Positions 1 through 64,000 of a DNA stretch of 64,000 nt are shown in pieces (positions within the stretch are counted from its first letter, which is position 1; every line of letters starts with the position of its first letter). The DNA lies in contig NZ_LR027842.1 in assembly GCF_900607225.1 (NCBI RefSeq), positions 1,948,030 through 2,012,029 on the forward strand. Reading direction: 5' to 3'. The stretch is from [Pseudopropionibacterium] massiliense (GTDB lineage: Bacteria > Actinomycetota > Actinomycetes > Propionibacteriales > Propionibacteriaceae). Under the pieces are notes generated by a model. That model had not been told where the DNA came from. It saw only the letters and a list, made by a program, of their open reading frames with translations, and did no database searches. A program made the translations under genes and the position numbers.

Positions 1-221
1 CCCGTGGGACGGGCACCAGGAACCCGCCCAGACCCCCCGGGCCGACCCGGACGACCGGGCTGACCACCAGACCCCGGCACCCTGATCTCAATCAAACAGG
101 AACCGGAGTATCTGTCTTTTTGGCCGCATCGGATATTGCCCTCGGCGTTGGCCTGTTCCACGAAGCTGGTTGTGGTCAGGAAACAGGCCACGATCATGGT
201 GATGGCGACGAGGCGTTTCAT
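1..221 (-). CDS. Secreted protein, N-terminal part (runs off left edge)
   Basis: The ATG at 221 overlaps the TGA of the upstream lipoprotein gene (ATGA), so the two are translationally coupled. The reading frame stays open to base 1. The first ~26 residues form a signal peptide: Lys-Arg, a hydrophobic core, then Ala-Asn-Ala as the likely cleavage site. The mature part begins with a short segment holding two cysteines (IRCG and SGSCLIEI), then turns into a Gly/Pro/Arg-rich tail with PGRPG-like repeats. No family is recognised. The pairing with a lipoprotein suggests an envelope or extracellular role, which is inference. The C-terminus is missing from the window. Confidence 0.6.
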   Translation of the reverse strand, partial: MKRLVAITMIVACFLTTTSFVEQANAEGNIRCGQKDRYSGSCLIEIRVPGSGGQPGRPGRPGGSGRVPGARPT

Positions 222-844
222 GCTGAACACCCCAAGGCGTCTTCGTTCGTGGCATCCCCGAACTTCCAGCCATCCTCGGTCTTGACCACGGTCACATTCC
301 ACTGGAGATACCGCGGCCGTCCCGGCACCACCACGCTCTTGCCCGTCTGCGAGTCGATCAGATCAATCTGTCCGACGTCCGTGCACATCTGCACATCCAC
401 CATCCGCATGCCATCAACCTCGACCGACTCCGACGCACCCGTAATGTGAACAACCGTGGCCCCGGTCTGCACATGCTTGTTCTCGCGGTACTCAGCGAGA
501 GTGCTCATCTGTATGTCCTGGCTCTGCCCCGTGGTGATCTCCTCCAAAGGCTTCGGGTCAGCATCAGGATTACCGAACACCTCATCCGAGATACGGATGA
601 ACTCGATTACCGTGTTGGCTGCTTCCAACTGCTCCGAAGTGAAGGTCTCCGACGGCTGCGGCTTCACCGGCATCGACGAAACCGGCGGCAACGACGTCAC
701 AACCGGCGACGACGACGTCGCCACCGGCGAGGAGGACTGCTGAACACCAGCACCCCCGGACCCCGAACCACCACCACTACACGAACACACCAACACAACA
801 ACCGCCACCCCCACCACAACGGCCCGCCCCACACAACCACTCAT
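218..844 (-). CDS. Putative lipoprotein, 208 aa
   Basis: The start is the ATG at 844, preceded by GGAGGTG about six bases upstream; a longer frame to 1090 has no such site. The N-terminus is a signal peptide, a Val-rich hydrophobic stretch ending in a lipobox-like VLVCSC. A Ser/Gly/Pro-rich linker of ~50 residues follows, typical of surface-anchored lipoproteins. The remaining ~140 residues form a compact domain with a late Trp-Lys-Phe segment and a C-terminal cysteine. It looks like the small beta-rich lipoproteins of actinobacteria that end in DGWKFGDA-type motifs. Function unknown. It is coupled by ATGA to the secreted protein that follows. Confidence 0.75.
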   Translation of the reverse strand: MSGCVGRAVVVGVAVVVLVCSCSGGGSGSGGAGVQQSSSPVATSSSPVVTSLPPVSSMPVKPQPSETFTSEQLEAANTVIEFIRISDEVFGNPDADPKPLEEITTGQSQDIQMSTLAEYRENKHVQTGATVVHITGASESVEVDGMRMVDVQMCTDVGQIDLIDSQTGKSVVVPGRPRYLQWNVTVVKTEDGWKFGDATNEDALGCSA

Positions 845-1151
845 CACCCAACACCTCCATTGGTGCCACAACCCCGAACCAGCATCTCCAACCCGGGAAT
901 CCCACGACACTAGAACCAACAACAGAACCCCACAGGACACCAGACGAAACTCTGACCAAAAGTTAAGGGCCCCACGAGCCGATTCACCCGGCATCAGGGA
1001 GCGGAACGGGTGGTTTCGTCTCCGCCGGACTCCCTCATCGGACGCAACCGCATCGGGGTGCCTCGTCGCAGGATCCCTCAGGGGCTCCACAGGGGCGAAC
1101 CGGGGCTGACCCCAATGGCGCCGTCACGGTGGCAGCGCGACACTGGACTAC
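845..1151. other. Divergent intergenic region, 307 bp
   Basis: This lies between the minus-strand lipoprotein and the plus-strand DUF1707 gene and should carry both promoters. On the plus side GACACT sits seven bases before the ATG at 1152, a weak match to a leaderless -10 box. I see no convincing RNA gene, repeat or conserved small ORF here. Confidence 0.4.
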
Positions 1152-1700
1152 ATGACCACGCCGAACATCAGCGACACCGCCCGGGAGAACGCCATCCAGC
1201 TCGTTCAACGCGCCTACGCCGAGGGACGCATCAACGAGCCGGAACTGGAGCACCGGTTGGATCTGATTCTCGAGGCCAGTTCGCATCAGCAGCTGCGCCT
1301 GGCCGTCGCGGACCTGCCCATCCCGCCACGGCCGCTGGCACCGACACAGTCACACACAGCTGTTCGCCGACCCACCACATCCTCCACCGATATGGCTGCG
1401 CTGATCCACTTCTCCGGTCTGTTCTCGGGGCCGATCGGCCCCGGCCTGGCCTGGCTGATGACACAGAAGAACTCGGCGGTCAATCGCGAAGCGGCGAAAG
1501 CGCTGAATTATCAAATCTTGGCCGTTGCCGGGTTTGCGGTAACCATGTTGCTGAGCATCATAGGTTTCGGCATTCCGGCTTTTCTGTGGTCCGTCGGCTG
1601 CTTGGCACTCACGATCATCAGCGCCGTCAAGGCGAGCCGGGGCGAGGACTGGGAGAATCCCTTGACCCAGATCACGGGATTCCGTCCCATCACGTACTGA
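1152..1700 (+). CDS. DUF1707 / DUF4870-like membrane protein
   Basis: This is a 182-aa protein. Residues ~5-60 match the DUF1707 pattern of actinobacteria: SDTAREN, then a stretch rich in Gly-Arg-Ile and LEHRLDLIL, ending in LRLAVADLP. A proline-rich linker follows. The C-terminal half holds two or three membrane segments in an arrangement like DUF4870 (residues ~85-165: a short amphipathic helix, then two hydrophobic hairpins). DUF1707 proteins are membrane-associated and of unknown function. There is no clear Shine-Dalgarno. The start matches the family's usual N-terminus. Confidence 0.8.
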   Translation: MTTPNISDTARENAIQLVQRAYAEGRINEPELEHRLDLILEASSHQQLRLAVADLPIPPRPLAPTQSHTAVRRPTTSSTDMAALIHFSGLFSGPIGPGLAWLMTQKNSAVNREAAKALNYQILAVAGFAVTMLLSIIGFGIPAFLWSVGCLALTIISAVKASRGEDWENPLTQITGFRPITY

Positions 1701-1986
1701 AATCGCTTCTTGAACAGCAATCAGCCAAGGCAATCATTTCGTTCCAAGCGCCATCAACTTGGCGAGTTCCCGACGCCATGAGGCTTATTGGTAGAGTGCG
1801 ATCCGAGCTGATTTGACCCGCAGCACCAGCGAGCAGGGCGCCTCGAAACCCCGGCTGCCGTGTCCGGGGAATCGCAGCAGGTTCTGCTGTGTGACTGCCG
1901 GGTGGTTTCGAGGTGGACCGTTTCCTCGTCGCGGTCCGGCTCAACCAGCTTCAGGGAAGCCGTGAACAAGCTTCCAAGCATCTTCA

Positions 1987-2133
1987 TCAGCTTTCAAGTG
2001 CACTGGGAATCCAAGCTTCCGGCCTCTCGGCCCCTTCGAAGAGATGACCCGGCAACCACATGGGGTTTGCCAGATACCCTCCGAGGTTCTCGTCGATCCG
2101 CCCAAGTTCGGGATCCATACCATCCCATTCCAT
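1987..2133 (-). pseudogene. Possible remnant small ORF, 48 aa
   Basis: The ATG at 2133 has a good GGAGG about eight bases upstream and opens an acidic 48-residue frame (MEWDGMDPELGR... ending SALES). At its stop the next ATG overlaps (TGATG, 1987), and the following frame continues in a different register with plausible coding stretches (LVEPDRDEETVHLE). One reading is a formerly longer gene broken by frameshifts; the other is chance frames in non-coding DNA. I do not recognise a family. Confidence 0.25.
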
Positions 2134-2215
2134 GGTCGACCCTCCTTCCCCTCTCAGAACTTTGAACCTGGAGGTTTTTCGAGGAGCTTCCAAGGACGTT
2201 GATTCAAGCTCTTTC

Positions 2216-2235
2216 GTTCTTCTCATGAGAACAAC
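2216..2235. repeat. 20-bp near-perfect palindrome
   Basis: GTTCTTCTCATGAGAACAAC reads almost identically on both strands. Its 12-bp core TTCTCATGAGAA is perfect. It lies ~85 bp upstream of the small minus-strand ORF in the low-GC stretch, where an operator could sit. No cognate regulator is adjacent. Confidence 0.4.
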
Positions 2236-2321
2236 CATTTCTTGTGAAATTATTTCGCTTCGTGTTCGGGCACCGCGAACCTGGATCGCAGCAACCCCGT
2301 GAACCCGGCGATGGGTTCGTT

Positions 2322-3122
2322 TCAGCCTGCGGACCAGCGTTGCCTGACCTGTTCGACGCTGGTGGCGGGGGTTTTCCACCCCAGTGCCGCGGACAGTTGC
2401 AGCAGAATCGGTTGACGCAGGCGGGCGGCCGCCAGGAGCCCGGCGTCGCTGAGCAGCTCCACGGGACCGCCCTGACGCAGCCTGCCGTCAGTCATCACCG
2501 CGGCATGGGTGGCGAAGGCCAAAGCGTTGTCCACCTCGTGGGTGGAGAACACCAGTGTGGTTCCCCGCGCATTGATCTCCTCCAGCGTCTGCAGCAGGGC
2601 CTCGACTCCCGCGGGATCCAGACCTGCCGTCGGTTCATCAAGCAGCAACACATCCACGTTCATCGCCAACGCACCGGCGATGACCACGCGTTTCCGCTCC
2701 CCGTAGCTGAGTTGATGGGTGGGTCTATCGGCCAGGTGCTCGATGCCCATGGCGGATATCGCCGAATCCGTGGCCTCGGCGGCCTCGGTCTCGGACAGTC
2801 CCAGGTTCAACGGACCAAAACTCACGTCCTGCCGCACATCCGCAGAGAACAACTGGTCGTCCGGGTCCTGCAGCACCAACTGCACGCGACGACGATGCGC
2901 CCTCAGCCCAGCACGGTCAAAACGCACCGGATCCCCGTCGAGGAGAACCTGCCCGGCCGCCGGCCGGTGCGCACCTGCAATGGTGCGCAGCAGGGTGGTC
3001 TTGCCCGAGCCGTTGGCACCGAGCAACGCCAGCCGGGCCCCCGCGGGAACCTCCAGACGCAGGTTCCGCAACACCTCACGCCCCTCGAAACCCGCGACGA
3101 TTCCCGTCGCGACCAGTCTCAT
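2322..3122 (-). CDS. cbiO: Cobalt ECF transporter ATPase CbiO
   Basis: This is the ATP-hydrolysing A-component of a cobalt energy-coupling-factor transporter, cytoplasmic and bound to CbiQ. The 266-aa protein has a Walker A (GANGSGKTT, near residue 36), a Q-loop (QDPDDQLF, typical of CbiO/EcfA), a signature LSYGERKR in place of LSGGQ, a Walker B (LLLDEPTAGLDP) and the switch His in STHE. The ATG at 3122 overlaps the cbiQ stop (ATGA), which fixes the start. It is the last gene of cbiMNQO and lies under the cobalamin riboswitch at 4880-5002. Confidence 0.95.
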   Translation of the reverse strand: MRLVATGIVAGFEGREVLRNLRLEVPAGARLALLGANGSGKTTLLRTIAGAHRPAAGQVLLDGDPVRFDRAGLRAHRRRVQLVLQDPDDQLFSADVRQDVSFGPLNLGLSETEAAEATDSAISAMGIEHLADRPTHQLSYGERKRVVIAGALAMNVDVLLLDEPTAGLDPAGVEALLQTLEEINARGTTLVFSTHEVDNALAFATHAAVMTDGRLRQGGPVELLSDAGLLAAARLRQPILLQLSAALGWKTPATSVEQVRQRWSAG

Positions 3123-3877
3123 CGCGTCCACAACGCAACTCCCCACACGAGGACCATTCCCACCAACACCCAGACCGGGAGATGTCGGTTCCCGCGTCTG
3201 GAAGGCAGGGTGGTCAAGGTTGATTCGTGTCCCCGAATGGCCAGGCCATCGGCCAGACGGGTGGAGGCCGACCAGGTCCGCACGGCCACCGCACCGACCA
3301 GCTGTCCCGTCTCGGCGAACCGCCGCTTCACCGGACCTGCGCCACCGAGCCGTTGTAGCTGGGCCTGGCGCACCAGGACCAACGAATTCCACGCGGTGAA
3401 GATCATTCGGTACATCAGTGAGGCGATCTCGATCAGGACGGCAGGAACGTGCAGTTTCCTCAGCCAGCTGAGCAGGTCCACCATGGGGGTGGTCATGGCC
3501 AGCACCAGCACTCCCAGGGTTCCAGCCGTCGCTCGCAGCAGCAGACCGATCCCCAGTGTGATGTCCGCTTCCCGGATTCCCAGCCATCCCCAACGCCAGC
3601 CGGGTCCCTCGAAAGCGCCGATCGTCAGCGTCGCCGAGACCGCTCCCAGGATGATGAAAACCGCGGGAGCGGTCATGGCGGCGAGAACCATGCGGGCCGG
3701 AATCCTGGCGACTGCGAGGACGGCGACGGCCATTGCTGCGACGAGAACTGCGGTTGGCCACGGATGGGCCAGCAACGCCGTCAGCACGAGCAGCAGCGAC
3801 AGCCCCACCTTCTGACCGACCGGGATGACTCGCCAAGGACTGTCCCAGGCAGCATCGTCCAGGCCGCTAATCCTCAA
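3119..3877 (-). CDS. cbiQ: Cobalt ECF transporter transmembrane component CbiQ
   Basis: This is the T-component that couples CbiO to the CbiM/CbiN cobalt-capture unit. The 252-aa protein has several membrane segments and the coupling region with an Ala-Arg-rich SLMYRMIFTAWNSL helix, as in CbiQ. The likely start is a TTG at 3877, inside the end of cbiN, with GGGAGG ten bases upstream. The frame stays open further upstream, but a longer form would overlap cbiN heavily. Its stop overlaps the cbiO start. Confidence 0.9.
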   Translation of the reverse strand: MRISGLDDAAWDSPWRVIPVGQKVGLSLLLVLTALLAHPWPTAVLVAAMAVAVLAVARIPARMVLAAMTAPAVFIILGAVSATLTIGAFEGPGWRWGWLGIREADITLGIGLLLRATAGTLGVLVLAMTTPMVDLLSWLRKLHVPAVLIEIASLMYRMIFTAWNSLVLVRQAQLQRLGGAGPVKRRFAETGQLVGAVAVRTWSASTRLADGLAIRGHESTLTTLPSRRGNRHLPVWVLVGMVLVWGVALWTR

Positions 3878-4181
3878 CGGACGCGGACCTCCCGGCTTCC
3901 TTCTCGGCCTTGCGTCTACCGGCCATGCGGCCGAGGCAGTAGAACATGATCCCGGATCCGAGGGCGGCCTGCATGGCGAACAGACCCGATTCGACCTCGG
4001 CACCCGCGGGCGGAGCGATGGGTTGGAACCAGGGTGTGGCGCCGTTCTCCTCGAGGATGTCGGTCACGGCCGAATCGGTGCCGCCGAACTCGGATTCGGC
4101 AGGCGCCGTGTAGAACGGAATGCAGAACAACAGGACCAGGGCAACGAGTCCTGCGACGACTCCCCACTTGTTCAGTTTCAT
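3867..4181 (-). CDS. cbiN: Cobalt transport protein CbiN
   Basis: This is a 104-aa small membrane subunit that helps load cobalt into CbiM. It has an N-terminal membrane helix (residues 6-23), an extracytoplasmic loop with the family pattern ending in PWFQPI, and a second helix (residues ~66-84) before a charged tail. The ATG at 4181 overlaps the cbiM stop as ATGA. Length and topology match CbiN. Confidence 0.93.
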
Positions 4182-4855
4182 GACGCCGCCTCCGCATCCT
4201 TGCGGGAGAGCACACCGAGCTTCGACAGCTCGGGCGATGCGACCCTGGTCAGGAAGGAGAACAGGAACACACCGAGAACGCCCTCGGCCAGGGCCAACGG
4301 AATCTGGGTCAGGGCGAAGATCGACATGAACTTCACCAGCGTGGCCCCGAAGCCGCCCTCGGTGCCCGGGTAGGCGATGGCCAGCTGGAAGCTCGTGACG
4401 ACATAGGTGCTGAGATCGGCGACGGCCATGGCGAGGAACACGGCCACCATCTTGTTGGCCTTCTTGAACAGCACCCACATCAGATAGCCGCACCACGGTC
4501 CCGCGATGGCCATGGAGAAGACGTTCGCCCCGAGGGTGGTGAGGCCGCCGTGCGCCAACAGGATCGCTTGGAACAGCAGGACGATGGTGCCGAGGAAGGC
4601 CAGGACCGGAGGTTTGAACAGCACTGCCCCGGCCCCCGTCCCGGTCGGATGTGAGGACGAACCCGTGACCGAGGGCAGTTTCACCGCTGACAGGGCGAAG
4701 GTGAAGGCACCGGCCGCCGCCAGCAGGAGTTTGGAATCAGGATCCTTTCGCACCTGCCTCACAACGGCCTTGGCCCCGTGGACCACGAACGGCGTCGAGG
4801 CCACGAACCAGGCAGCTGCCTGCAAAGGAGGCAGGAATCCTTCTGCGATGTGCAT
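4178..4855 (-). CDS. cbiM: Cobalt ECF transporter substrate-binding protein CbiM
   Basis: This is the integral membrane cobalt-binding S-component. I chose the ATG at 4855 because the protein then begins Met-His-Ile-Ala-Glu-Gly; in CbiM/NikM the amino-terminal Met1-His2 segment binds the metal, so a start four codons earlier (4867) would spoil the site. The 225-aa product has about six membrane helices and the conserved SSSHPTGTG loop. It is the first gene after the cobalamin riboswitch and is coupled to cbiN. Confidence 0.94.
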
Positions 4856-4879
4856 GACGAGACACATCCCTTCTGCGAA

Positions 4880-5002
4880 ATCATGCGTTCCGCGACGGGG
4901 CGTGGGACGAGTTCCTGACTCACCTGGTTTGGCTCACAGTGGCGCGACCGTCCCGGATTTGCACCGGGTTCCTCGTGACTAACCCACGCTTCACACCTCA
5001 CA
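4880..5002 (-). promoter_or_regulatory. Cobalamin riboswitch (B12 element)
   Basis: Read on the minus strand, this leader has the conserved core of adenosylcobalamin riboswitches: GGTGCAAATCC, then GACGGTC and the B12 box GCCACTGTGAGCC, flanked by complementary arms (GCGTGGG near the start, CCCACGC near the end). It sits between the cobIJ stop and cbiM. It should lower expression of cobalt uptake when cobalamin is plentiful. Exact ends are approximate. Confidence 0.93.
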
Positions 5003-6499
5003 TTACCGGACGAAGCGTGGCGTCCACACCCTGCCTGTGGCAGTTGCCCGGGTCAGGGAGGACCCGATGATCACGAGAGTTTTCATGTCCACTCGGTCCG
5101 GATCGAAATCGCCCAGGGTGGTCACGGTGCACGATTCCTCAGCCCGTCCGACATCGCGGGCCAGCACCACAACGGTCCCCGGGGGACGTTCCTCGAGCAG
5201 CACGGCCTTGGCGGCGTGAAGCTGGTCGGGACGGGCCGCGGAACGTGGGTTGTAGATGGCCACCGCGACATCCGCCCTGCTCAGGTGCCGCAGTCGGTCA
5301 GCGACGATCTCCCAGGGTTTCAGCCGATCGGACAGGGACAGACATGCGAAGTCACCGCCGAGCGGGGCCCCGGCCAGTGCGGCAGCCGCCTGGGCGGCGG
5401 TGATGCCGGGCACCACCCGGATCTCCACATTCGCGTAGCGCGGATCCTCGGCGGCCTCGAAGGTGGCAGCGGCCATGGCGAACACGCCGGCGTCCCCACC
5501 CGAGACGATGGCGACGTCCTGTCCTGTCAAGGCCAGGTCCAGCGCCTCCCGTGCCCGCTCCACCTCCACGGTGTTTCCCGAGGGGTGCAGGATGAGTCCA
5601 TGCCTGGCGGGCACACGCCTGACGTAGGGCGCGTAGCCGAAGACGTGCCCCACTCCCGCGAGCACCTCTCGGGCCTCGGGACTGAGCCACTTCTCGGGGC
5701 CGGGCCCGAGCCCGACCACCGACAGCGTGGCCCCCCGTTCACCAGCCGCGGGCTCATCGGGGACGTGTCGCCCCGCGTCATCGGCGCGACGATCCCGACC
5801 GGGCACCACGATGACGGCGAAATAGGGAACCGTCACAGGATCGACGTCGGCGGCGGGCAGCACCCGCTGCTCCTCCCACGTGGCTCTCTCCACGTAGATC
5901 GCCCGCTCCAGCAGACCCGCGGAGGTCAGTGCGGCACGCACCTTCGGGAAGTTGCGTCCCAGCTTCATCACCACCGCAGCGTCGGTCTGCGCGAGCCGCC
6001 AGGCAAGTTCCGGTTCGCTCATCGTGCCCGCAAGGATCGTCACCACGTCCTCGTGACGGCTGAGTGCGGTGGCCGCGGCCGACGTCGCCCCCTGGATGGA
6101 CGTGACCCCCGGCACGACCCTGCAATCCACATCCTTCAAGCGGTCCAGCAGGTACATGTTCGTGGAGAAGAACAACGGATCCCCCTCGGCCAGCAACACC
6201 ACGTCACCGGCCTCGAGGAGTTCCCGCAGCCGAGCGGCGGAGGCGTCGTAGAAATCGGCCATGGCTCCGTCGTACCCCCGCACGTGATCGGTGACACCGG
6301 TGGTCACGGGATACTCGAAGGTGACGACGGGGGTTCCGTCCGCGATCTGTTCCCGCGCGACGCGAAGGGCAATGGATTCCCGTCCCGGCCCGGAGAAGCA
6401 CGCGACCGCGCTGGCCCCGTGGATGAGGCGGGCGGCCTTCAGGGTGAGCAACTCGGGATCGCCGGGTCCCACGCCGACGGCCCACAGGACTCCGGTCAC
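5003..6499 (-). CDS. cobIJ: Fused precorrin-2 C20- / precorrin-3B C17-methyltransferase
   Basis: The 498-aa protein joins two SAM-dependent tetrapyrrole methylases. The first (~residues 5-235) has GVGPGDPELLTLKA, GDPLFFST and VVPGVTSIQG, as in CobI/CbiL. The second (~255-495) opens with VVGLGPGPEKWLSPEA and has SGGDAGVFAMA and VVPGITAAQAAAALAGAPLG, as in CobJ/CbiH. The fusion adds methyl groups at C20 and C17 of the corrin precursor. A GTG start at 6499 overlaps the cobH stop. The same fusion and gene order (cobG, cobH, cobIJ) is known in mycobacteria. Confidence 0.95.
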   Translation of the reverse strand: MTGVLWAVGVGPGDPELLTLKAARLIHGASAVACFSGPGRESIALRVAREQIADGTPVVTFEYPVTTGVTDHVRGYDGAMADFYDASAARLRELLEAGDVVLLAEGDPLFFSTNMYLLDRLKDVDCRVVPGVTSIQGATSAAATALSRHEDVVTILAGTMSEPELAWRLAQTDAAVVMKLGRNFPKVRAALTSAGLLERAIYVERATWEEQRVLPAADVDPVTVPYFAVIVVPGRDRRADDAGRHVPDEPAAGERGATLSVVGLGPGPEKWLSPEAREVLAGVGHVFGYAPYVRRVPARHGLILHPSGNTVEVERAREALDLALTGQDVAIVSGGDAGVFAMAAATFEAAEDPRYANVEIRVVPGITAAQAAAALAGAPLGGDFACLSLSDRLKPWEIVADRLRHLSRADVAVAIYNPRSAARPDQLHAAKAVLLEERPPGTVVVLARDVGRAEESCTVTTLGDFDPDRVDMKTLVIIGSSLTRATATGRVWTPRFVR

Positions 6500-7146
6500 A
6501 GCTCGGACTCGCTCGCCAGGGCGTTGATCGCCGAAGCGGCCAACGCCGACCCGCCACGATGTCCGTGAACCACGAGCCACGGCACCCCGAAGCCGGAATC
6601 CGCAAGGGCCTGTTTCGACTCCGCCGAGCCGACGAAACCGACGGGTACGCCGATGATCGCCGCGGGACGGGGACCGCCGTCGGCGATCAGTTCCAGCAGA
6701 TGGAACAGCGCCGTCGGGGCGTTTCCGATGGCGACCACCGCACCCTCGAGGTCATCCCCCCACAGCGACACCGCGGCCGCAGACCGGGTGGTTCCCCACT
6801 CGTCGGCCAGCACTGCCGCCTGTTGGTCGCGCAGCAGACAGCGCACCTCGTTGTCGGCGGGGAGACGCCTGCGGGTGATGCCGGCCTTGATCATGTTCGC
6901 GTCGACGAAAATCGGTGCTCCTCCACGCAGGGCCTCGCGCGCGGTGGACACCAGATCGGGATGGAAAACAACGTGCCGGGGCAGATCGAGATCACCGGCG
7001 GCGTGGATCATGCGCACCACCACCTGGGATTCCTCAGGGGTGAAGGCCGTCAGGTCAGCCCCTTCCCGGATGATGCGGAAGGACTCCGTGTAGATGGCGG
7101 AGCCATTGGTTTCGTATGGGTAGCGTCTCGCGGGTCTTCTCACCAT
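6496..7146 (-). CDS. cobH: Precorrin-8X methylmutase
   Basis: The 216-aa enzyme moves the C11 methyl group to C12 to make hydrogenobyrinate. Family motifs include NGSAIYTESFRIIR near the N-terminus, FVDANMIKAGI, GNAPTALFHLLEL, and GVPVGFVGSAESK near the C-terminus. The catalytic His of this family lies in the VVHGHRGGSALAASA region near the end. The ATG at 7146 has AGGTGA upstream; a GTG at 7155 overlapping the cobG stop is the alternative. It is coupled to cobIJ. Confidence 0.94.
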   Translation of the reverse strand: MVRRPARRYPYETNGSAIYTESFRIIREGADLTAFTPEESQVVVRMIHAAGDLDLPRHVVFHPDLVSTAREALRGGAPIFVDANMIKAGITRRRLPADNEVRCLLRDQQAAVLADEWGTTRSAAAVSLWGDDLEGAVVAIGNAPTALFHLLELIADGGPRPAAIIGVPVGFVGSAESKQALADSGFGVPWLVVHGHRGGSALAASAINALASESEL

Positions 7147-7151
7147 TGCGG

Positions 7152-8282
7152 TCACCTGTCGGCCGCGGCCAGAACGGCATCGACACCCGCTGGGGCGATG
7201 AGAGCCACGTGTTCCCCGCCGGGCTCGCCGCAGACCCGGTCGCAGCCGGAGATGTGCACGAGACGGTGGAACGGCGTCGGGTGAGCGGTTGCCACATCCT
7301 CCGCGATGGCCCGGGTGTCGACCTGCGCGTTGTTGCACGGTTTGCCGTAGCAGGCGGTGAGCGTCATCCACACGGATTCGGGTCGGGTCATCAGGCCTGC
7401 GGCCTCCAACTCCACGAGACGATCCGCGGCTCCGGGCACCACCACTCCACGCCATGGGGTGAAAACGAGTCGTCCCTCGCTGCAGTCGGCGGCGACGCGC
7501 TGCAACGCTTCGGCCTGGGGCAGGGTCAGCAACCCCAACGGAACACCCACCACTGCCGCTCCCGCGTGCACCCCGTAGCTGAGGGGACGTTCGGCCTCGG
7601 GGCGCTGGAACTCGATCTCTTTCCCGATGCCATCGAGGAGGGCCTCGGGGTTGGTCAACTCGCGCACGTGCCAGGCGGGTTTCTCCCCCGAATCGGCGAC
7701 TGCGAGGAAACGATGCGCCAGCTCGATCAGGGTCGGAACGGCCTCGGTGGCCGCGATTTCTCGCGCCTCCTCGCAGCCTCCGACGAAGACCACGCCCCGA
7801 CCGTCGGGGAGGGCGCGGTAGCCCAGGTCGAAGGCCTCACCCAGCACGTCGTCGGAGCCGTCGTCGAAGACGAACAGGAAACGCCCCGGCAGGTTGGGCA
7901 GTTCGGGGTCGGCGATGATGGCGGCGTCGAGTTCACGCACGGCCGCGGAGAGGTCGGCGTTGACGGGGGCGATGGATGTCAGGGGTGAGCACACCACGGT
8001 GCGGATGCGCTCGTGCGCCGGGGATGGCATGAGCCCGGTGGCGAAGGCGTCGCGCACAAAAGGCGCCGGAATCGGTTCGGGCAGGGCACGCACCTGAAGG
8101 TTGTTGCGACTGGTGATCTGGATCTCCGAGTTCGCGTACTGCGCGGCGAGTTTTGCGACGGCGACGATCTGATCCGCTTGGACGAAACCGCCGGGTAGCC
8201 GTAGGCGCACCATGTTCCCGTCCACGGTGTGGTAGGGGCGCAGGAGGCCGGGACAACGGTCACGTTCAACGGTTCGGATCAT
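7152..8282 (-). CDS. cobG: Precorrin-3B synthase-like CobG
   Basis: The 376-aa protein has two ferredoxin-like sulfite/nitrite-reductase half domains and, toward the C-terminus, the cysteine motifs [10 protein letters not shown] and [12 protein letters not shown] that bind an iron-sulfur cluster. In the oxygen-dependent B12 route CobG hydroxylates precorrin-3A. Gene order cobG-cobH-cobIJ supports this over a general sulfite reductase. The start at 8282 is chosen because CAGAAT lies seven bases upstream, a leaderless-type -10; an ATG at 8291 is possible. It is divergent from lipB. Confidence 0.87.
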
Positions 8283-8352
8283 GCCTGCCATTCTGCCTGC
8301 ACGGTCCGAAGCACGGCATCCCGGGGTGTCATCCGGGGCTACGATGTCCGCG

Positions 8353-9006
8353 ATGTTGACCTTCGAGTACCGCGGCCTGGGCCCCGAGCATTTCCGCAGC
8401 GACTACCAGGAATCCTGGGATTACCAACGCCGGGTACACGCCGAGGTCGCGGCCGGGAAGCGACCCGGACACGTGATCCTGCTGGAACACGACCCCGTCT
8501 ACACGGCGGGACGGGCCACACTGCCCGAGGAGCGTCCCTTCGACGGCACCCCGGTGGTGGACGTGGACCGGGGCGGGAAGATCACCTGGCACGGCCCCGG
8601 CCAGCTCACCGGGTATCCGATCCTGCCCCTGCCCGATGGCGTCGGGGTGGTGGATCCGATCCGGCGTTTCGAGGACGCCGTCGTCGATCTGCTGGCCGGT
8701 TACGGCCTGGACGGGCGGCGCGTTGCGGGCAGGACCGGGGTCTGGCTGTCCGCTTCCGGGAGTCGTCCGGAACGCAAGATCTGCGCCATCGGAATCAGGG
8801 TCGCCAGGCGAACCACGATGCATGGTTTCGCACTCAACGTGCTCCCCAACCAGGAGGCGTTCGGCAACATCGTTCCCTGCGGCATCAGCGATGCCGGGGT
8901 CACGTCCCTGGCGGAGGAACTACCCGGGAACTGGGTTGTCTCCACGGTGGCCCACGATCTGGAGCCCCATCTACGCAGGCACCTGACGGTCTTCAGCCAC
9001 GGGTGA
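8353..9006 (+). CDS. lipB: Octanoyl-[acyl carrier protein]-protein transferase LipB
   Basis: The 217-aa enzyme transfers octanoate from acyl carrier protein to lipoyl domains. Visible motifs are [29 protein letters not shown] (substrate pocket), RKICAIGIR with the catalytic Lys, MHGFALNV, and [12 protein letters not shown] with the catalytic Cys. The start at 8353 is favoured because TACGAT sits seven bases before it; the ATG at 8344 is an alternative. It is followed by lipA on the same strand. Confidence 0.95.
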
Positions 9007-9078
9007 GCCGGGCGCACGAACCCACGAAGCGGTTGGATGAGCCACGCGGCCAGCGCCTCAGCAGGTATCATCCCCCGG

Positions 9079-10032
9079 GTGACCGCTGTACATCCGGATA
9101 GACGTCGACTGCTCCGCATCGAGGCCAAGAACGCCGAGACCCCGATCGAGCGCAAACCCGGCTGGATCCGCACCACCGCCCGCACCGGCCCGAACTACAA
9201 GGACCTGCAGCAGATCGTGCAGAAAGCGGATCTGCACACCGTCTGTCGCGAGGCGAACTGCCCCAACATCTTCGAGTGCTGGGAGGATCGCGAGTCCACC
9301 TTCCTGATCGGGGGGGACCAGTGCACCCGGCGCTGCGATTTCTGCCAGATCACATCCGCGAAACCCGAAGGTTACGACCCGGCCGAACCGATGCGTGTCG
9401 CCGCTTCGGTGAAGAGGATGGGGCTGCGTTACGCCACCGTCACCGGGGTCTGCCGCGACGACCTGCCCGACCAGGGCGCCTGGTTGTACGCCGAGACCAT
9501 CCGCCAGATCCACGCGGTCAACCCGGGGGTCGGGGTGGAGATGCTCGCCCCCGACTTCTCCGCGAAACCGGACCTGGTGGGCCAGGTCCTGGACACCCGG
9601 CCCGAGGTGTTCGCCCACAACGTGGAGACCGTGCCGCGGATCTTCAAACGCATCCGCCCGGCCTTCCGCTACGACCGTTCCCTCGACGTGCTGAGGATGA
9701 GCCGCGACGCGGGACTGGTGACGAAATCGAACCTGATCCTGGGAATGGGTGAGACCCGCGAGGAGATCTCCCAGGCCCTGGTCGACCTGCACGAGGCGGG
9801 CACCGAGCTGATCACCATCACCCAGTACCTGCGCCCCAACGCGACCCTGCACCCGATCTCCCGCTGGGTACCCCCCGAAGAGTTCGACGAGCTCGCCGAG
9901 GAGGCGAAACAGATCGGCTACTCCGGTGTGCTCTCCGGTCCCCTCGTACGCTCGTCCTATCGGGCGGGCAGGCTCTACAGGACTGCCATGGAAGAACGCA
10001 AGAAGGCCGCGCGGAAGGCTGGTATCAGGTGA
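9079..10032 (+). CDS. lipA: Lipoyl synthase LipA
   Basis: This radical-SAM enzyme inserts two sulfurs into octanoyl groups. The 317-aa protein has the auxiliary cluster motif ([12 protein letters not shown]) and the radical-SAM CxxxCxxC motif (CTRRCDFC), plus the conserved RSSYRAG Ser-Tyr near the C-terminus. A GTG start at 9079 is chosen: TATCAT lies seven bases upstream, and the N-terminus then fits the actinobacterial family ([17 protein letters not shown]). An ATG at 9037 is possible. It overlaps the next gene. Confidence 0.96.
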
Positions 10033-10835
10033 TGGCACGCAGTGAGAGGGCCCAGGAACTGGCCCAGCGACAGAAGGAACAGAAGCAGAGGCAGAAGGAG
10101 AGGGCACGCGCCGAGAAACTGCGCCGCAGGAACTCCACCAATCCGGCCGACTGGGGCCAGATCCGCCAGATCAAGGAGTCCTACAAACTAACGAAACAAC
10201 AGGACCCCAAGCTGCCGTGGATCCTGCTTGCCGCAGGCCTCGTCCCGTTCGCCCTCATCCTGATCCTCGGGTTCGTGCTCCAGTCCCCCATCCTGTGGGG
10301 AATACTGGGTGTTGCCGTCGGTCTGCTGGCAGCATTGTTCGTGTTCACACGACGCATCAAACGCGCGGCCTTCAGCCGCTACGAGGGACAGGCGGGCTCC
10401 GCCGAGCTGGCGTTGAACATGCTCGGGAAGAAGTGGAAGCACACCATCGCGGTGGCGGTCACCCGCAATCGCGACTCCGCGAACGTGGTGCACCGCGCCA
10501 TCGGTCCCGGTGGCCTCGTGCTGATCGGCGAGGGGAACTCCAAAGGTCTCAAAACCCTGCTCGCTTCCGAGAAGAAGAAACACGAGCAGGTCGCCTACGG
10601 TGTGAACGTGATCACCTTCGTGGTCGGCAGGGGCAGCGGACAGGTGCCCCTCGACCAGCTCGCCGACCAGATCAAGAAACTCCCGAAGTCCCTGAGCACG
10701 TCGAAGATCACCGAGGTGGAGGACCGACTCCGGGCGCTCGACGCGATGCGACCGAAGCTTCCCATGCCGAAGGGCCCCATGCCCACCGGCAAAAGCGGCA
10801 TGAAAGGGGCCCGGCAGGCGATCCGGGGGCGGTGA
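10032..10835 (+). CDS. DUF4191 membrane protein
   Basis: The 267-aa protein begins with a highly charged Gln/Lys/Arg-rich helix (residues ~3-40), then two membrane segments (residues ~60-80 and 85-105), then a cytoplasmic domain with GPGGLVLIGEG and VNVITFVVGRGSGQVPL, and a basic tail. This is the DUF4191 architecture, found next to lipA in many actinobacteria. Its function is unknown; the conserved linkage hints at lipoate use or membrane-associated lipoylation. The ATG overlaps the lipA stop (TGATG). Confidence 0.88.
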   Translation: MARSERAQELAQRQKEQKQRQKERARAEKLRRRNSTNPADWGQIRQIKESYKLTKQQDPKLPWILLAAGLVPFALILILGFVLQSPILWGILGVAVGLLAALFVFTRRIKRAAFSRYEGQAGSAELALNMLGKKWKHTIAVAVTRNRDSANVVHRAIGPGGLVLIGEGNSKGLKTLLASEKKKHEQVAYGVNVITFVVGRGSGQVPLDQLADQIKKLPKSLSTSKITEVEDRLRALDAMRPKLPMPKGPMPTGKSGMKGARQAIRGR

Positions 10836-10842
10836 AGGGCTC

Positions 10843-11148
10843 TCAGGGGATGGCCCGAAGGACCCGGGCCGGATTGCCCACGGCAACGACATCGGCCGGG
10901 ATGCTGCGCGTCACGACCGAACCTGCACCGATCACGGAGTTGTCCCCGATGGTGATCCGGGCGACGTCCAGCAGTTCCCGGGCCTCTCGTTCATCATCCG
11001 CGATCACGGCCAGGTGGTACTCGTGGCACAACCGCATGGCGCGCTTGGCGATCCTCGTGTTCTCCGGATGATCGGCGATGTACAGGTCACCCGCGAGCAT
11101 CCGTTCCCGATTCGTGCGTGAATCGCCGGCGAAGTGGTCGGTTCCCAT
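10843..11148 (-). pseudogene. Maltose/galactoside O-acetyltransferase with central deletion
   Basis: The 101-aa product joins the two ends of a NodL/Maa-type acetyltransferase. Residues ~14-60 are the N-terminal maltose-acetyltransferase domain (NRERMLAGDLY to REARELL). Residues ~66-101 are the last hexapeptide-repeat coil (TIGDNSVIGAGSVV, then VAVGNPARV). About 90 residues that normally lie between are missing, including most of the left-handed beta helix and the catalytic His in the THPxD loop. The frame is intact across the junction, so it reads as an in-frame deletion; catalysis is very unlikely. It is convergent with the DUF4191 gene. Confidence 0.85.
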
Positions 11149-11225
11149 GCCCCGAAATTCCAGGAGGCAACGGCGGGAAGCATCGGTGGCTGGATCCCAC
11201 GGTTTTCACTGGTAGCTTTCCGGAC

Positions 11226-12986
11226 GTGGCAAATCTGGTCAATCTGGAATCCGTCTCGCACGCCTTCGGCACCCGCGTGCTGCTGGACGGGGTGAGCCTC
11301 GGGATCGGGGCCGGTGAGGTGATCGGGGTGGTCGGCCGCAACGGGGACGGAAAAACCACCCTGCTGCGCATCCTGACGGGAGACCTGGTCCCCGATTCCG
11401 GACGGGTGACGATCTCGAACTCCGCTTCCATCGGGGTGCTGACCCAGCACCAGGCCGGTTCCCCCGGTGAGACGATCCGGCAGGTGGTCCTCGACGGCGC
11501 CGCCGACCACACCTACGCGGCCCGGGCGGACCGGCGGGAGATCGTCGAGGCGCTGCTGGCGGGAGTGGACCTGGACCGCCCCGTCGAGACCCTGTCCGGT
11601 GGCGAACGGCGGCGGGTGGGGCTGGTCGAGGTGCTGCTCGGCGACCACGACCTGATCGTGCTGGACGAACCCACCAACCATCTCGACGTGGAGGCGATCG
11701 CCTTCCTCGCCTCCCATCTGCGTTCCCGCACGGCGGCGGGGCTCGCGATGCTGGTGGTCAGCCACGACCGCTGGTTCCTGGATGCGGTGTGCACCCGCAT
11801 CTGGGAGGTTCACGACGGCGTAGTGGACGCCTACGACGGCGGTTACGCCGCGCATGTGCTGGCTCGGGTCGAGCGGCAGCGGCAGGCCGCGGCATCGGAG
11901 GCGCGCCGCAGGAACCTGGCGCGCAAGGAACTGGCGTGGTTGCGGCGCGGGGCCCCGGCCCGCACCTCGAAACCGAGGTTCCGCATCGAGGCAGCCGAGG
12001 CCCTCATCAGCGACGTGCCGCCGCCACGCGACCGGCTGGCCCTGGAGAAGTTCGCCACCTCGCGGCTCGGCAAGGACGTCTTCGACCTGAACAACGTCGG
12101 CTACGCCGTCGAGGACCGCACGCTGCTGGACCGGCTCACCTGGTCCATCGGCCCGGGTGACCGCATCGGGCTGGTGGGCGTCAACGGCGCGGGCAAGACC
12201 ACGCTGCTGGATCTGTTGGCCGGCCTGAGGGCCCCTCGGAGCGGGAAGATCAAACGCGGCGTCACGCTCAGGGTCGGTTATCTGTCGCAGAGCGTCGGTG
12301 AACTGGACGACGATGACCGCGTGCTGCAGTCCGTCACCCGTCTGAAACAGGCGACGCGGTTGGCAACCGGCAGGGAGGCCTCGGCCGGCAACCTCCTCGA
12401 GGAGTTCGGTTTCACCGGCGACAAACTGGTTGCCCGCATCGGCGACCTGTCCGGCGGGGAACGCCGCCGCCTCCAGTTCCTCCGGCTGCTGCTCGAGGAA
12501 CCGAACGTCCTGCTCCTCGACGAACCCACCAACGACCTCGACATCGACACCCTCACCGTGATCGAGGACTACCTGGACACCTGGCCCGGCACCCTGATCG
12601 TTGTCTCCCACGACCGCTACTTCCTGGAGCGCGTCACCGACACCTCGTGGGCGCTGCTGGGGGACGGTTCGTGTGTGCTGCTGCCCGGAGGTGTGGATGA
12701 GTACCTGGAGCGGCGCCGCGAAGCGAGGAACAACTCCCCCGCATCCGTTCCCCCGACCGGGGACAGGCCCCGATCCGATGCAGCGGTCGAACGCGCCCGG
12801 AAGAAGGAGCTGGCGCGCCTGGAGTCGCAGCTCGCGAAGGTGGAGTCCGAAATCGAGCGCATCCATGACGCCATGACGGCCTCGGCAACGGATTTCGAGA
12901 GGCTCGCCGCGCTGGACTCGGACCTGCGGGCCGCCCGGGCGCGCAAGGACGAGTTGGAGGACGCCTGGTTGTCGGCGGCAGAGTGA
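11226..12986 (+). CDS. ABC-F family ATP-binding protein
   Basis: The 586-aa soluble protein carries two ABC domains and no membrane segment. Domain 1 has GRNGDGKTT (Asp in place of the usual Ala), LSGGERRR and LDEPTNHLD. Domain 2 has GVNGAGKTT, LSGGERRR and LDEPTNDLD. A linker rich in Arg/Ala separates them, and residues ~510-580 form a charged coiled coil. ABC-F proteins act on the ribosome as translation factors or antibiotic-protection factors; which subtype this is cannot be told by eye. The GTG at 11226 has TAGCTT seven bases upstream and no Shine-Dalgarno. Confidence 0.9.
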   Translation: MANLVNLESVSHAFGTRVLLDGVSLGIGAGEVIGVVGRNGDGKTTLLRILTGDLVPDSGRVTISNSASIGVLTQHQAGSPGETIRQVVLDGAADHTYAARADRREIVEALLAGVDLDRPVETLSGGERRRVGLVEVLLGDHDLIVLDEPTNHLDVEAIAFLASHLRSRTAAGLAMLVVSHDRWFLDAVCTRIWEVHDGVVDAYDGGYAAHVLARVERQRQAAASEARRRNLARKELAWLRRGAPARTSKPRFRIEAAEALISDVPPPRDRLALEKFATSRLGKDVFDLNNVGYAVEDRTLLDRLTWSIGPGDRIGLVGVNGAGKTTLLDLLAGLRAPRSGKIKRGVTLRVGYLSQSVGELDDDDRVLQSVTRLKQATRLATGREASAGNLLEEFGFTGDKLVARIGDLSGGERRRLQFLRLLLEEPNVLLLDEPTNDLDIDTLTVIEDYLDTWPGTLIVVSHDRYFLERVTDTSWALLGDGSCVLLPGGVDEYLERRREARNNSPASVPPTGDRPRSDAAVERARKKELARLESQLAKVESEIERIHDAMTASATDFERLAALDSDLRAARARKDELEDAWLSAAE

Positions 12987-13009
12987 TCCCGGAGGGACAC
13001 CGGCCGATG

Positions 13010-13558
13010 TCACCGTCCACCGTGCGGAACAACGGCGATCGGCAGCGGTTCGGTTCGTGGGGTGGGGTCGCTCGCCAGGCGTCCGTAGGTCACGACGTCG
13101 ATTCGCTTCCCGCCGACCAGGAATTTCTCCCGCTCGACTCCTTCCTGGACGAACCCCGCGGCGAGCGCCACTCCCCGGGACGCGGGATTGTTGACCCGGT
13201 GTCCGAGCTCCAGGCGATGCAGTATGCCCGAGGCCAGGGCCCAGTTCGCGACGGTGGCCGCCGCACGGCCCGTCCAGCCACGCCCCCGCACCGCGCGATG
13301 GGTCCAGTACCAGAACCACGCGTTGCGGTTCCCGGAATCGAGGCTCAGGGCAACGAGCCCGAACAGCAGATCACTGTCCCCGACCATTGCGTATGGCAGA
13401 TGCCGGCCGCCGGGAGCGAGCAGCCTGGCGACGTATGCTTCTGCTTCCGGTATATCGGTGACCCGCCCCTGCCGGGCCATGTCATCGGCTGACGTGAATG
13501 CCTCCAGGACCCGTGGCGTGTCACTGACCCCCAGCGGACGAAGTCTCATCCCAGTCAT
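13010..13558 (-). CDS. GNAT family N-acetyltransferase (RimJ/RimL-like)
   Basis: The 182-aa protein begins MRLRPLGVSDTPRVLEAF, the usual GNAT opening. It has the acetyl-CoA loop region VRGRGWTGRAAATVANWA, then LELGHRVNNPASRGVALAAGFVQEG, typical of RimJ/RimL acyltransferases. The substrate is unknown. The ATG at 13558 follows GGAGGA by six bases. It is convergent with the ABC-F gene with only 23 bp between them. Confidence 0.85.
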   Translation of the reverse strand: MTGMRLRPLGVSDTPRVLEAFTSADDMARQGRVTDIPEAEAYVARLLAPGGRHLPYAMVGDSDLLFGLVALSLDSGNRNAWFWYWTHRAVRGRGWTGRAAATVANWALASGILHRLELGHRVNNPASRGVALAAGFVQEGVEREKFLVGGKRIDVVTYGRLASDPTPRTEPLPIAVVPHGGR

Positions 13559-13917
13559 CGATCATCCTCCGAATAGTTCGTATCTCCTCGGTGCAGTGAG
13601 CCACCCCAAAAATGCTGAAGGCCCCGGGTACGAACAACGGCACCCCGGTCATCGGGGCTCATGATATTGCCGAGGCTGGCACATCGCTCCGCTGCTGCGC
13701 CCATCCGCGACTGCGTGCACCGCGGTGTTCTGCGTCGAAGGCGATGAGGAGTGCGGTCATGCGATTGTCTTCACAACGGTCCGCAGTGGGTGACACCGGC
13801 CGGAACACCACCGAGACCAGACCGAAACGCGACGGCGGACCACCACCCAGCACGCCTCGGCAGCCGGCCCCTTGTCCCAGGCGATCTCCGGCCACCCGGA
13901 CATGTATTATTCACCAC
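13559..13917. other. Intergenic region, 359 bp
   Basis: This lies between the GNAT gene and the ABC exporter cassette. It contains a short hairpin (CCCCG-GTCAT-CGGGG, near 13644) and, at the right end, TATTAT seven bases before the ATG at 13918, a good leaderless -10. No convincing ORF or RNA was recognised. Confidence 0.4.
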
Positions 13918-14646
13918 ATGATGAACTCATCAGTTGATGAAACAGCCATCTCCGCCTCCGGGCTCGTCGTCAGGCGGGGTCGCAACGAGATCCTGCACGA
14001 GGTTTCCCTCTCCCTGCCCCGCGGTTCCGTCACGGGGCTGCTGGGCCCCTCGGGCTGCGGTAAGACCACCCTGATGCGCACCCTCATGGGGGTGCAGCAC
14101 ATCACCGCGGGTTCGGCGACGCTGTTGGGACTGCCGGCCGGGCATCCGAGGTTGCGCCGGAAGGTGGCATACACCTCGCAGGCCGTGAGCATCTACTCGG
14201 ACGCGTCCCTGATGGCCAACACCATCTATTTCGCACGTCTGCTGGGAGCCGGGCGCGACTCGGCGCGCCGGGCGATCGACAGGGTGCAGCTAAACGGCCT
14301 GGAGCGTCGCCGCATCGACCAGCTGTCGGGAGGGCAGGCGAGCAGGGCCTCCCTGGCCTGCGCGCTGGTGGGTGATCCAGAGGTGCTGATCCTCGACGAG
14401 CCGACGGTGGGGCTGGACCCCCTGACCAGGCAGGCCCTGTGGATCCTGTTCCGCGACCTGGCGGAGCAGGGAACCACCCTGCTGGTCTCCAGCCACGTCA
14501 TGGACGAGGCGACCCGCTGCGATTCCGTGCTGTTCATGCGGGACGGCCGGTTCCTGGCCTACGAGCCCGTGGCCGATCTTCAGCGCAGGACGGGAACCAG
14601 CAGCCCGGAGGACGCCTTCGTGGCCCTGATCGAGGAGGCGGCATGA
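13918..14646 (+). CDS. ABC-2 exporter ATPase (DrrA/NodI-like)
   Basis: The 242-aa ATPase has Walker A (GPSGCGKTT), a Q-loop region (AYTSQA), a degenerate signature LSGGQASR, Walker B (LILDEPTVGLDP) and the switch His (SSHVMDEA). It ends with the short C-terminal extension of daunorubicin-resistance-type ATPases. It pairs with the permease that overlaps its stop. The start is supported by TATTAT seven bases upstream. Substrate unknown; the TetR gene in the same operon suggests a drug or lipid efflux role. Confidence 0.88.
   Translation: MMNSSVDETAISASGLVVRRGRNEILHEVSLSLPRGSVTGLLGPSGCGKTTLMRTLMGVQHITAGSATLLGLPAGHPRLRRKVAYTSQAVSIYSDASLMANTIYFARLLGAGRDSARRAIDRVQLNGLERRRIDQLSGGQASRASLACALVGDPEVLILDEPTVGLDPLTRQALWILFRDLAEQGTTLLVSSHVMDEATRCDSVLFMRDGRFLAYEPVADLQRRTGTSSPEDAFVALIEEAA
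13919..13940. promoter_or_regulatory. Triple-arm inverted repeat at the start codon (possible TetR operator)
   Basis: TGATGA-AC-TCATCA-GT-TGATGA gives two overlapping perfect inverted repeats with 6-bp arms, placed at the first codons of the exporter ATPase and just after its -10 box. A repressor bound here would block transcription. The operon encodes its own TetR regulator, so autoregulation is the simplest reading; that is inference. Confidence 0.5.
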
Positions 14647-15416
14647 TGAATACCCGCGCCATCGGCCGGCCCGCACCGTTCGCCACGGTGGCCCGGATCA
14701 TCGCGCAGCTGAAGGGCGACCCGCGCGCCATCGCCCTGATCCTCCTGGTCCCGCCCCTGCTGCTGACCCTGCTCTACTACGTCTTCTGCGACCTGCCGAC
14801 GCCGCCCGGGCAGCCCCACGTCTTCGACACGACCGGGCCGATCATGCTGGCCGTGTTGCCGATGTTCATGATGTTCATCGTCACTTCGGTGATCATGCTC
14901 CGGGAACGTGCCTCCGGGACCCTGGAGCGGATCTTCACCACTCCCCTGACGCGTTTGAACCTGCTGGTCTCCTACGCCTGTGTGTTCGGTCTGCTGGCAG
15001 TGTTGCAGAGCAGCATCCTGGTGGCCCTGCTGCTGGGCCCGCTGGGAATCGAACTGACCGGCCCGGCCTGGGCCCTGCTCCTGCTCTCCTTCCTGGGGGC
15101 GGTGATCGGGGTGGCCTTCGGCCTGCTGGCCTCGGCCTTCGCCCGAACCGAGTTCCAGGCGGTGCAGTTCATGCCGGTTTTCATAGCCCCGCAGGTGTTT
15201 CTCTGCGGCCTGCTCGTTCCGAAGGAGCAGCTCCCGGACGCTTTGGAGACCATCGCGAGCTGGCTGCCGATGACCTGGGCGGTCGATGTCGTGCGCGACG
15301 TGCTGGCCAATCCGGAGCTAGGCTCGGACAGCTGGTGGCGGTTCGCCGCCCTGGCCGGGGTGATCTTCGCCGCCCTGCTCATCGCCGCGGCCTCCATGCC
15401 GAGAAAGACGAGGTGA
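14643..15416 (+). CDS. ABC-2 type permease
   Basis: The 257-aa protein has about six membrane segments. The first cytoplasmic region (IIAQLKGDPRAIALILLVPP) and the central RERASGTLERIFTTPLTRLNLL motif are diagnostic of ABC-2 (DrrB/YhhJ-like) permeases; the late LPMTWAVDVVRDVL segment also fits. The start overlaps the ATPase stop (ATGATGA). Together they form a minimal exporter. Confidence 0.88.
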   Translation: MMNTRAIGRPAPFATVARIIAQLKGDPRAIALILLVPPLLLTLLYYVFCDLPTPPGQPHVFDTTGPIMLAVLPMFMMFIVTSVIMLRERASGTLERIFTTPLTRLNLLVSYACVFGLLAVLQSSILVALLLGPLGIELTGPAWALLLLSFLGAVIGVAFGLLASAFARTEFQAVQFMPVFIAPQVFLCGLLVPKEQLPDALETIASWLPMTWAVDVVRDVLANPELGSDSWWRFAALAGVIFAALLIAAASMPRKTR

Positions 15417-15420
15417 TCGC

Positions 15421-16023
15421 TTGCCCGGGGGTTCGAAGTCGGAACGCACCAAACTGCGTATCCAGCAGGCGGCCGCGAAGTTGTTCGCTTCCCGGTCCTT
15501 CGAGACGGTCAGCACCCGCACCATCGCCAAGGAGGCCGGGGTCGATGCCGCCCTGATCCACCACTACTTCGGCTCGAAGGAGGGCCTGTTCCAGGCGGTG
15601 CTGAACGCCGCCATCCACCCGGAACAGTTGGAGGCATTGGTCGTATCGGAATCACCCGAGGACTGGGGACGCCAGCTGGTGCGCGCCGCCGACAAGGTCT
15701 GGACCTCACCCGCCGCCCCCGCTCTGAAGGCGGTGGTGCGGCGGGTCCTGGTGGGCCACGAGGGCATGCTGCGCGAGTTCGTCACACGCTCCCTGTTCAA
15801 CAGATTCCTCTCCCACATCGAAGGCCCGGACCCGGAGCGACGGCTCCGGGCCTCCCTGATCGGATCCCAGATGGCCGGTTTGGTGATCGCACGCCACATC
15901 GTCGGCATCGAGCCGCTGGCGAGCCTTCCCACCGACGAGGTCGCCGACCTGGTCGGTCCCGTGCTCCAGCACTACATCACGGGATCACTGCAATCTGGGG
16001 AAATCGTCGAGGGAGAAGACTGA
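15421..16023 (+). CDS. TetR family transcriptional regulator
   Basis: The 200-aa protein has an N-terminal TetR helix-turn-helix (residues ~8-55: KLRIQQAAAKLFASRSFETVSTRTIAKEAGV, then HHYFGSKEGLF) and an all-alpha ligand domain, which is not predictable by eye. A TTG start follows GAGGTGA by five bases. It lies four bases after the permease and probably represses the exporter operon through the repeat at 13919-13940. Its 3' end overlaps the convergent XRE gene by 39 bp. Confidence 0.88.
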   Translation: MPGGSKSERTKLRIQQAAAKLFASRSFETVSTRTIAKEAGVDAALIHHYFGSKEGLFQAVLNAAIHPEQLEALVVSESPEDWGRQLVRAADKVWTSPAAPALKAVVRRVLVGHEGMLREFVTRSLFNRFLSHIEGPDPERRLRASLIGSQMAGLVIARHIVGIEPLASLPTDEVADLVGPVLQHYITGSLQSGEIVEGED

Positions 16024-16209
16024 CTCCACGGGAACCTCGAAGAACCTGGCGATCCTGAGCGCCAGGTGCAGCGACGGCGAGTACTCTCCCCGTTCCAGGT
16101 AGCCAACGGTCTGGTAGTGGACGCCCAGCGCCTCGGCGAGTTCTCGGCGGCTCACCCTGCGATCCGCCCTCATCACGGCAATACGGTTGAAGACCCTTTC
16201 CTCCCCCAA
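15985..16209 (-). CDS. XRE family helix-turn-helix regulator
   Basis: The 74-aa protein is nearly all HTH_3 domain: MRADRRVSRRELAEALGVHYQTVGYLERGEYSPSL, then a stretch ending FEVPVESVFSL. This resembles YgzD/YozG-type single-domain regulators that often end membrane-protein operons. A TTG start at 16209 has GGGAGG five bases upstream. It follows the ABC permease and probably controls this cassette, perhaps through the repeats at 17921-17951. Confidence 0.85.
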   Translation of the reverse strand: MGEERVFNRIAVMRADRRVSRRELAEALGVHYQTVGYLERGEYSPSLHLALRIARFFEVPVESVFSLDDFPRLQ

Positions 16210-16210
16210 G

Positions 16211-17050
16211 TCATCCTCCCGTCAGGGAACGAATGTTGGTCTGCATGCGCGAAAGCCTACCGATCCTCTCCTTGCGGAACCCGCGACGCACCAGGGCCGC
16301 AGCCACCGGGAATCCCACGAGAACCCAGACGGCCAACACGCCGAAGGCGAGCAGCGGCCGGAACGAACCGCCCACCTCCCAGGCGGGGTCGCCGACGAGC
16401 GCCCAGCGGGTCAGGTGTCCGGACCAGTAGAACGGGAGTGCCTGCTGGATGACCTGCACCCAGCCGGGCAGCGCCACCAGCGGTATGGCCGCCCCACTGG
16501 TTCCGAGCAGCGCGAGCACCAGCACATAGGAGAACATCTGCAGATTGGGACCGCGCGCCACCGCTCCGGAGAGGAATCCGATGGGCGCCGCCGCCAGGGA
16601 AGCGACGATCGCCAGGCCGATGGCGGGAATCAGTTGTCCCCAGCCGAGCGGGAAACCGTCCAGCAGGATCATCCCGAGCACCAGAAGGATCACCTGACTC
16701 ACGACGAGTATCGCCATGGTCGAGACGGTCTTTCCGATGGTCCACACCATCGGTCCGTGTGGCAGGACGCGAACGCGCAGCAGGGCACCCCCGACCCGGT
16801 CCATGTAGGTTTCCGTCCCCACCTGTATGACGATCATGCAGCTCCACGAGCCGACGAAACCAGCCACCGTGAGCGAGTCCGTTCCCGTACCCCCTGTCAG
16901 ATTGAGCCGGGACAGCCAGAGGACCAACAGTGCAGGCAGGAACGCCGTGAACATACCCGCACCGATGAAGGCCGGCCGCAGCTCCCCCCGGACCTGGACC
17001 AGAGAGGCACGGAGAACAGCGAGAAACATGGGAGGGGCGGCGCGGGTCAT
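16211..17050 (-). CDS. ABC-2 type permease (second exporter)
   Basis: The 279-aa integral membrane protein has six or so hydrophobic segments. It includes a cytoplasmic YMDRVGGALLRVRVLPHGP segment, which is the ABC-2 coupling region (compare ERxxGTL). The start overlaps the stop of the ATPase gene upstream. Its substrate is unknown. Confidence 0.8.
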   Translation of the reverse strand: MTRAAPPMFLAVLRASLVQVRGELRPAFIGAGMFTAFLPALLVLWLSRLNLTGGTGTDSLTVAGFVGSWSCMIVIQVGTETYMDRVGGALLRVRVLPHGPMVWTIGKTVSTMAILVVSQVILLVLGMILLDGFPLGWGQLIPAIGLAIVASLAAAPIGFLSGAVARGPNLQMFSYVLVLALLGTSGAAIPLVALPGWVQVIQQALPFYWSGHLTRWALVGDPAWEVGGSFRPLLAFGVLAVWVLVGFPVAAALVRRGFRKERIGRLSRMQTNIRSLTGG

Positions 17051-17889
17051 TTCCCCTCCTTGGTCAGGGCCAGGTACGCGTCCTCAAGGTTGGGACGGGT
17101 GATGGTGAGATCCGAGATGGCGTCGAGATCGAGGGTCTTGACGAACCCCTCGGGAGAGCTGGTGACATGGACCTGGCGTTCGCCCGCCTCGCGCCAGGTC
17201 ACCTGGGCGGCGCCGGAGAAACGCTCACGCAGCTCGGTGACGGTGCCGTTCGCAAAGACCCGGCCCCGACCCATGATCACCACCCTTGACGCGAGCCGTT
17301 CGGCCTCCGCCAGGTCGTGGCTGGTCATCAGCACCGTGGCGGCGTCGTCGACGCGCTCGAGGATGAGGTCATGCACCCGGGCCCTGGATGCCGGGTCCAG
17401 GCCCGCGGTCGGTTCATCGAGGATCAGCAGCTCCGGTTTCCCCAGGAGGACGGCAGCGAGGTCGACGGCCCGGCGCTGGCCTCCCGAGAGCCGCCCGAGC
17501 CGGGCCCCTGCCCTGTCCCCCAGACCGACCATGCGCAGCACCTCGTCGACGGTTGAACCGGGCCGCCCCGATGTGGCCTGGATGGCGCGCACCCATTCCA
17601 GGTGATCACACACCCGCCACCGGGCGTGATCGGACCAGCTCTGCTGGACGAGGCCTATCCTGCCCCAGAACCCGGCACCCGCTTTTCCGGGATCCACGCC
17701 CAGCACCCGGATCGTTCCGGAATCGGGCGGCAGAAAACCGAGCAACAGTTCGACGAAGGTGGTCTTGCCCACCCCGTTGGGCCCCAGGAGGAACACGACC
17801 TCACCCGGCCGGATCACAAGATCCACTCCCCGGAGCACCGGCAGGCTTCCGTAGGCGAACTCGACCTGCTCGGCCACAACCACGTCCAT
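17047..17889 (-). CDS. ABC transporter ATPase (second exporter)
   Basis: The 280-aa ATPase has Walker A (GPNGVGKTT), Q-loop (LVQQSW), LSGGQRRA, Walker B (LILDEPTAGLDP) and SHDLAEAE, with a ~70-residue C-terminal extension as in CcmA/DrrA-type exporter ATPases. The ATG at 17889 has GGGAGG five bases upstream; an earlier ATG at 17916 lacks this. It is the first gene of the ATPase-permease-XRE operon. Confidence 0.88.
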   Translation of the reverse strand: MDVVVAEQVEFAYGSLPVLRGVDLVIRPGEVVFLLGPNGVGKTTFVELLLGFLPPDSGTIRVLGVDPGKAGAGFWGRIGLVQQSWSDHARWRVCDHLEWVRAIQATSGRPGSTVDEVLRMVGLGDRAGARLGRLSGGQRRAVDLAAVLLGKPELLILDEPTAGLDPASRARVHDLILERVDDAATVLMTSHDLAEAERLASRVVIMGRGRVFANGTVTELRERFSGAAQVTWREAGERQVHVTSSPEGFVKTLDLDAISDLTITRPNLEDAYLALTKEGK

Positions 17890-17920
17890 CACGCCCTCCC
17901 TCAGCAGCGAAGACACCAGA

Positions 17921-17951
17921 TATCATAGCAGGAATGCTATATATCATAGCA
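17921..17951. promoter_or_regulatory. AT-rich direct and inverted repeats upstream of exporter operon
   Basis: TATCATAGCA occurs twice (17921-17930 and 17942-17951), and ATAGCA-GGAA-TGCTAT forms a perfect inverted repeat (17925-17940). Three alternating 6-bp arms fall in a patch far richer in A/T than its surroundings, 30-60 bp upstream of the ATPase start. On the minus strand it supplies TATGAT boxes that could be a -10. A repressor-controlled promoter is likely; the XRE protein of the operon is the natural candidate. Confidence 0.55.
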
Positions 17952-18047
17952 TCTCCATACTATCTTGGATTCGCTCCCGGCAAGACAGCCACCGCGAGGA
18001 CCGTCCGGCACGAACCCCGGGAACCGGCAGAGCCCATCCCCTGTGCT

Positions 18048-18063
18048 GTAACACCGCCGTTAC
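18048..18063. promoter_or_regulatory. GlnR-like box upstream of glnA1
   Basis: GTAAC-N6-GTTAC is a perfect inverted repeat that fits the actinobacterial GlnR site pattern (gTnAC-N6-GnnAC). It lies ~33 bp upstream of a TAGGGT -10-like box (18096-18101) and 70 bp before the glnA1 start, where an activator would bind. Assignment to GlnR is inference from the motif and the target gene. Confidence 0.6.
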
Positions 18064-18132
18064 GATGGCGGAAGATCTGGGCAATCTGGGCCCCATAGGG
18101 TGGTCCCAGTTCACAAGACAACTGGAGGGTTC

Positions 18133-19554
18133 ATGTTCACAAGCGCCGAGGAGCTCCTGGCCTTCGTCAAGGAGGAGGGCATCGAGACCATCGACTGCCG
18201 CTTCTGCGACCTGCCGGGCGTGATGCAGCACTTCACCGTTCCGGCCGGCTCCTTCGGCCCCGAGGTCTTCACCGAGGGTCTGAGTTTCGACGGTTCCTCG
18301 ATCGCAGGGTTCCAGAAGATCCACGAGTCGGACATGGCCCTGCTCCCGGACCCGACCAGCGCCTTCGTCGATCCCTTCCGCCGGTCGCGGACCCTGAACA
18401 TCAACTTCTTCGTCCACGATCCCCTCACGAAGGAGCCCTACTCCCGCGACCCGCGCAACATCGCCCGCAAGGCCGAGGCATATCTGATCTCGACGGGCAT
18501 CGCGGAGACCGCCTTCTTCGCCCCCGAGGCCGAGTTCTACGTCTTCGACGACATCCGCTTCGACTCCACCCCCAACGCCTCCTATTACCACATCGACTCC
18601 GAGGCGGGGGCCTGGAACTCCGGCCGCGTCGAGGACGGCGGCAACCGGGGCTACAAGGTGAAATACAAGGGCGGATACTTCCCCGTCGCCCCGGTCGATC
18701 ACTTCGGCGACCTGCGTGACGACATCGTACGTCACATGGAGAACGCGGGTCTGACCGTTGAACGCGCCCACCATGAGTGCGGCACAGCCGGCCAGGCCGA
18801 GATCAACTGGCGCTTCGACACCATGCTGAAGTCCGCCGACGACGTCATGAAGTTCAAGTACCTCGTCAAGAACACCGCCTGGGAGGCCGGCAAGACCGCC
18901 ACCTTCATGCCGAAACCGATCTTCGGGGACAACGGTTCCGGGATGCACGTCCACTCCTCGCTGTGGAGCGGCGGGAAACCGTTGTTCTACGACGAGAGCG
19001 GCTACGCGGGCCTGTCGGACATGGCCCGCTGGTACATCGGCGGCATCCTCAGGCACGCGCCCGCGCTGCTGGCCTTCACCAACCCGAGCGTCAACTCCTT
19101 CCACCGGCTGGTCCCGGGGTTCGAGGCCCCCGTCAACCTGGTGTACTCGCAGCGCAACCGTTCCGCCTGCATCCGCATCCCGATCACCGGCTCCAACCCG
19201 AAGGCCAAGCGCATCGAGTTCCGCTGCCCGGACCCGTCGAGCAACCCCTACCTGGCCTTCGCCGCCATCCTGCTGGCAGGACTGGACGGCATCCAGAACC
19301 GCATCGAGCCCCCCACCCCCATCGACAAGGACCTCTACGAGCTGCCCCCCGAGGAGCACGCCGAGGTCCCAACCGTGCCCGCCAGCCTGAGCGCGGTACT
19401 GGAGGCCCTGGAGGCGGACCACGAGTTCCTGCTGGCGGGAGACGTCTTCACCCCCGATCTGATCGCAACGTGGGTGGAGCTCAAACGCGCGGAGATCCAG
19501 GCCATCGCCGTTCGGCCACATCCACACGAATTCGAGCTCTACTACGCCCTCTGA
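18133..19554 (+). CDS. glnA: Type I glutamine synthetase GlnA1 (adenylylatable)
   Basis: The 473-aa cytoplasmic enzyme makes glutamine from glutamate and ammonia using ATP and assembles as a dodecamer. Visible motifs are FDGSSIAGF (latch), EAEFYVFDD, the ATP site [23 protein letters not shown] and [14 protein letters not shown]. Tyr402 in [10 protein letters not shown] is the adenylylation site of the beta subclass, so this is the target of GlnE encoded at 32330-35251. The ATG at 18133 follows GGAGGG. Control is probably transcriptional (GlnR-like box) and covalent. Confidence 0.97.
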
Positions 19555-19560
19555 GTACCC

Positions 19561-19577
19561 GTGAGCCGTAGGCTCAC
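19561..19577. repeat. 7-bp inverted repeat between glnA1 and the MMPL gene
   Basis: GTGAGCC-GTA-GGCTCAC is a perfect inverted repeat three bases before the next ATG. Its right arm contains TAGGCT, a candidate leaderless -10 for the MMPL gene. It could be an operator over that promoter or a weak terminator hairpin for glnA1; there is no T tract. Confidence 0.4.
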
Positions 19578-19580
19578 CCC

Positions 19581-21704
19581 ATGAGAACCCGAACGACCCG
19601 TCTCATCACTCCAATCGCTCTGATCCTGTGCTGGCTGTTGGCGGGTGGGATAGGTGGTCCGTTCTTCGGGAAGGTCAGCGAGGTCGCGCGCAACGACCAG
19701 GCGAGCTTCCTTCCCACCAATGCTGAGGCAACCGTCGTCGGGCAGAGGTACCGCGATTTCGTGGGCAACGATCAGATTCCCGCCATCGCCGTGTTCGCCG
19801 GGGAGAATCCTCTGACGGAAGCCCAGAGGCGGGCCATCATGGCCCTCGGGCAGGACCTGGGGGCCATGGATGGCGTGGCCGCCGTCTCCCCACCGATCAC
19901 CTCCGAGGACTCCATGGCCGCCCAGGTCTTCATCGGAATAGACGCGACGGCAAACGTCTCCAGGACGGTCAGTTCGGTCCGGGAAACAATCTCGGCACAC
20001 GACCTTGCAGGGTTGGACTTCCACGTGACGGGTCCGGCGGGATTCACCAGCGATCTCTCGCGGGCCTTCAGCGGGATCGACGGCCTGCTGCTGCTCGTGG
20101 CCCTCGGGCTGGTGCTGGTGATCCTGGTGGTCGTGTACCGAGCCGTGCTCCTTCCACTGGTGGTGCTGTTGACGAGTGTGTTCGCCCTCGCCGTCGCGCT
20201 CCTGGCCAACTGGTGGCTGGCGAAATGGGGTGTGCTGACCATCACGGGGCAGACCCAGGGAATCCTCTTCATCCTGGTGATAGGCGCGACCACGGACTAT
20301 TCCTTGTTGTACACGGCCCGGTACCTGGAGGAGCTGCGGCGCCACGAATCGAGAACGGAGGCCACACGGGCCGCGCTGCGCGGTGTCCTGGAGCCGATCC
20401 TCGCCTCCGGCGGCACCGTGATCGCCGGGCTGCTGTGCCTGCTGTTCAGCGACCTGGGTTCCAACCGCTCCCTGGGACCGGTTGCCGCCATAGGCGTGAC
20501 CTTCGCGGTACTCGCCTCGCTGACCCTGCTCCCGAGCCTCACCCATCTCCTGGGCCGGGCCTCCTACTGGCCCCGGGTACCGCGTTTCGACCCCGACCGC
20601 ACGGATGAGCAGCAGACCCACACCGGCGTGTACGCGAGAACCGGCCGGTTCGTCTCGGAACGCCCCCGCGCGGTATGGATCGCCTGCATCATCCTGCTGG
20701 GCATCGGGGCCGCCTTCATTCCCAGCCTCAAGGCGGACGGGGTTCCCGTCAGCAGTTTCGTGCTGGGAGCCTCCGACGCCCGGACCGGCCAGGAGGTTGT
20801 GTCGCGTCACTTCCCGGGCGGCGCCGGCTCCCCCGCCTATGTCCTGACCGCCGAGAACAACCTGCAAACGGTGGCGAACCGGTTGCTGAACAACGACGGC
20901 GTGGCCTCCGTCAGCGTCGTCTCGAAGGCCTCACCCTCGGGCTCCGTACCCGTCACGACGGCGGGAATCCAGCCCGTCGGACGGCCGGGAACACCACCCC
21001 CGGCTCCCACGGTGGACGACGGCGAGGTCATGTTGCTGGCCACCCTGAGCACCCCGGCCGACAGCGACGAGGCCATCGGAACCGTGCGCGAACTGCGGGC
21101 GGACCTGTCCGGGACCGCACGCATCGGAGGCGCCACCGCCACCGATCTGGACACCAGAACCACCACACAACACGACAGGGCCCTGATCATACCGCTGGTG
21201 CTCGTGGTGATCCTGGTCATCCTCGTCCTGCTGCTGCGCAGCCTGCTGGCCCCCGTACTGCTGGTGGCGACCACGGCCCTCAGCTTCGGGACCGCCATGG
21301 GGGTTGCTGCCGTCGTGTTCAATCACGTCCTGAACCTCCCGGGAGCCGACCCGTCGGTGCCGCTGTACGGGTTCGTCTTCCTGGTGGCCCTGGGCATCGA
21401 CTACAACATCTTCCTCATGACCCGGGTGCGTGAGGAGGCGCTGGTGCACGGGACACGCGAGGGCATGCTGCGCGGACTGGCGGTCACGGGCGGGGTCATC
21501 ACCTCGGCCGGCCTGGTACTGGCGGCAACCTTCGCCGCGCTGGCCGTCCTCCCGATCCTGTTCCTGCTGCAGATCGCCTTCATCGTCTCCTTCGGGGTGC
21601 TGCTGGACACCTTCGTCGTGCGCACCCTGCTGGTCCCCGCCCTGGTCCAGGACATCGGCCCCGCGGCGTGGTGGCCGTCCCGGCTGCTCAGGAACCGGCC
21701 CTGA
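19581..21704 (+). CDS. MMPL family RND transporter
   Basis: The 707-aa membrane protein has the duplicated MMPL layout: one N-terminal helix, a large extracytoplasmic loop (residues ~30-170), a five-helix bundle with VIGATTDYSLLYTARYLEELRR, then a second loop and bundle with LGIDYNIFLMTRVREEA. The paired Asp-Tyr motifs in the bundle are the proton-relay positions of MmpL proteins. Actinobacterial members export lipids or drugs. The substrate is unknown here. TAGGCT lies six bases before the ATG and there is no Shine-Dalgarno. Confidence 0.92.
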   Translation: MRTRTTRLITPIALILCWLLAGGIGGPFFGKVSEVARNDQASFLPTNAEATVVGQRYRDFVGNDQIPAIAVFAGENPLTEAQRRAIMALGQDLGAMDGVAAVSPPITSEDSMAAQVFIGIDATANVSRTVSSVRETISAHDLAGLDFHVTGPAGFTSDLSRAFSGIDGLLLLVALGLVLVILVVVYRAVLLPLVVLLTSVFALAVALLANWWLAKWGVLTITGQTQGILFILVIGATTDYSLLYTARYLEELRRHESRTEATRAALRGVLEPILASGGTVIAGLLCLLFSDLGSNRSLGPVAAIGVTFAVLASLTLLPSLTHLLGRASYWPRVPRFDPDRTDEQQTHTGVYARTGRFVSERPRAVWIACIILLGIGAAFIPSLKADGVPVSSFVLGASDARTGQEVVSRHFPGGAGSPAYVLTAENNLQTVANRLLNNDGVASVSVVSKASPSGSVPVTTAGIQPVGRPGTPPPAPTVDDGEVMLLATLSTPADSDEAIGTVRELRADLSGTARIGGATATDLDTRTTTQHDRALIIPLVLVVILVILVLLLRSLLAPVLLVATTALSFGTAMGVAAVVFNHVLNLPGADPSVPLYGFVFLVALGIDYNIFLMTRVREEALVHGTREGMLRGLAVTGGVITSAGLVLAATFAALAVLPILFLLQIAFIVSFGVLLDTFVVRTLLVPALVQDIGPAAWWPSRLLRNRP

Positions 21705-21728
21705 CCAGCCCCTTCGCTGGATCCGCCC

Positions 21729-21840
21729 GTTTCGATCCGAAACAGTCCGAAGTTATTTCTGTTTCCACCCGTTTTAGAGGTTGACTCCCTCCGCATCTGC
21801 CCGTATTGTTCTGGTATCGGCTTCGAAACCCACTCGAAAC
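21729..21840 (+). promoter_or_regulatory. Promoter and CGAAAC operator cluster of the PTS operon
   Basis: A sigma-70-type promoter is clear: TTGACT (21781-21786), a 17-base spacer and TATTGT (21804-21809). Around it are four copies of one half-site: GTTTCG-ATC-CGAAAC (21729-21743) upstream, and CGAAAC at 21824-21829 and 21835-21840, 11 bases apart, downstream. This layout fits binding by the DeoR regulator encoded at 24870-25661, which is inference. Confidence 0.65.
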
Positions 21841-21878
21841 CACACATTCAGACATCGGAGTCAGAAAGGGTGATTCGC

Positions 21879-23378
21879 ATGTCCCTACCGGATGCGCGTG
21901 TCAACAAGAATCTCGAGGGCAGTGGCTTCCGTGCCCGCGTCCAGCGCTTCGGAGGTCACCTTGCCGGGATGATCATGCCTAACATCGGTGCATTCATCGC
22001 CTGGGGCCTGCTCACCGCCCTCTTCATACCGGAGGGGTGGGCACCCAACGAGACCCTGGCCACCATGGTGACCCCGATCATCACCTATCTGCTTCCCGTC
22101 CTCATCGGCTACACGGGTGGCCGGATGGTCCACGGGCAACGCGGCGCGGTCGTCGGTGCCCTGGCGACGATGGGCGTGATCGTCGGCAGCGACACCCCCA
22201 TGTTCCTGGGCGCCATGGTCATGGGGCCGCTCGCCGCGTGGGTCCTCAAGCAGTTCGACCGCACGATCCACGGCCGGGTGGCGAACGGGTTCGAGATGCT
22301 CGTGGACAACTTCTCCCTCGGCATCATCGGCATGATCATGGCCACCCTGGCCCGCCTCGGGATCGGGCCCGTGGTCGGTTTCCTGGTCAACCTGCTCGGC
22401 CAGGGGGTCCAGCTCCTGGTGGACAACGGCCTGCTTCCGCTGGCCTCCGTCGTCGTGGAGCCCGCGAAGGTGCTGTTCCTGAACAACGCCATCAACCACG
22501 GTGTCCTGTCCCCCCTGGGTGCGGCGCAGGCGCAGGAGGTGGGGCAGTCCATCCTGTTCATGGTGGAATCGAACCCGGGACCCGGCCTGGGTGTCCTGCT
22601 GGCGGTGTGGTTCTTCGGCCAGAAAGCGTTGCGCAGCACCGCTCCCGGCGCCGTCATCATCCACTTCTTCGGCGGCATCCACGAGATCTACTTCCCCTAC
22701 GTCCTGGCCAAGCCGGTTCTCATCGTCGCCTCGATAGCGGGTGGTGTGAGCGGGTTGCTCGTCGGCAGCATCACGGGAGCCGGTCTCGTCGGCCCGGCCT
22801 CCCCCGGCAGCATCATCGCCTACCTGGCGGTCACGCCCCGGGGCGGGTACTTCGCGGTGCTGTCTGCCGTGATCGCCGCCACGGTGGTCAGTTTCCTCGT
22901 CGCCGCCCTGCTGCTCGGTTTCGGGCGGGGCCGGAACACCGAGGCACCCGAGGCCCCGGCCGGTTCCGGGGAATCCGGGCCAGAGCATGCGGCCGAGACC
23001 CGGAACCCGTCCGATGCCGCGGAATCCCCCGCCGAGGAAACCGAGGAGGAAGCCGGAACCCCGGCCACCGGCACCCGCGTGCTCAACGGCCGCGACGTGA
23101 AAAAACTGGTCATCGCCTGTGACGCCGGGATGGGCTCCAGCGTCATGGTGGCCAGTTCCATGAAGAAGCGCCTCGCTCCCTACGGCGTCGAGGTGTCCCA
23201 CTCCCCCGTCAACGAGGTCAGCCCGGAGACCGAGTTGATCATGTGCCAGTCGGGCCTGGCCGACCGGGCCCGCAACATCGCCCCCAACGCCGTCGTCATC
23301 ACCTTCGAGCAGTTCCTCGGCGACCCGGCCTTCGCCCGCGTTGAGAACGCCATCAAATCAGGAGAGAACCTTGTCTGA
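21879..23378 (+). CDS. mtlA: PTS mannitol-type EIICB component
   Basis: The 499-aa protein takes up and phosphorylates a hexitol, probably mannitol. Residues ~15-350 are the IIC membrane domain with the GGIHEIYFPYV motif of mannitol IIC (substrate-binding Glu). A ~45-residue acidic Glu/Ala/Pro linker follows, then the IIB domain with the phosphorylated Cys in VIACDAGMGSS. The IIA domain found in E. coli MtlA is absent and is encoded by the next gene. The ATG at 21879 has AAAGGGTGA before it. Confidence 0.92.
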   Translation: MSLPDARVNKNLEGSGFRARVQRFGGHLAGMIMPNIGAFIAWGLLTALFIPEGWAPNETLATMVTPIITYLLPVLIGYTGGRMVHGQRGAVVGALATMGVIVGSDTPMFLGAMVMGPLAAWVLKQFDRTIHGRVANGFEMLVDNFSLGIIGMIMATLARLGIGPVVGFLVNLLGQGVQLLVDNGLLPLASVVVEPAKVLFLNNAINHGVLSPLGAAQAQEVGQSILFMVESNPGPGLGVLLAVWFFGQKALRSTAPGAVIIHFFGGIHEIYFPYVLAKPVLIVASIAGGVSGLLVGSITGAGLVGPASPGSIIAYLAVTPRGGYFAVLSAVIAATVVSFLVAALLLGFGRGRNTEAPEAPAGSGESGPEHAAETRNPSDAAESPAEETEEEAGTPATGTRVLNGRDVKKLVIACDAGMGSSVMVASSMKKRLAPYGVEVSHSPVNEVSPETELIMCQSGLADRARNIAPNAVVITFEQFLGDPAFARVENAIKSGENLV

Positions 23379-23811
23379 GATCCTGTCCCGCGCGACCATT
23401 CGCCTCGGATTGAACGCCACCGACAAAACCGATGCCATCACGCAGTGCGGTTCCCTGCTCGTCGCCGTCGGAGCCGTGACCCAGCCCTACGCCGACGCCA
23501 TGTTCGAACGCGAACACCAGGTGCCCACCTACCTCGGGGAGGGGGTCGCGATCCCACACGGCACCAACGAATCACGGGAACACATCCAGCGCACCTGCCT
23601 CGGTTTCCTGCAGTTCCCGGGCGGGGTGGACTGGGACGGCGAACGGGTTTTCGTCTGCATCCCGATCGCCAGCCGCGGCGAGGAACACGTCGAGATCCTC
23701 GGCGCCCTCGCCGAGGTGCTGATGGATCCCGACGCCGCAGCCCAGCTGCGCACCACCACAAACCCTGACGACGTCCTGCGCCTGCTCGGCGCCTTCGGAA
23801 AGGAGAACTGA
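23371..23811 (+). CDS. mtlF: PTS mannitol-type EIIA component
   Basis: The 146-aa protein carries phosphate from HPr to the IIB domain. His63 in LGEGVAIPHGT is the phosphorylation site of the mannitol/fructose IIA family, and SRGEEHVEILGALAEVL is conserved. The TTG start at 23371 follows AGGAGAG and overlaps the EIICB stop by eight bases, so the two are coupled. Confidence 0.92.
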   Translation: MSEILSRATIRLGLNATDKTDAITQCGSLLVAVGAVTQPYADAMFEREHQVPTYLGEGVAIPHGTNESREHIQRTCLGFLQFPGGVDWDGERVFVCIPIASRGEEHVEILGALAEVLMDPDAAAQLRTTTNPDDVLRLLGAFGKEN

Positions 23812-24858
23812 ATGCTCGCCCTGCGTTTCCACGCCCCAGAGGACCTGCGCCTGGAGGACGTCCCGGAACCCACCTGCGGAACCGACGAGGTGAAAATCCG
23901 GGTGAAGAACTGCTCGACCTGCGGAACCGACGTGAAGATCCGCAAGAACGGGCACCAGAACCTGACCCCGCCCCGCATCATCGGGCACGAGATCGCGGGC
24001 GAGGTGGTGGAGGTCGGCCCCGGTGTCGCCGGCGGCTGGAAACCCGGCGACCGGGTCCAGGTCATAGCCGCGGTTCCCTGCGGGAAGTGCCACGAGTGCC
24101 GGAAGGGATGGATGGCCGTCTGCCAGAACCAGACCTCCGTGGGCTACCAGTACGACGGAGGTTTCGCCGAGTACATGATCGTGCCCCGTGAGGTGTTGGC
24201 GGTCGACGGCATGAACCGCATCCCCGACGGGGTCGGTTTCGCGGAGGCATCCGCGGCCGAGCCCTTCGCCTGCGCCATCAACGCACAGGAGCAGCTCGGG
24301 ATCGAACCGGGCGACGACGTGGTGATCTTCGGCGCCGGACCCATCGGCTGCATGCACGTGCGCATCGCCCGCGGGGTCCACGGGGCCGGGCGCATCACCC
24401 TGGTCGACATCAACTCCGAACGGCTGAAGATGTCGGCCGACGCGGTGCAGCCGGATGTCGTGATCAACGCATCCGAGGTGAACATCGTCGAGGAGATCAT
24501 GAAACTCACCGACGGGCGGGGCGCGGACGTGATCATCACCGCCACCCCCGCGAACATCACCCAGGAACAGGCGGTCTCGATGGCGGCCCGCAACGGGAGG
24601 ATCAGTTTCTTCGGCGGACTTCCCAAGACGAACCCGACCATCACGCTGGACTCCAACCTCGTCCACTACCGTCAGCTGCACATCCACGGAGCGAACGGCT
24701 CGTCCCCCGAGCACAACCGCCGGGCCCTGGATTACATTGCCAGTGGTGAGGTGCCCGTGGCCGACCTCATCACCCGCCGCATCAGGCTCAGCGACGTGAT
24801 GGACGCATTCGGGATCGTCGAGCGCGGCGAGGCCATCAAGGTCACCGTGGAACCCTGA
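23812..24858 (+). CDS. Zinc-dependent MDR-type polyol(-phosphate) dehydrogenase
   Basis: The 348-aa NAD(P)-dependent dehydrogenase has catalytic zinc ligands Cys37 (STCGTD) and His59-Glu60 (IGHE), structural zinc cysteines at 90, 93, 96 and 104, and a Rossmann loop FGAGPIGC. It resembles sorbitol, threonine or galactitol-1-phosphate dehydrogenases rather than the long-chain MtlD. It immediately follows the EIIA gene, so the likely substrate is the hexitol phosphate made by the PTS, for instance mannitol-1-phosphate to fructose-6-phosphate. Substrate identity is inference. Confidence 0.85.
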   Translation: MLALRFHAPEDLRLEDVPEPTCGTDEVKIRVKNCSTCGTDVKIRKNGHQNLTPPRIIGHEIAGEVVEVGPGVAGGWKPGDRVQVIAAVPCGKCHECRKGWMAVCQNQTSVGYQYDGGFAEYMIVPREVLAVDGMNRIPDGVGFAEASAAEPFACAINAQEQLGIEPGDDVVIFGAGPIGCMHVRIARGVHGAGRITLVDINSERLKMSADAVQPDVVINASEVNIVEEIMKLTDGRGADVIITATPANITQEQAVSMAARNGRISFFGGLPKTNPTITLDSNLVHYRQLHIHGANGSSPEHNRRALDYIASGEVPVADLITRRIRLSDVMDAFGIVERGEAIKVTVEP

Positions 24859-24869
24859 CAGGAGCCCTG

Positions 24870-25661
24870 ATGAACACCACCGCCCCGACCTCCCGGATCC
24901 GCTACGCCGCCGAAAGGCAGGAGGCCATCGCCGACGCAGCCCGTTCACAGGGGCGCGTGGACGTCACGGAGATCTCGGAGCGGCTCGGTGTCACCCCCGA
25001 AACCGTGAGGCGCGACCTCACCGCCCTCGAACAACGGGGCCTGGTGAGGCGCGTCCACGGTGGGGCCCTGCCCGTGGCCCAGACCGACCGGGAACCAAGC
25101 ATCCTGCAGCGCCTCGGGGTCGGGGCGGGTGAGAAGCAACGCATCGCAGAACGGGCGTTGGCGGAGCTGCCCGGCCAGGGCACCATCCTGCTGGATTCCG
25201 GAACCACCACCCTGGCGCTGGCCCGGCTGCTTGCGAAGGACCTGGGGCTGGCGGTGGTGACCAACTCGGTGGCCATAGCGGCCGTGCTCTCGGACCACCC
25301 CGATCTCCAGCTGCACCTGCTGGGGGGGCAGGTCAGAACCCGCACCGGCGCCGCGGTGGGGTCCTGGGTGGAACGGGCTCTGAACGAGACGTGCATAGAC
25401 GTCGCTTTTCTAGGCACCAACGGTTTCAGCCTGGAGCGGGGAATGACCACCCCGGACCTGGCAGAGGCCGATGCGAAGCGGGCCATGGTTGCGGCCTCCC
25501 GGCGCCGAATCGTGCTGGCGGACGCCAGCAAGGCCGGGCTGAGCCATTTCCAGCGCTTCGCCGGCATCGAGGAGATCTCGCTCCTCATCACCGATTCCCG
25601 CCTCGACGACGAAACCGCCGAGGCACTCGACAACGCAGGCATGGAGGTGGCCCGCGCATGA
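24870..25661 (+). CDS. DeoR/GlpR family regulator
   Basis: The 263-aa protein has an N-terminal winged helix (RYAAERQEAIADAARSQG..., DVTEISERLGVTPETVRRDL, the DeoR signature) and the DeoRC sugar-phosphate sensor domain (LLDSGTTTLALARLL, VVTNS, AFLGTNGFS). These regulators usually repress sugar operons and release DNA on binding a sugar phosphate. It sits inside the PTS operon and probably binds the CGAAAC half-sites at 21729-21840. Confidence 0.9.
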   Translation: MNTTAPTSRIRYAAERQEAIADAARSQGRVDVTEISERLGVTPETVRRDLTALEQRGLVRRVHGGALPVAQTDREPSILQRLGVGAGEKQRIAERALAELPGQGTILLDSGTTTLALARLLAKDLGLAVVTNSVAIAAVLSDHPDLQLHLLGGQVRTRTGAAVGSWVERALNETCIDVAFLGTNGFSLERGMTTPDLAEADAKRAMVAASRRRIVLADASKAGLSHFQRFAGIEEISLLITDSRLDDETAEALDNAGMEVARA

Positions 25662-26587
25662 TCGTCACCCTGACACCGAACCCGAGCATCGACCGCACCG
25701 TGCTTGTGGAGAACCTGCTGCCGGGCGAGGTGAACCGAGCCGCCAGCAGCCGCATCGACCCGGGAGGCAAGGGGGTGAACGTGGCCCACGCCCTGATCCG
25801 CAACGGCCACCCCGCCCGCGCCGTGCTGCCGCTCGGCGGTCCGGACGGCGAACTGCTGGCCCGCCTGCTGCAGAACGCGGGGGTTCCCTTCGACGCCGTC
25901 CCCATAGCGGGGACCACGCGGACGAACATAGCCATCGTCGACCCCACGGGGGTCACCACCAAGGTGAACGAACCCGGGCCCGCGCTGTCCCCCGACGAGG
26001 TGGAACGGCTCGGCGAAACCGCCGGTGGGGCAACCGGCCCCGTGGTTCTGTGCGGCAGCCTACCGCCGGGAACGGACGACTCGTTCCTCGCCAGGATGAT
26101 CGCCCGGCACCCCGGCAGGGTCGTCGTCGACACGTCGGGGGCCCCGCTGGCCGCCGCCGTTGCGGCCAGACCCTGGCTGATCAAACCCAACCGGGAGGAA
26201 CTCTCCGAGCTGACCAGCCGGGAACTCCCCACCCTGAGCGCCGTGGTCGACGCCGCCCGCGAACTGGTCGCGGGCGGGATCGGAGTGGTCGTGGTGAGCC
26301 TGGGCTCCGACGGCGCCCTGTGGGTGGACCCCGATGTCGTCCACCACGCCAAGGCCACCGTCACCGAGCCGCGTTCCACGGTGGGCGCCGGCGACTGCCT
26401 GCTGGCAGGGGTGCTCAGCTCCCTGACCACGGGGGGAGACCCGGCGACCGCGCTGAGCCGGGGAGTCGCGTGGGGGGCGGCCGCGGTTGCCCTGCCCGGC
26501 AGCGCCATGCCGGGCCCTGAGGAGATCGCAGCCGTGGCGGTCACGAGCACTCCCGAACCAGACCTGAACACCGTGCTCACCGGCTGA
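25658..26587 (+). CDS. fruK: PfkB-type sugar-phosphate kinase (1-phosphofructokinase-like)
   Basis: The 309-aa kinase opens MIVTLTPNPSIDRTV, has GGKGVNVA (sugar site) and ends with the PfkB signature GAGDCLLAG with the catalytic Asp. These are features of FruK/LacC. The ATG overlaps the deoR stop. In a fructose operon it would phosphorylate fructose-1-phosphate; in this polyol-type operon it could instead act on a 6-phosphate or tagatose-6-phosphate. The family is certain, the substrate less so. Confidence 0.85.
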   Translation: MIVTLTPNPSIDRTVLVENLLPGEVNRAASSRIDPGGKGVNVAHALIRNGHPARAVLPLGGPDGELLARLLQNAGVPFDAVPIAGTTRTNIAIVDPTGVTTKVNEPGPALSPDEVERLGETAGGATGPVVLCGSLPPGTDDSFLARMIARHPGRVVVDTSGAPLAAAVAARPWLIKPNREELSELTSRELPTLSAVVDAARELVAGGIGVVVVSLGSDGALWVDPDVVHHAKATVTEPRSTVGAGDCLLAGVLSSLTTGGDPATALSRGVAWGAAAVALPGSAMPGPEEIAAVAVTSTPEPDLNTVLTG

Positions 26588-26622
26588 GTACGGACAACCC
26601 GAACACAGACAAGGAAAAACCC

Positions 26623-26895
26623 ATGACCACCCGTACCGCAATCATCGCCTCCTCCGTCGGACTTCACGCCCGCCCGGCGAGCCTGTTCGTCCAGAAGGTC
26701 ACCCGCTCCGGGTTGCCCGTGACCATCGCCCGCCCCGGCGGGAAACCCGTCAACGCGGCATCGATGCTGGCGGTGATGGCCCTGGGCGTCAAGTGCGGGG
26801 AGGAGGTCGAGCTCTCCTGCGACGCGGAGAACGGCGACGCCTTCCTCGACGAGCTCGTGGCCTTCCTCGCCGTGGATCACGACGCGAAGGGATGA
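26623..26895 (+). CDS. ptsH: Phosphocarrier protein HPr
   Basis: This 90-aa PTS phosphocarrier has the phosphorylated His15 in SSVGLHARPAS and the conserved NAASMLAVMALGVKCGEEV segment with Ser47 at the regulatory serine position. It receives phosphate from EI, encoded next door with overlapping codons, and passes it to EIIA. Confidence 0.95.
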   Translation: MTTRTAIIASSVGLHARPASLFVQKVTRSGLPVTIARPGGKPVNAASMLAVMALGVKCGEEVELSCDAENGDAFLDELVAFLAVDHDAKG

Positions 26896-28580
26896 CCAGT
26901 ACCATGCGCACCCTGACCGGAATCGGGGTCTCCCCCGGCAACGCCATCGGCCCGGTAGTCATCGTCCGGCCACCCCAGCCCCTGCCCGCGACCGAACCCT
27001 GCTCGGCGGATCCGCAACAGGACCTGACAAGGGTTGCGGATAGCCTGTCCGTCGTCGCGGATGATCTCGACGCCAAGGCGGCGAAGCTGGAGGGGGACGC
27101 CGCGGAAATGGTTGCCGCCGCCGCCATGATCGCCCGTGACCCGGGGCTGATCGATGCCGTCGAGCAGAACCTCGACGGACGCACCGGCCCCGCTCATGCG
27201 CTGCAGGCCGCGGTCGCCAGCTATGCGGAGCAGTTCGAGGCCATCGGCGGGTATTTCGCCGAGCGGGTCGCTGATCTGCGTGACGTCGGGCTCCGGGCGG
27301 AGGCGGTTCTCCTGGGCCGCCCGGTTCCGGAGGTTCCCGAGCTCACGGAACCGAGCATCGTGGTGGCCGAGGACCTGGCTCCCGCGGAAACCGCCATGCT
27401 TTCCCCGGAACTGGTGCTGGGCATCATCATTTCTGAGGGAGGCAGGACGAGTCACACCGCGATCCTCGCGGCGCAGCGTGGCCTGCCCGCTGCCGTCCAA
27501 GTGGCCGGGGCGCTCGAGATCCCCGATGGAACCACCGTGGCCCTCGACGGCGAGTCCGGGGCCGTGGTGCTGGATCCCGACGAGACCGTGAAGACGAGGC
27601 TGCGGGCCCGGAGCGAACGCCTGGCGCAGCTCAATGAGCTGACCTCGCCGGGCAGCACCTCCGACGGGCACCCGGTGGCGCTGCTGGCCAACATAGGGGA
27701 CGTCAACGACGCCCGGGCCGCCGCGCTCACGGCCGCCGAAGGGGTTGGTCTGTTCCGCACCGAGTTCGTGTTCCTGGACGCCCAGGACGCGCCCGGTGTG
27801 GCGGAGCAGGCGGACCTGTACGAGGCGGTACTGGCGCCTTTCGGGACCCGGCCCGTCACGGTGCGCACCCTCGATGCCGGGGCCGACAAACCACTTGCGT
27901 TCGCGGATCTGGGGCCGGAGCCCAACCCCGCGTTGGGCCGCCGGGGCTACCGTCTGATGGAGGAACGCCCCGATCTTTTGAGGGACCAGCTCGCCGCTCT
28001 GGCGGAGGCGCGGCGCCGCACCGGTGCGAGCGTGAAAGTGATGGCCCCCATGATCGCCACGGCGGATCAGGCACGGGCCTTCGTGGAGGCCGCCCACGAA
28101 GCGGGGCTGCCCGTGGCGGGCATCATGATCGAGGTGCCGTCCGCCGCGCTGCGTTCCCGTCACCTCCTTGCTGGCTGTGATTTCGCGAGCATCGGCACCA
28201 ATGACCTGGCGCAGTACGCCATGGCCGCTGACCGGATGGTCGGGGAACTCGCGGATCTCCTGGACCCGTTCCAGCCCGCGGTGATCGACCTGGTGGCGGC
28301 GGCCTGCGAGGGTGGCCGGATCAATGAGCGGCCCGTGGGGGTCTGCGGCGAGTCGGCGGGTGACCCGCTGATGGCCCTGGTGCTGACCGGCCTGGGGGTC
28401 TCCTCGCTCTCCATGTCACCCGGCCGGATGCCCCTGGTCCGGTTCGCCCTCGGCCTGCACGAACTGGCCACCTGCCGCGCCATGGCGGAGGCCGCCAGGG
28501 ACTGCGTGGACGCCACCGGGGCCCGGGCTGCCGTCGCCGCTCTGACCCACCCGGAGCTGCGCGAGCTTCTCGGCCTCTGA
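26892..28580 (+). CDS. ptsI: PTS enzyme I (phosphoenolpyruvate-protein phosphotransferase)
   Basis: The 562-aa enzyme takes phosphate from phosphoenolpyruvate and phosphorylates HPr. It has the GVSPGNAIGP opening, the active His188 in GGRTSHTAIL, the PEP-binding GLFRTEFVFLD and GADKPL, and the C-terminal SIGTNDLAQY and VGVCGESAGDP motifs. The ATG at 26892 overlaps the HPr stop; the ATG at 26904 is an alternative. It closes the seven-gene operon and is followed by a strong hairpin. Confidence 0.96.
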   Translation: MTSTMRTLTGIGVSPGNAIGPVVIVRPPQPLPATEPCSADPQQDLTRVADSLSVVADDLDAKAAKLEGDAAEMVAAAAMIARDPGLIDAVEQNLDGRTGPAHALQAAVASYAEQFEAIGGYFAERVADLRDVGLRAEAVLLGRPVPEVPELTEPSIVVAEDLAPAETAMLSPELVLGIIISEGGRTSHTAILAAQRGLPAAVQVAGALEIPDGTTVALDGESGAVVLDPDETVKTRLRARSERLAQLNELTSPGSTSDGHPVALLANIGDVNDARAAALTAAEGVGLFRTEFVFLDAQDAPGVAEQADLYEAVLAPFGTRPVTVRTLDAGADKPLAFADLGPEPNPALGRRGYRLMEERPDLLRDQLAALAEARRRTGASVKVMAPMIATADQARAFVEAAHEAGLPVAGIMIEVPSAALRSRHLLAGCDFASIGTNDLAQYAMAADRMVGELADLLDPFQPAVIDLVAAACEGGRINERPVGVCGESAGDPLMALVLTGLGVSSLSMSPGRMPLVRFALGLHELATCRAMAEAARDCVDATGARAAVAALTHPELRELLGL

Positions 28581-28588
28581 GCACATGG

Positions 28589-28627
28589 AATGGTGTTGTA
28601 CTCGCGCAACGCGCGCACAACACCATT
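28589..28627. terminator. Bidirectional terminator hairpin
   Basis: AATGGTGTTGT and ACAACACCATT form a perfect 11-bp stem around a 17-base loop, between the convergent ptsI and symporter genes. There is no long T tract on either side, but position and symmetry suggest it serves both. Confidence 0.75.
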
Positions 28628-28633
28628 CACCAT

Positions 28634-29995
28634 TCAGGCATTCACACCATCGAAGGCGGGGTCGGCATCGAAAACCGTTTGATCCAGAATGCCCTCGCGC
28701 CTGGCGACCACCGTGGGAACCAGTGCCTGCCCGGTCACGTTCAATGCGGTACGCCCCATGTCAACGATGGGTTCAACCGCGAGCAGCAGGCCGACTCCTG
28801 CGAGCGGCAACCCCAGCGTCGAAAGAGTGAGGGTCAACATAACGGTGGCTCCGGTCGTCCCCGCGGTGGCGGCGGATCCCAGCACCGAGACGGCGATGAT
28901 GAGCAGGTAGTGACTCCAGCTCAGTTCCCTTCCGTAGAACTGGGCCACGAAGATGGCTGCCAGCGCAGGATAGACGGCGGCACAACCGTCCATCTTGGTG
29001 GTCGCTCCCAGCGGCACGGCGAAGGCCGCGTAGCTGCGGGGTACGCCCAGATTGCGTTCCGTCACCTGTTCGGTGACAGGCATCACGCCCATCGACGAGC
29101 GGGTGACGAAACCGAGGGTGATGACCGGCCAAATATTGCGATAGAACTGCACCACTGGCACGCCGCTGAGCTTCAGCACCACGGGGTAGACCAGGACCCA
29201 GACGAGGACCAGTCCCGCGTAGAGGGCGATGATGAAAACTCCCAGCGACGCCATCGAACTCCAGCCGTAGGACGCAATGGCCTTGCCGATCAGGGCCGCC
29301 GTTCCGATCGGCGCCAGCCGAATGACCCACCACAGCACCTTCTGCACCACTGCGAGAGTGGACTCGGCGAAGTTCACGAAACCGTTCGCAGCATCCCCGA
29401 CCTTGAGCGCAGCGATCCCGAGGACGATGGAGAGCACCAGGATCTGGAGCACGTTGAAGCCGGGAGTGGCGTTCATCACGCCATCCTTGGCGCCGAGGTC
29501 GATCTCGAGGCCAAGGAAATTGTCGGGAATCAATCCCATGAGGAGAGCCGTCCAGGAACCGACCCGGTCCGGCTCAGAGGCCGTGGTATTGACACCGGCC
29601 GTGAGCCAGGGACGAGAGATCACCCCGACCAGGATGCCGACCACCACGGAAGCGAACGCCGTCACAGCGAACCCGATCAGGGTACCGACCGCCAGCCGGG
29701 CAGCGTTGGCGACCTCCCGAAGTCGTGCGATGGAGGATATGACGGCCGTGAATACCAGCGGTGTCACCAGCAGTTTCAACAACACGACGTAGGCGTTCCC
29801 GATCTGGGTCAAGGTGATGGTGAGCCAGTTCGGCCCCGCTTCATCAGGGCCAATGACCATGGCAATGCCACCGAACACCACACCGGCCACGAAACCGAGA
29901 ACGATCTGAACGCTGAAACGTGACAACGGGCCCTGTCGCTTTGGCGGAACCGAGGCATCGGTATCGGGCAGGGCTTCAGATACTACTTCTGACAA
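28634..29995 (-). CDS. Dicarboxylate/amino acid:cation symporter (DctA/GltP family)
   Basis: The 453-aa membrane protein belongs to the DAACS family: VLLKLLVTPLVFTAVISSI in TM2, the serine-rich TRSSMGVMPVT re-entrant hairpin, PLGATTKMDGCAAVYPALAAIFVAQ, and AVEPIVDMGRTALNVTGQAL near the end with the substrate- and sodium-binding Asp/Asn. It imports C4-dicarboxylates or Glu/Asp with cations. A TTG start has AGGAGTG four bases upstream. It is transcribed alone. Confidence 0.92.
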   Translation of the reverse strand: MSEVVSEALPDTDASVPPKRQGPLSRFSVQIVLGFVAGVVFGGIAMVIGPDEAGPNWLTITLTQIGNAYVVLLKLLVTPLVFTAVISSIARLREVANAARLAVGTLIGFAVTAFASVVVGILVGVISRPWLTAGVNTTASEPDRVGSWTALLMGLIPDNFLGLEIDLGAKDGVMNATPGFNVLQILVLSIVLGIAALKVGDAANGFVNFAESTLAVVQKVLWWVIRLAPIGTAALIGKAIASYGWSSMASLGVFIIALYAGLVLVWVLVYPVVLKLSGVPVVQFYRNIWPVITLGFVTRSSMGVMPVTEQVTERNLGVPRSYAAFAVPLGATTKMDGCAAVYPALAAIFVAQFYGRELSWSHYLLIIAVSVLGSAATAGTTGATVMLTLTLSTLGLPLAGVGLLLAVEPIVDMGRTALNVTGQALVPTVVARREGILDQTVFDADPAFDGVNA

Positions 29996-30218
29996 GAATC
30001 ACTCCTGATGGGAAATCTAGAGATCCGGCACACGAGATCGCTGGACCACGATGAAACCGGGGACAAGGTTTACTGGAGTCGCAGGACTCAACAGTTGCAG
30101 CTCGCCTGCAGACGCAGATCGACCCACGCACGGGTGGTCAGCGGCAGGAACATGCTCGAAAGACTGCCACACAGCACCTTGGAAACCAAAACAGACCCAC
30201 ACCAAGAGCCTGTTCCGG

Positions 30219-30247
30219 GCCTTGTCTACAACTGTCGGAGACAAGGC
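30219..30247 (-). terminator. Hairpin downstream of ribY
   Basis: GCCTTGTCT and AGACAAGGC form a 9-bp perfect stem eight bases past the ribY stop. A moderately T-rich stretch follows on the minus strand. It is likely the terminator of the ribX-ribY transcript. The rest of 29996-30254 shows no other recognisable element. Confidence 0.6.
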
Positions 30248-30254
30248 GGAGGCT

Positions 30255-31250
30255 TCACCCCACTTCCAGCACCATGCCATCGGGGACCGAGTCGATGATT
30301 CCCACCCGGCTCAGGAACTCACCCATACGAATGAAGTCATCCCGTTCGACCGCCACCAAAGCCTTCCCGTCAGGTCCGATCCAGAATTTGCTGGTGGCTT
30401 CAAGGACTGCTTCCGCCTGTTTCCGCTGGGCTTCCTCCGCGAGGGCGGGGACCTGCGCCTCGGTGGCCCTGATGGCCAGTTCCGGGTTGCTCAGTATCCG
30501 GTTCTCCGCCTCGAGGACAGCCCCCGTGATCAATCCGAGCTGCTCAACGGGAAGGACGCCCTCCCGAGTGATCAGCCCGGGACCGACCAGGTTCGGTTTC
30601 TCCTTGTCGACCACGTCGAGCTGGTTGTAGGGGAACCCCGCGGCCTTCAACTGAATGGCCTCATTGTTGCTGAACCCCACGACGGCATCCGTCTTGCCGG
30701 TGGTAAGGGCTGCTACCTGTGTCCACCCGATCTCGGTGATGCCCACCTTGTCCTCGCTGAGACCTGCACGGTCCAGCGCGACGAGGGTTGTGTACCAACC
30801 TGCTCCGTACCGCCCCTGCACCCCCAGGGTTTTCCCGGCGAGACCGGAAAGATCCGTGATGTCACCGGAGCCGAGGATCACCCCCGGGTACTGCCGGTAG
30901 CAGGTGGCAAAGGTACGCAGCTCAGGCATTCCCCCTGCGGCCGAGACCACGGCCTCGTCGCTGGATGCGAACACCACCTGTTCCTCTCCCGCCGCCAGTG
31001 CGGTGAACAGGCCCTCCTGGGTTCCGTGGTGCCTGAGAGTCAGGCTGATTCCGGCGTCCTTGAAGAGTCCCTCGGATTCGGCTACGTAGAAGGGGCTGAA
31101 CTGGATGTTCGGAATGTAGGTGAGCCCCACGGTGATGGTCGTCCCGTTCGTGGTGGTGTTCTGTTGCCCCGCCTGCCCGCCACAGGCGGCCAGGGTCGTC
31201 CCGCCGAGGGCGGCGATACCGAGGAGGAAAGAGCGACGGTTCGGTTTCAT
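30255..31250 (-). CDS. ribY: Riboflavin ABC transporter substrate-binding lipoprotein (RibY-like)
   Basis: The 331-aa protein has a twin-Arg-like start (KPNRRSFLLGIAALG), a lipobox ending LAAC at residue 22, and an NMT1/THI5-type periplasmic-binding fold (GLTYIPNIQFSPFYVAESEGLF; ALAAGEEQVVF; LAGKTLGVQGRYGAG). Such proteins bind pyrimidine, thiamine precursors or riboflavin. The FMN riboswitch upstream of its partner permease points to riboflavin. Its start overlaps the permease stop. Confidence 0.85.
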   Translation of the reverse strand: MKPNRRSFLLGIAALGGTTLAACGGQAGQQNTTTNGTTITVGLTYIPNIQFSPFYVAESEGLFKDAGISLTLRHHGTQEGLFTALAAGEEQVVFASSDEAVVSAAGGMPELRTFATCYRQYPGVILGSGDITDLSGLAGKTLGVQGRYGAGWYTTLVALDRAGLSEDKVGITEIGWTQVAALTTGKTDAVVGFSNNEAIQLKAAGFPYNQLDVVDKEKPNLVGPGLITREGVLPVEQLGLITGAVLEAENRILSNPELAIRATEAQVPALAEEAQRKQAEAVLEATSKFWIGPDGKALVAVERDDFIRMGEFLSRVGIIDSVPDGMVLEVG

Positions 31251-32086
31251 GGGTGTTCTCCTTGCAGGTTTCGGTTGGCGACGCGCTCGACGAGACCCAT
31301 CAGGGACACGAGAACGGCTGCGATGATCGCCAGTAGGGCCAGGACAGTGAAAACCCCGACGGTGTCCACCGCCTGCTGGGACTGGGTGAGCAGGACTCCG
31401 AGCCCCTGTCCACCCATGACGAACTCACCGACGATCGCGCCGGTCATGGACAGCACCACTCCCCCGCGCACCCCGGCCAGGACGGCAGGAGCGGCCATCG
31501 GAGCCTCGACGTGGACGAGGCGCCGCCAAGCTCCCGCCCCGTCGAGCCAAGCGGTCTCGATCACGCGCATGTCCAGGCCACGCAATCCCACGACGGTGGT
31601 GGTGACCATGGGGAAGAACGCGATCACCGAGCAGAGGACTGCGACGGGAATGGTTCCGTACCCGATCCACAGCACCAGCAGCGGTGCGACGGCCACGAGC
31701 GGAACCGTCTGGGAAAAGGCTATGAAGGGTTCGGCGACGGCCGCGAGCAGCCGTGAGTGGGCGATCGTGAATCCCAGCGGCAGGGCGACGGCAATGGACA
31801 GGGCGGATCCGAGAAGCGCCGCCACCAGGGTTGGTTCGACGTAGCGCCATGCGATTCCGGAACCCACCCAGCGGGCGGCACGAGAGACCACGGCCACCGG
31901 GTCCGGGAGCAATACCGCAGGGGTGACCCGGGTGAGCAGCCACCAGGTGAGCAGCGCCACCAGCACGGCCACGAGGGGGGGCAGGACACGCGCTACGAGT
32001 GAAACCGGCCGGGTGCGGGCGGGATAGGCGGACCACAGCCCGGCCCGGGCGACGAGCCGGCCACGTCGCGTTTGCTGCTCGGTCAA
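31247..32086 (-). CDS. ribX: Riboflavin ABC transporter permease (RibX-like)
   Basis: The 279-aa BPD-type permease has about six membrane helices and an EAA-type coupling loop (ETAWLDGAGAWRRLVHVEAPMAAPAVLAGVR). A TTG start has GAGG six bases upstream. It is the first gene after the FMN riboswitch. No ATPase gene accompanies this pair, so ATP hydrolysis would have to come from a protein encoded elsewhere. Confidence 0.85.
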   Translation of the reverse strand: MTEQQTRRGRLVARAGLWSAYPARTRPVSLVARVLPPLVAVLVALLTWWLLTRVTPAVLLPDPVAVVSRAARWVGSGIAWRYVEPTLVAALLGSALSIAVALPLGFTIAHSRLLAAVAEPFIAFSQTVPLVAVAPLLVLWIGYGTIPVAVLCSVIAFFPMVTTTVVGLRGLDMRVIETAWLDGAGAWRRLVHVEAPMAAPAVLAGVRGGVVLSMTGAIVGEFVMGGQGLGVLLTQSQQAVDTVGVFTVLALLAIIAAVLVSLMGLVERVANRNLQGEHP

Positions 32087-32159
32087 GAAAACCTCGGTCC
32101 TTTCTCGGCCCGGGGTGCACGCACAGCGCCCACATCCCTGCCGGTGTGGACCGTCGACG

Positions 32160-32290
32160 CGCTCCTCCCATCCAGACTTTCACTGTCGGTCCCGGAGTTT
32201 CACCGGATCAACCTGTTGGCCCGTTCAAACTGGGCCGCGAGGGTCGCGGACTGTCACCGCCGGTTCGGACTTTCACCGACCCCGGATGCG
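32160..32290 (-). promoter_or_regulatory. FMN riboswitch (RFN element)
   Basis: On the minus strand this leader carries the conserved RFN core: GGTCGGTGAAAGTCCGAACC, GGTGACAGTCCGCGACC, then CCGGTGAAACTCCGGGACCGAC and AGTGAAAGTCTGGATGGGAG. It lies ~75 bp upstream of ribX and should switch off riboflavin uptake at high FMN. The ends are approximate. Confidence 0.95.
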
Positions 32291-32329
32291 TCGGCAACAC
32301 CCTATCCCATCCCGGACAGGGCCGCGAGC

Positions 32330-35251
32330 TCACTCCTCGGGCATCTCGTCCCAGAACACCCGGTTGACCACCCTGGACGCGCGTCGCATGACCCGGATCG
32401 TGTCGTCGACGAGCCTGGAGCGCTGGCCCGGGCCGTATCCAGACAGTTCGGCGACGGCCGACTGCTCCCGGTAGTCGACGGGCAGGGCATCACCGGGCCG
32501 GCCACGCACCAACATGATGGCGTTGCGCACCCGGCTGACGTGCAACCATCCCTGTCTCAGGTCGGTGGCCTGTTCGGCGGTCAGCAACTCGAGTCCCTCC
32601 GCCGCGTCAATGGCCTGGAGAGTGGAGGACGTGCGCAACGCGGGCCGGGCCCCGGCATGTTGAAGCTGGAGCAGTTGCACGGCCCACTCCACATCCGACA
32701 GACCACCGGAACCAAGCTTGAGGTGACGTTCCTTACCCATACCGCTGGGAATGCGTTCAGTCTCCATCCGCGACTTCAATCGACGGATCTCCGCCACCTG
32801 CGCGGCGCTGAGACCCCCGTCCGGGTACCGCAGCCCTCCCAGCCCCCCGAGCACGGCGGAGGCCAGTTCCTGCTCCCCCGCCGCGGGACGGGCCCGCAAC
32901 AGGGCCTGCGCCTCCCAAACGGAGGACCACTTCGCGTAATAGGCGAGGTAGGAGGACACGGTTCGCACGAGTGGTCCGCCCTTCCCCTCGGGACGCAGAC
33001 CGGTGTCCACCACCATTGCCGGATCGGGCCCGGGTTTCTCAACGAGATCGCACGCCAAACGAACGAGCCGAATCGCCGCTGCCTGTTCCTCGACCCCGGT
33101 TCCGTCAGGGATGACGAACATCGCGTCGACGTCAGACGCGTAGCCGAGTTCACAGCCGCTCCAGCGTCCCAGCCCGATCACCCCGACAGGAGGCGCATCC
33201 ACCTCCCGGCGGGCGAGTTCGAGTGCCGCGTCCAAGGTGGCTCCCGCGAGGTCGCTGAGCGCCAGTCCCACCGTGGTGACGTCCGCGGCTCCCAGGACGT
33301 CGGCCAGGGCTATGCGGCACAACTCGGACCGACGCAGTGCCCGGACCGAGGCCACCGCGGCGGCTTTGTCAGAGGAACGCCCGATGTCCCGGCTCATGGA
33401 CCTGGAGAGCAACTCTCGTGGTCGAAGCTCCAGGTTCTCGCTGCGGGCGAGCATCTGCACCATCTCGGGAGCCCGCATCAGCAGGTTGACCACGTATCGA
33501 CTGGAGGATGCGATGTGAGCAAGCCGCTGCGCCATCCACCCTTCGTCACGCAACGCCCGCAGATACCAGGAGCTGGTGCCCAGCGCCTCGGAGAGCTGCC
33601 TGAAGGCGAGCAGGCCGTAGTCGGGGTTCGGACCCTCGGCGAACCAGCCCAGCATGGCGGGCATGAGTTGTCGCTGGATCTCGACCGCCCTGGTCGAGCC
33701 GTTCGTCAGGGCCTGGATGTGTCCCAGAGCCGCGCGGGCATCCTCGAATCCGAGCACCCGCAGGCGTTCCTGGGCAGCATCCGTGGAAAGCCGCAGCTCT
33801 GCTGTGGGGATGGCGGACACGGCATCGAGCAGGGGGGAGAAGAAGATGCGTTGTTGCAGTTTCTCCACCGCACGGGTGCTTCCGCGCCACATGTCCCTGA
33901 CCTCGTCGGGAGTTCTACCGGTGGTGCGGGCCAGATGGGTCCACCCCGGTTCATCGTCCGGCACCAGGTGGGTGCGACGCAGCCTGCGGAGCTGAACCCT
34001 GTGTTCCAGGACCCGCTGGAACCGGTAAGCCGTGGCCATGTCGGCGCCGTCCTCACGTCCTATGTAGCCGAAGGCGACCAGGGCGCGCAGCGCCTCGAAG
34101 GTGCCGCGCGCGCGCACCCGTTCGTCACCCCGGCCGTGGACGAGCTGCAGGAGTTGCACGGTGAACTCGGTGTCCCGCAGCCCCCCGACACCGAGTTTGA
34201 TTTCCCGGTCGGCCTCCTTGGTGGGGATCAGGGAGATGACCCGGTTCCTCATGGCGCGCACGTCCGGCAGGAATCCCGGACGCTGCGCCGCCTCCCACAC
34301 CAGAGGAGACACCATGTCACAAAAAGCCTGTCCCAGCTCCCGGTCCCCCGCAGCGGGGCGCGCCTTCAGGAGGGCCTGAAACTCCCAGTTCTTCGCCCAC
34401 TTGCCGTAGTAGGCGGCACAGGAAGCGAGGCTGCGCACCAAAGGACCGGCGTTGCCCTCGGGACGCAGGGCGGCGTCGACCGGCCAGATGGTGCCCTCCG
34501 ATGTGTGTGCCGAACAGATCCGGGCCATGGCTGCGCACACTTTCGTCCCCAGCCGCATGGCCTCGTCGTGGTCACCACCGTCAACGGGCTCGGCGATGTG
34601 GATCACATCGACATCTGAGATGTAGTTGAGTTCCTCGGCCCCGGCCTTTCCCATCGCGACCACCGCTATCCGCACCGAGGAGGATCCGGGCACCTCGGCT
34701 CGCGCACGTTCGAGAGCGCATTCAAGAACCGCATCCGCGACGTGGCTCAGTTCGGCTGCGATGTCATCGACAAGAAACAGAGGATCCTCGCTGGCCAGGT
34801 CCCTGGCCGCGATCTGCACCAGGGCGGCATGATTCGCCCGCCGGAGCAGATCCGCGTCGACCTGACCGGATTCATCCACGGCCCGCGACCGGATGTACTC
34901 CTTCCAGCCCTCTCTCCGTGGCCCGGGAGCGGTTTCGAGCGCTTCGAGCTCTCCGGGATTCCTCACCAGGAAGCGCGCAAGCACGGAAGAACCTCCGAGC
35001 ACGAGCAGCGCCCGCTCCAGCCATTCCGGGGCGACTGCGATTCGTGCGAGCAGGGCGGGCTCCCGCTCACCGATGCCCACCATGCATTCCAGGGCCTGAT
35101 CCCTGTCGGCGGCGCGACTGAACGCGTGCAAGGGCACCGGGGGTTCGGAGTCCAGCCGCTCACGCCAGTCCTGCCACGTCCTCGCGGCATTCCCGGGATG
35201 TTCGAAACCACGTCTCGCGAACTCACCCACCGTGGTGCTGACCCTGTTCAC
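32330..35251 (-). CDS. glnE: Bifunctional glutamine synthetase adenylyltransferase/deadenylase
   Basis: The 973-aa enzyme adds AMP to, and removes it from, glutamine synthetase. It has two nucleotidyltransferase domains with the signature GxGxxGxxELxxxSDxD: VAMGKAGAEELNYISDVDV (residues ~207-225) and IGLGRWSGCELGYASDVDA in the second half, each followed by a GlnD-type helical domain. The expected target is Tyr402 of GlnA1. TAGGGT lies four bases before the ATG, suggesting a leaderless or near-leaderless message. Confidence 0.96.
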   Translation of the reverse strand: MNRVSTTVGEFARRGFEHPGNAARTWQDWRERLDSEPPVPLHAFSRAADRDQALECMVGIGEREPALLARIAVAPEWLERALLVLGGSSVLARFLVRNPGELEALETAPGPRREGWKEYIRSRAVDESGQVDADLLRRANHAALVQIAARDLASEDPLFLVDDIAAELSHVADAVLECALERARAEVPGSSSVRIAVVAMGKAGAEELNYISDVDVIHIAEPVDGGDHDEAMRLGTKVCAAMARICSAHTSEGTIWPVDAALRPEGNAGPLVRSLASCAAYYGKWAKNWEFQALLKARPAAGDRELGQAFCDMVSPLVWEAAQRPGFLPDVRAMRNRVISLIPTKEADREIKLGVGGLRDTEFTVQLLQLVHGRGDERVRARGTFEALRALVAFGYIGREDGADMATAYRFQRVLEHRVQLRRLRRTHLVPDDEPGWTHLARTTGRTPDEVRDMWRGSTRAVEKLQQRIFFSPLLDAVSAIPTAELRLSTDAAQERLRVLGFEDARAALGHIQALTNGSTRAVEIQRQLMPAMLGWFAEGPNPDYGLLAFRQLSEALGTSSWYLRALRDEGWMAQRLAHIASSSRYVVNLLMRAPEMVQMLARSENLELRPRELLSRSMSRDIGRSSDKAAAVASVRALRRSELCRIALADVLGAADVTTVGLALSDLAGATLDAALELARREVDAPPVGVIGLGRWSGCELGYASDVDAMFVIPDGTGVEEQAAAIRLVRLACDLVEKPGPDPAMVVDTGLRPEGKGGPLVRTVSSYLAYYAKWSSVWEAQALLRARPAAGEQELASAVLGGLGGLRYPDGGLSAAQVAEIRRLKSRMETERIPSGMGKERHLKLGSGGLSDVEWAVQLLQLQHAGARPALRTSSTLQAIDAAEGLELLTAEQATDLRQGWLHVSRVRNAIMLVRGRPGDALPVDYREQSAVAELSGYGPGQRSRLVDDTIRVMRRASRVVNRVFWDEMPEE

Positions 35252-35301
35252 ATGTCCACCCTAACGACCCGCACCCCCCAGGCCCCGTCTAGGATTGCCG
35301 C

Positions 35302-35778
35302 ATGTTCAGCGCCGACGAGAAGACCATCGCAGAGTTGCGGGATCTCCGCGAGTGCCTGGCCGCCGTGGATTCCGCCGAGGCCACCACCTTGGGGCTGTCC
35401 CTGGACGGCGAGTTGAACCGACATGCCCCGGATTTGACAAGGGTGTTGCTGAGGGCAGCGGATTCCGCGGGCCGACACGGCCTGGCTCTGGGGCGCACCT
35501 TGACGGCTGCCTGCTGCCGCGCCTTCTGCGCACGGCTGGGCGAACTTCACCCGGGTGCCGCGATCGAGGTACGGGTTCCCCCTTGGGCCGCGGTTCAGGT
35601 GAGTTTCGGGGACGGCCCGAAACACACCCGGGGAACACCCCCGAACGTGGTGGAGATGGAGCCCTCAACCTTTCTGGGTCTGGCAACCGGACGGCTCTGC
35701 TGGGCGGAGGCCGATGTGAAGGTGTCTGGAGCCCAGGCGGAGCGGGTGGCTGCGGCGTTTCCGCTCACAACACCCTGA
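35302..35778 (+). CDS. Sterol-carrier-like (SCP-2 fold) protein
   Basis: This 158-aa protein of actinobacteria has an N-terminal helix-rich half and a C-terminal domain with an SCP-2-like pattern (AAIEVRVPPWAAVQVSFG, then VEMEPSTFLGLATGRL, WAEA). The E-M-E/D-P-x-T-F-L-x-L-A-x-G motif is typical of actinobacterial sterol carrier family proteins. The ligand is unknown. TAGGAT lies six bases before the ATG with no Shine-Dalgarno. The last 14 bp overlap the convergent glnA2 end. Confidence 0.8.
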   Translation: MFSADEKTIAELRDLRECLAAVDSAEATTLGLSLDGELNRHAPDLTRVLLRAADSAGRHGLALGRTLTAACCRAFCARLGELHPGAAIEVRVPPWAAVQVSFGDGPKHTRGTPPNVVEMEPSTFLGLATGRLCWAEADVKVSGAQAERVAAAFPLTTP

Positions 35779-37090
35779 TGTGCCGTTCGACCTCCCATGC
35801 GGTGACCTGCCTGCGATAGGCCTCGAACTCGGCACGCTTGTTTCGCATGAAGTAGTCGAAGACGTGTTCCCCGAGCGTCTCCGCCGCGAGTTCCGAGCCC
35901 TCCATCACCCGCAGCGCCTCGTCGAGGCTGCGCGGCAGGGACTTGATTCCCATCGACCGGCGTTCCTTCTCGGTCAGCCGCCACACCGCGTCCTCGGTCT
36001 CCTCCGGCAACGGGTATTCGTTCTCGATTCCCGCGAGCCCGGCGTTCAGCATGAGCGCGAAGGCCAAGTAGGGGTTACAGGCCGGGTCCGGGGCGCGGTA
36101 TTCGATGCGGGCCGAGCTGGCCTTGCCCGGCGAGAACTGTGGAACCCGGATCAGAGCGGACCGGTTGGCCCGGCCCCAGCATGCACAGGTCGGCGCCTCC
36201 GAACCTCCCATGAGGCGTTTGTACGAGTTGACCCACTGGTTGGTCACGGCGGTGATTTCCGGGGCGTGTCTCAGCAGCCCCGCGACGAACTGCCGGGCCG
36301 TCTTCGACAACCTATACTCGTCGGCGCCGTCGTGGAAGACGTTGGTGTCCCCCTCGAACAGTGACATGTGGGTGTGCATGCCGGATCCGGCGTGCTCCGT
36401 GAAGGGTTTCGGCATGAACGTGGCATGGATGCCCTGGGAGACGGCAACTTCCCGGATGACGACCCGGAAGGTCATGATGTTGTCCGCCATGGTCAGGGCA
36501 TCCGCGTAGCGAAGGTCGATCTCGTGCTGCCCCGGTGATCCCTCGTGGTGGCTGAACTCCACGGAGATGCCCATCTGCTCCAGCATCGTGATGGCGTCGC
36601 GCCTGAAATCGGTTCCGTCGCCGAGGGTGGTGTGGTCGAAGTAGCCGCCGTCGTCGAGGGGAACCGGCGGATTGAGCCGGCCGAGCAGGAAGAACTCGAT
36701 CTCCGGGTGGATGTAGAAGGTGAACCCCATGTCGGCGGCCTTCTTCAGCGCGCGTTTCAACACGTGCCGGGGATCCGCGAAACTCGGGGAACCGTCGGGC
36801 AGCTGGATGTCGCACAACATCCTGGCCGTGCCACCATCGGTCTGCCGCCACGGCAGCACCTGAAAGGTCGACGGGTCCGGATGGACGACCATGTCCGATT
36901 CGTAGACCCGGGCGAATCCCTCGATGGCCGAGCCGTCAAAACCAACTCCCTCCGCTATGGCTCCCTCGACCTCGGCGGGTGCGATGGCCACCGACTTCAG
37001 TGATCCCAGCACATCGGTGAACCAGAGGCGCACGAACCGGATGCCTCGTTCCTCCATCGAGCGCAGCACGAACTCTGTCTGCCTGTCCAT
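35765..37090 (-). CDS. glnA2: Type I glutamine synthetase GlnA2 (alpha-type)
   Basis: The 441-aa enzyme has all glutamine-synthetase landmarks: FDGSAIEGF, HPEIEFFLLG, MPKPFTEHAGSGMH, NRSALIRVP and YRAPDPACNPYLAF. It lacks the ~25-residue insertion of GSI-beta, and the residue at the adenylylation position is Trp370 (AVWRLTEKE) instead of Tyr, so GlnE should not modify it. This matches GlnA2 of other actinobacteria, which sits next to glnE. The ATG is at 37090. Confidence 0.94.
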   Translation of the reverse strand: MDRQTEFVLRSMEERGIRFVRLWFTDVLGSLKSVAIAPAEVEGAIAEGVGFDGSAIEGFARVYESDMVVHPDPSTFQVLPWRQTDGGTARMLCDIQLPDGSPSFADPRHVLKRALKKAADMGFTFYIHPEIEFFLLGRLNPPVPLDDGGYFDHTTLGDGTDFRRDAITMLEQMGISVEFSHHEGSPGQHEIDLRYADALTMADNIMTFRVVIREVAVSQGIHATFMPKPFTEHAGSGMHTHMSLFEGDTNVFHDGADEYRLSKTARQFVAGLLRHAPEITAVTNQWVNSYKRLMGGSEAPTCACWGRANRSALIRVPQFSPGKASSARIEYRAPDPACNPYLAFALMLNAGLAGIENEYPLPEETEDAVWRLTEKERRSMGIKSLPRSLDEALRVMEGSELAAETLGEHVFDYFMRNKRAEFEAYRRQVTAWEVERHIRVL

Positions 37091-37185
37091 GGCACTAGTG
37101 TGCCGCAGCCCGCCTCGCTTCCGGGGCCACGCCCTGCCGGAAACCCCGAATGAGCGTGTTCAACCGGAGCCTCATAATGGGTTTC

Positions 37186-38034
37186 ATGGCGACGCCCGGA
37201 TGGTACCCCGATCCCGACGGTTCCGAGAACCCCCGTTACTGGAACGGAGAAAGCTGGGAAGACCTCGCCACCGCGAAGACCGAGGGAGGCTCCCCGTTCC
37301 GGAGCGGCGCGTGGATTCTCGGGGCAGGAATCCTCACTCTCCTGATCGTGGTTTCCGTCATCCTCTGGCAGCCGTGGAGGAGTAATCCCTGGAGCGCCCC
37401 CACGGACACGAATTCGGCCCGTCCAACCGGCCGTCAGTGGGATGAAACCGCACCCTCCGAGACCCCCACGTCTCCCCAGCCGGCCGACGGTCAGGGACGC
37501 CCCATCGCATGCCCCATAGTGCGGGAGGTCAGCTCGAGAACCTCCCAGAACGGCTGGTTCTTCTCCGGAGGCGTGAAATACCAAGGGGTGCCCGGCTGGC
37601 GGGAGAACGGAGGCCACTTCATTGATTTCACCTCGGAGCGTTCCGGACAGGACGATCCTGTGGCAGGTTCCTGGGTGGCGGTGACCGCGATCGGGCAGCT
37701 GTCGAAGAAGGACTACAGCGCGGACGCCCGTACCGCTGCCAAGCAACTCATCAGCTGCTTGTCAACCTCCTACTACTACAGCCATCTGGAACGGGTCGAG
37801 GTCCTGGAGGACAAATCCTATCGCACCACGGACGGCGTGGAGGGATGGCTGATCCGGGCCAACTTCTGGAATGAACCCGGCTACTACGAAGTGCTCGGCG
37901 ACGAGGTGGTGGTGGTCATCCTGGATCAAGGAGTCACCGACACCGTCACCCTCTTCCACACCCAGGCTCCCATCGATGATTCCTCCCGAAAGGAACTGGT
38001 CAAAAGAAGCCTGGATTCCCTGAGCCGCTCCTGA
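37186..38034 (+). CDS. DUF2510 membrane protein, copy 1
   Basis: The 282-aa protein begins with the DUF2510 motif (PGWYPDPDG, then RYWNGESW), followed by one membrane helix (residues ~42-62), a Pro/Thr-rich linker, and an extracytoplasmic domain of ~170 residues containing VAVTAIGQLSKKDY and CLSTSYYYS. The start at 37186 is chosen because CATAAT lies seven bases upstream; the ATG at 37177 is the alternative. Function unknown. Its extracytoplasmic domain is related to those of the next two genes. Confidence 0.8.
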   Translation: MATPGWYPDPDGSENPRYWNGESWEDLATAKTEGGSPFRSGAWILGAGILTLLIVVSVILWQPWRSNPWSAPTDTNSARPTGRQWDETAPSETPTSPQPADGQGRPIACPIVREVSSRTSQNGWFFSGGVKYQGVPGWRENGGHFIDFTSERSGQDDPVAGSWVAVTAIGQLSKKDYSADARTAAKQLISCLSTSYYYSHLERVEVLEDKSYRTTDGVEGWLIRANFWNEPGYYEVLGDEVVVVILDQGVTDTVTLFHTQAPIDDSSRKELVKRSLDSLSRS

Positions 38035-38104
38035 CGAAATGACGGCGAACCGCCTTTCGTGGGTTCGCCCGACAGCATCCGAGTCTCCCTCTACCATGGA
38101 TCCC

Positions 38105-39073
38105 ATGGCTGCTCCCCCCGGTTGGTATCCAGATCCGCAGAATCCCCACCGCAAACGCTACTGGGACGGCGTCCGCTGGACCGTGCACGTGCAGAACCCA
38201 CCAACTTCATCGGCCACACCACCCGAGCCAGAGTCCGGTTACCCGACGCAACCACAGACGTACTCCGAGACGTCCGGTTACCCGCAGGCCCACATCCCCT
38301 CGACCGCCGCGTCCTCATCGCCCAGGAGATCCCGGCACATCGTTTTGTGGATGGCCATGGGCATGGTCATCACCCTGCTCATCGGGGGCGGTCTGCTGCT
38401 GCTGCTGAACAGGCCACAGCCAACGAGCCAACCCGGTTCTCCCGCATCACAGAGCACGGCCTCGGGGGCCTCCCCCGGTGCTTCGACGACCCCCGATGCC
38501 TCGGGAAGTTCCGGTGCGGGAGTCAAGGTGGGCGATGTGTTGCGCGGGGAGAGCAACTGTCCGGCAACTGCCAACGATGCCCAAGGGGTGCTGACCGGAG
38601 GACGCATCATGTCACCGGGAGGGCTCAGTTATCCGGCTATACAGGACTTCTCCCCCTCACCGGTCAGCTACGGCTTCATCCATCAGTCGAATTCGATGAC
38701 GAAGAGCTACCCGGGTCACGATGGGCAGGCAGTCGTGACCGTCGGCACCCTCAGGAAGGAGGATGGCTTCGACGGCGCTGTCAGCAGCGCGGTCCGGGTC
38801 ATCCAATGCGTGATAGCCAGCCCGACGTTCTACAACAACAAGCCCGCCGCCGAGGTGACCCGGATCACGGAGAACCGGGACGACGGCACCGTCGTTCTCC
38901 AGGTTCACGTCCCGGTCGAGGGCAGAGCCGGTGGCGCGGGTGACACGCTTGCGGTGGCGATCTACCCGGAGAAGTCGCGCAAGCAGGTGGTCCTCTCTCT
39001 CGTTCCTCAGGATGACCCTGCCACCTTGGGAGCCGTCAACGCCGCTCTGGGCGAGCTCAGCCTGAACTCATAA
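38105..39073 (+). CDS. DUF2510 membrane protein, copy 2
   Basis: The 322-aa protein has PPGWYPDPQNPHRKRYWDGVRW, a Pro/Ser/Tyr-rich cytoplasmic linker, one membrane helix (residues ~80-102), a Ser/Thr/Pro linker and an extracytoplasmic domain (SPVSYGFIHQSNSMTKSY; VVTVGTLRKEDGFDGAVSSAVRV). TACCAT lies seven bases before the ATG. The extracytoplasmic part resembles copies 1 and 3 in order of motifs though the sequence has drifted. Function unknown. Confidence 0.8.
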   Translation: MAAPPGWYPDPQNPHRKRYWDGVRWTVHVQNPPTSSATPPEPESGYPTQPQTYSETSGYPQAHIPSTAASSSPRRSRHIVLWMAMGMVITLLIGGGLLLLLNRPQPTSQPGSPASQSTASGASPGASTTPDASGSSGAGVKVGDVLRGESNCPATANDAQGVLTGGRIMSPGGLSYPAIQDFSPSPVSYGFIHQSNSMTKSYPGHDGQAVVTVGTLRKEDGFDGAVSSAVRVIQCVIASPTFYNNKPAAEVTRITENRDDGTVVLQVHVPVEGRAGGAGDTLAVAIYPEKSRKQVVLSLVPQDDPATLGAVNAALGELSLNS

Positions 39074-39126
39074 ACACACATCGTCGTCCCGGGGTGGTGA
39101 CTGCCCCGGCACATAGGATGAGGACC

Positions 39127-40143
39127 ATGTCAGAACCAGGTTGGTACCCGGACCCGCAGGACAATACGCAAAAACGTTTCTGGAACGGCGCCGAGTGGAC
39201 GGAACAGATCAGGACGAAGGACGGGGATGCGCGCCCCGTGTTGCTCCCCTCGACGTCCATCCGGCGGAGCAACACCGTTTTATGGAGCGTGCTGGTGCTG
39301 GTGCTCTGTCTACTCGTCGGGAGCGGCTGGTGGTTGTCGACGAACGTCAATCAGAGCAGCTCGGCCCCACACCCGGACTCACCCGGTGGGCAGCCCCCCT
39401 CGACAACTGCTGGGGCGACTTCACCAACTGAATCGGGTTCCTCGCCAGCGGCCGACCCTGCTCCCTCGGCGGTCCACACCACCCAGGCCTCACTGGGGGA
39501 CGGACGCCCCCGGACCCCGGAGCAGATCGCAGCAGACCCGACCAGCACGGAGAACCCCGAAAGTTTGAAGATAGGCGATCCCATACCTGTTATCCCCAAC
39601 CCTGAAACAGCGACAGGGGGAGAGGCTAAGAGCGAGATAAGAGACGGACGTCTCACCTCCCAAGCCGAGCCCGGTCTCAGTATCCCTGAAATTAAAGGTT
39701 TCTCAACGACAGGGCAAGAAGGCGCTACTGAAAAATACATCTATCAAGGAAACACCCTCGCCAAGCAATACGACGCATTCAAGGCCGGTGCTCAAACTCC
39801 CGGGTCTACGGTGACTCTCGGCACATTGAAAGCAGATGAAGGATTCACAGAGGTACTCCACTCGGCAGTGCTCGTCGCATCCTACCTGGCTGGGGGCAGA
39901 ACCACACGGATCGAAGATGTCAGGTACATGCCCGAGGCAAATGCAGCTTGGCTGAGCATCGAAGTCGATCTTCCACCCGACCGATTCCCCGGCCTTAAGA
40001 AGAATTACGTTTCTGTTTTCACCTGCCTACGCGATGGGGTCATGCATGTTGCCCTGCTCGACCTACTCGACGTGACGAAACAGGACGCGGAAAGCTACGA
40101 CGCCATCTGGGCCGCTTTCCAGGACATGAGGCTGCCATCCTGA
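39127..40143 (+). CDS. DUF2510 membrane protein, copy 3
   Basis: The 338-aa protein has EPGWYPDPQDNTQKRFWNG, one membrane helix (residues ~44-63), a long Ser/Pro/Ala linker and an extracytoplasmic domain (EKYIYQGNTLAKQYDAF; STVTLGTLKADEGFTEVLHSAVLV) clearly parallel to copy 2. The DNA of the C-terminal domain (about 39540-40140) is richer in A/T than its neighbours, suggesting a different recent history. TAGGAT lies seven bases before the ATG and GAGG is also present. Confidence 0.8.
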   Translation: MSEPGWYPDPQDNTQKRFWNGAEWTEQIRTKDGDARPVLLPSTSIRRSNTVLWSVLVLVLCLLVGSGWWLSTNVNQSSSAPHPDSPGGQPPSTTAGATSPTESGSSPAADPAPSAVHTTQASLGDGRPRTPEQIAADPTSTENPESLKIGDPIPVIPNPETATGGEAKSEIRDGRLTSQAEPGLSIPEIKGFSTTGQEGATEKYIYQGNTLAKQYDAFKAGAQTPGSTVTLGTLKADEGFTEVLHSAVLVASYLAGGRTTRIEDVRYMPEANAAWLSIEVDLPPDRFPGLKKNYVSVFTCLRDGVMHVALLDLLDVTKQDAESYDAIWAAFQDMRLPS

Positions 40144-40198
40144 CCACTCGCTCACGGGCCGCAGGACTCAGCGATCTAGTCGCTGATACTGTGGCCGC

Positions 40199-41053
40199 GT
40201 GAGTCCAGTAACCCCCCACCAGATCACCCCCCGCCTGGAGGTCCCGGCAACGATCGCGCGGCCTCCGTACGTCGGGAAACGGGCCCCGAAACGCTACGAG
40301 GGCGACGACGTCCAGCCCCCGGAGATCATCGAGGCGATGCGGGAGGCCGGAGCAATCGCCTGCGAAGCGATGCACGAGGCCGGTAGGGCGGTGCAACCCG
40401 GAGTCACCACCGACGAACTGGATCGGATAGTCCACACCTACATCCTGGATCACGGCGCCTACCCGTCCACTCTCGGCTATCGGGGTTTCCCGAAGTCCTG
40501 CTGCACGTCCGTGAACGAGGTAATCTGCCACGGCATCCCGGATCTGCGGCCCCTCGAGGATGGTGACATCGTGAAGATCGACGTGACGGCCTACAAGAAC
40601 GGGGTCCACGGCGACAACTGTTACACCTTCCTCTGCGGTGACGTGGACGAGAAGTCGCGCCTGCTCACGGAACGCACCCAGGAAGCCATGAACCGTGCCA
40701 TCAAGGCTGTCAAACCAGGGCGATCCACCTCGGTGATAGGACGCGTCATCGAGTCCTACGCGAAGCGTTTCGGCTACGGGGTGGTGCGCGAGTACACCGG
40801 GCACGGCGTCCACACCGCCTTCCACTCGGGGCTGGTGATCCTCCACTACGACGAGCCCCGTTATTCCACCCGAATCCGCCCCGGAATGACCTTCACCATC
40901 GAACCGATGCTGACCCTGGGTTCCCCCGAGTCCGAGGTCTGGAAGGACGACTGGACCGTCATCACCCTCGACGGCTCACGCTGCGCCCAGTTCGAGCAGA
41001 CGCTGGTGGTGACCGATACCGGAGCCGAGATCATCACGGCCCCCCGTGGTTGA
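40199..41053 (+). CDS. map: Methionine aminopeptidase type I
   Basis: The 284-aa metalloenzyme removes initiator methionine. It has the actinobacterial N-terminal extension with [12 protein letters not shown], then CHGIPD (substrate His), [17 protein letters not shown] (metal Asp pair), [11 protein letters not shown] (metal His), and FTIEPML and FEQTL (metal Glu). A GTG start at 40199 follows GATACTGT, a -10-like box, with no Shine-Dalgarno. Confidence 0.95.
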
Positions 41054-41345
41054 CCGTCCGGCTGTGTGGCGGAGGGGTCAGTTCTCCGACATGTCCAAAG
41101 ATGTGAACGTGAGGTGATGAGTCGCTCCCGTCAACCCCGGTACGGTCCCTGTCGCGATCGGGGGGCATGGTGGTGCCCTCCAACGACGAAGATGTCCCGG
41201 CGCCGCATCGGTTTACCGTGGCAATCCCGGGACGAGTGGGAAACCGGCATTTACCGCTGCTGATGGCCGGGGCCGGAACGACCCTGCCGGAGACTAACCT
41301 GCTGCTCTGCGGTGCCGTCCCGGCGCCGGGAAAGGAAGCGACAGC

Positions 41346-41687
41346 GTGAAATCTCAACTGCTCAAGAGGTCGGTGGCCGTTCTGGCCGCGGCCGCCATCG
41401 TTTTTGGTGTGACCGGTTGCGGTGGAGGAAAACCGAGCAAGGATGCCGTCAAGGCGGGAGTGGCCAAGTCCTACAAGGACAACGGAGGTGGTGTCACCAA
41501 CGAGGACGCGATCAACAACTACGCCGGGTGCATAGTCGAGAAGACCTATGACAGCCTGAACGACTCAGCTCTCCAGAAACTCGCCGACGGCAAGGTCGAC
41601 CTGAACGGCAAGGTCTCCGAGGACGGCTTCGAGAGCGTCTACCAGGTACGTGAGGAGTGCTCCAGCCATTTGGTCAGTGAGAAGTGA
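41346..41687 (+). CDS. Small lipoprotein
   Basis: The 113-aa protein has a Lys-rich N-terminus, a hydrophobic signal and a lipobox VTGC (Cys near residue 25), then a soluble domain with two further cysteines (NYAGCIVEK, REECSSHL) that could form a disulfide. GTG start with GGAAG upstream. No family recognised. The 292 bp upstream (41054-41345) holds no other feature I can support. Confidence 0.75.
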   Translation: MKSQLLKRSVAVLAAAAIVFGVTGCGGGKPSKDAVKAGVAKSYKDNGGGVTNEDAINNYAGCIVEKTYDSLNDSALQKLADGKVDLNGKVSEDGFESVYQVREECSSHLVSEK

Positions 41688-41700
41688 ATCTCGACTGCTA

Positions 41701-41728
41701 CGGGCTGGCCGGTCAGGCGGCCGGCCCG
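41701..41728 (+). terminator. GC-rich hairpin after the lipoprotein gene
   Basis: CGGGCTGGCCG pairs with CGGCCGGCCCG (one G-T pair) around a six-base loop, 14 bp past the stop. No T tract. It may end transcription of the lipoprotein gene, or of rnpB on the other strand. Confidence 0.5.
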
Positions 41729-41842
41729 TACGCCGGTTGCCGACATCACCTGCACCGAGAACGTTGAGGCCCCGGTCGTTGGCCGCCCCGCCGTGCGGCG
41801 CTTCCACCACGTGATGCCAAGGGCTCACCACCGTGCCGTTCG

Positions 41843-42218
41843 GGGACGAGCCGGCCTGTAAGCCGGATTTTGTCTGACGATGATCATCCATCTGAGGCCC
41901 GCCGTTGCCGACGGGCTCCTGCAACCTACCCGGAAACCTCGCGCGAGCAGCGCTCAGGCGGTTTCCGCGGCCGGCGAACCGGCCTTCTTGGTCTTGCTCC
42001 GGGTGGGGTTTACCGAGCTGCGCCGGTCACCCGGCGCACTGGTGGTCTCTTGCACCACCGTTTCACCCTTACCCGGCCGCTGGGCCGGGCGGTCTGTTCT
42101 CTGTGGCACTGTCCCGCGGGTCACCCCGGGTGGGTGTTACCCACCACCCTGCTCTGCGGAGTCCGGACTTTCCTCAGCCCGGTTTCCCGGGCCGCGATCA
42201 CCCGGCCGACTCGTCCGG
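41843..42218 (-). ncRNA. rnpB: RNase P RNA
   Basis: The minus strand gives a ~376-nt bacterial type A RNase P RNA. The P1 arms CGGACGAG and CTCGTC close the molecule. The universally conserved GAGGAAAGTCCGGACTCC lies near the 5' end, GGTAAGGGTGAAACGGTGGTGCAAGAGACCACCAG in the middle, and ACAAAATCCGGCTTACAGG near the 3' end. It is the catalytic subunit for tRNA 5' processing. It starts 28 nt after the stop of the RNB ribonuclease gene on the same strand. Confidence 0.97.
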
Positions 42219-42245
42219 GAGGCAAGTCTAGCTCTCCATCGCTCC

Positions 42246-43688
42246 TCAAGCGGCATGGGAGAACACCGTCCTGCCCTCGCTGAGATCGACCTCTTCCAGC
42301 CGAACCCGAACCGCCCGGCCGGGTTCACGACCCTCCGCGGACAGTTTCGCCTCCACCGCAGGGGCGGCGATCTGGAAGGTTCCCATCCCGGACCTCGGAT
42401 TGACATCGATGAGGACAGCGTCGAAGACCTCCCCCACCCGCGCCTGGAGGACCAACGCCTCCGCCAGATCCACCACCGCATGTTCCCAGGCCCGAGCGCG
42501 GCGGTTGCTGGCCGCCATCAGTTCCGGCAGCCCGGCGAGGTTCTCACGCACCCACCCGGGAACCGACTCCCCCAGCCCGATGCTCACGCAGGTCTCGGAC
42601 GCGAAGCGGTCCACCAGACGCCGCAGGGGCGCGGTGACGTGGGTGTAGCGGGCCGCCAGGGCGGCGTGTCCCAGGTCGTCGCCGGGCAACGACCCATCGA
42701 AACTTCGGTAACCGGCTCCCCGGAACAGCGATGTGCAGCGGGCGAGCACCGCGAGCTCCGCGGGCTCCCCCGGTTCCAGACCCCGGACGAAATCCGGGTA
42801 CGGCTGCGTGACGGGCCAGTCGACCCCCAGCGCCCCGGCGCTGAGACGAAGGCGATCGATCGCCTCAGGGGCAGCAGCCGGCAGGGTTCTCAGGATCCCG
42901 ACCGCTGCACCCACCATGAGCTCGGCCGCAGCCATACCGGTCAGGAGCGAGACCTGGGCGTTGTGCCTCTCCACCGGGAGCGGCGAACGAAACCTCGTCA
43001 GCCATGTTCCGTTCTCCGCGATGATCTCCTGGCTGGGCAGGTTGAGGGAGACACCCCCACGTTCGGCCTCGAGGCGTTGCCTCAGTTCGCCGACGACGGA
43101 CAGCAATGCGACGCTCGGGTGAACCCGGCCCGCGTTCGCATCCGCCTGGACCTCCTCATAGGAGAGTTGCGCGTGCGAACGAACCAGGGCCCGTTCGACG
43201 CCCACCCCCGTGGACACCCCATCAGCGTCCAGATCGTGGGTCCACAGCACCACCGGACGGGGTCTACCATCGGCCAGCAGGGATCCGACGCCCTCCGAGA
43301 AGGAATCGGGATACAGCGGCACCCTGGCCCCGGGCGCGTACAACGTCTCCCCACGTCGCTTCGCCTCGGCCTCCAGGGCGGATCCCGGTCTCACCCACGC
43401 CGCGACATCCGCGATGGCGTAGTACACCCGGTATCCCGATCCGTTCCGTTCGACCCGAACGGCCTGGTCCAGATCCTTCGAGGATGCGGGGTCAACCGTG
43501 ACGAACTCCACGCTGGTCCGGTCGACGTGCCGAGGGAAATCGGGAGGGTCCTTCCGGAGGTTCTCCGACTCGGCGAGCACTTCGCTGGGGAAACCGACCG
43601 TCACCCCCAGCCTGCTGCGAAGCAGATCGAGTCCCTCTACAACATCGTGGGGAGGCGCCGGGGAGACCTTGAGTTCGCGGCTCGGCAT
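42246..43688 (-). CDS. RNB-domain exoribonuclease (RNase II/R family)
   Basis: The 480-aa protein is mostly RNB domain: VDPASSKDLDQAV carries the catalytic Asp residues, YYAIADVAAWV and YTHVTAPLRRLVDRF are family signatures. It lacks the cold-shock domains of RNase R and has only a short C-terminal beta-rich region. This short architecture is common in actinobacteria. It degrades RNA 3' to 5'. The ATG at 43688 overlaps the upstream stop (TGATG). Confidence 0.9.
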   Translation of the reverse strand: MPSRELKVSPAPPHDVVEGLDLLRSRLGVTVGFPSEVLAESENLRKDPPDFPRHVDRTSVEFVTVDPASSKDLDQAVRVERNGSGYRVYYAIADVAAWVRPGSALEAEAKRRGETLYAPGARVPLYPDSFSEGVGSLLADGRPRPVVLWTHDLDADGVSTGVGVERALVRSHAQLSYEEVQADANAGRVHPSVALLSVVGELRQRLEAERGGVSLNLPSQEIIAENGTWLTRFRSPLPVERHNAQVSLLTGMAAAELMVGAAVGILRTLPAAAPEAIDRLRLSAGALGVDWPVTQPYPDFVRGLEPGEPAELAVLARCTSLFRGAGYRSFDGSLPGDDLGHAALAARYTHVTAPLRRLVDRFASETCVSIGLGESVPGWVRENLAGLPELMAASNRRARAWEHAVVDLAEALVLQARVGEVFDAVLIDVNPRSGMGTFQIAAPAVEAKLSAEGREPGRAVRVRLEEVDLSEGRTVFSHAA

Positions 43689-44428
43689 CAAAGGCCCGAA
43701 TCAGCCGTCCGAACTAGAATCCGGTCACACTCGACGCATCTGAGAACCTCGTTCTCCGGCGCCTTGCGGTACGTGTCGAGATCCGAGACGGTGATTTCCA
43801 GCTGGCATCCGCTGCACCGGCCACGATACAGCCTGGCCGCCCCGAGCCCGCTGTGCGCGCGGATCTTCTCGTAGAGGGCCAGCAACGCGGCCGGAAGCCT
43901 CCCGGCTTCGGATGTCCGGCTGGATGTGATGGCCTTTGCTTCTGCGCTCAACTTGCCGACCTCGGCGTCACGAACGGCGACCTCGGCACGCATCGTCTCC
44001 TCGACCTCCTTCTTCCGGCTGGCAAGTTCATCGCGTTCAGCGGTGGCCTCCTCGAGCTGCCCCAACAGATCGAGCTCGGCATCCTCCAGTTCGGTTATCC
44101 GCCGCTTGATGCGCTCCACCTCCTCCATGAGCTCCCGAAGCACCTTCGGGTCCGTGATGGAACCGTCCTCAACCCGTCTGCTTTCCCTGTCCAACCGGGT
44201 TCTCACCGGGGTCAGGTCGGATTCCGCCCGACGAACCGAGAGCTCCAGATCCCCCACCCGGGTGGTGACGGCCACCAGATCATCGGTGATGGCCTGCCGA
44301 TTCTTCATCAGCTCAGCGATGCGGGCGTGGTGCGGCAGCTTCTTGGCGGTGTGCTGCAAACGCCCGATCTCGGAGTCGAGTTCAGCCAGGGTGAGCAGGC
44401 GTTGCTGGTCAGCGGGGTCTGCGAGCAT
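43688..44428 (-). CDS. Coiled-coil C4-type zinc-ribbon protein
   Basis: The 246-aa protein has a long heptad-rich coiled coil (residues ~5-170) and a C-terminal zinc ribbon with CSGCQ and CVECD. This is the CT398/HP0958-like family of putative RNA- or nucleic-acid-binding proteins, in actinobacteria usually beside RNase HI or Nif3. Its coupling to an RNase gene and rnpB fits a role in RNA handling, which is inference. The ATG at 44428 follows GGAAGGA. Confidence 0.87.
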   Translation of the reverse strand: MLADPADQQRLLTLAELDSEIGRLQHTAKKLPHHARIAELMKNRQAITDDLVAVTTRVGDLELSVRRAESDLTPVRTRLDRESRRVEDGSITDPKVLRELMEEVERIKRRITELEDAELDLLGQLEEATAERDELASRKKEVEETMRAEVAVRDAEVGKLSAEAKAITSSRTSEAGRLPAALLALYEKIRAHSGLGAARLYRGRCSGCQLEITVSDLDTYRKAPENEVLRCVECDRILVRTADSGL

Positions 44429-44485
44429 GGGTTTCCTTCCAACGTTCTGGAACGCCAATCTACCGGGGATTTAGACTCTTGACCC

Positions 44486-45943
44486 ATGAGTACAGAGCAG
44501 GTGGGCAGCCACGAGGCGAAAGATCGCACAGACAACCGCAAGTCTCCTTATTCGGAGGCCTTCAAGAAGTTCATCGTCTCGGGTTGGGAACCCTACTCGG
44601 AGGTTCCACCCGAACGATTGGCGGCCGCCGACTGGACCCCCGCACGCTGGGCGTCGCTGCGCGAGGCCTTCCCGGGCGCGACCCTCGTGATCCCGGCCGG
44701 GCCGTACAAGGTTCGTTCCAACGACTGCGACTACCGGTTCCGTCCCCACTCCACCTTCGCCTGGGTGACCGGGTTGGGGGAGGATCGGGAGCCCGATGCG
44801 GTCGCCGTGGTCTCCCCCACCGATGTCTGCCTGTACTTCCGACCCCGCTGCCCCAGAACGGACGAGGAGTTCTACGCCTCCAGCCGGTACGGAGAGATGT
44901 GGGTCGGCCAACGCGACTCGCTGGAGGAAATGACCTCCCGGGTCGGCTTCCCCTGCCGAGATCTGCGCCGGCTGAGGGAGGATCTTTCCGAGGTTGTCGG
45001 GCTGCGGGTGGTGCGTGAGGCCGATCCGGAAATCACCGCCCTCATCGACGAGTTGCGTGGCGGCCAGGCGCAGGACGCCGACGCGGAGCTGTTCCGCACG
45101 CTTTCCGAACTACGTCTGGTCAAGGACGACTTCGAGATCGACGAACTGCGTCGTGCCTGCGAGGCCACCCGGGTGGGTTTCGAGGCGGTTGCTCGCGAAC
45201 TCCCGACCGCCGTTGCAGGCGGCCGCGGCGAACGCTGGGTGGAGGGAATCTTCAGCCTGCACGCCCGCCATCTGGGCAACAACGTCGGATACGACACCAT
45301 CTCCGCGGGCGGTGACCACGCCAACACCCTCCACTGGATCCGCAACGACGGCGACATCCTGAACGGCGATCTGCTGTTGCTGGATGCCGGGGTCGAGGTC
45401 AACTCGCTGTACACGGCGGACGTGACGCGCACGCTGCCGGTCAACGATCACTACACCGATGCGCAGCGTCGCGTCTACGAAGTGGTTCTGGCGGCCCAGG
45501 AGGCCGGCATCGCGGCCTGCCGGGCGGGCAACGGTTTCCTGGATCCGCACCGCGCGGCCATCAGGGTGATCGCGGAGTTCCTGGCCGAGATCGGCGTGCT
45601 GCCCTGCTCGGTCGAGGAAACCCTCGCCGACGAGGGTGGCTATCATCGGCGCTGGATGGTGCACGGCACGTCACACCACCTGGGTCTGGACGTTCACGAC
45701 TGCGCCGCCGCCCGCCGGGAGAAATACCGCGACGCGGAGTTGCTGCCGGGCATGGTGATCACGGTGGAGCCGGGGCTCTACTTCAAGTCGACCGACCTTC
45801 TCGTTCCCGAGGAGTACCGCGGCATCGGGGTGCGCATCGAGGACGACATCCTCATCACCGAGGGTGATCCCGAGAACCTGTCAGCCTCGTTGCCCCGCGC
45901 GAGCAGGGACGTGGAGGCCTGGCTGGCCCGCCTGCAGGGCTGA
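44486..45943 (+). CDS. pepP: Aminopeptidase P family protein (M24B)
   Basis: The 485-aa metallopeptidase releases N-terminal residues next to proline. The N-terminal aminopeptidase-P domain spans ~30-200. The catalytic pita-bread domain has DAGVEVNSLYTADVTRT (metal Asp pair), HGTSHHLGLDVHD (metal His), TVEPGLYF and VRIEDDILIT (metal Glu). TAGACT lies eight bases before the ATG. Confidence 0.93.
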   Translation: MSTEQVGSHEAKDRTDNRKSPYSEAFKKFIVSGWEPYSEVPPERLAAADWTPARWASLREAFPGATLVIPAGPYKVRSNDCDYRFRPHSTFAWVTGLGEDREPDAVAVVSPTDVCLYFRPRCPRTDEEFYASSRYGEMWVGQRDSLEEMTSRVGFPCRDLRRLREDLSEVVGLRVVREADPEITALIDELRGGQAQDADAELFRTLSELRLVKDDFEIDELRRACEATRVGFEAVARELPTAVAGGRGERWVEGIFSLHARHLGNNVGYDTISAGGDHANTLHWIRNDGDILNGDLLLLDAGVEVNSLYTADVTRTLPVNDHYTDAQRRVYEVVLAAQEAGIAACRAGNGFLDPHRAAIRVIAEFLAEIGVLPCSVEETLADEGGYHRRWMVHGTSHHLGLDVHDCAAARREKYRDAELLPGMVITVEPGLYFKSTDLLVPEEYRGIGVRIEDDILITEGDPENLSASLPRASRDVEAWLARLQG

Positions 45944-45952
45944 CCGCCAACT

Positions 45953-45992
45953 GCCCGCCTCGGTGGAATCATCCCATCGAGGCGGGCCTTTC
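45953..45992. terminator. Rho-independent terminator after pepP
   Basis: GCCCGCCTCG and CGAGGCGGGC form a perfect 10-bp stem followed by CTTTCCC. It separates pepP from the convergent hydrolase gene and may serve both. Confidence 0.8.
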
Positions 45993-46015
45993 CCAGGTTC
46001 GGAAGGTGCGTCTCG

Positions 46016-46837
46016 TCAGTCGTCGGGAAGTTCCTTCCTGGGCTGCCGTGCCACCCGGTCCATGAATGCGCGCAACAGATTGGCCGTGGTGTCCGGGGCC
46101 GCCACCGTGACCTGGTGGGAAACCTCCGGGATCACGGAGAGCTGTGCCCCGGGCACGGTTTCAGCGACCAGTTCCTGGTTCGCGATCGGTGTGGAACTGT
46201 CGCGTTCTCCCGCGATCAGGAGCAGCGGGCACCGAATGTCGGTCAGGTCGGCTCGCAGGTCGTGATGGGCCAGGCAACGGCAAAGCTGCGCGTACGAATG
46301 GTCGTCGGCTGCCGCCAGGCCCTCCATGATGGCGGTCGTGACGCGAGGATTGGCGGCCTTGAAGGCCGGGGTGAACCAGCGTTTCGAGGTCTCCTCCACC
46401 AGCTGCTGGGTTCCGGAGGTCTCCACCTGCTCGGCACGTTCGATCCATCTGTCAGGTTCCCCCACCGTGGCCGCCGAGCACAGCACCGCGACCCCGGCCA
46501 GTTCATCTGCGTGATCACGGGCCAGGTGAAGACCCGTCGCCCCGCCGATGGAGAGCCCTGCGAAGATCACGGGAAGCTCTCCGACCCGTTTCCGGGCCTC
46601 GCGAATCACGTCCATGATGGCCGATGCGACCACGTCCAGGGTCGGCTCGTCCGCATCGTCCCAGACCTCACCCAGCGCGTGTCCGGGGTAGTCGACGAAC
46701 ACCACTCGGGCATCACTCGTCAGCAGCTCCGCCACTTTCGCCCATTGGTGCGAACAATTCCCACCAAGGCTGGGAGCGACCACGAGAACACGATCAGCGC
46801 GGCTGGCGGGGTTGTACAGATCCCAAGTCAAGTCCAT
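46016..46837 (-). CDS. Alpha/beta hydrolase
   Basis: The 273-aa protein has the nucleophile elbow GLSIGG (Ser ~97), the acid in AGERDSSTP and the His in VSHQVT, so an intact catalytic triad. The layout resembles 3-oxoadipate enol-lactonase (PcaD) and related hydrolases, but no pca genes are near. The substrate is unknown. TAGGGT lies seven bases before the ATG, suggesting a leaderless message. Confidence 0.87.
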   Translation of the reverse strand: MDLTWDLYNPASRADRVLVVAPSLGGNCSHQWAKVAELLTSDARVVFVDYPGHALGEVWDDADEPTLDVVASAIMDVIREARKRVGELPVIFAGLSIGGATGLHLARDHADELAGVAVLCSAATVGEPDRWIERAEQVETSGTQQLVEETSKRWFTPAFKAANPRVTTAIMEGLAAADDHSYAQLCRCLAHHDLRADLTDIRCPLLLIAGERDSSTPIANQELVAETVPGAQLSVIPEVSHQVTVAAPDTTANLLRAFMDRVARQPRKELPDD

Positions 46838-46851
46838 GCCCAGAACCCTAC

Positions 46852-47382
46852 TCAGTCAATCCCGGCGGATTTGTGGCCGGGCCACGTGGCGAGCAGCTCA
46901 CGTGCCCGATCCGCAACCTTGTGCTCGCACAACACCTCGTAGCCGGTGGCGACCACCTGACGCATCGACTCGAAATCACGGCGTCCCCCACTCAGCCCAT
47001 AGGCCAGGGCCGCGGAGAGCATCCCGAAGGTGACCCCGAGCCCGAGCCCGGCAAGGATCAGCGACAGGAACGTACTCTCGCTCTGCATGAACAGGTAGAA
47101 CATCAAACCCACGACGATCCCGGTGCCGAAACCAGAGATGGCTCCCTGGATCAGGACGGATCCCCAGGTACGTCGCCCCGTCACCCGCTCCACTGATTTC
47201 AGGTTGGTTCCCACGATCATCAGGTTGGCCACCGCAAATTTCGAATCCGACAGGAAATCAACCGCGGCCTGGGCCTCCTCGTAAGTGCCGTAGCTCCCAA
47301 CGCGTTGAGGATAATCCAGTTCGAACAACCTGCTGGTGGAGACGATCGGGGTGAATCGTCGCGGTGGAACAGCGGGGGTCAT
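46852..47382 (-). CDS. General stress protein 17M-like membrane protein
   Basis: The 176-aa protein has an N-terminal domain with VGSYGTYEEAQAAVDFLSDSKFAV (GSP17M-type), two membrane helices (residues ~78-98 and 105-130), and a short C-terminal domain with GYEVLCE. This family is common in actinobacteria and linked to magnesium-transporter-like genes. AGGAG precedes the ATG. It is divergent from the MgtE-N/CBS gene with 61 bp between. Confidence 0.85.
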   Translation of the reverse strand: MTPAVPPRRFTPIVSTSRLFELDYPQRVGSYGTYEEAQAAVDFLSDSKFAVANLMIVGTNLKSVERVTGRRTWGSVLIQGAISGFGTGIVVGLMFYLFMQSESTFLSLILAGLGLGVTFGMLSAALAYGLSGGRRDFESMRQVVATGYEVLCEHKVADRARELLATWPGHKSAGID

Positions 47383-47443
47383 CTTGGCTCCTGGTCGGTG
47401 TCCGGCAAGCGCTCACGCGCTGCTCAAGTGTAGATTCATGTTC

Positions 47444-48709
47444 ATGAGCGCCAAGGAATCAGCGGTTTTCATCTCCCGTCTGATCGGCCTGCCCGTGGTC
47501 GACGCGACGGGCGATCAGGTGGGGCGTGTGAAGGACGTGGTTTTCCATCTACGCACCGGAAACCTTGCACCGCGGGTACGTGGCCTGGCGGTCGAGCTGT
47601 TCGCCCGGCAACGGATCTTCGTTCCCATGATCCGGGTCCACAACATAACAGTCAACCAGGTGGCGATTCTCGGTCAGGTCGACACCCGCCGCTTCAGCAA
47701 GCGTGAAACGGAGTGGCTGGTGGCCGCCGACCTGTTCGACCGTCCCGTTCCCCGCGATGTCCCGACCCACATCTACGACGTCTCGATGGTTCAGGTGCGC
47801 AACCGCGAGTGGGAACTGTTCCAGATCGCCATCACGAGCCGCACACGGGTGAGCCGTTTCGGATTCGGTGGCCGCCGCGTCACCGACATCATTCAGTGGA
47901 ACCAGGTTCCGGACCTGGTGCTGACCACGGGCCGATCCCCGGAACATCTGGTGGCGAAGTTCTCCGACATGAAACCCGCGGACATCGCCCAGGAGCTTCA
48001 CGACCTCGACCCGGATCGTCTGGTCGACGTCATCGATGCACTTGACGACGAGACCTTGGCGGAGGCCCTCGAGGAGCTGCCCGGGGACGAGCAGATCAAG
48101 TTGATCTCGAAACTCGAGACGAATCGTGCCGCCGATGTGCTGGCGGAGATGGACCCGGACGACGCCGCGGACCTCATCAAGGACCTTCCCGAGGCGGTCG
48201 CGGAGGATCTGCTCGAACACATGGAACCCGAGGACGCCTCCGACGTGCGCCGGCTGTTGGTCTACGGCGAGTTCACCGCCGGTGGCATGATGACCCCGGA
48301 ACCGGTGGTGCTGGGCACGGACGCGACGGTGGCGGAGGCCCTGGCCCACGTCCGGGAGGAGCACCTGACCCCGGCCCTGGCCTCGATGGTGTTCGTCACT
48401 CGACCACCGCTGGAGACCCCGTCGGGCCGCTACGTGGGCGCGGTGCACTTCCAGCAGTTGCTGCGGGCCGCCCCCACCCTGATGGTGGCGACGATGTTGG
48501 ACCACAACCTGGAACCCTTGAGCCCCGACTCACCACTGGCGCAGGTTTCGCGTTTCTTCGCCACCTACAACCTGGTGGTCGCGCCCGTGGTGGATGCCGA
48601 CGGGGCACTCGTCGGGGCGGTGACGGTGGATGACGTCCTCGACCACATGCTGCCCGACGACTGGCGCGGCACCCAGATGGATGAACCCGTGGAGGTGACC
48701 CATGGCTGA
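47444..48709 (+). CDS. PRC-barrel / MgtE-N / CBS domain protein
   Basis: The 421-aa soluble protein has an N-terminal PRC barrel (residues ~8-80, GDQVGRVKDVVF), an MgtE intracellular N domain (residues ~170-270, repeats of LDPDRLVDVID, MDPDDAADLI, MEPEDASDVRRLL) and a CBS pair (residues ~275-400, TAGGMMTPEPVV, VAPVVDADGALVGAVTVDDVL). The membrane channel of true MgtE is absent. It is probably a magnesium or nucleotide sensor. TAGATT lies seven bases before the ATG at 47444; 47438 is possible. It overlaps the DUF1003 gene by eight bases. Confidence 0.88.
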   Translation: MSAKESAVFISRLIGLPVVDATGDQVGRVKDVVFHLRTGNLAPRVRGLAVELFARQRIFVPMIRVHNITVNQVAILGQVDTRRFSKRETEWLVAADLFDRPVPRDVPTHIYDVSMVQVRNREWELFQIAITSRTRVSRFGFGGRRVTDIIQWNQVPDLVLTTGRSPEHLVAKFSDMKPADIAQELHDLDPDRLVDVIDALDDETLAEALEELPGDEQIKLISKLETNRAADVLAEMDPDDAADLIKDLPEAVAEDLLEHMEPEDASDVRRLLVYGEFTAGGMMTPEPVVLGTDATVAEALAHVREEHLTPALASMVFVTRPPLETPSGRYVGAVHFQQLLRAAPTLMVATMLDHNLEPLSPDSPLAQVSRFFATYNLVVAPVVDADGALVGAVTVDDVLDHMLPDDWRGTQMDEPVEVTHG

Positions 48710-49211
48710 GCGCAGCCCCCTGTCGGAACCGCGGTCGAGACGGCGCCGGCTGCTGCCGAAGGTGACGCTCGACTCGGAGGCCTTCGGCGAGTTCGCGGAG
48801 GCCGCCGCTCGTTTCATGGGTACCGGCAAGTTCATCGCCTACATGACGGTTTTCGTCGGGGCGTGGGTGATCTTCAACGTGGTCGGCATCTACGGTTTCC
48901 GTTGGGACGAGTACCCCTTCATCCTGCTGAACCTATTCTTCTCGACGCAGGCCTCCTACTCGGCCCCCCTCATCCTGCTGGCACAGAACCGGCAGGAGGT
49001 GCGGGACAAGCTGAGTCTCGACGAGGACCGTCGTCTGGCGGCCCAGTCACGCGCCGACATGGATTTCCTGGCACGGGAGATCGCCGCCATCCGGATGCAC
49101 CTGGGGGAGCTGGCAACCCGCGACTTCGTCCGTTCGGAGCTGCGTTCCGAGCTGCGTGAACTCACGGAACGCCTGGAACAGACCGTCAGCGAGAAAAGGG
49201 AGGAACCATGA
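48702..49211 (+). CDS. DUF1003 membrane protein
   Basis: The 169-aa protein has two membrane helices (residues ~44-62 and ~77-95) with the conserved WDEYPFILLNLFFSTQASYSAPLILLAQNRQ segment of DUF1003, and a C-terminal coiled coil. DUF1003 genes commonly follow MgtE-N/CBS genes in actinobacteria, so the two may form a membrane complex that senses magnesium. That role is inference. Confidence 0.9.
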   Translation: MAERSPLSEPRSRRRRLLPKVTLDSEAFGEFAEAAARFMGTGKFIAYMTVFVGAWVIFNVVGIYGFRWDEYPFILLNLFFSTQASYSAPLILLAQNRQEVRDKLSLDEDRRLAAQSRADMDFLAREIAAIRMHLGELATRDFVRSELRSELRELTERLEQTVSEKREEP

Positions 49212-49570
49212 GCGGACCCCAGTCGATCAGCTGGTATTCCGTGGTGTTGCTCGCGGGGCACATGGTCATGGCGACAGTGGCCACGTGGTCACTCTGGGTG
49301 CTCGGTTCGGGCCTCTGGATCGGAGCCGGCGCCGCCCTTCTGACTCTGGTCGCCTACGGCTTCGTGTGGCGGCTCCGCCTGGCCCCCGCCGCGCACAACC
49401 GTTTCACCTACCGGCAACGACTGACGGTGCACCTGATCCTGGGGCCCGCCGTCGTGGTGCTGGCCGTTCTCACATCCATCTGGCTACCCGCCCTGGCGGG
49501 TATCAGCATGGTCCTGTTGGGAGATGCCCTGGCCGCCCGCGCCGAGAAGGAAGGGCTGGAAACCAGCTGA
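49208..49570 (+). CDS. Small membrane protein
   Basis: The 120-aa protein has three or four hydrophobic segments and no recognised motif. Its ATG overlaps the DUF1003 stop (ATGA), so it is co-translated with the MgtE-N/CBS and DUF1003 proteins. Confidence 0.7.
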   Translation: MSGPQSISWYSVVLLAGHMVMATVATWSLWVLGSGLWIGAGAALLTLVAYGFVWRLRLAPAAHNRFTYRQRLTVHLILGPAVVVLAVLTSIWLPALAGISMVLLGDALAARAEKEGLETS

Positions 49571-49591
49571 ACTGTGCGGGAGTATGGAGGG

Positions 49592-50749
49592 GTGACGAAT
49601 GAGAACCCCCTGCTTCCTCTGGTCCGTGCCGCCCTGCACACGGTCGAGGATCCCGAAATTCACCGCCCGATCACGGAACTGGGCATGGTCGATGAGTTGG
49701 CAGCCACCGATGAGGGCCAGATCTTCATCCGGGTTCTGCTGACCGTTCCCGGCTGCCCGATGCGCGCCGAGATAACCACGCGTGTGACCGAGGCCGTGGA
49801 AACCGTCGAGGGTGTCACGGGCGTACACGTCGAGCTCGGCGTGATGGACGATGAGCAACGATCCGCGATGCGGCAGGTGCTGCGCGGCGGCCAGCCGGAA
49901 CGCGAGATCCCGTTCGCCAAACCGGGAAACCTGACAAAGGTGATCGCGGTCGCTTCCGGCAAAGGTGGTGTCGGGAAATCCTCGGTCACGGTGAACCTGG
50001 CCCTGGCTCTCGCGAAAGCGGGACGCAGCGTCGCCATTCTCGACGCCGACATCTATGGTCACTCCGTGCCGGATCTTCTGGGGTTGGGCGATGCACGCCC
50101 GACGGTCGTCGACGACATGATTCTGCCGGTCCCGGCAGCCGAGGGGTTGAAGGTGATCTCGGTGGGCATGCTGAAACCGTCCCGGGATCAGGTCGTGGCG
50201 TGGCGTGGCCCCATTCTGGACCGGGCTCTCACCCAGCTGCTGACCGATGTCTTCTGGGGTGACGTGGATTTCCTGCTCCTCGATCTCCCCCCGGGCACGG
50301 GCGATGTCGCGATGAGCCTGGGGCAGAAGATCCCGAACTCCGAGGTGCTGGTCGTGACCACCCCGCAGCTGGCCGCATCCGAGGTTTCCGAGCGGGCCGG
50401 CACCATGGCCCACATCCTCAAGCAGAGGGTGCTGGGCGTGGTTGAGAACATGAGCTGGATGGAGTTCACCGCCCCCGATACCGGGAAGTCCTACCGGATC
50501 GAGCTGTTCGGTTCCGGCGGCGGCGCCCTCGTCGCGGAGGCGCTGAGTGAGCGGCTCGGATACGACGTGCCTCTGCTGACGCAGGTGCCGTTCGACGAGG
50601 CTCTCCTGGCCGGCGGCGACAGGGGCGAGCCCATCGTGCTCAGCGCCCCGGACCACCCGGCTTCTCAGGCCTTGTTGAAGTTGGGTGAGGAACTGGCGAG
50701 TCGCAGCCGGAACCTGCTGGGGCGGATGCTTCCCGTGAGCCCGGTCTGA
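49592..50749 (+). CDS. mrp: Mrp/NBP35-type iron-sulfur carrier ATPase
   Basis: The 385-aa protein has an N-terminal MIP18/DUF59 domain (residues ~5-80) and a P-loop ATPase domain with the deviant Walker A GKGGVGKSS, DADIYGHSVPD and DLPPGTGD. It is predicted to carry iron-sulfur clusters; note that the C-terminal CxxC pair of many Mrp proteins is not visible here. The GTG at 49592 is the best start but its GGAGG is too close. It is the last gene of the MgtE-N operon and converges on tatB. Confidence 0.88.
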   Translation: MTNENPLLPLVRAALHTVEDPEIHRPITELGMVDELAATDEGQIFIRVLLTVPGCPMRAEITTRVTEAVETVEGVTGVHVELGVMDDEQRSAMRQVLRGGQPEREIPFAKPGNLTKVIAVASGKGGVGKSSVTVNLALALAKAGRSVAILDADIYGHSVPDLLGLGDARPTVVDDMILPVPAAEGLKVISVGMLKPSRDQVVAWRGPILDRALTQLLTDVFWGDVDFLLLDLPPGTGDVAMSLGQKIPNSEVLVVTTPQLAASEVSERAGTMAHILKQRVLGVVENMSWMEFTAPDTGKSYRIELFGSGGGALVAEALSERLGYDVPLLTQVPFDEALLAGGDRGEPIVLSAPDHPASQALLKLGEELASRSRNLLGRMLPVSPV

Positions 50750-51157
50750 TCACGTTGCCTCTGGATCATAGGGGGCTGTCAGGAGAGCAGGCGTTGATGT
50801 GCCCGCATCACCCACCGGGTCGTTCTTCGCTGCTGCAATGGTCGTCGCTTCCGCGGCGGCGGCCTTCGCGGTGCTGCCCGCTGTGGAGAGCTCGCGTCTG
50901 GCCTCCTCGATGGCCGCGATCTCCTGGCGCATGTGTTTGGCGACGAATTTCTTCGGGTTGAGATCCTCGATCTTGAGGTCGGAGTATTCGGGACCGAGTT
51001 CTTCGCGCAACTGTGTCTGGGCGTTGTTCGCGATGTTCCTGACCGCCACGAACACCCGGGCTGCCTTGCGGGCGAACAGGGGGAGTTTCTCGGGACCGAA
51101 CATGACGACGCCGAGTACCAGAAGAAGGATCAGCTCGGAAGCGTCGATGTTGAACAC
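50750..51157 (-). CDS. tatB: Sec-independent protein translocase TatB
   Basis: The 135-aa protein has an N-terminal membrane helix (residues ~8-22, LILLLVLGVVMFGPEKLP, the TatA/B signature), an amphipathic helix, and a ~70-residue Ala-rich variable tail. The MFNIDASELI opening and length fit TatB rather than TatA. It lies downstream of the sigma/anti-sigma pair, as in Mycobacterium. Confidence 0.9.
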   Translation of the reverse strand: MFNIDASELILLLVLGVVMFGPEKLPLFARKAARVFVAVRNIANNAQTQLREELGPEYSDLKIEDLNPKKFVAKHMRQEIAAIEEARRELSTAGSTAKAAAAEATTIAAAKNDPVGDAGTSTPALLTAPYDPEAT

Positions 51158-51184
51158 AGGCTCAGGCTACTCGTGAGGAGGCTC

Positions 51185-52597
51185 TCAGCCAATCCCGACC
51201 AGTCGTCCCAGGCCACTTCCCACGCGTTCGATCAGGCCGAACTCGTTCTTCCGCATCTGTGGCAGGATCCTGCACGCATCCGCCATCAGAGTTCGCGGGC
51301 CGTTGGTCGCGACGGAGACCACGCCTTCGCCCACCTGCCAGACGGCCACTTGGGGAAGTCCCGGCGAGTCGTCAGTGACCCGGTTTCCACCCGCCAGCAC
51401 ACCCGGGTTCCATGAGACGCTCAGGGTGCGGACGCCGTCGGAATAGACCAGCCGCTGGTATGATTTCTCCCCTTCACCAGAGCTGGCATGGGCCACCAGG
51501 GGAAGCCCTCCCAGTTCCAGCGGACACTCCGGCAGGCCCACGCACCACCCAGAGGTGCTGGTGCTGGAGACGGATTCCATCGGGTAGGGCTGGGTGGAAT
51601 CCGTGGCCAGCTGTGCCGTCCCGATGTTGACGCTGACGAATCCGAAGACCAGTGTCGGGCGCCCCATCGTGTTGTAGCGCTCCACCCACAACGGAAGCCC
51701 CGTTTCATCGTCGAGCCACCAGCGCGCAACGAGATACCCGTCGCCATGCGCCTCGACCACGGAAGCGCTGCGTCCAGCGATCTCGTCCGAACTCTGATAG
51801 GTGTAGAACTGCCACCCGGTACCGGCAAGCGATGAGCAGCACCCCATCGTTGGAACGAACCACGAGAGGAAGCGCTCCCCGGTCGCATCGAGAACCGTCA
51901 GGCTGGCTCCCTCCCCTGCAACGACATCGACCTCCACGTCATTCGACCGGTGGGCGCCGTCGCCGTCCATGAGCCAGACTCTCTGCCGCCCGGAGTAGGT
52001 GATGCTCTGGCCATTGCTGCCGAGGCGGGTCATCGCGTTGCTCTCGTCGATCGGAACGGCCTGACCGAGATCGATGGAACGGGGAGTGAGCTGCGCGGCC
52101 GCGCCGGGACGAGCTCCTCGCTCACGTGCCCACTGCACGGCCCCGACGCCCTGGCCGACGCTGATCGTGGTCAGGGCCAAGGAGTACTGCTCCCGCGCCG
52201 CCCTGATCGGATCCCCCACGACCGCGGGCTCCTTTGCCAGGGCCAGGGAAAGCATCATCAACGTCGCGAGCGCGAGGGTTGCGGCCACACCTCCCCGGAT
52301 CAGCCGCCCACCGATGCTGCGGCGCCGTGCGCCATCCTCGGTGACCAAGTAAAGGGGCTGATCGCACTCATTTCCTGCGATGCCCTGAAGTCGTTCGGCC
52401 AGGGAGTCAGGTAGGGGGGTGGCCGCCTGGCAGGAACTCAGCCTGGAGCGTACCCGCCGAAGTTCCTCGACAACGGAAGCACAGCACGAACAACGGATCA
52501 GATGCTCACTGACCTGATTGACGCGACGTTCGGGCAGCGTCCTGTCGACGAACCCCGAGAGGTCGTCCTCGTAGCGGCGGCAGTCGTTTCCCCGCAC
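51185..52597 (-). CDS. rseA: Membrane anti-sigma factor with fused RseB-like domain
   Basis: The 470-aa protein has three parts. Residues ~1-60 are a zinc anti-sigma domain with H32-x3-C36-x2-C39. Residues ~100-121 are a membrane helix. The remaining ~340 extracytoplasmic residues contain ITYSGRQRVWLMDGDG and YLVARWWLDDETGLPLWVE, patterns of the MucB/RseB lipoprotein-sensor fold, with paired cysteines (GCCSS, GWCVGLPEC). Mycobacterial RseA is ~150 aa and lacks this part. It should hold the sigma factor encoded immediately upstream. A GTG start; AGGAG is very close. Confidence 0.85.
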   Translation of the reverse strand: MRGNDCRRYEDDLSGFVDRTLPERRVNQVSEHLIRCSCCASVVEELRRVRSRLSSCQAATPLPDSLAERLQGIAGNECDQPLYLVTEDGARRRSIGGRLIRGGVAATLALATLMMLSLALAKEPAVVGDPIRAAREQYSLALTTISVGQGVGAVQWARERGARPGAAAQLTPRSIDLGQAVPIDESNAMTRLGSNGQSITYSGRQRVWLMDGDGAHRSNDVEVDVVAGEGASLTVLDATGERFLSWFVPTMGCCSSLAGTGWQFYTYQSSDEIAGRSASVVEAHGDGYLVARWWLDDETGLPLWVERYNTMGRPTLVFGFVSVNIGTAQLATDSTQPYPMESVSSTSTSGWCVGLPECPLELGGLPLVAHASSGEGEKSYQRLVYSDGVRTLSVSWNPGVLAGGNRVTDDSPGLPQVAVWQVGEGVVSVATNGPRTLMADACRILPQMRKNEFGLIERVGSGLGRLVGIG

Positions 52598-52600
52598 CTC

Positions 52601-53188
52601 CTATGACACCCCGAGGTATCGTGCATGGTCCTCGTTCGGTGCGCGGTGGGCGAGCGCATCGCGCAACTGGGCGCGCCCACGGGCGATCCGGCTGCGCACG
52701 GTGCCGAGCTTGACTCCCAGCACCCGCGAGATCTCCTCGTAGCTCATTCCCTCGATGTCGCAAAGCACCACGGCGACGCGCTGCTCGGGTTTCAGGGCCG
52801 CCAGGGCATTCGCCACATCGGCGTCCAGGGCACCATCGGTGTGAAGTTCCTCGGGGCTGCGGTCCTGCCCCCAGACGTGTTCCGGCGCAGAACTCAGTGC
52901 GTCCATGCGGATCCGCTGCCTACGTCGCGCGGAGTCCAGGAACAGATTGGTGGTGATGCGATGCAACCAACCCTCGAGAGTGCCGGGCTGGAAATTGTGG
53001 ATCGACTTGAACACCCGGACGAACACGTCCTGGGTGAGGTCCTCGGCATCGTGGCGATTGCCGGTGAGCCGGTAGGCCAGGCGATAGACCTGCGCCGAGT
53101 GGTCCCGGACGAGTTCCGCCCATGTGGGCGCAGCCCAATCCGACTCATTCGGCCTCGCCTTGTTGCGGAACACGCCTCGCCTCTCCAT
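52601..53188 (-). CDS. sigE: ECF sigma factor, SigE-like
   Basis: The 195-aa sigma factor has region 2 ([26 protein letters not shown]) and region 4 ([27 protein letters not shown]). Synteny with Mycobacterium (methyltransferase, sigE, rseA, tatB, mrp) supports SigE, the envelope-stress factor. I start at the ATG at 53188; a GTG at 53173 with GGAGAGG upstream is a real alternative. It is followed after three bases by the anti-sigma gene and preceded by an ECF-type promoter, suggesting positive autoregulation. Confidence 0.9.
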
Positions 53189-53257
53189 GGGAACAATCTG
53201 GCACCCCATCCTGTGAGGAACCTGTGTGTGAAGCATTCCACACCTCTTGTACACCTT

Positions 53258-53285
53258 CAACGCACGACGACGAGGCTTTGTTCCC
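53258..53285 (-). promoter_or_regulatory. ECF-type promoter of the sigE operon
   Basis: On the minus strand GGGAAC, 18 bases, then GTTG match the GGAAY-N16-18-GTT pattern of ECF (SigE/SigH/SigR) promoters. It lies ~70 bp upstream of the sigE start, so the factor may transcribe its own gene. Confidence 0.6.
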
Positions 53286-53343
53286 AAAGGTTTCCATCAC
53301 ATCGCAAGGGCCGTCGGGTCGCTGCGACATCTCCGGGGAACAC

Positions 53344-54234
53344 TCAGAGTTGGGTGTCCAGAATTCTCAGAAAACGTTCCAGGACGTCCGGGGCGACAGC
53401 TCCCATGGGTGGTCGACAGCACCCGACGTCGAAGCCTCGACGGTTCAGGGTCGCCTTGACCATCATCGCCCCCTGGGTGGCGAACACCCCACGGAACACC
53501 GGCAGCAGCTGCGCGTTGGCCTGCCGTGCCTGTTCGAGATCACCTGCGAAGAAGGCCTCCAGAAGCGCTCGAACCCGAAGGCCCGAGAAATGTGTGGACG
53601 TCCCGACCACCCCGGCGCCCCCCACTGCCAGCAGCGGCAACAGGTAGGCATCATCGCCCGCGTAGTAGGTCAGCGTGGTGTTGGCGATCACCACCGAGGA
53701 CGAGCAGATGTCTGCCTTGGCATCCTTGACCGCGACGATCCCGGGATGGTCGGCCAAACGGATCAGGGAGGCCTCCGGGATCGGGATACCGGCACGGTGG
53801 GGAATGTCGTAGAGCATGACGGGAAGTTCACTGGCATCGGCCACTGCGAGGAAATGCGCCTCGAGCGCATCGACGGGTGGCCTCGAATAGTAGGGAGTCA
53901 CCACCAGCAGCCCATCGGCACCGGCCTCGGCGGCCTGCTCCGCGAGTTCGATCGTGTGGCGCGTGTCGGAGGTGCCCACCCCGGCCACGACCGAGGCGCG
54001 CTCCCCGACCGCTTCGATCACCGCACCGAGTAGCTCCCGCTTCTCGCCGTCGCTGGTGGTGGGTGACTCCCCGGTGGTTCCGTTGATGACCAGTCCGTCA
54101 TGTCCTTGATCATCGACCAGGTGCCGGGCCAGCCGGGCCGCCTCTGCGAGGTTCACTTTCCCGTCCGCCCCGATCGGGGTGATCATGGCGGTGAGCAATC
54201 GCCCGAAAATGGGCTGTTCCGGACTTGCAGACAT
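53344..54234 (-). CDS. dapA: 4-hydroxy-tetrahydrodipicolinate synthase
   Basis: The 296-aa class I aldolase condenses pyruvate with aspartate semialdehyde, the first step of the lysine/diaminopimelate branch. It has NGTTGESPT (pyruvate carboxylate pocket), MLYDIPHRAGI (catalytic Tyr), VAVKDAK (Schiff-base Lys) and YAGDDAYLLPLLAVGGAGVVG. The ATG at 54234 follows GGAGG that lies inside the end of the preceding small ORF, so the two are coupled. Confidence 0.96.
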   Translation of the reverse strand: MSASPEQPIFGRLLTAMITPIGADGKVNLAEAARLARHLVDDQGHDGLVINGTTGESPTTSDGEKRELLGAVIEAVGERASVVAGVGTSDTRHTIELAEQAAEAGADGLLVVTPYYSRPPVDALEAHFLAVADASELPVMLYDIPHRAGIPIPEASLIRLADHPGIVAVKDAKADICSSSVVIANTTLTYYAGDDAYLLPLLAVGGAGVVGTSTHFSGLRVRALLEAFFAGDLEQARQANAQLLPVFRGVFATQGAMMVKATLNRRGFDVGCCRPPMGAVAPDVLERFLRILDTQL

Positions 54235-54237
54235 GGT

Positions 54238-54420
54238 TCAGGCCTCCTCGAAATTGACGAGGATTTCCTCGTCGTGGACGTTCCTCTGCCCAGTTTTCGT
54301 CAGCGTCACCAGGCCGAATCCCGATGATGTGGCGGCATCGACAAACCTCACACAGCGGCCGGTTGCACCGACCGTCCGCCGCGTGCCGCACGGTCCCTCA
54401 GCGCTCGCCACATGACTCAT
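54238..54420 (-). CDS. Small protein upstream of dapA, 60 aa
   Basis: The frame starts at ATG 54420 and stops one codon before the dapA start, with the dapA ribosome site inside its last codons, which is typical of a coupled gene. The product ends GFGLVTLTKTGQRNVHDEEILVNFEEA, a plausible small beta-rich fold. I do not recognise a family, and it could still be a chance frame. Confidence 0.45.
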   Translation of the reverse strand: MSHVASAEGPCGTRRTVGATGRCVRFVDAATSSGFGLVTLTKTGQRNVHDEEILVNFEEA

Positions 54421-54476
54421 GCGGTTCAGGATAGAGCTTCCGCGGATAAGGGCATCGAACTGGGTAGAGTTGCCGT

Positions 54477-55133
54477 GTGACTCACATAGCTGATTCTCCC
54501 ATCCCGGCACCGACGGCGGAGAGCTGGAGCTTCGCCGAGGCCCACTCCCCCCTTGCCGATGGCCTTCAGCAGGCCCGGTCGGAGGCTGTTCAGGCCGGGC
54601 TCACCCCGGTCAGCCCGGGCGTTGCGTCCACCCTCACCGTCCTGGCCAAGGCCGTGAAAGCGCGAACCGTGGTCGAGATCGGCACTGCGCTGGGCACCTC
54701 GGCACTACCGCTGCTCGCCGGTATGACCTCCGACGGCGTACTGACGAGCATTGATTCCGAGGCGGACAATCAGCTGCCGGCGCGAACCTTCCTGAACGCA
54801 GCAGGCTACCCGCCGTCACGTTGCCGGCTGATCGCGGGCGCTCCCCTGGAGATCCTCCCGAAACTGCGCGATGGCGCCTACGACATTGTTTTCATCAATG
54901 GCGACAAACTGGAATATGTCGAGTACGTGGCCGCTGCTCTGCGCCTGCTGCGTCGGGGTGGGCTTCTGATCCTGCATGACGTGCTCTGGTACAACACAGT
55001 CGCCAACCCGGGCAGGGAGGGGGACGAGACCATCATCATCCGTGAGGCCCTCGATGCGGTGCAGGCGGCCGAGAGTTACACGACCACCCTGCTCACAACG
55101 GGGAACGGGCTGTTGGTGGCTGTCAAGAACTGA
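54477..55133 (+). CDS. O-methyltransferase family 3
   Basis: The 218-aa SAM-dependent methyltransferase has VVEIGTALGTSALPLLAG (SAM motif I), DGVLTSIDSEA, YDIVFINGDKLEYVEYVAAALRLLRRGGLLILHDVLW. This is the same family as Rv1220c, which is next to sigE in Mycobacterium. Substrate unknown. A GTG start; TAGAGT is four bases upstream. Confidence 0.9.
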   Translation: MTHIADSPIPAPTAESWSFAEAHSPLADGLQQARSEAVQAGLTPVSPGVASTLTVLAKAVKARTVVEIGTALGTSALPLLAGMTSDGVLTSIDSEADNQLPARTFLNAAGYPPSRCRLIAGAPLEILPKLRDGAYDIVFINGDKLEYVEYVAAALRLLRRGGLLILHDVLWYNTVANPGREGDETIIIREALDAVQAAESYTTTLLTTGNGLLVAVKN

Positions 55134-55160
55134 ACGAGCGGAATCCGTGTCCGCTCAGCA

Positions 55161-55199
55161 CGAGTGGCAGCCCGGAGGTTTCGTCCGGACTACCACTCG
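55161..55199. terminator. Terminator between methyltransferase and glgC
   Basis: CGAGTGG...CCACTCG with an inner GCCCGGA...TCCGGAC forms a long stem of about 14 pairs, followed on the plus strand by CTGTTCTTTTCT. It ends the methyltransferase transcript and could also serve the convergent glgC. Confidence 0.85.
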
Positions 55200-55211
55200 C
55201 CTGTTCTTTTC

Positions 55212-56438
55212 TCAGTCGCGCGGAACGACCTTGTCCTTGCCGACGACGACCACCCCACTGGGTGAGACGTGGAAGCCGCGTTCCCGGTCGCGGTCATGAT
55301 CGACGCCGATCTGTGCCCCGTCCTCGACGAGAACGTGCTTGTCGAGGATGGCGCGACGCACCACCGCGTCACGACCGACACGCGCACCGTCCATCAACAC
55401 GGAATCTGAGACCTGAGACCACTTGTCGATGCGCACATTCGGACCGAGAACGGTTCGATCCACCTCACCGCCGGAGATGATGCACCCGGGATTGACGATG
55501 GAATCCTCCGCCTTTCCACGAATGACGAACTTCGCCCCGGGCGCCTGGGACTGGTTCGTCAGCAGAGGCCAGTCACTGTTGTAGAGATTGAACTCCGGGT
55601 CCACGGAGACCAGATCCATGTGTGCCTCGTGGTAGGCGTCGATCGTGCCGACGTCCCGCCAGTAGTTGAGATCCTTCTCGGTGGCCCCGGGAACAACGTT
55701 GTCCTTGAAGTCGTAGACCTGCGACTGTCCTTGAGCCGTGAACCACGGGACGATGTCCCCGCCCATGTCGTGCTTGGCCGTCGGGTTCTCCGCGTCGGCC
55801 CTGAGCGCCTCCACCAGCGCATGACGGGAGAAGATGTAGTTGCCCATCGAGGCGAACGATTCATCCGGTGAATCCGGCAGCCCCGGCGGATCAGCGGGTT
55901 TCTCCAGGAAATTCTTGATGCGCTTGTCCTCCCCTGCGTCGATGATGCCGAACGCACTGGCCTCGCTGCGAGGCACACGAATACCCGCGACCGTGCAACC
56001 GAGCCCGGAATCGATGTGGGCATCCACCATCTGCTCGATGTCCATCCGGTAGATGTTGTCCGCGCCGAACACGACGACATAGTCGGGATTGGCATCACGG
56101 ATCAGGTTGAGCGACTGATAGATGGCGTCAGCGGATCCCTGATACCAGCGGGGACCCAGACGCTGCTGGGCGGGAACGGGTGTCACATAGGCACCCATCA
56201 GGGTTGAGAACCGCCACGTCATGGAGATGTGCCGGTCCAGGGAGTGGGATTTGTACTGGGTCAGGACCGCGACCTGGGTCAACCCAGAGTTCGCGAGATT
56301 GGACAGGACGAAGTCGATCAGCCGATAGCTGCCTCCGAACGGCACCGCTGGCTTGGCGCGATCGGAGGTCAGCGGCATCAACCTCTTCCCCTCGCCGCCG
56401 GCGAGGACGATTGACAGGATCTTCGGGCGTGCCACCAT
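55212..56438 (-). CDS. glgC: Glucose-1-phosphate adenylyltransferase
   Basis: The 408-aa enzyme makes ADP-glucose for glycogen. It has [26 protein letters not shown] (nucleotide site), [26 protein letters not shown] (catalytic Asp), FLEKP, and a C-terminal left-handed beta helix ([20 protein letters not shown] onward). TAGGTT lies six bases before the ATG. It is divergent from glgA. Confidence 0.96.
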
Positions 56439-56501
56439 GCTTGAAACCTAGCGCTTCGTCGGGTCCCTTACAACAGCTTCGGGAAGATATCATTGCTGAG
56501 C

Positions 56502-57692
56502 ATGAAACTGTCGCTGCTGACTCGTGAGTACCCACCATCGATTTACGGCGGTGCTGGGGTCCATGTGGCCCAGCTCGTCCCGCAGCTCAGAAAGTTCATC
56601 GACGTCGATGTTCACTGCATGGGAGAACCCCGCGACGGCGCCGTCGCGCATCCTGAATCCTGGCCGGCCGGGGCGAACGCCGCCCTGCGAGTGCTGGGGG
56701 CCGACCTGTCCATGGCCGCCGCGGTCGCCGATGACACCGACGTGCTGCACTCCCACACCTGGTACGCGAACATGGGCGGTCACCTGGCAGGACTGATGCT
56801 GGACCGCGCCCACGTGGTCACCTCGCACTCCCTCGAACCTCACCGCCCCTGGAAGGCGGAACAGCTGGGAGGCGGCTACCGGGTCTCGTCCTGGGCGGAG
56901 AAAACCGCTTTCGAGGCCGCCGATGCCGTCATTTCCGTGTCCGCCGGGATGCGCAGGGACGTTCTCGCCTCCTATCCGGATCTGGACCCCGACAGGGTGT
57001 TCGTGGTCAAGAACGGAATCGATCCCGACGAGTTCAAACCGGACAACGGCACCGATGTGGTGCAGGACCTGGGAATCGATCTGGATCGCCCGACCGTGGT
57101 GTTCGTGGGTCGCATCACCCGCCAGAAGGGACTGATCCACCTGGTGCGGGCGGCTCAGCAGTTCGATCCCGACACCCAGGTGGTGCTGCTCGCGGGAGCC
57201 CCCGACACTCCGGAGATCGCCGCCGAGTTCGACGGCGCGTTCGCAGAACTCCAGGCCAGACGCAGCGCGCCCGTGATCTGGATACCGGAGATGCTTCCCC
57301 GGGCCTCCGTGAGGCAGGTCATGACCCATGCCACGGTTTTCGCCTGTCCGAGCGTCTACGAACCCCTGGGCATCGTGAACCTGGAGGCCATGGCCTGCGA
57401 GACCGCCGTCGTCGCCTCCGCGGTGGGCGGAATCCCGGAGGTGGTCGTCGACGGCACCACGGGCCTGCTCGTCCCCTACGACCCCGCCCGGGCATCCGAC
57501 CCGGACTTCATCTCCGCCTTCGAGACGGACTTCGCGACCAAGGTGAACCGCCTCACCAGTGATCCCGAGCTCGCCGAACAGTTCGGGAAGGCCGGAAGGC
57601 AGCGCTGCATCGACGAGTTCTCGTGGGAGCAGATCGCGAAGGAAACCATCGCGGTGTACGAGAAGGCCATCGCCTTCCACGGAAACCGCTGA
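56502..57692 (+). CDS. glgA: Actinobacterial glycogen synthase (GT4 family)
   Basis: The 396-aa glycosyltransferase has MKLSLLTREYPPSIYGGAGVHV, VVFVGRITRQKGL, and the GT4 catalytic pair in YEPLGIVNLEAMACET. In Mycobacterium the equivalent (Rv1212c, GlgM) makes maltose-1-phosphate from ADP-glucose; the same may hold here. TATCAT is eight bases before the ATG. It is divergent from glgC. Confidence 0.94.
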   Translation: MKLSLLTREYPPSIYGGAGVHVAQLVPQLRKFIDVDVHCMGEPRDGAVAHPESWPAGANAALRVLGADLSMAAAVADDTDVLHSHTWYANMGGHLAGLMLDRAHVVTSHSLEPHRPWKAEQLGGGYRVSSWAEKTAFEAADAVISVSAGMRRDVLASYPDLDPDRVFVVKNGIDPDEFKPDNGTDVVQDLGIDLDRPTVVFVGRITRQKGLIHLVRAAQQFDPDTQVVLLAGAPDTPEIAAEFDGAFAELQARRSAPVIWIPEMLPRASVRQVMTHATVFACPSVYEPLGIVNLEAMACETAVVASAVGGIPEVVVDGTTGLLVPYDPARASDPDFISAFETDFATKVNRLTSDPELAEQFGKAGRQRCIDEFSWEQIAKETIAVYEKAIAFHGNR

Positions 57693-57698
57693 AAACAG

Positions 57699-57730
57699 AG
57701 GGTCGCCCGGGGTTTCTCCCGGGCGACCCT
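57699..57730. terminator. Terminator after glgA
   Basis: AGGGTCGCCCGGG and CCCGGGCGACCCT form a perfect 13-bp stem with a tiny loop between convergent glgA and the DUF3117 gene. It is probably bidirectional. Confidence 0.88.
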
Positions 57731-57752
57731 GTCAAGGTGGATTCGGCTGTGC

Positions 57753-57920
57753 TCAGCCAACGACATCCTTCAAGGCGTTGAGCAGGTCGGTTGCCTCCGT
57801 GGCGTTCATCTCGACCACCAGTCGTCCCCCGCCATCAACCGGGACGCGCATCACAATGCCACGCCCCTCCTTCGCGACCTCCATGGGTCCGTCTCCCGTG
57901 CGGGGTTTCATCGCTGCCAT
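57753..57920 (-). CDS. DUF3117 small protein
   Basis: This 55-aa protein is KPRTGDGPMEV...GIVMRVPVDGGGRLVVEM...LLNALKDVVG, the highly conserved DUF3117 family (Rv1211 in M. tuberculosis). Function unknown. GAGG lies seven bases before the ATG. It is in the same place relative to glgA as in Mycobacterium. Confidence 0.93.
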   Translation of the reverse strand: MAAMKPRTGDGPMEVAKEGRGIVMRVPVDGGGRLVVEMNATEATDLLNALKDVVG

Positions 57921-57930
57921 GTGCCAAACC

Positions 57931-58392
57931 TCAATCCTTGGAGTCCAAGTGAACTCCTCCATTATTCCGCATCTGCAAAGTCCCTGACGCATCAACTGAT
58001 GTGGGGGCCACCGGGGACAGCGCCTCCGAACCGGCGACGAGCCCGGCGGCAGGCTGCCCGGAACGCAACCCGAGGCCCTCGGCAATCCGATTGATCACTG
58101 CATCAACGGCCTGCATGTCGTAACCGCCGGCGACAACGTCGAACTGGGGTGGCCCCGGTGGCGGTTGCCGTTGGGCCTCTGCCACGAACCGATCCACCTG
58201 CTCCCTGTCGTATCCAACCGAGACGACGGGAAGACGCAGCCGCTTCACGAACTCCTCGCCGAATGGCAGAGCCGGGATGAATGCCTTGGGCCGGTCATTC
58301 ACCGGTTCGGGCATCTCACCGAACCGCCCCGTCCCCGCCCATGCGGCCAGGGCGAGCACCGCCATGAAAACGACTCCGAAGACCCAGATCAT
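57931..58392 (-). CDS. DivIVA-domain membrane protein
   Basis: The 153-aa protein has an N-terminal membrane helix (residues ~2-20), then two DivIVA-like repeats: VVSVGYDREQVDRFVAEA and VVAGGYDMQAVDAVINRI. This short architecture matches actinobacterial proteins such as Rv1209. Function unknown, perhaps linked to cell growth. I start at ATG 58392, just after the LOG stop; a start at 58458 would overlap that gene. Confidence 0.78.
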   Translation of the reverse strand: MIWVFGVVFMAVLALAAWAGTGRFGEMPEPVNDRPKAFIPALPFGEEFVKRLRLPVVSVGYDREQVDRFVAEAQRQPPPGPPQFDVVAGGYDMQAVDAVINRIAEGLGLRSGQPAAGLVAGSEALSPVAPTSVDASGTLQMRNNGGVHLDSKD

Positions 58393-58402
58393 GGACCAGA
58401 GC

Positions 58403-59131
58403 CTACCGATCAGCTCTGCCCGGAGCGCCCATCGCAGCGATGGCCTCGTCGACGTCATCAGTGAGCGTGATCAGCTCGAGATCGCCTGGACTGATGAAAC
58501 CACCGGCCTCGACCCGTTGTGTGATCCAGTCGAGCAGTGGTCCCCAGAAATGACGCCCGAACAGCACCACCGGGAAGTGGGTCACCTTGCCGGTCTGGAT
58601 CAGGGTCAACGACTCGAACAACTCGTCGAGGGTGCCGAAACCGCCGGGCATGGCGATGAAACCGCACGAGTACTTCAGGAACATCGTCTTGCGGGCGAAG
58701 AAGTAGCGGAAGTTGATTCCGAGTCCGACGTACGGGTTGAGCCCCTGCTCGTGGGGAAGTTCGATGCCAAGACCCACGGATGTACCACCCGCCTCGATGG
58801 CCCCCTTGTTGCCTGCCTCCATGATCCCGGGACCGCCGCCGGTGATGACGGCGAAACCTCGTTCCGCGAGCCCTCGGGCGATCCGTTCCGCGGCCCGGTA
58901 CATCGAATCGTCGGAAGAGGTCCGCGCGGAACCGAAGATGCTGACTGCTGCGGGGAGTTCGTGGAGTGTGTCGAATCCTTCGACGAACTCGGCCTGGATG
59001 CGCAGCACCCGCCACGGGTCCTTGCTGGCCCACTCGTCCCCGTCGGAGCCGAGCAGGGCCTCATCGGCGGTCGGTACCTCTTCATGGACCCGACCACGAA
59101 GCATGACGGCTCCCTGGCGGCGTTCGGTCAT
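58403..59131 (-). CDS. LOG family protein (TIGR00730-type)
   Basis: The 242-aa protein has GGGPGIMEAGNKGA and PGGFGTLDELFE, the motifs of LOG-type cytokinin riboside 5'-monophosphate phosphoribohydrolases. Bacterial members hydrolyse nucleotide monophosphates. It is the counterpart of Rv1205. GGAGG precedes the ATG. It lies 12 bp after dapE. Confidence 0.92.
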   Translation of the reverse strand: MTERRQGAVMLRGRVHEEVPTADEALLGSDGDEWASKDPWRVLRIQAEFVEGFDTLHELPAAVSIFGSARTSSDDSMYRAAERIARGLAERGFAVITGGGPGIMEAGNKGAIEAGGTSVGLGIELPHEQGLNPYVGLGINFRYFFARKTMFLKYSCGFIAMPGGFGTLDELFESLTLIQTGKVTHFPVVLFGRHFWGPLLDWITQRVEAGGFISPGDLELITLTDDVDEAIAAMGAPGRADR

Positions 59132-59143
59132 CGGTTTCCTCCT

Positions 59144-60211
59144 TCACGTCAGCCAACGGCGAAGGCCGTCGGCACAGATTCCCAGGTGCTCGGCGGGGCA
59201 GCGTTCGTCGTCACGGTGAGCCAGCGACGGATCCCCCGGTCCGTAGTTGACCGCCGGGACGCCGAGCTCGGAGAAGCGGGCCACATCGGTCCAGCCGTAC
59301 TTGGGGAGCGCCTCCCCGCCGACCGCGTTGACGAACTCCTGCGCGAGCGGCCTGTCCAGTCCGGGACGGGCCGCCGGGGAGAGATCGGTCACCTCGAACG
59401 TGTGCCCGTCGAAGACCTCCTCCAGATACCCCAGGGCCTCGTCGAGGCTCTTGTCGGGCGCGAACCGGTAGTTGATCTCCACCCACGCCTCGGGAGGGAT
59501 GACGTTGCCCGCCACCCCCCCGCCGATGCGAACGGCGTTGAGGCCCTCCCGGTATTCCAGGCCCTCCACATCTATCCGCCTCGGCTCGTGGGCCGCGAGC
59601 CGGGCGAGCACGTCCGCCAGGCCGTGGATGGCGTTGTTCCCCATCCAGGCGCGGGCGCTGTGAGCGGCCCTGCCCTCGGCGGTGATCCTGATACGGATGG
59701 TTCCCTGGCACCCCCCCTCGACCCGGGCTCCGGTGGGCTCCATGAGGACGGCGAAATCCGCCTCGAGCAGGTCGGGGCGGTTGCCCGCCAGCCGCCCGAG
59801 GCCGTTCAGGGAGGCGTCCACCTCCTCGTGGTCGTAGAACACCCAGGTGATGTCGAAACGGGGCCGGTCGAGTTCACACGCGAGCTTCAACGCGACCGCC
59901 ACCCCGCCTTTCATGTCCACGGTGCCCCTGCCGTGAATCACGGCCCCTTCAGGGGTCTCCTCCACCGTGCTCGGCAGGTTCCCGGCCACCGGAACCGTGT
60001 CCAGATGCCCGGCTATCAGAACCCGCTGCTCGCGACCGAGGCGGGTCCTGGCCACCACACAGTCGCCGTCACGCGCCACCTCGAGGTGCGGCTGGGAACG
60101 CAGAAGTTCCTCCACCAGGTCAGCGAGCCGTTTCTCGTTTCCGGAAACGCTCTCGACGTCAACGATGGCGCGCAACAGGATCACGAGATCGGTGTGGGGA
60201 TCGAGGCTCAT
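59144..60211 (-). CDS. dapE: Succinyl-diaminopimelate desuccinylase
   Basis: The 355-aa zinc hydrolase removes succinate in diaminopimelate synthesis. It has GHLDTVP (metal His/Asp), GRGTVDMKGG (bridging Asp), YDHEEVD (catalytic Glu), LMEPTGARVEGGCQG and a late AHRDDE metal His. TAGGCT lies seven bases before the ATG at 60211, so the message is probably leaderless. It is divergent from dapD. Confidence 0.95.
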   Translation of the reverse strand: MSLDPHTDLVILLRAIVDVESVSGNEKRLADLVEELLRSQPHLEVARDGDCVVARTRLGREQRVLIAGHLDTVPVAGNLPSTVEETPEGAVIHGRGTVDMKGGVAVALKLACELDRPRFDITWVFYDHEEVDASLNGLGRLAGNRPDLLEADFAVLMEPTGARVEGGCQGTIRIRITAEGRAAHSARAWMGNNAIHGLADVLARLAAHEPRRIDVEGLEYREGLNAVRIGGGVAGNVIPPEAWVEINYRFAPDKSLDEALGYLEEVFDGHTFEVTDLSPAARPGLDRPLAQEFVNAVGGEALPKYGWTDVARFSELGVPAVNYGPGDPSLAHRDDERCPAEHLGICADGLRRWLT

Positions 60212-60375
60212 GGCTGTGAGCCTACTGCCCCGGACGCCAGCCGCGACCGAGAAACAGCTCATGGCCGCGGGAACTGCCTCGGCCGAGAAGGCATCCCACC
60301 GGGAATCCCCGAGGCGGTCAATGCGCCGAGGCCCATCCGGGGGCGTTGCCGTCCATGTTCACTACACTGGCCCGC

Positions 60376-61308
60376 ATGACTGACGTTCCTCGCCAGGGCT
60401 GGGGCTGGGGCCTCGCCACCATTCACACCTCCGGTTCCGTTCTCGACGTGTTCTACCCGGATCCGCACGTGGGTGACGATGTCGCGAAGGAAGCTCCCCC
60501 GTCGCTGCTGGCGGCCCAGATCACGGACGATCTGCGCCAGGTCACCACAAAGGCGGTGTGTGTGGTCGTCGACCTCGACACGCCTCCTGAGAACACCGAG
60601 GACGCCTATCTGCGCCTGCACCTGCTCAGCCACCGTTTGGTCCGGCCACACGGACTCAACCTCGACGGTATCTTCGGCAAGCTGCCGAACAACGCCTGGA
60701 CCAATCGCGGCCCGGTCCGGGTGGAGGACATCACCCGCATCCGCATCTCGCTTCGCGGAAAGGGTGAGGCACTGCTCGTCTCCGGCGTCGACAAATTCCC
60801 GCGCATGACCGACTACGTCGTTCCCGCCGGGGTGCGGATAGGGGACGCGGACCGAGTACGACTGGGTGCCCATCTGGCCCCCGGCACCACCGTGATGCAC
60901 GAGGGTTTCGTGAATTTCAACGCGGGTACCCTGGGAACCTCCATGGTCGAGGGACGCATTTCCGCCGGAGTGGTCGTCGGCAATGGTTCCGACATCGGCG
61001 GCGGCGCCTCCATCATGGGCACCCTCTCCGGGGGCGGCCGGGAGGTGGTCCGCATCGGAGAACGGTGTTTGCTGGGTGCGGAGTCCGGAATCGGGATCTC
61101 GCTGGGCGACGACTGCGTCGTGGAGGCGGGGCTCTACGTGACCGCGGGCACGAAGGTGGAACTGCCCGACGGGCGTGTGGTCAAGGCACGGGAGCTCTCC
61201 GGTGTCCCCGGCCTGTTGTTCCTGAGGGATTCACAGTCGGGAAAGGTCGTGGTGAAGCCGCGCCAAGGCAGCACTGTGGAACTGAACGACGAACTGCACA
61301 CCAACTGA
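60376..61308 (+). CDS. dapD: Tetrahydrodipicolinate N-succinyltransferase
   Basis: The 310-aa enzyme of the actinobacterial DapD type has the N-terminal domain ([11 protein letters not shown]), then a left-handed beta helix ([36 protein letters not shown]), ending with the [14 protein letters not shown] segment. TACACT lies seven bases before the ATG. It supplies the substrate later acted on by DapC and DapE. Confidence 0.95.
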
Positions 61309-61309
61309 C

Positions 61310-62143
61310 ATGCGTAAGAAAACGGCAATCATCCTGGTCACAGTGCTCGTGGTACTGGGCGCTCTCGGTTTCGGCGCCTGGAAGGGATACGAGTGGTTCA
61401 TCGCCCGCACGACCCCCAACGCCTGCTATCTCCAGGTCGCAGGGGTGGAGGAACCACTCCGGCTCACGAATGAGCAGGCGAGGAACGCATCCATCATCGT
61501 CGCCGAGTCCTACAACCGCGGCCTGTCCGAACAGGCGGCGGTGATCGCGCTCGCGACGGCCTGGCAGGAGTCCGGGCTACGGAACCTCAACTACGGCGAC
61601 CGCGACTCGCTCGGCCTGTTCCAGCAGCGCCCCTCCTACGACTGGGGCACCGAGGAACAGATCATGGATCCCTGGTACAGCTCCGGACGATTCTACGAGG
61701 AACTGGTCAAGTTCGACGGCTGGGAGAGCACCGACGTCAACGACATCGCCCAGAAGGTGCAGCGCTCCGGACATCCCGAGGCCTACAGGAAACACGAAAC
61801 CAACGCGCGCGCCCTCGCCGGGGCCTTCCGGGGTTCCAGGGAAGGCGTCTTCACCTGCATCAACCGGGACGCCACAGGCACCGACCGCGGTGTCCTGGAC
61901 AAGGTGGTGACCGCCATTCCCGGGGTCAGGCTTCAGGACAACGGTTCCGAACTGACCATGACCGCGGGAAACGCCGGCGCCGCCTGGTCGGCCACCCAGC
62001 TGGCCCTGGCCAACACATCCGAACTCGGCATCGAGAAGGTCGTCGTCGGCGGAAACGAGTGGAAGCAGGGGGAACGCACCTGGAAGGATGTCCAACCGGT
62101 CTCCGGTGACTCCGTCACGGTGACCATCAAACTCAGGTCGTGA
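61310..62143 (+). CDS. Membrane-anchored lysozyme-like protein
   Basis: The 277-aa protein has an N-terminal membrane anchor (residues ~6-28) and an extracytoplasmic domain in which Glu87 lies in ALATAWQESGLRNLNYGDRDSLGLFQQRPS, a pattern of transglycosylase-like folds found in many actinobacterial proteins. The C-terminal ~90 residues form an unrelated small domain. It starts one base after the dapD stop, so it is co-transcribed with a cell-wall precursor gene. Activity is unproven. Confidence 0.75.
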   Translation: MRKKTAIILVTVLVVLGALGFGAWKGYEWFIARTTPNACYLQVAGVEEPLRLTNEQARNASIIVAESYNRGLSEQAAVIALATAWQESGLRNLNYGDRDSLGLFQQRPSYDWGTEEQIMDPWYSSGRFYEELVKFDGWESTDVNDIAQKVQRSGHPEAYRKHETNARALAGAFRGSREGVFTCINRDATGTDRGVLDKVVTAIPGVRLQDNGSELTMTAGNAGAAWSATQLALANTSELGIEKVVVGGNEWKQGERTWKDVQPVSGDSVTVTIKLRS

Positions 62144-62204
62144 CCAGCGCAGGGCAGAGAATGGATCTGGATGTTCCATGTGTCCCAAGGCCCGGGAGGA
62201 GATC

Positions 62205-63440
62205 ATGCTGCTGAACCGACGAACCCTGATTCTTGTCGGCCTGGCAGTCGCGGCGGTGAGCGGCTGTTCGGCCGAACCCGGGGTGGAGTTGCTGACTGGA
62301 ACCGCGGCGCACGTGGCGCAGAATCTTGACAATCCCTTGGCCAAGGTCGTCGCTGCCGCCTCGCAACGGATCGGTTGGCGGCTGCTCGCGCAGGGCGACC
62401 ACACGGAAAACCAGCTGGTGTCCCCCGCCTCGGTGTGCGCCGCCCTGGCCCTGGTCGGGCTCGGCGCCGCGGGAGACTCCGCGACCAGCCTGGACGAGCT
62501 GTTCGGGATGAGCTCCGAGGACCGGGCGACCGGCATCGGTGCTCTGCGGGCCGGCCTGGCGGACTACGCCTCCCTGCCGGAGAGCGTCGATGCGAAGAAT
62601 CCACCCGAGAAGCCGGTCATCAATCTGGCGTCGCGTCTCCTGATCTGCAGTGATGTCCAACCCAGGTCTGCTTTCCTGGACGCCATCCGGAAACACCTCG
62701 ACGCATCGGTGGAGAAGGTGAAGAACCCCGACGCCCAGGCCAGTCTGGATGCCTGGGCCAAGAAGAACACCGCGGGGCTGATCGAGAACTCGGGGATCCA
62801 GGTGGACCAGGCAACGGCGTTGGTGGTGCAGGACGCCCTGCTGTTCGCCTCCCGCTGGGAAACGCAGTTCAGATCCGACGACGCCCCGCTCGCCTTCACC
62901 ACCGGGAGCGGGGAAACCGTGGAGCTCAAGGCCCTGTCGGACAGCTTCTCGGCGCGGGCGGCCTCCGGGCAGGGCTGGCAGGCAGTTCGGCTGCCTTACG
63001 ACGACAACCTCGCCATGGATGTCATTCTCCCGGAACGGGGAACCCACCCGCGGAGCTGGGATGCTCAGGTTTTGGAGGAGACGCACGAGAAACTGGGTCT
63101 GGCCGCCAAGGGCAACGTCGAGGTCACCATGCCCCCTGCCGACCTGGCCGTGAAACGCAACCTCAAGGAGGAATTTGTCCGGCTGGGGGTGGACCTCGAT
63201 CATCTCGACGGCATTTTCGACGGTGCGAGAGCGAACCAGGCCGTCCAGCAGGTGCGCCTCCAGGTGAATGCGAAGGGCACCGTCGGCGCCGCCCTGACGG
63301 AGGTCGGGATCCCAATGAGTGCCCCCGCGGACCCACCGACCACGCTCGTGGTGGATCGGCCCTATGTGATGCGGGTACTGGATGTCCGCACCGGTTGGCC
63401 GCTGTTCCTGGCCGTGGTGTCGAATCCCACGGCAAAATGA
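62205..63440 (+). CDS. Lipoprotein serpin
   Basis: The 411-aa protein has a signal peptide with lipobox VSGC (Cys21) and a full serpin fold: NQLVSPASVCAALALVGLGA, the breach region, the hinge and reactive loop VNAKGTVGAALTEVGIPMSAP (from ~residue 354), and the C-terminal VVDRPYVMRVLD and PLFLAVVSNP strands. The hinge has mostly small residues, as inhibitory serpins need. It would be held on the cell surface, perhaps against host or competitor proteases. GGAGGAG precedes the ATG at 62205. Confidence 0.93.
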   Translation: MLLNRRTLILVGLAVAAVSGCSAEPGVELLTGTAAHVAQNLDNPLAKVVAAASQRIGWRLLAQGDHTENQLVSPASVCAALALVGLGAAGDSATSLDELFGMSSEDRATGIGALRAGLADYASLPESVDAKNPPEKPVINLASRLLICSDVQPRSAFLDAIRKHLDASVEKVKNPDAQASLDAWAKKNTAGLIENSGIQVDQATALVVQDALLFASRWETQFRSDDAPLAFTTGSGETVELKALSDSFSARAASGQGWQAVRLPYDDNLAMDVILPERGTHPRSWDAQVLEETHEKLGLAAKGNVEVTMPPADLAVKRNLKEEFVRLGVDLDHLDGIFDGARANQAVQQVRLQVNAKGTVGAALTEVGIPMSAPADPPTTLVVDRPYVMRVLDVRTGWPLFLAVVSNPTAK

Positions 63441-63467
63441 TCCGGCACCGGAAACGCATCGACCATC

Positions 63468-63492
63468 CGGTGGGCCGGATTCCGGCCCACCG
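63468..63492. terminator. Hairpin between serpin and dapC
   Basis: CGGTGGGCCGG and CCGGCCCACCG form a perfect 11-bp stem with a three-base loop between convergent genes. There is no T tract. Confidence 0.7.
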
Positions 63493-63495
63493 TGA

Positions 63496-64000
63496 TCAGT
63501 TGCTCTGAGGTTGCTCCCTCAACCGGGCGGCGGCGGAGGCGATCCGTTCGTCCGTGGCCGTGAGGGCGACGCGGACGTGGGAGCCACCGGAGGTTCCGTA
63601 GAAATCCCCCGGGGCGGCGAGGATCCCGCGTCGCGCGAGCCACGCGATGGTGTCCTGGCACGGTTCGCCGCGGGTGACCCACAGGTACAGCGACCCCTCG
63701 GAGTCGTCCACCCGGAAGCCCGCGGCCTCCAGGGCCGGACGGAGCACGGCCCTCCTGGCCAGGTAACGCCGCCGCTGCTGTTCCACGTGTTCCTGATCGG
63801 CCAGCACGGCTGCCAGCGCGGCCTGGATCGGGCCGGGAACCATCATGCCGAGATGCTTGCGGGCCTGCACCAGGTCCTGCACGATCGCCGGATCGCCCGC
63901 GACGAACCCTGCGCGGTATCCGGCGGCATTCGAGCGTTTCGAGACGGAGTGCACCGCGAGCAATCCGGAGAGGTCGCCGTCGTTGACGCCCGGGTCGAGG
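63496..64000 (-). CDS. dapC: Succinyldiaminopimelate aminotransferase, C-terminal part (runs off right edge)
   Basis: The visible 167 residues are the large-domain end of a class I/II PLP aminotransferase: HSVSKRSNAAGYRAGFVAGDP contains the PLP Lys (SVSK) and the phosphate-binding Arg, and GSLYLWVTRG, ILAAPGDFYG and HVRVALTATDERI follow. These match actinobacterial DapC. Together with dapA, dapD and dapE it completes most of the succinylase route. The frame is open to base 64000; the N-terminal part lies outside the window. Confidence 0.92.
   Translation of the reverse strand, partial: LDPGVNDGDLSGLLAVHSVSKRSNAAGYRAGFVAGDPAIVQDLVQARKHLGMMVPGPIQAALAAVLADQEHVEQQRRRYLARRAVLRPALEAAGFRVDDSEGSLYLWVTRGEPCQDTIAWLARRGILAAPGDFYGTSGGSHVRVALTATDERIASAAARLREQPQSN

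Follow-up and report, generated by a model that had tools for sequence, protein, structure and literature searches.

A single-chain RseA-RseB fusion encoded next to sigE in [Pseudopropionibacterium] massiliense and its relatives

Gene content of the locus

The window analyzed here is a 64,000-nucleotide stretch of the [Pseudopropionibacterium] massiliense genome (contig NZ_LR027842.1), in which an intact open reading frame without internal stop, as read from the ORF and its translation, follows the stop of the sigma factor gene sigE after a gap of 3 bp. The features of the locus are as follows; membrane helices were taken from hydropathy and gene starts from similarity throughout, while the sigE start at this locus was picked from alignments.

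51185..52597, minus strand: fused anti-sigma gene rseA::rseB, 470 aa, GTG start
52349..52597, minus strand: cytoplasmic zinc anti-sigma domain, residues 1-83 (Pfam, profiles, alignment)
52481-52504, minus strand: H32-x3-C36-x2-C39 of the zinc domain (alignment)
52235..52291, minus strand: membrane helix, residues 103-121 (hydropathy only)
52037..52234, minus strand: extracytoplasmic linker, residues 122-187, at the position that the RseA tail occupies in split relatives
51563..52036, minus strand: RseB/MucB N-terminal domain (LolA-like in MucB), about residues 188-345 (Pfam and profiles, boundaries approximate)
51200..51562, minus strand: RseB/MucB C-terminal domain, about residues 346-466, containing C352 and C358 (profiles and alignment, boundaries approximate)
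52601..53188, minus strand: sigE, ECF sigma factor (NCBIfam NF007229 SigE, 301 bits against a cut-off of 265)
50750..51157, minus strand: tatB, the next gene downstream of rseA::rseB
53259..53284, minus strand: promoter-like site of ECF type (GGAAC-N17-CGTT), 71 bp ahead of the ATG of sigE

Beyond tatB lies a convergent Mrp-like gene. The site upstream of sigE conforms to GGAAC-N17-CGTT, which we take to be the ECF-type promoter consensus; GGAAC/CGTT sites number 5 in the window against 1.57 expected. The site is conserved, as GGAAC-N16-18-CGTT is found at most 350 nt upstream of the SigE domain in 29/31 loci of the window genus (0.15 expected), and a like site occurs at 3/6 fused loci of other genera, 8/11 loci of families f2 and f4, 42/48 loci of the class and 27/40 loci that have no RseB. 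With this conservation upstream of sigE, the block is probably autoregulated. In the organism's own genome the pattern with spacers of 16-17 is present 87 times versus 33 for a reversed control, and these 87 sites offer a starting point for the SigE regulon.

The zinc anti-sigma domain

The N-terminal part of the protein has the hallmarks of an RseA-type zinc anti-sigma factor: an H-x3-C-x2-C motif with an upstream ligand, a gene adjoining that of an ECF sigma factor, and one membrane helix, the only hydrophobic helix seen by hydropathy (residues 103-121). In an alignment of 31 genus rows and 7 rows from other genera, which omits locus L004 owing to a frame change, H32, C36 and C39 are invariant (31/31 and 7/7), and Cys6, at the upstream ligand position, is kept in 29/31 and 7/7 rows, respectively. 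Pfam zf-HC2 scores 17.9 bits on the window protein, under the cut-off of 22.2, and exceeds it in the fused relatives L063 (32.4 bits) and L030 (23.4 bits). The protein thus resembles RseA/MucA in being a zinc anti-sigma factor with a single membrane helix whose gene adjoins sigE, but differs in that its extracytoplasmic part runs on into RseB within the same chain.

The extracytoplasmic RseB/MucB module

Pfam MucB_RseB (PF03888) matches residues 265-331 of the window protein with 13.8 bits (E 0.043), under its cut-off of 22.3. Among fused relatives L063 is above the cut-off (37.8 bits) and L030 falls just short of it (22.1), and the split relatives L071 (39.3 bits) and L074 (33.6 bits) are both above; at E 0.1 or lower, 11/19 fused rows are matched, the best at 1.2e-9. 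The RseB C-terminal domain family PF17188 reaches 24.8 bits in split L074, under a cut-off of 30.1, and is found in one of 19 fused rows (E 0.031). MucB profile alignments extend through the C-terminal domain, although PF17188 itself stays under its cut-off.

A single-sequence search of PDB sequences with the window protein returned only an unrelated match (E 3.4), and the genus-only profile A4 found no RseB there, so intermediate families were added to the profiles. The fused-only profile A7 (19 rows) then matched MucB (6jau/6in9/6in8) with E 2.0e-7 to 2.2e-7 over positions 119-321 of 352, the next PDB match having an E of 0.64, and the mixed profile A6 (16 rows, fused and unfused relatives) matched MucB with E 1.8e-15 to 3.4e-15 over positions 63-334 of 365, spanning both domains; E. 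coli RseB was matched weakly by A6 (E 0.19). In profile-profile comparison with four proteobacterial RseB sequences, A6 scored 96% (E 2.3e-9), A7 78% (1.7e-5) and genus-only A4 25% (7.9e-4), with 0.8% for an HtrA control. It could be argued that this part is an unrelated beta-rich domain which resembles RseB in short motifs alone, as the lone window sequence falls under the Pfam cut-off and neither it nor the genus-only profile retrieves RseB from the PDB; this reading is largely contradicted by the A6 and A7 matches, since the broader profiles return MucB as the sole significant PDB matches and the split orthologues exceed the Pfam cut-off and adjoin rseA, and it is very improbable. As judged from sequence, the extracytoplasmic part is a homologue of MucB/RseB, for which a LolA-like half-barrel with a lipid-binding cavity is predicted through that homology.

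Like RseB/MucB, the proteobacterial sigma-E/AlgU regulator (PDB 2p4b, 3m4w, 6in8, 6jau), this part has two domains, with sequence likeness over both, and its gene neighbors are an ECF sigma factor and the membrane anti-sigma factor of the latter. RseB/MucB is a separate exported protein, as are the split orthologues described below; in the window protein, by contrast, the module is fused behind the membrane helix of the anti-sigma factor and forms no protein of its own, and as the window family shares one frame with the anti-sigma domain it is classed as an RseA-RseB fusion rather than as RseB. The window lineage is not known to have LPS. An RseB-like extracellular domain in a monoderm is also known from SsdC (YdcC) of Bacillus subtilis, a protein that differs in affecting spore shape, and the term anti-sigma does not occur in the paper describing it (PMC7769602). 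Second PF03888 proteins away from the sigE locus are seen in f2/f4 genomes (e.g., G071:C1:1269161, G068:C1:1173501 and G080:C1:8496840); these are open frames of ~370-500 aa and may be RseB or LolA-like paralogues.

Distribution of the fusion

The fused protein is matched in 39/39 genomes of the window genus (own genome included, in a sample of 96 genomes), and the fusion is therefore not a chance event. One unbroken match covering at least residues 8-447 is found in 37 of the 39; in G037 and G007, the latter 60% complete, the match is in pieces. At the G037 locus (L004), which lies in a one-contig genome, the frame of the fused gene changes at about residue 377 and the C-terminal domain continues in another frame, reflecting either a genuine loss or an artefact of sequencing. 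In further genomes of the family 8/18 match, and the remaining 10 also have no SigE match at 1e-35. Seven of the eight matching genomes were read at the locus (G039 was left out), and in 7/7 the zinc domain and RseB share a single open frame. A scan of the collection gave 10 named loci, which belong to Arachnia, to Tessaracoccus and to three bins with less precise names.

In family f2, the two parts (anti-sigma and RseB) give two matches at one locus in 14/16 genomes, and in the other two, G069 (L058) and G091 (L055), profiles place the zinc domain beside RseB in a different open stretch. Read gene by gene, the f2/f4 loci run sigE, rseA, rseB, htrA, tatB, with an rseA of about 200 aa and one helix, an rseB of about 350-420 aa with a hydrophobic N-terminus and, at L071 and L074, an htrA product of trypsin-like and PDZ parts; the exception is L068 (f4; genome G059), which has no rseB. 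The two halves being adjacent separate genes in related families, the window gene is a gene fusion. The first-pass annotation had proposed one 470 aa chain of zinc anti-sigma domain, one membrane helix and MucB/RseB homologue, and this is borne out by the intact frame, by the retrieval of MucB with profiles and by the adjacent genes of related families; its suggestion to look for the same fusion elsewhere is answered by the matches in all 39 genus genomes and by the full fusions at 7/7 loci from other genera of the family.

Over the class, profile A6 is positive in 73/296 genomes at E 1e-6, and loci were inspected in 72 of the 73 (G136 was left out). In 60 of these 72, rseA and rseB lie in separate reading stretches, rseB after rseA; 2 are full fusions (G000 and G056), both in the window's family; 7 join the anti-sigma domain in frame to RseB's C-terminal domain alone; and 3 are at contig ends, without a zinc domain. 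The split order is sigE-rseA-rseB, usually then htrA-tatB, with htrA downstream in 55/60. At L114, L120, L161 and L170, which are without htrA, the stretches are short or cut off by the contig end, and at L124 rseB is followed directly by tatB. A draw of 149 genomes from the phylum yielded 14 matches. Twelve of these come from outside the class, and among the twelve a sigE-like gene is upstream in 12/12, the zinc domain is in a stretch apart from RseB in 11/12 (none was detected at L225) and htrA is present in 5/12. Since split operons extend through class and phylum, the split operon is probably the ancestral state.

RseB had first been presented as proteobacterial; this needs to be revised, as it is also present in many actinobacterial sigE operons. 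The gene order is rpoE-rseA-rseB-rseC in E. coli and algU-mucA-mucB-mucC-mucD in Pseudomonas, where mucD encodes an HtrA. A search of open-licence papers found none on an RseA-RseB fusion or on RseB of actinobacterial sigE operons in the titles and abstract starts among the matches listed. The genome surveys of class and phylum suggest that RseB is an overlooked part of the sigE cluster in many actinobacteria.

A tree was built from 61 RseB domains that remained after thinning a set of 85; a branch with support 100/100 sets the 14 fused rows apart as a single clade, which is most simply explained by one fusion event. A plasmid search with the window protein or with split RseB gave no match.

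Several loci depart from both arrangements. Anti-sigma factors with the RseB C-terminal domain alone behind the helix are encoded at L177, L179, L180, L081 and L086 (f3/g21), L181 (f33) and L182 (f47); weaker cases are L201 and L218 (f6), with E 2.3e-7 and 1.2e-4 in searches with the C-terminal-domain profile and 1.2e-4 and 0.0062 for the best single stretch. At L198, L213 (f36) and L215, the last a second sigE-like gene of G320, no zinc anti-sigma domain was found in the stretch around the sigE-like gene.

The RseA tail motif and the linker

The tails of split RseA proteins have a common consensus, VvPPvxxFtvEHAxttgglPfxDPa, and its occurrence follows that of RseB. With scores computed leaving the family out, tails from RseB-positive loci (n=71, 15 families) have a median of 36.2 bits and a minimum of 5.0, with 71/71 at 5 bits or more, whereas tails from RseB-negative loci (n=36, 13 families) have a median of 0.35 bits, with 33/36 below 5. 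The three RseB-negative tails at 5 bits or more are L068 (33.2), L194 (5.5) and L196 (5.4), so that the two sets just overlap. The RseB-negative loci were hand-picked, a few per family, among listed SigE places without an RseB match, plus 7 others, and the count leaves out L201 and L218 (RseB C-terminal-like tails), L216 (contig end) and L198, L213, L215 and L217 (no zinc domain); absence of RseB was judged by profile at the locus and by genome scans scoring the best 6 candidates per genome (all 69 in G059). The same division is seen within family f20, where 17 RseB-positive tails score 15.1-35.1 bits versus -1.5 to 3.1 for 6 RseB-negative tails. L068 (G059) is an observation apart, holding the full motif at 33.2 bits with no RseB found at the locus or in the genome, which may reflect a recent loss or another partner.

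As the SigE-only tree, with 3 supported pairs (2 agree, 0 oppose, 1 shows no difference), is too weak for a test of joint loss, a SigE+HtrA+TatB tree of 69 loci was used; of its 5 supported independent pairs 4 agree, none opposes and 1 shows no difference (p 0.125), so that joint loss of motif and RseB is suggestive and not significant. The pattern suggests that the tail motif is an RseB-docking helix. In the proteobacterial systems helix I of MucA/RseA is bound by MucB/RseB mainly via the C-terminal domain (PMC7400510), and the tail motif may be the counterpart of that helix.

Among C-terminal-only fusions of f3/g21 it is recognizable in 4/5, at 7.4 to 12.2 bits with 0/300 shuffles as high, and the other scores are 2.5 bits for L180 (24/300 shuffles as high), 5.8 for L182 (2/300) and 0.9 for L181 (101/300); L201 and L218 have no tail motif. 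Of the seven full fusions from other genera only L061 has a clear motif (13.3 bits, 0/300 shuffles as high); it is marginal in L062 (3/300), L064 (4/300) and L065 (16/300) and absent in L063, L066 and L067. In the linker of the window genus, which has its own conservation within the genus, the split-type motif is undetectable in the 13 rows tested (best row, 20/300 shuffles as high). An origin of the fused linker from the former RseA tail was considered, and is supported for L061 and not for these 13 rows; with a comparison of split tails and fused linkers by hhalign also not significant (P 0.13), such an origin is not claimed for the window protein.

Extracytoplasmic cysteines

The window protein has five extracytoplasmic cysteines (253, 254, 352, 358 and 442), for which a response to redox had initially been proposed. 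Such a role is possible, yet only C352 and C358 are found genus-wide (31/31 rows), while C253 and C254 are each kept in 14/31 and C442 in 10/31. C352 lies within a 5-residue insertion missing from the 7 other genera aligned, so that a redox role would not be ancestral and would be a genus-level addition; the second cysteine, at the C358 position, is present in 6/7 of them and lacking in L065. Release controlled by a C352/C358 disulfide in the RseB C-terminal domain would fit the conservation of the pair in the genus and the redox-sensitive mechanism cited for MucB, where the disulfide C90-C198 is at other positions (PMC7400510). With C352 lacking in seven genera and its partner in L065, such a switch cannot be the common mechanism, and a structural disulfide would account for the pair equally well; the redox switch is accordingly a distinctly improbable explanation of how the protein works.

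Proteases and the proposed mechanism

The window genus no longer has htrA at this locus: the gene is found at 0/43 genus loci within the stretch examined around each (some genomes counted twice), and tatB directly follows the fused gene in the loci listed. The link to HtrA is thereby weakened in this genus. At the fused loci of other genera htrA is downstream in 6/7, the seventh ending with its contig. Elsewhere in the organism's own genome, a protein with a hydrophobic helix (L106) matches the HtrA profile, with its trypsin-like and PDZ parts, over 15-325 of 328, and one M50 protease is encoded.

The reading preferred here, to which we assign a probability of about 0.68, is that of a single-chain RseA-RseB in which the zinc domain holds SigE and the whole RseB module shields the juxtamembrane segment in cis. 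In the ancestor, the RseB/MucB module would have been a separate exported protein whose gene came right after rseA. In the fused protein the N-terminal zinc domain would retain SigE, the ECF sigma factor, in the cytoplasm, and the RseB module would dock onto the juxtamembrane segment of RseA within the same chain and hide it from a membrane-anchored HtrA site-1 protease; once the cavity is filled by an envelope lipid, a lipoprotein or a damaged product, this segment would be exposed and cut, and the M50 site-2 protease together with Clp would complete the degradation, freeing SigE. A lipid-type ligand is proposed from the homology, as the source on MucB describes it as shielding MucA from the HtrA-type protease AlgW, with the C-terminal domain as the primary MucA-binding part, and describes lipids in the MucB cavity as releasing MucA (PMC7400510). 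By homology to this shielding, the single chain is expected to shield itself, and tethering would fix the ratio of shield to RseA at 1:1.

The module could instead be a cis ligand sensor and no protease shield, acting through a change in conformation or clustering, or through a kinase and Clp-dependent removal from the cytoplasmic side, without site-1 cleavage. The absence of htrA from the stretches examined at 43 genus loci and the undetectable split-type motif in 13 genus rows would agree with this, as would M. tuberculosis, where a review describes sigE followed by rseA-htrA-tatB, inactivation of RseA by PknB and ClpC1P2, with ClpC1P2 removing it after phosphorylation by PknB, and a shared operon whose sense is termed difficult to understand (PMC10027907). 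Set against it are the htrA genes downstream in 55/60 split class loci and 6/7 fused loci of other genera, a tail motif that tracks RseB as docking would predict, and the retention in the own genome of an HtrA with a hydrophobic helix and of an M50 protease; a sensor without shielding is thus an unlikely explanation, if a more plausible one than the redox switch.

The mycobacterial RseA has a similar gene neighborhood (sigE, rseA-htrA-tatB) and differs in that RseB does not occur by name in the same review (0 occurrences), which describes the PknB/ClpC1P2 removal (PMC10027907). It differs also in that htrA is in the mycobacterial operon and absent from the window-genus locus. An ancestral RseB that was lost in mycobacteria is a candidate reason for the rseA-htrA-tatB operon.

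Implications for a proposed actinobacterial envelope surveillance system

In a broader proposal, whose odds we consider about even, actinobacteria would ancestrally run a monoderm DegS/RseA/RseB surveillance system from one operon, sigE-rseA-rseB-htrA-tatB, with a non-LPS ligand and with RseB docked on the RseA tail helix. RseB would then have disappeared from several lineages, the mycobacterial one perhaps among them, and in some it would have been cut down to its RseA-binding C-terminal domain and joined to RseA; in the Arachnia/Tessaracoccus family it would have been fused whole, with tethering making the docking helix dispensable and turning a two-protein sensor into a one-chain receptor. 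RseB between rseA and htrA would represent a protease-gated anti-sigma module as in Gram-negatives, a gate which may be lost in mycobacteria. As a one-chain receptor, the fusion would allow sensor, shield and inhibitor to be studied together, and it raises the question of what the RseB ligand may be in bacteria without LPS.
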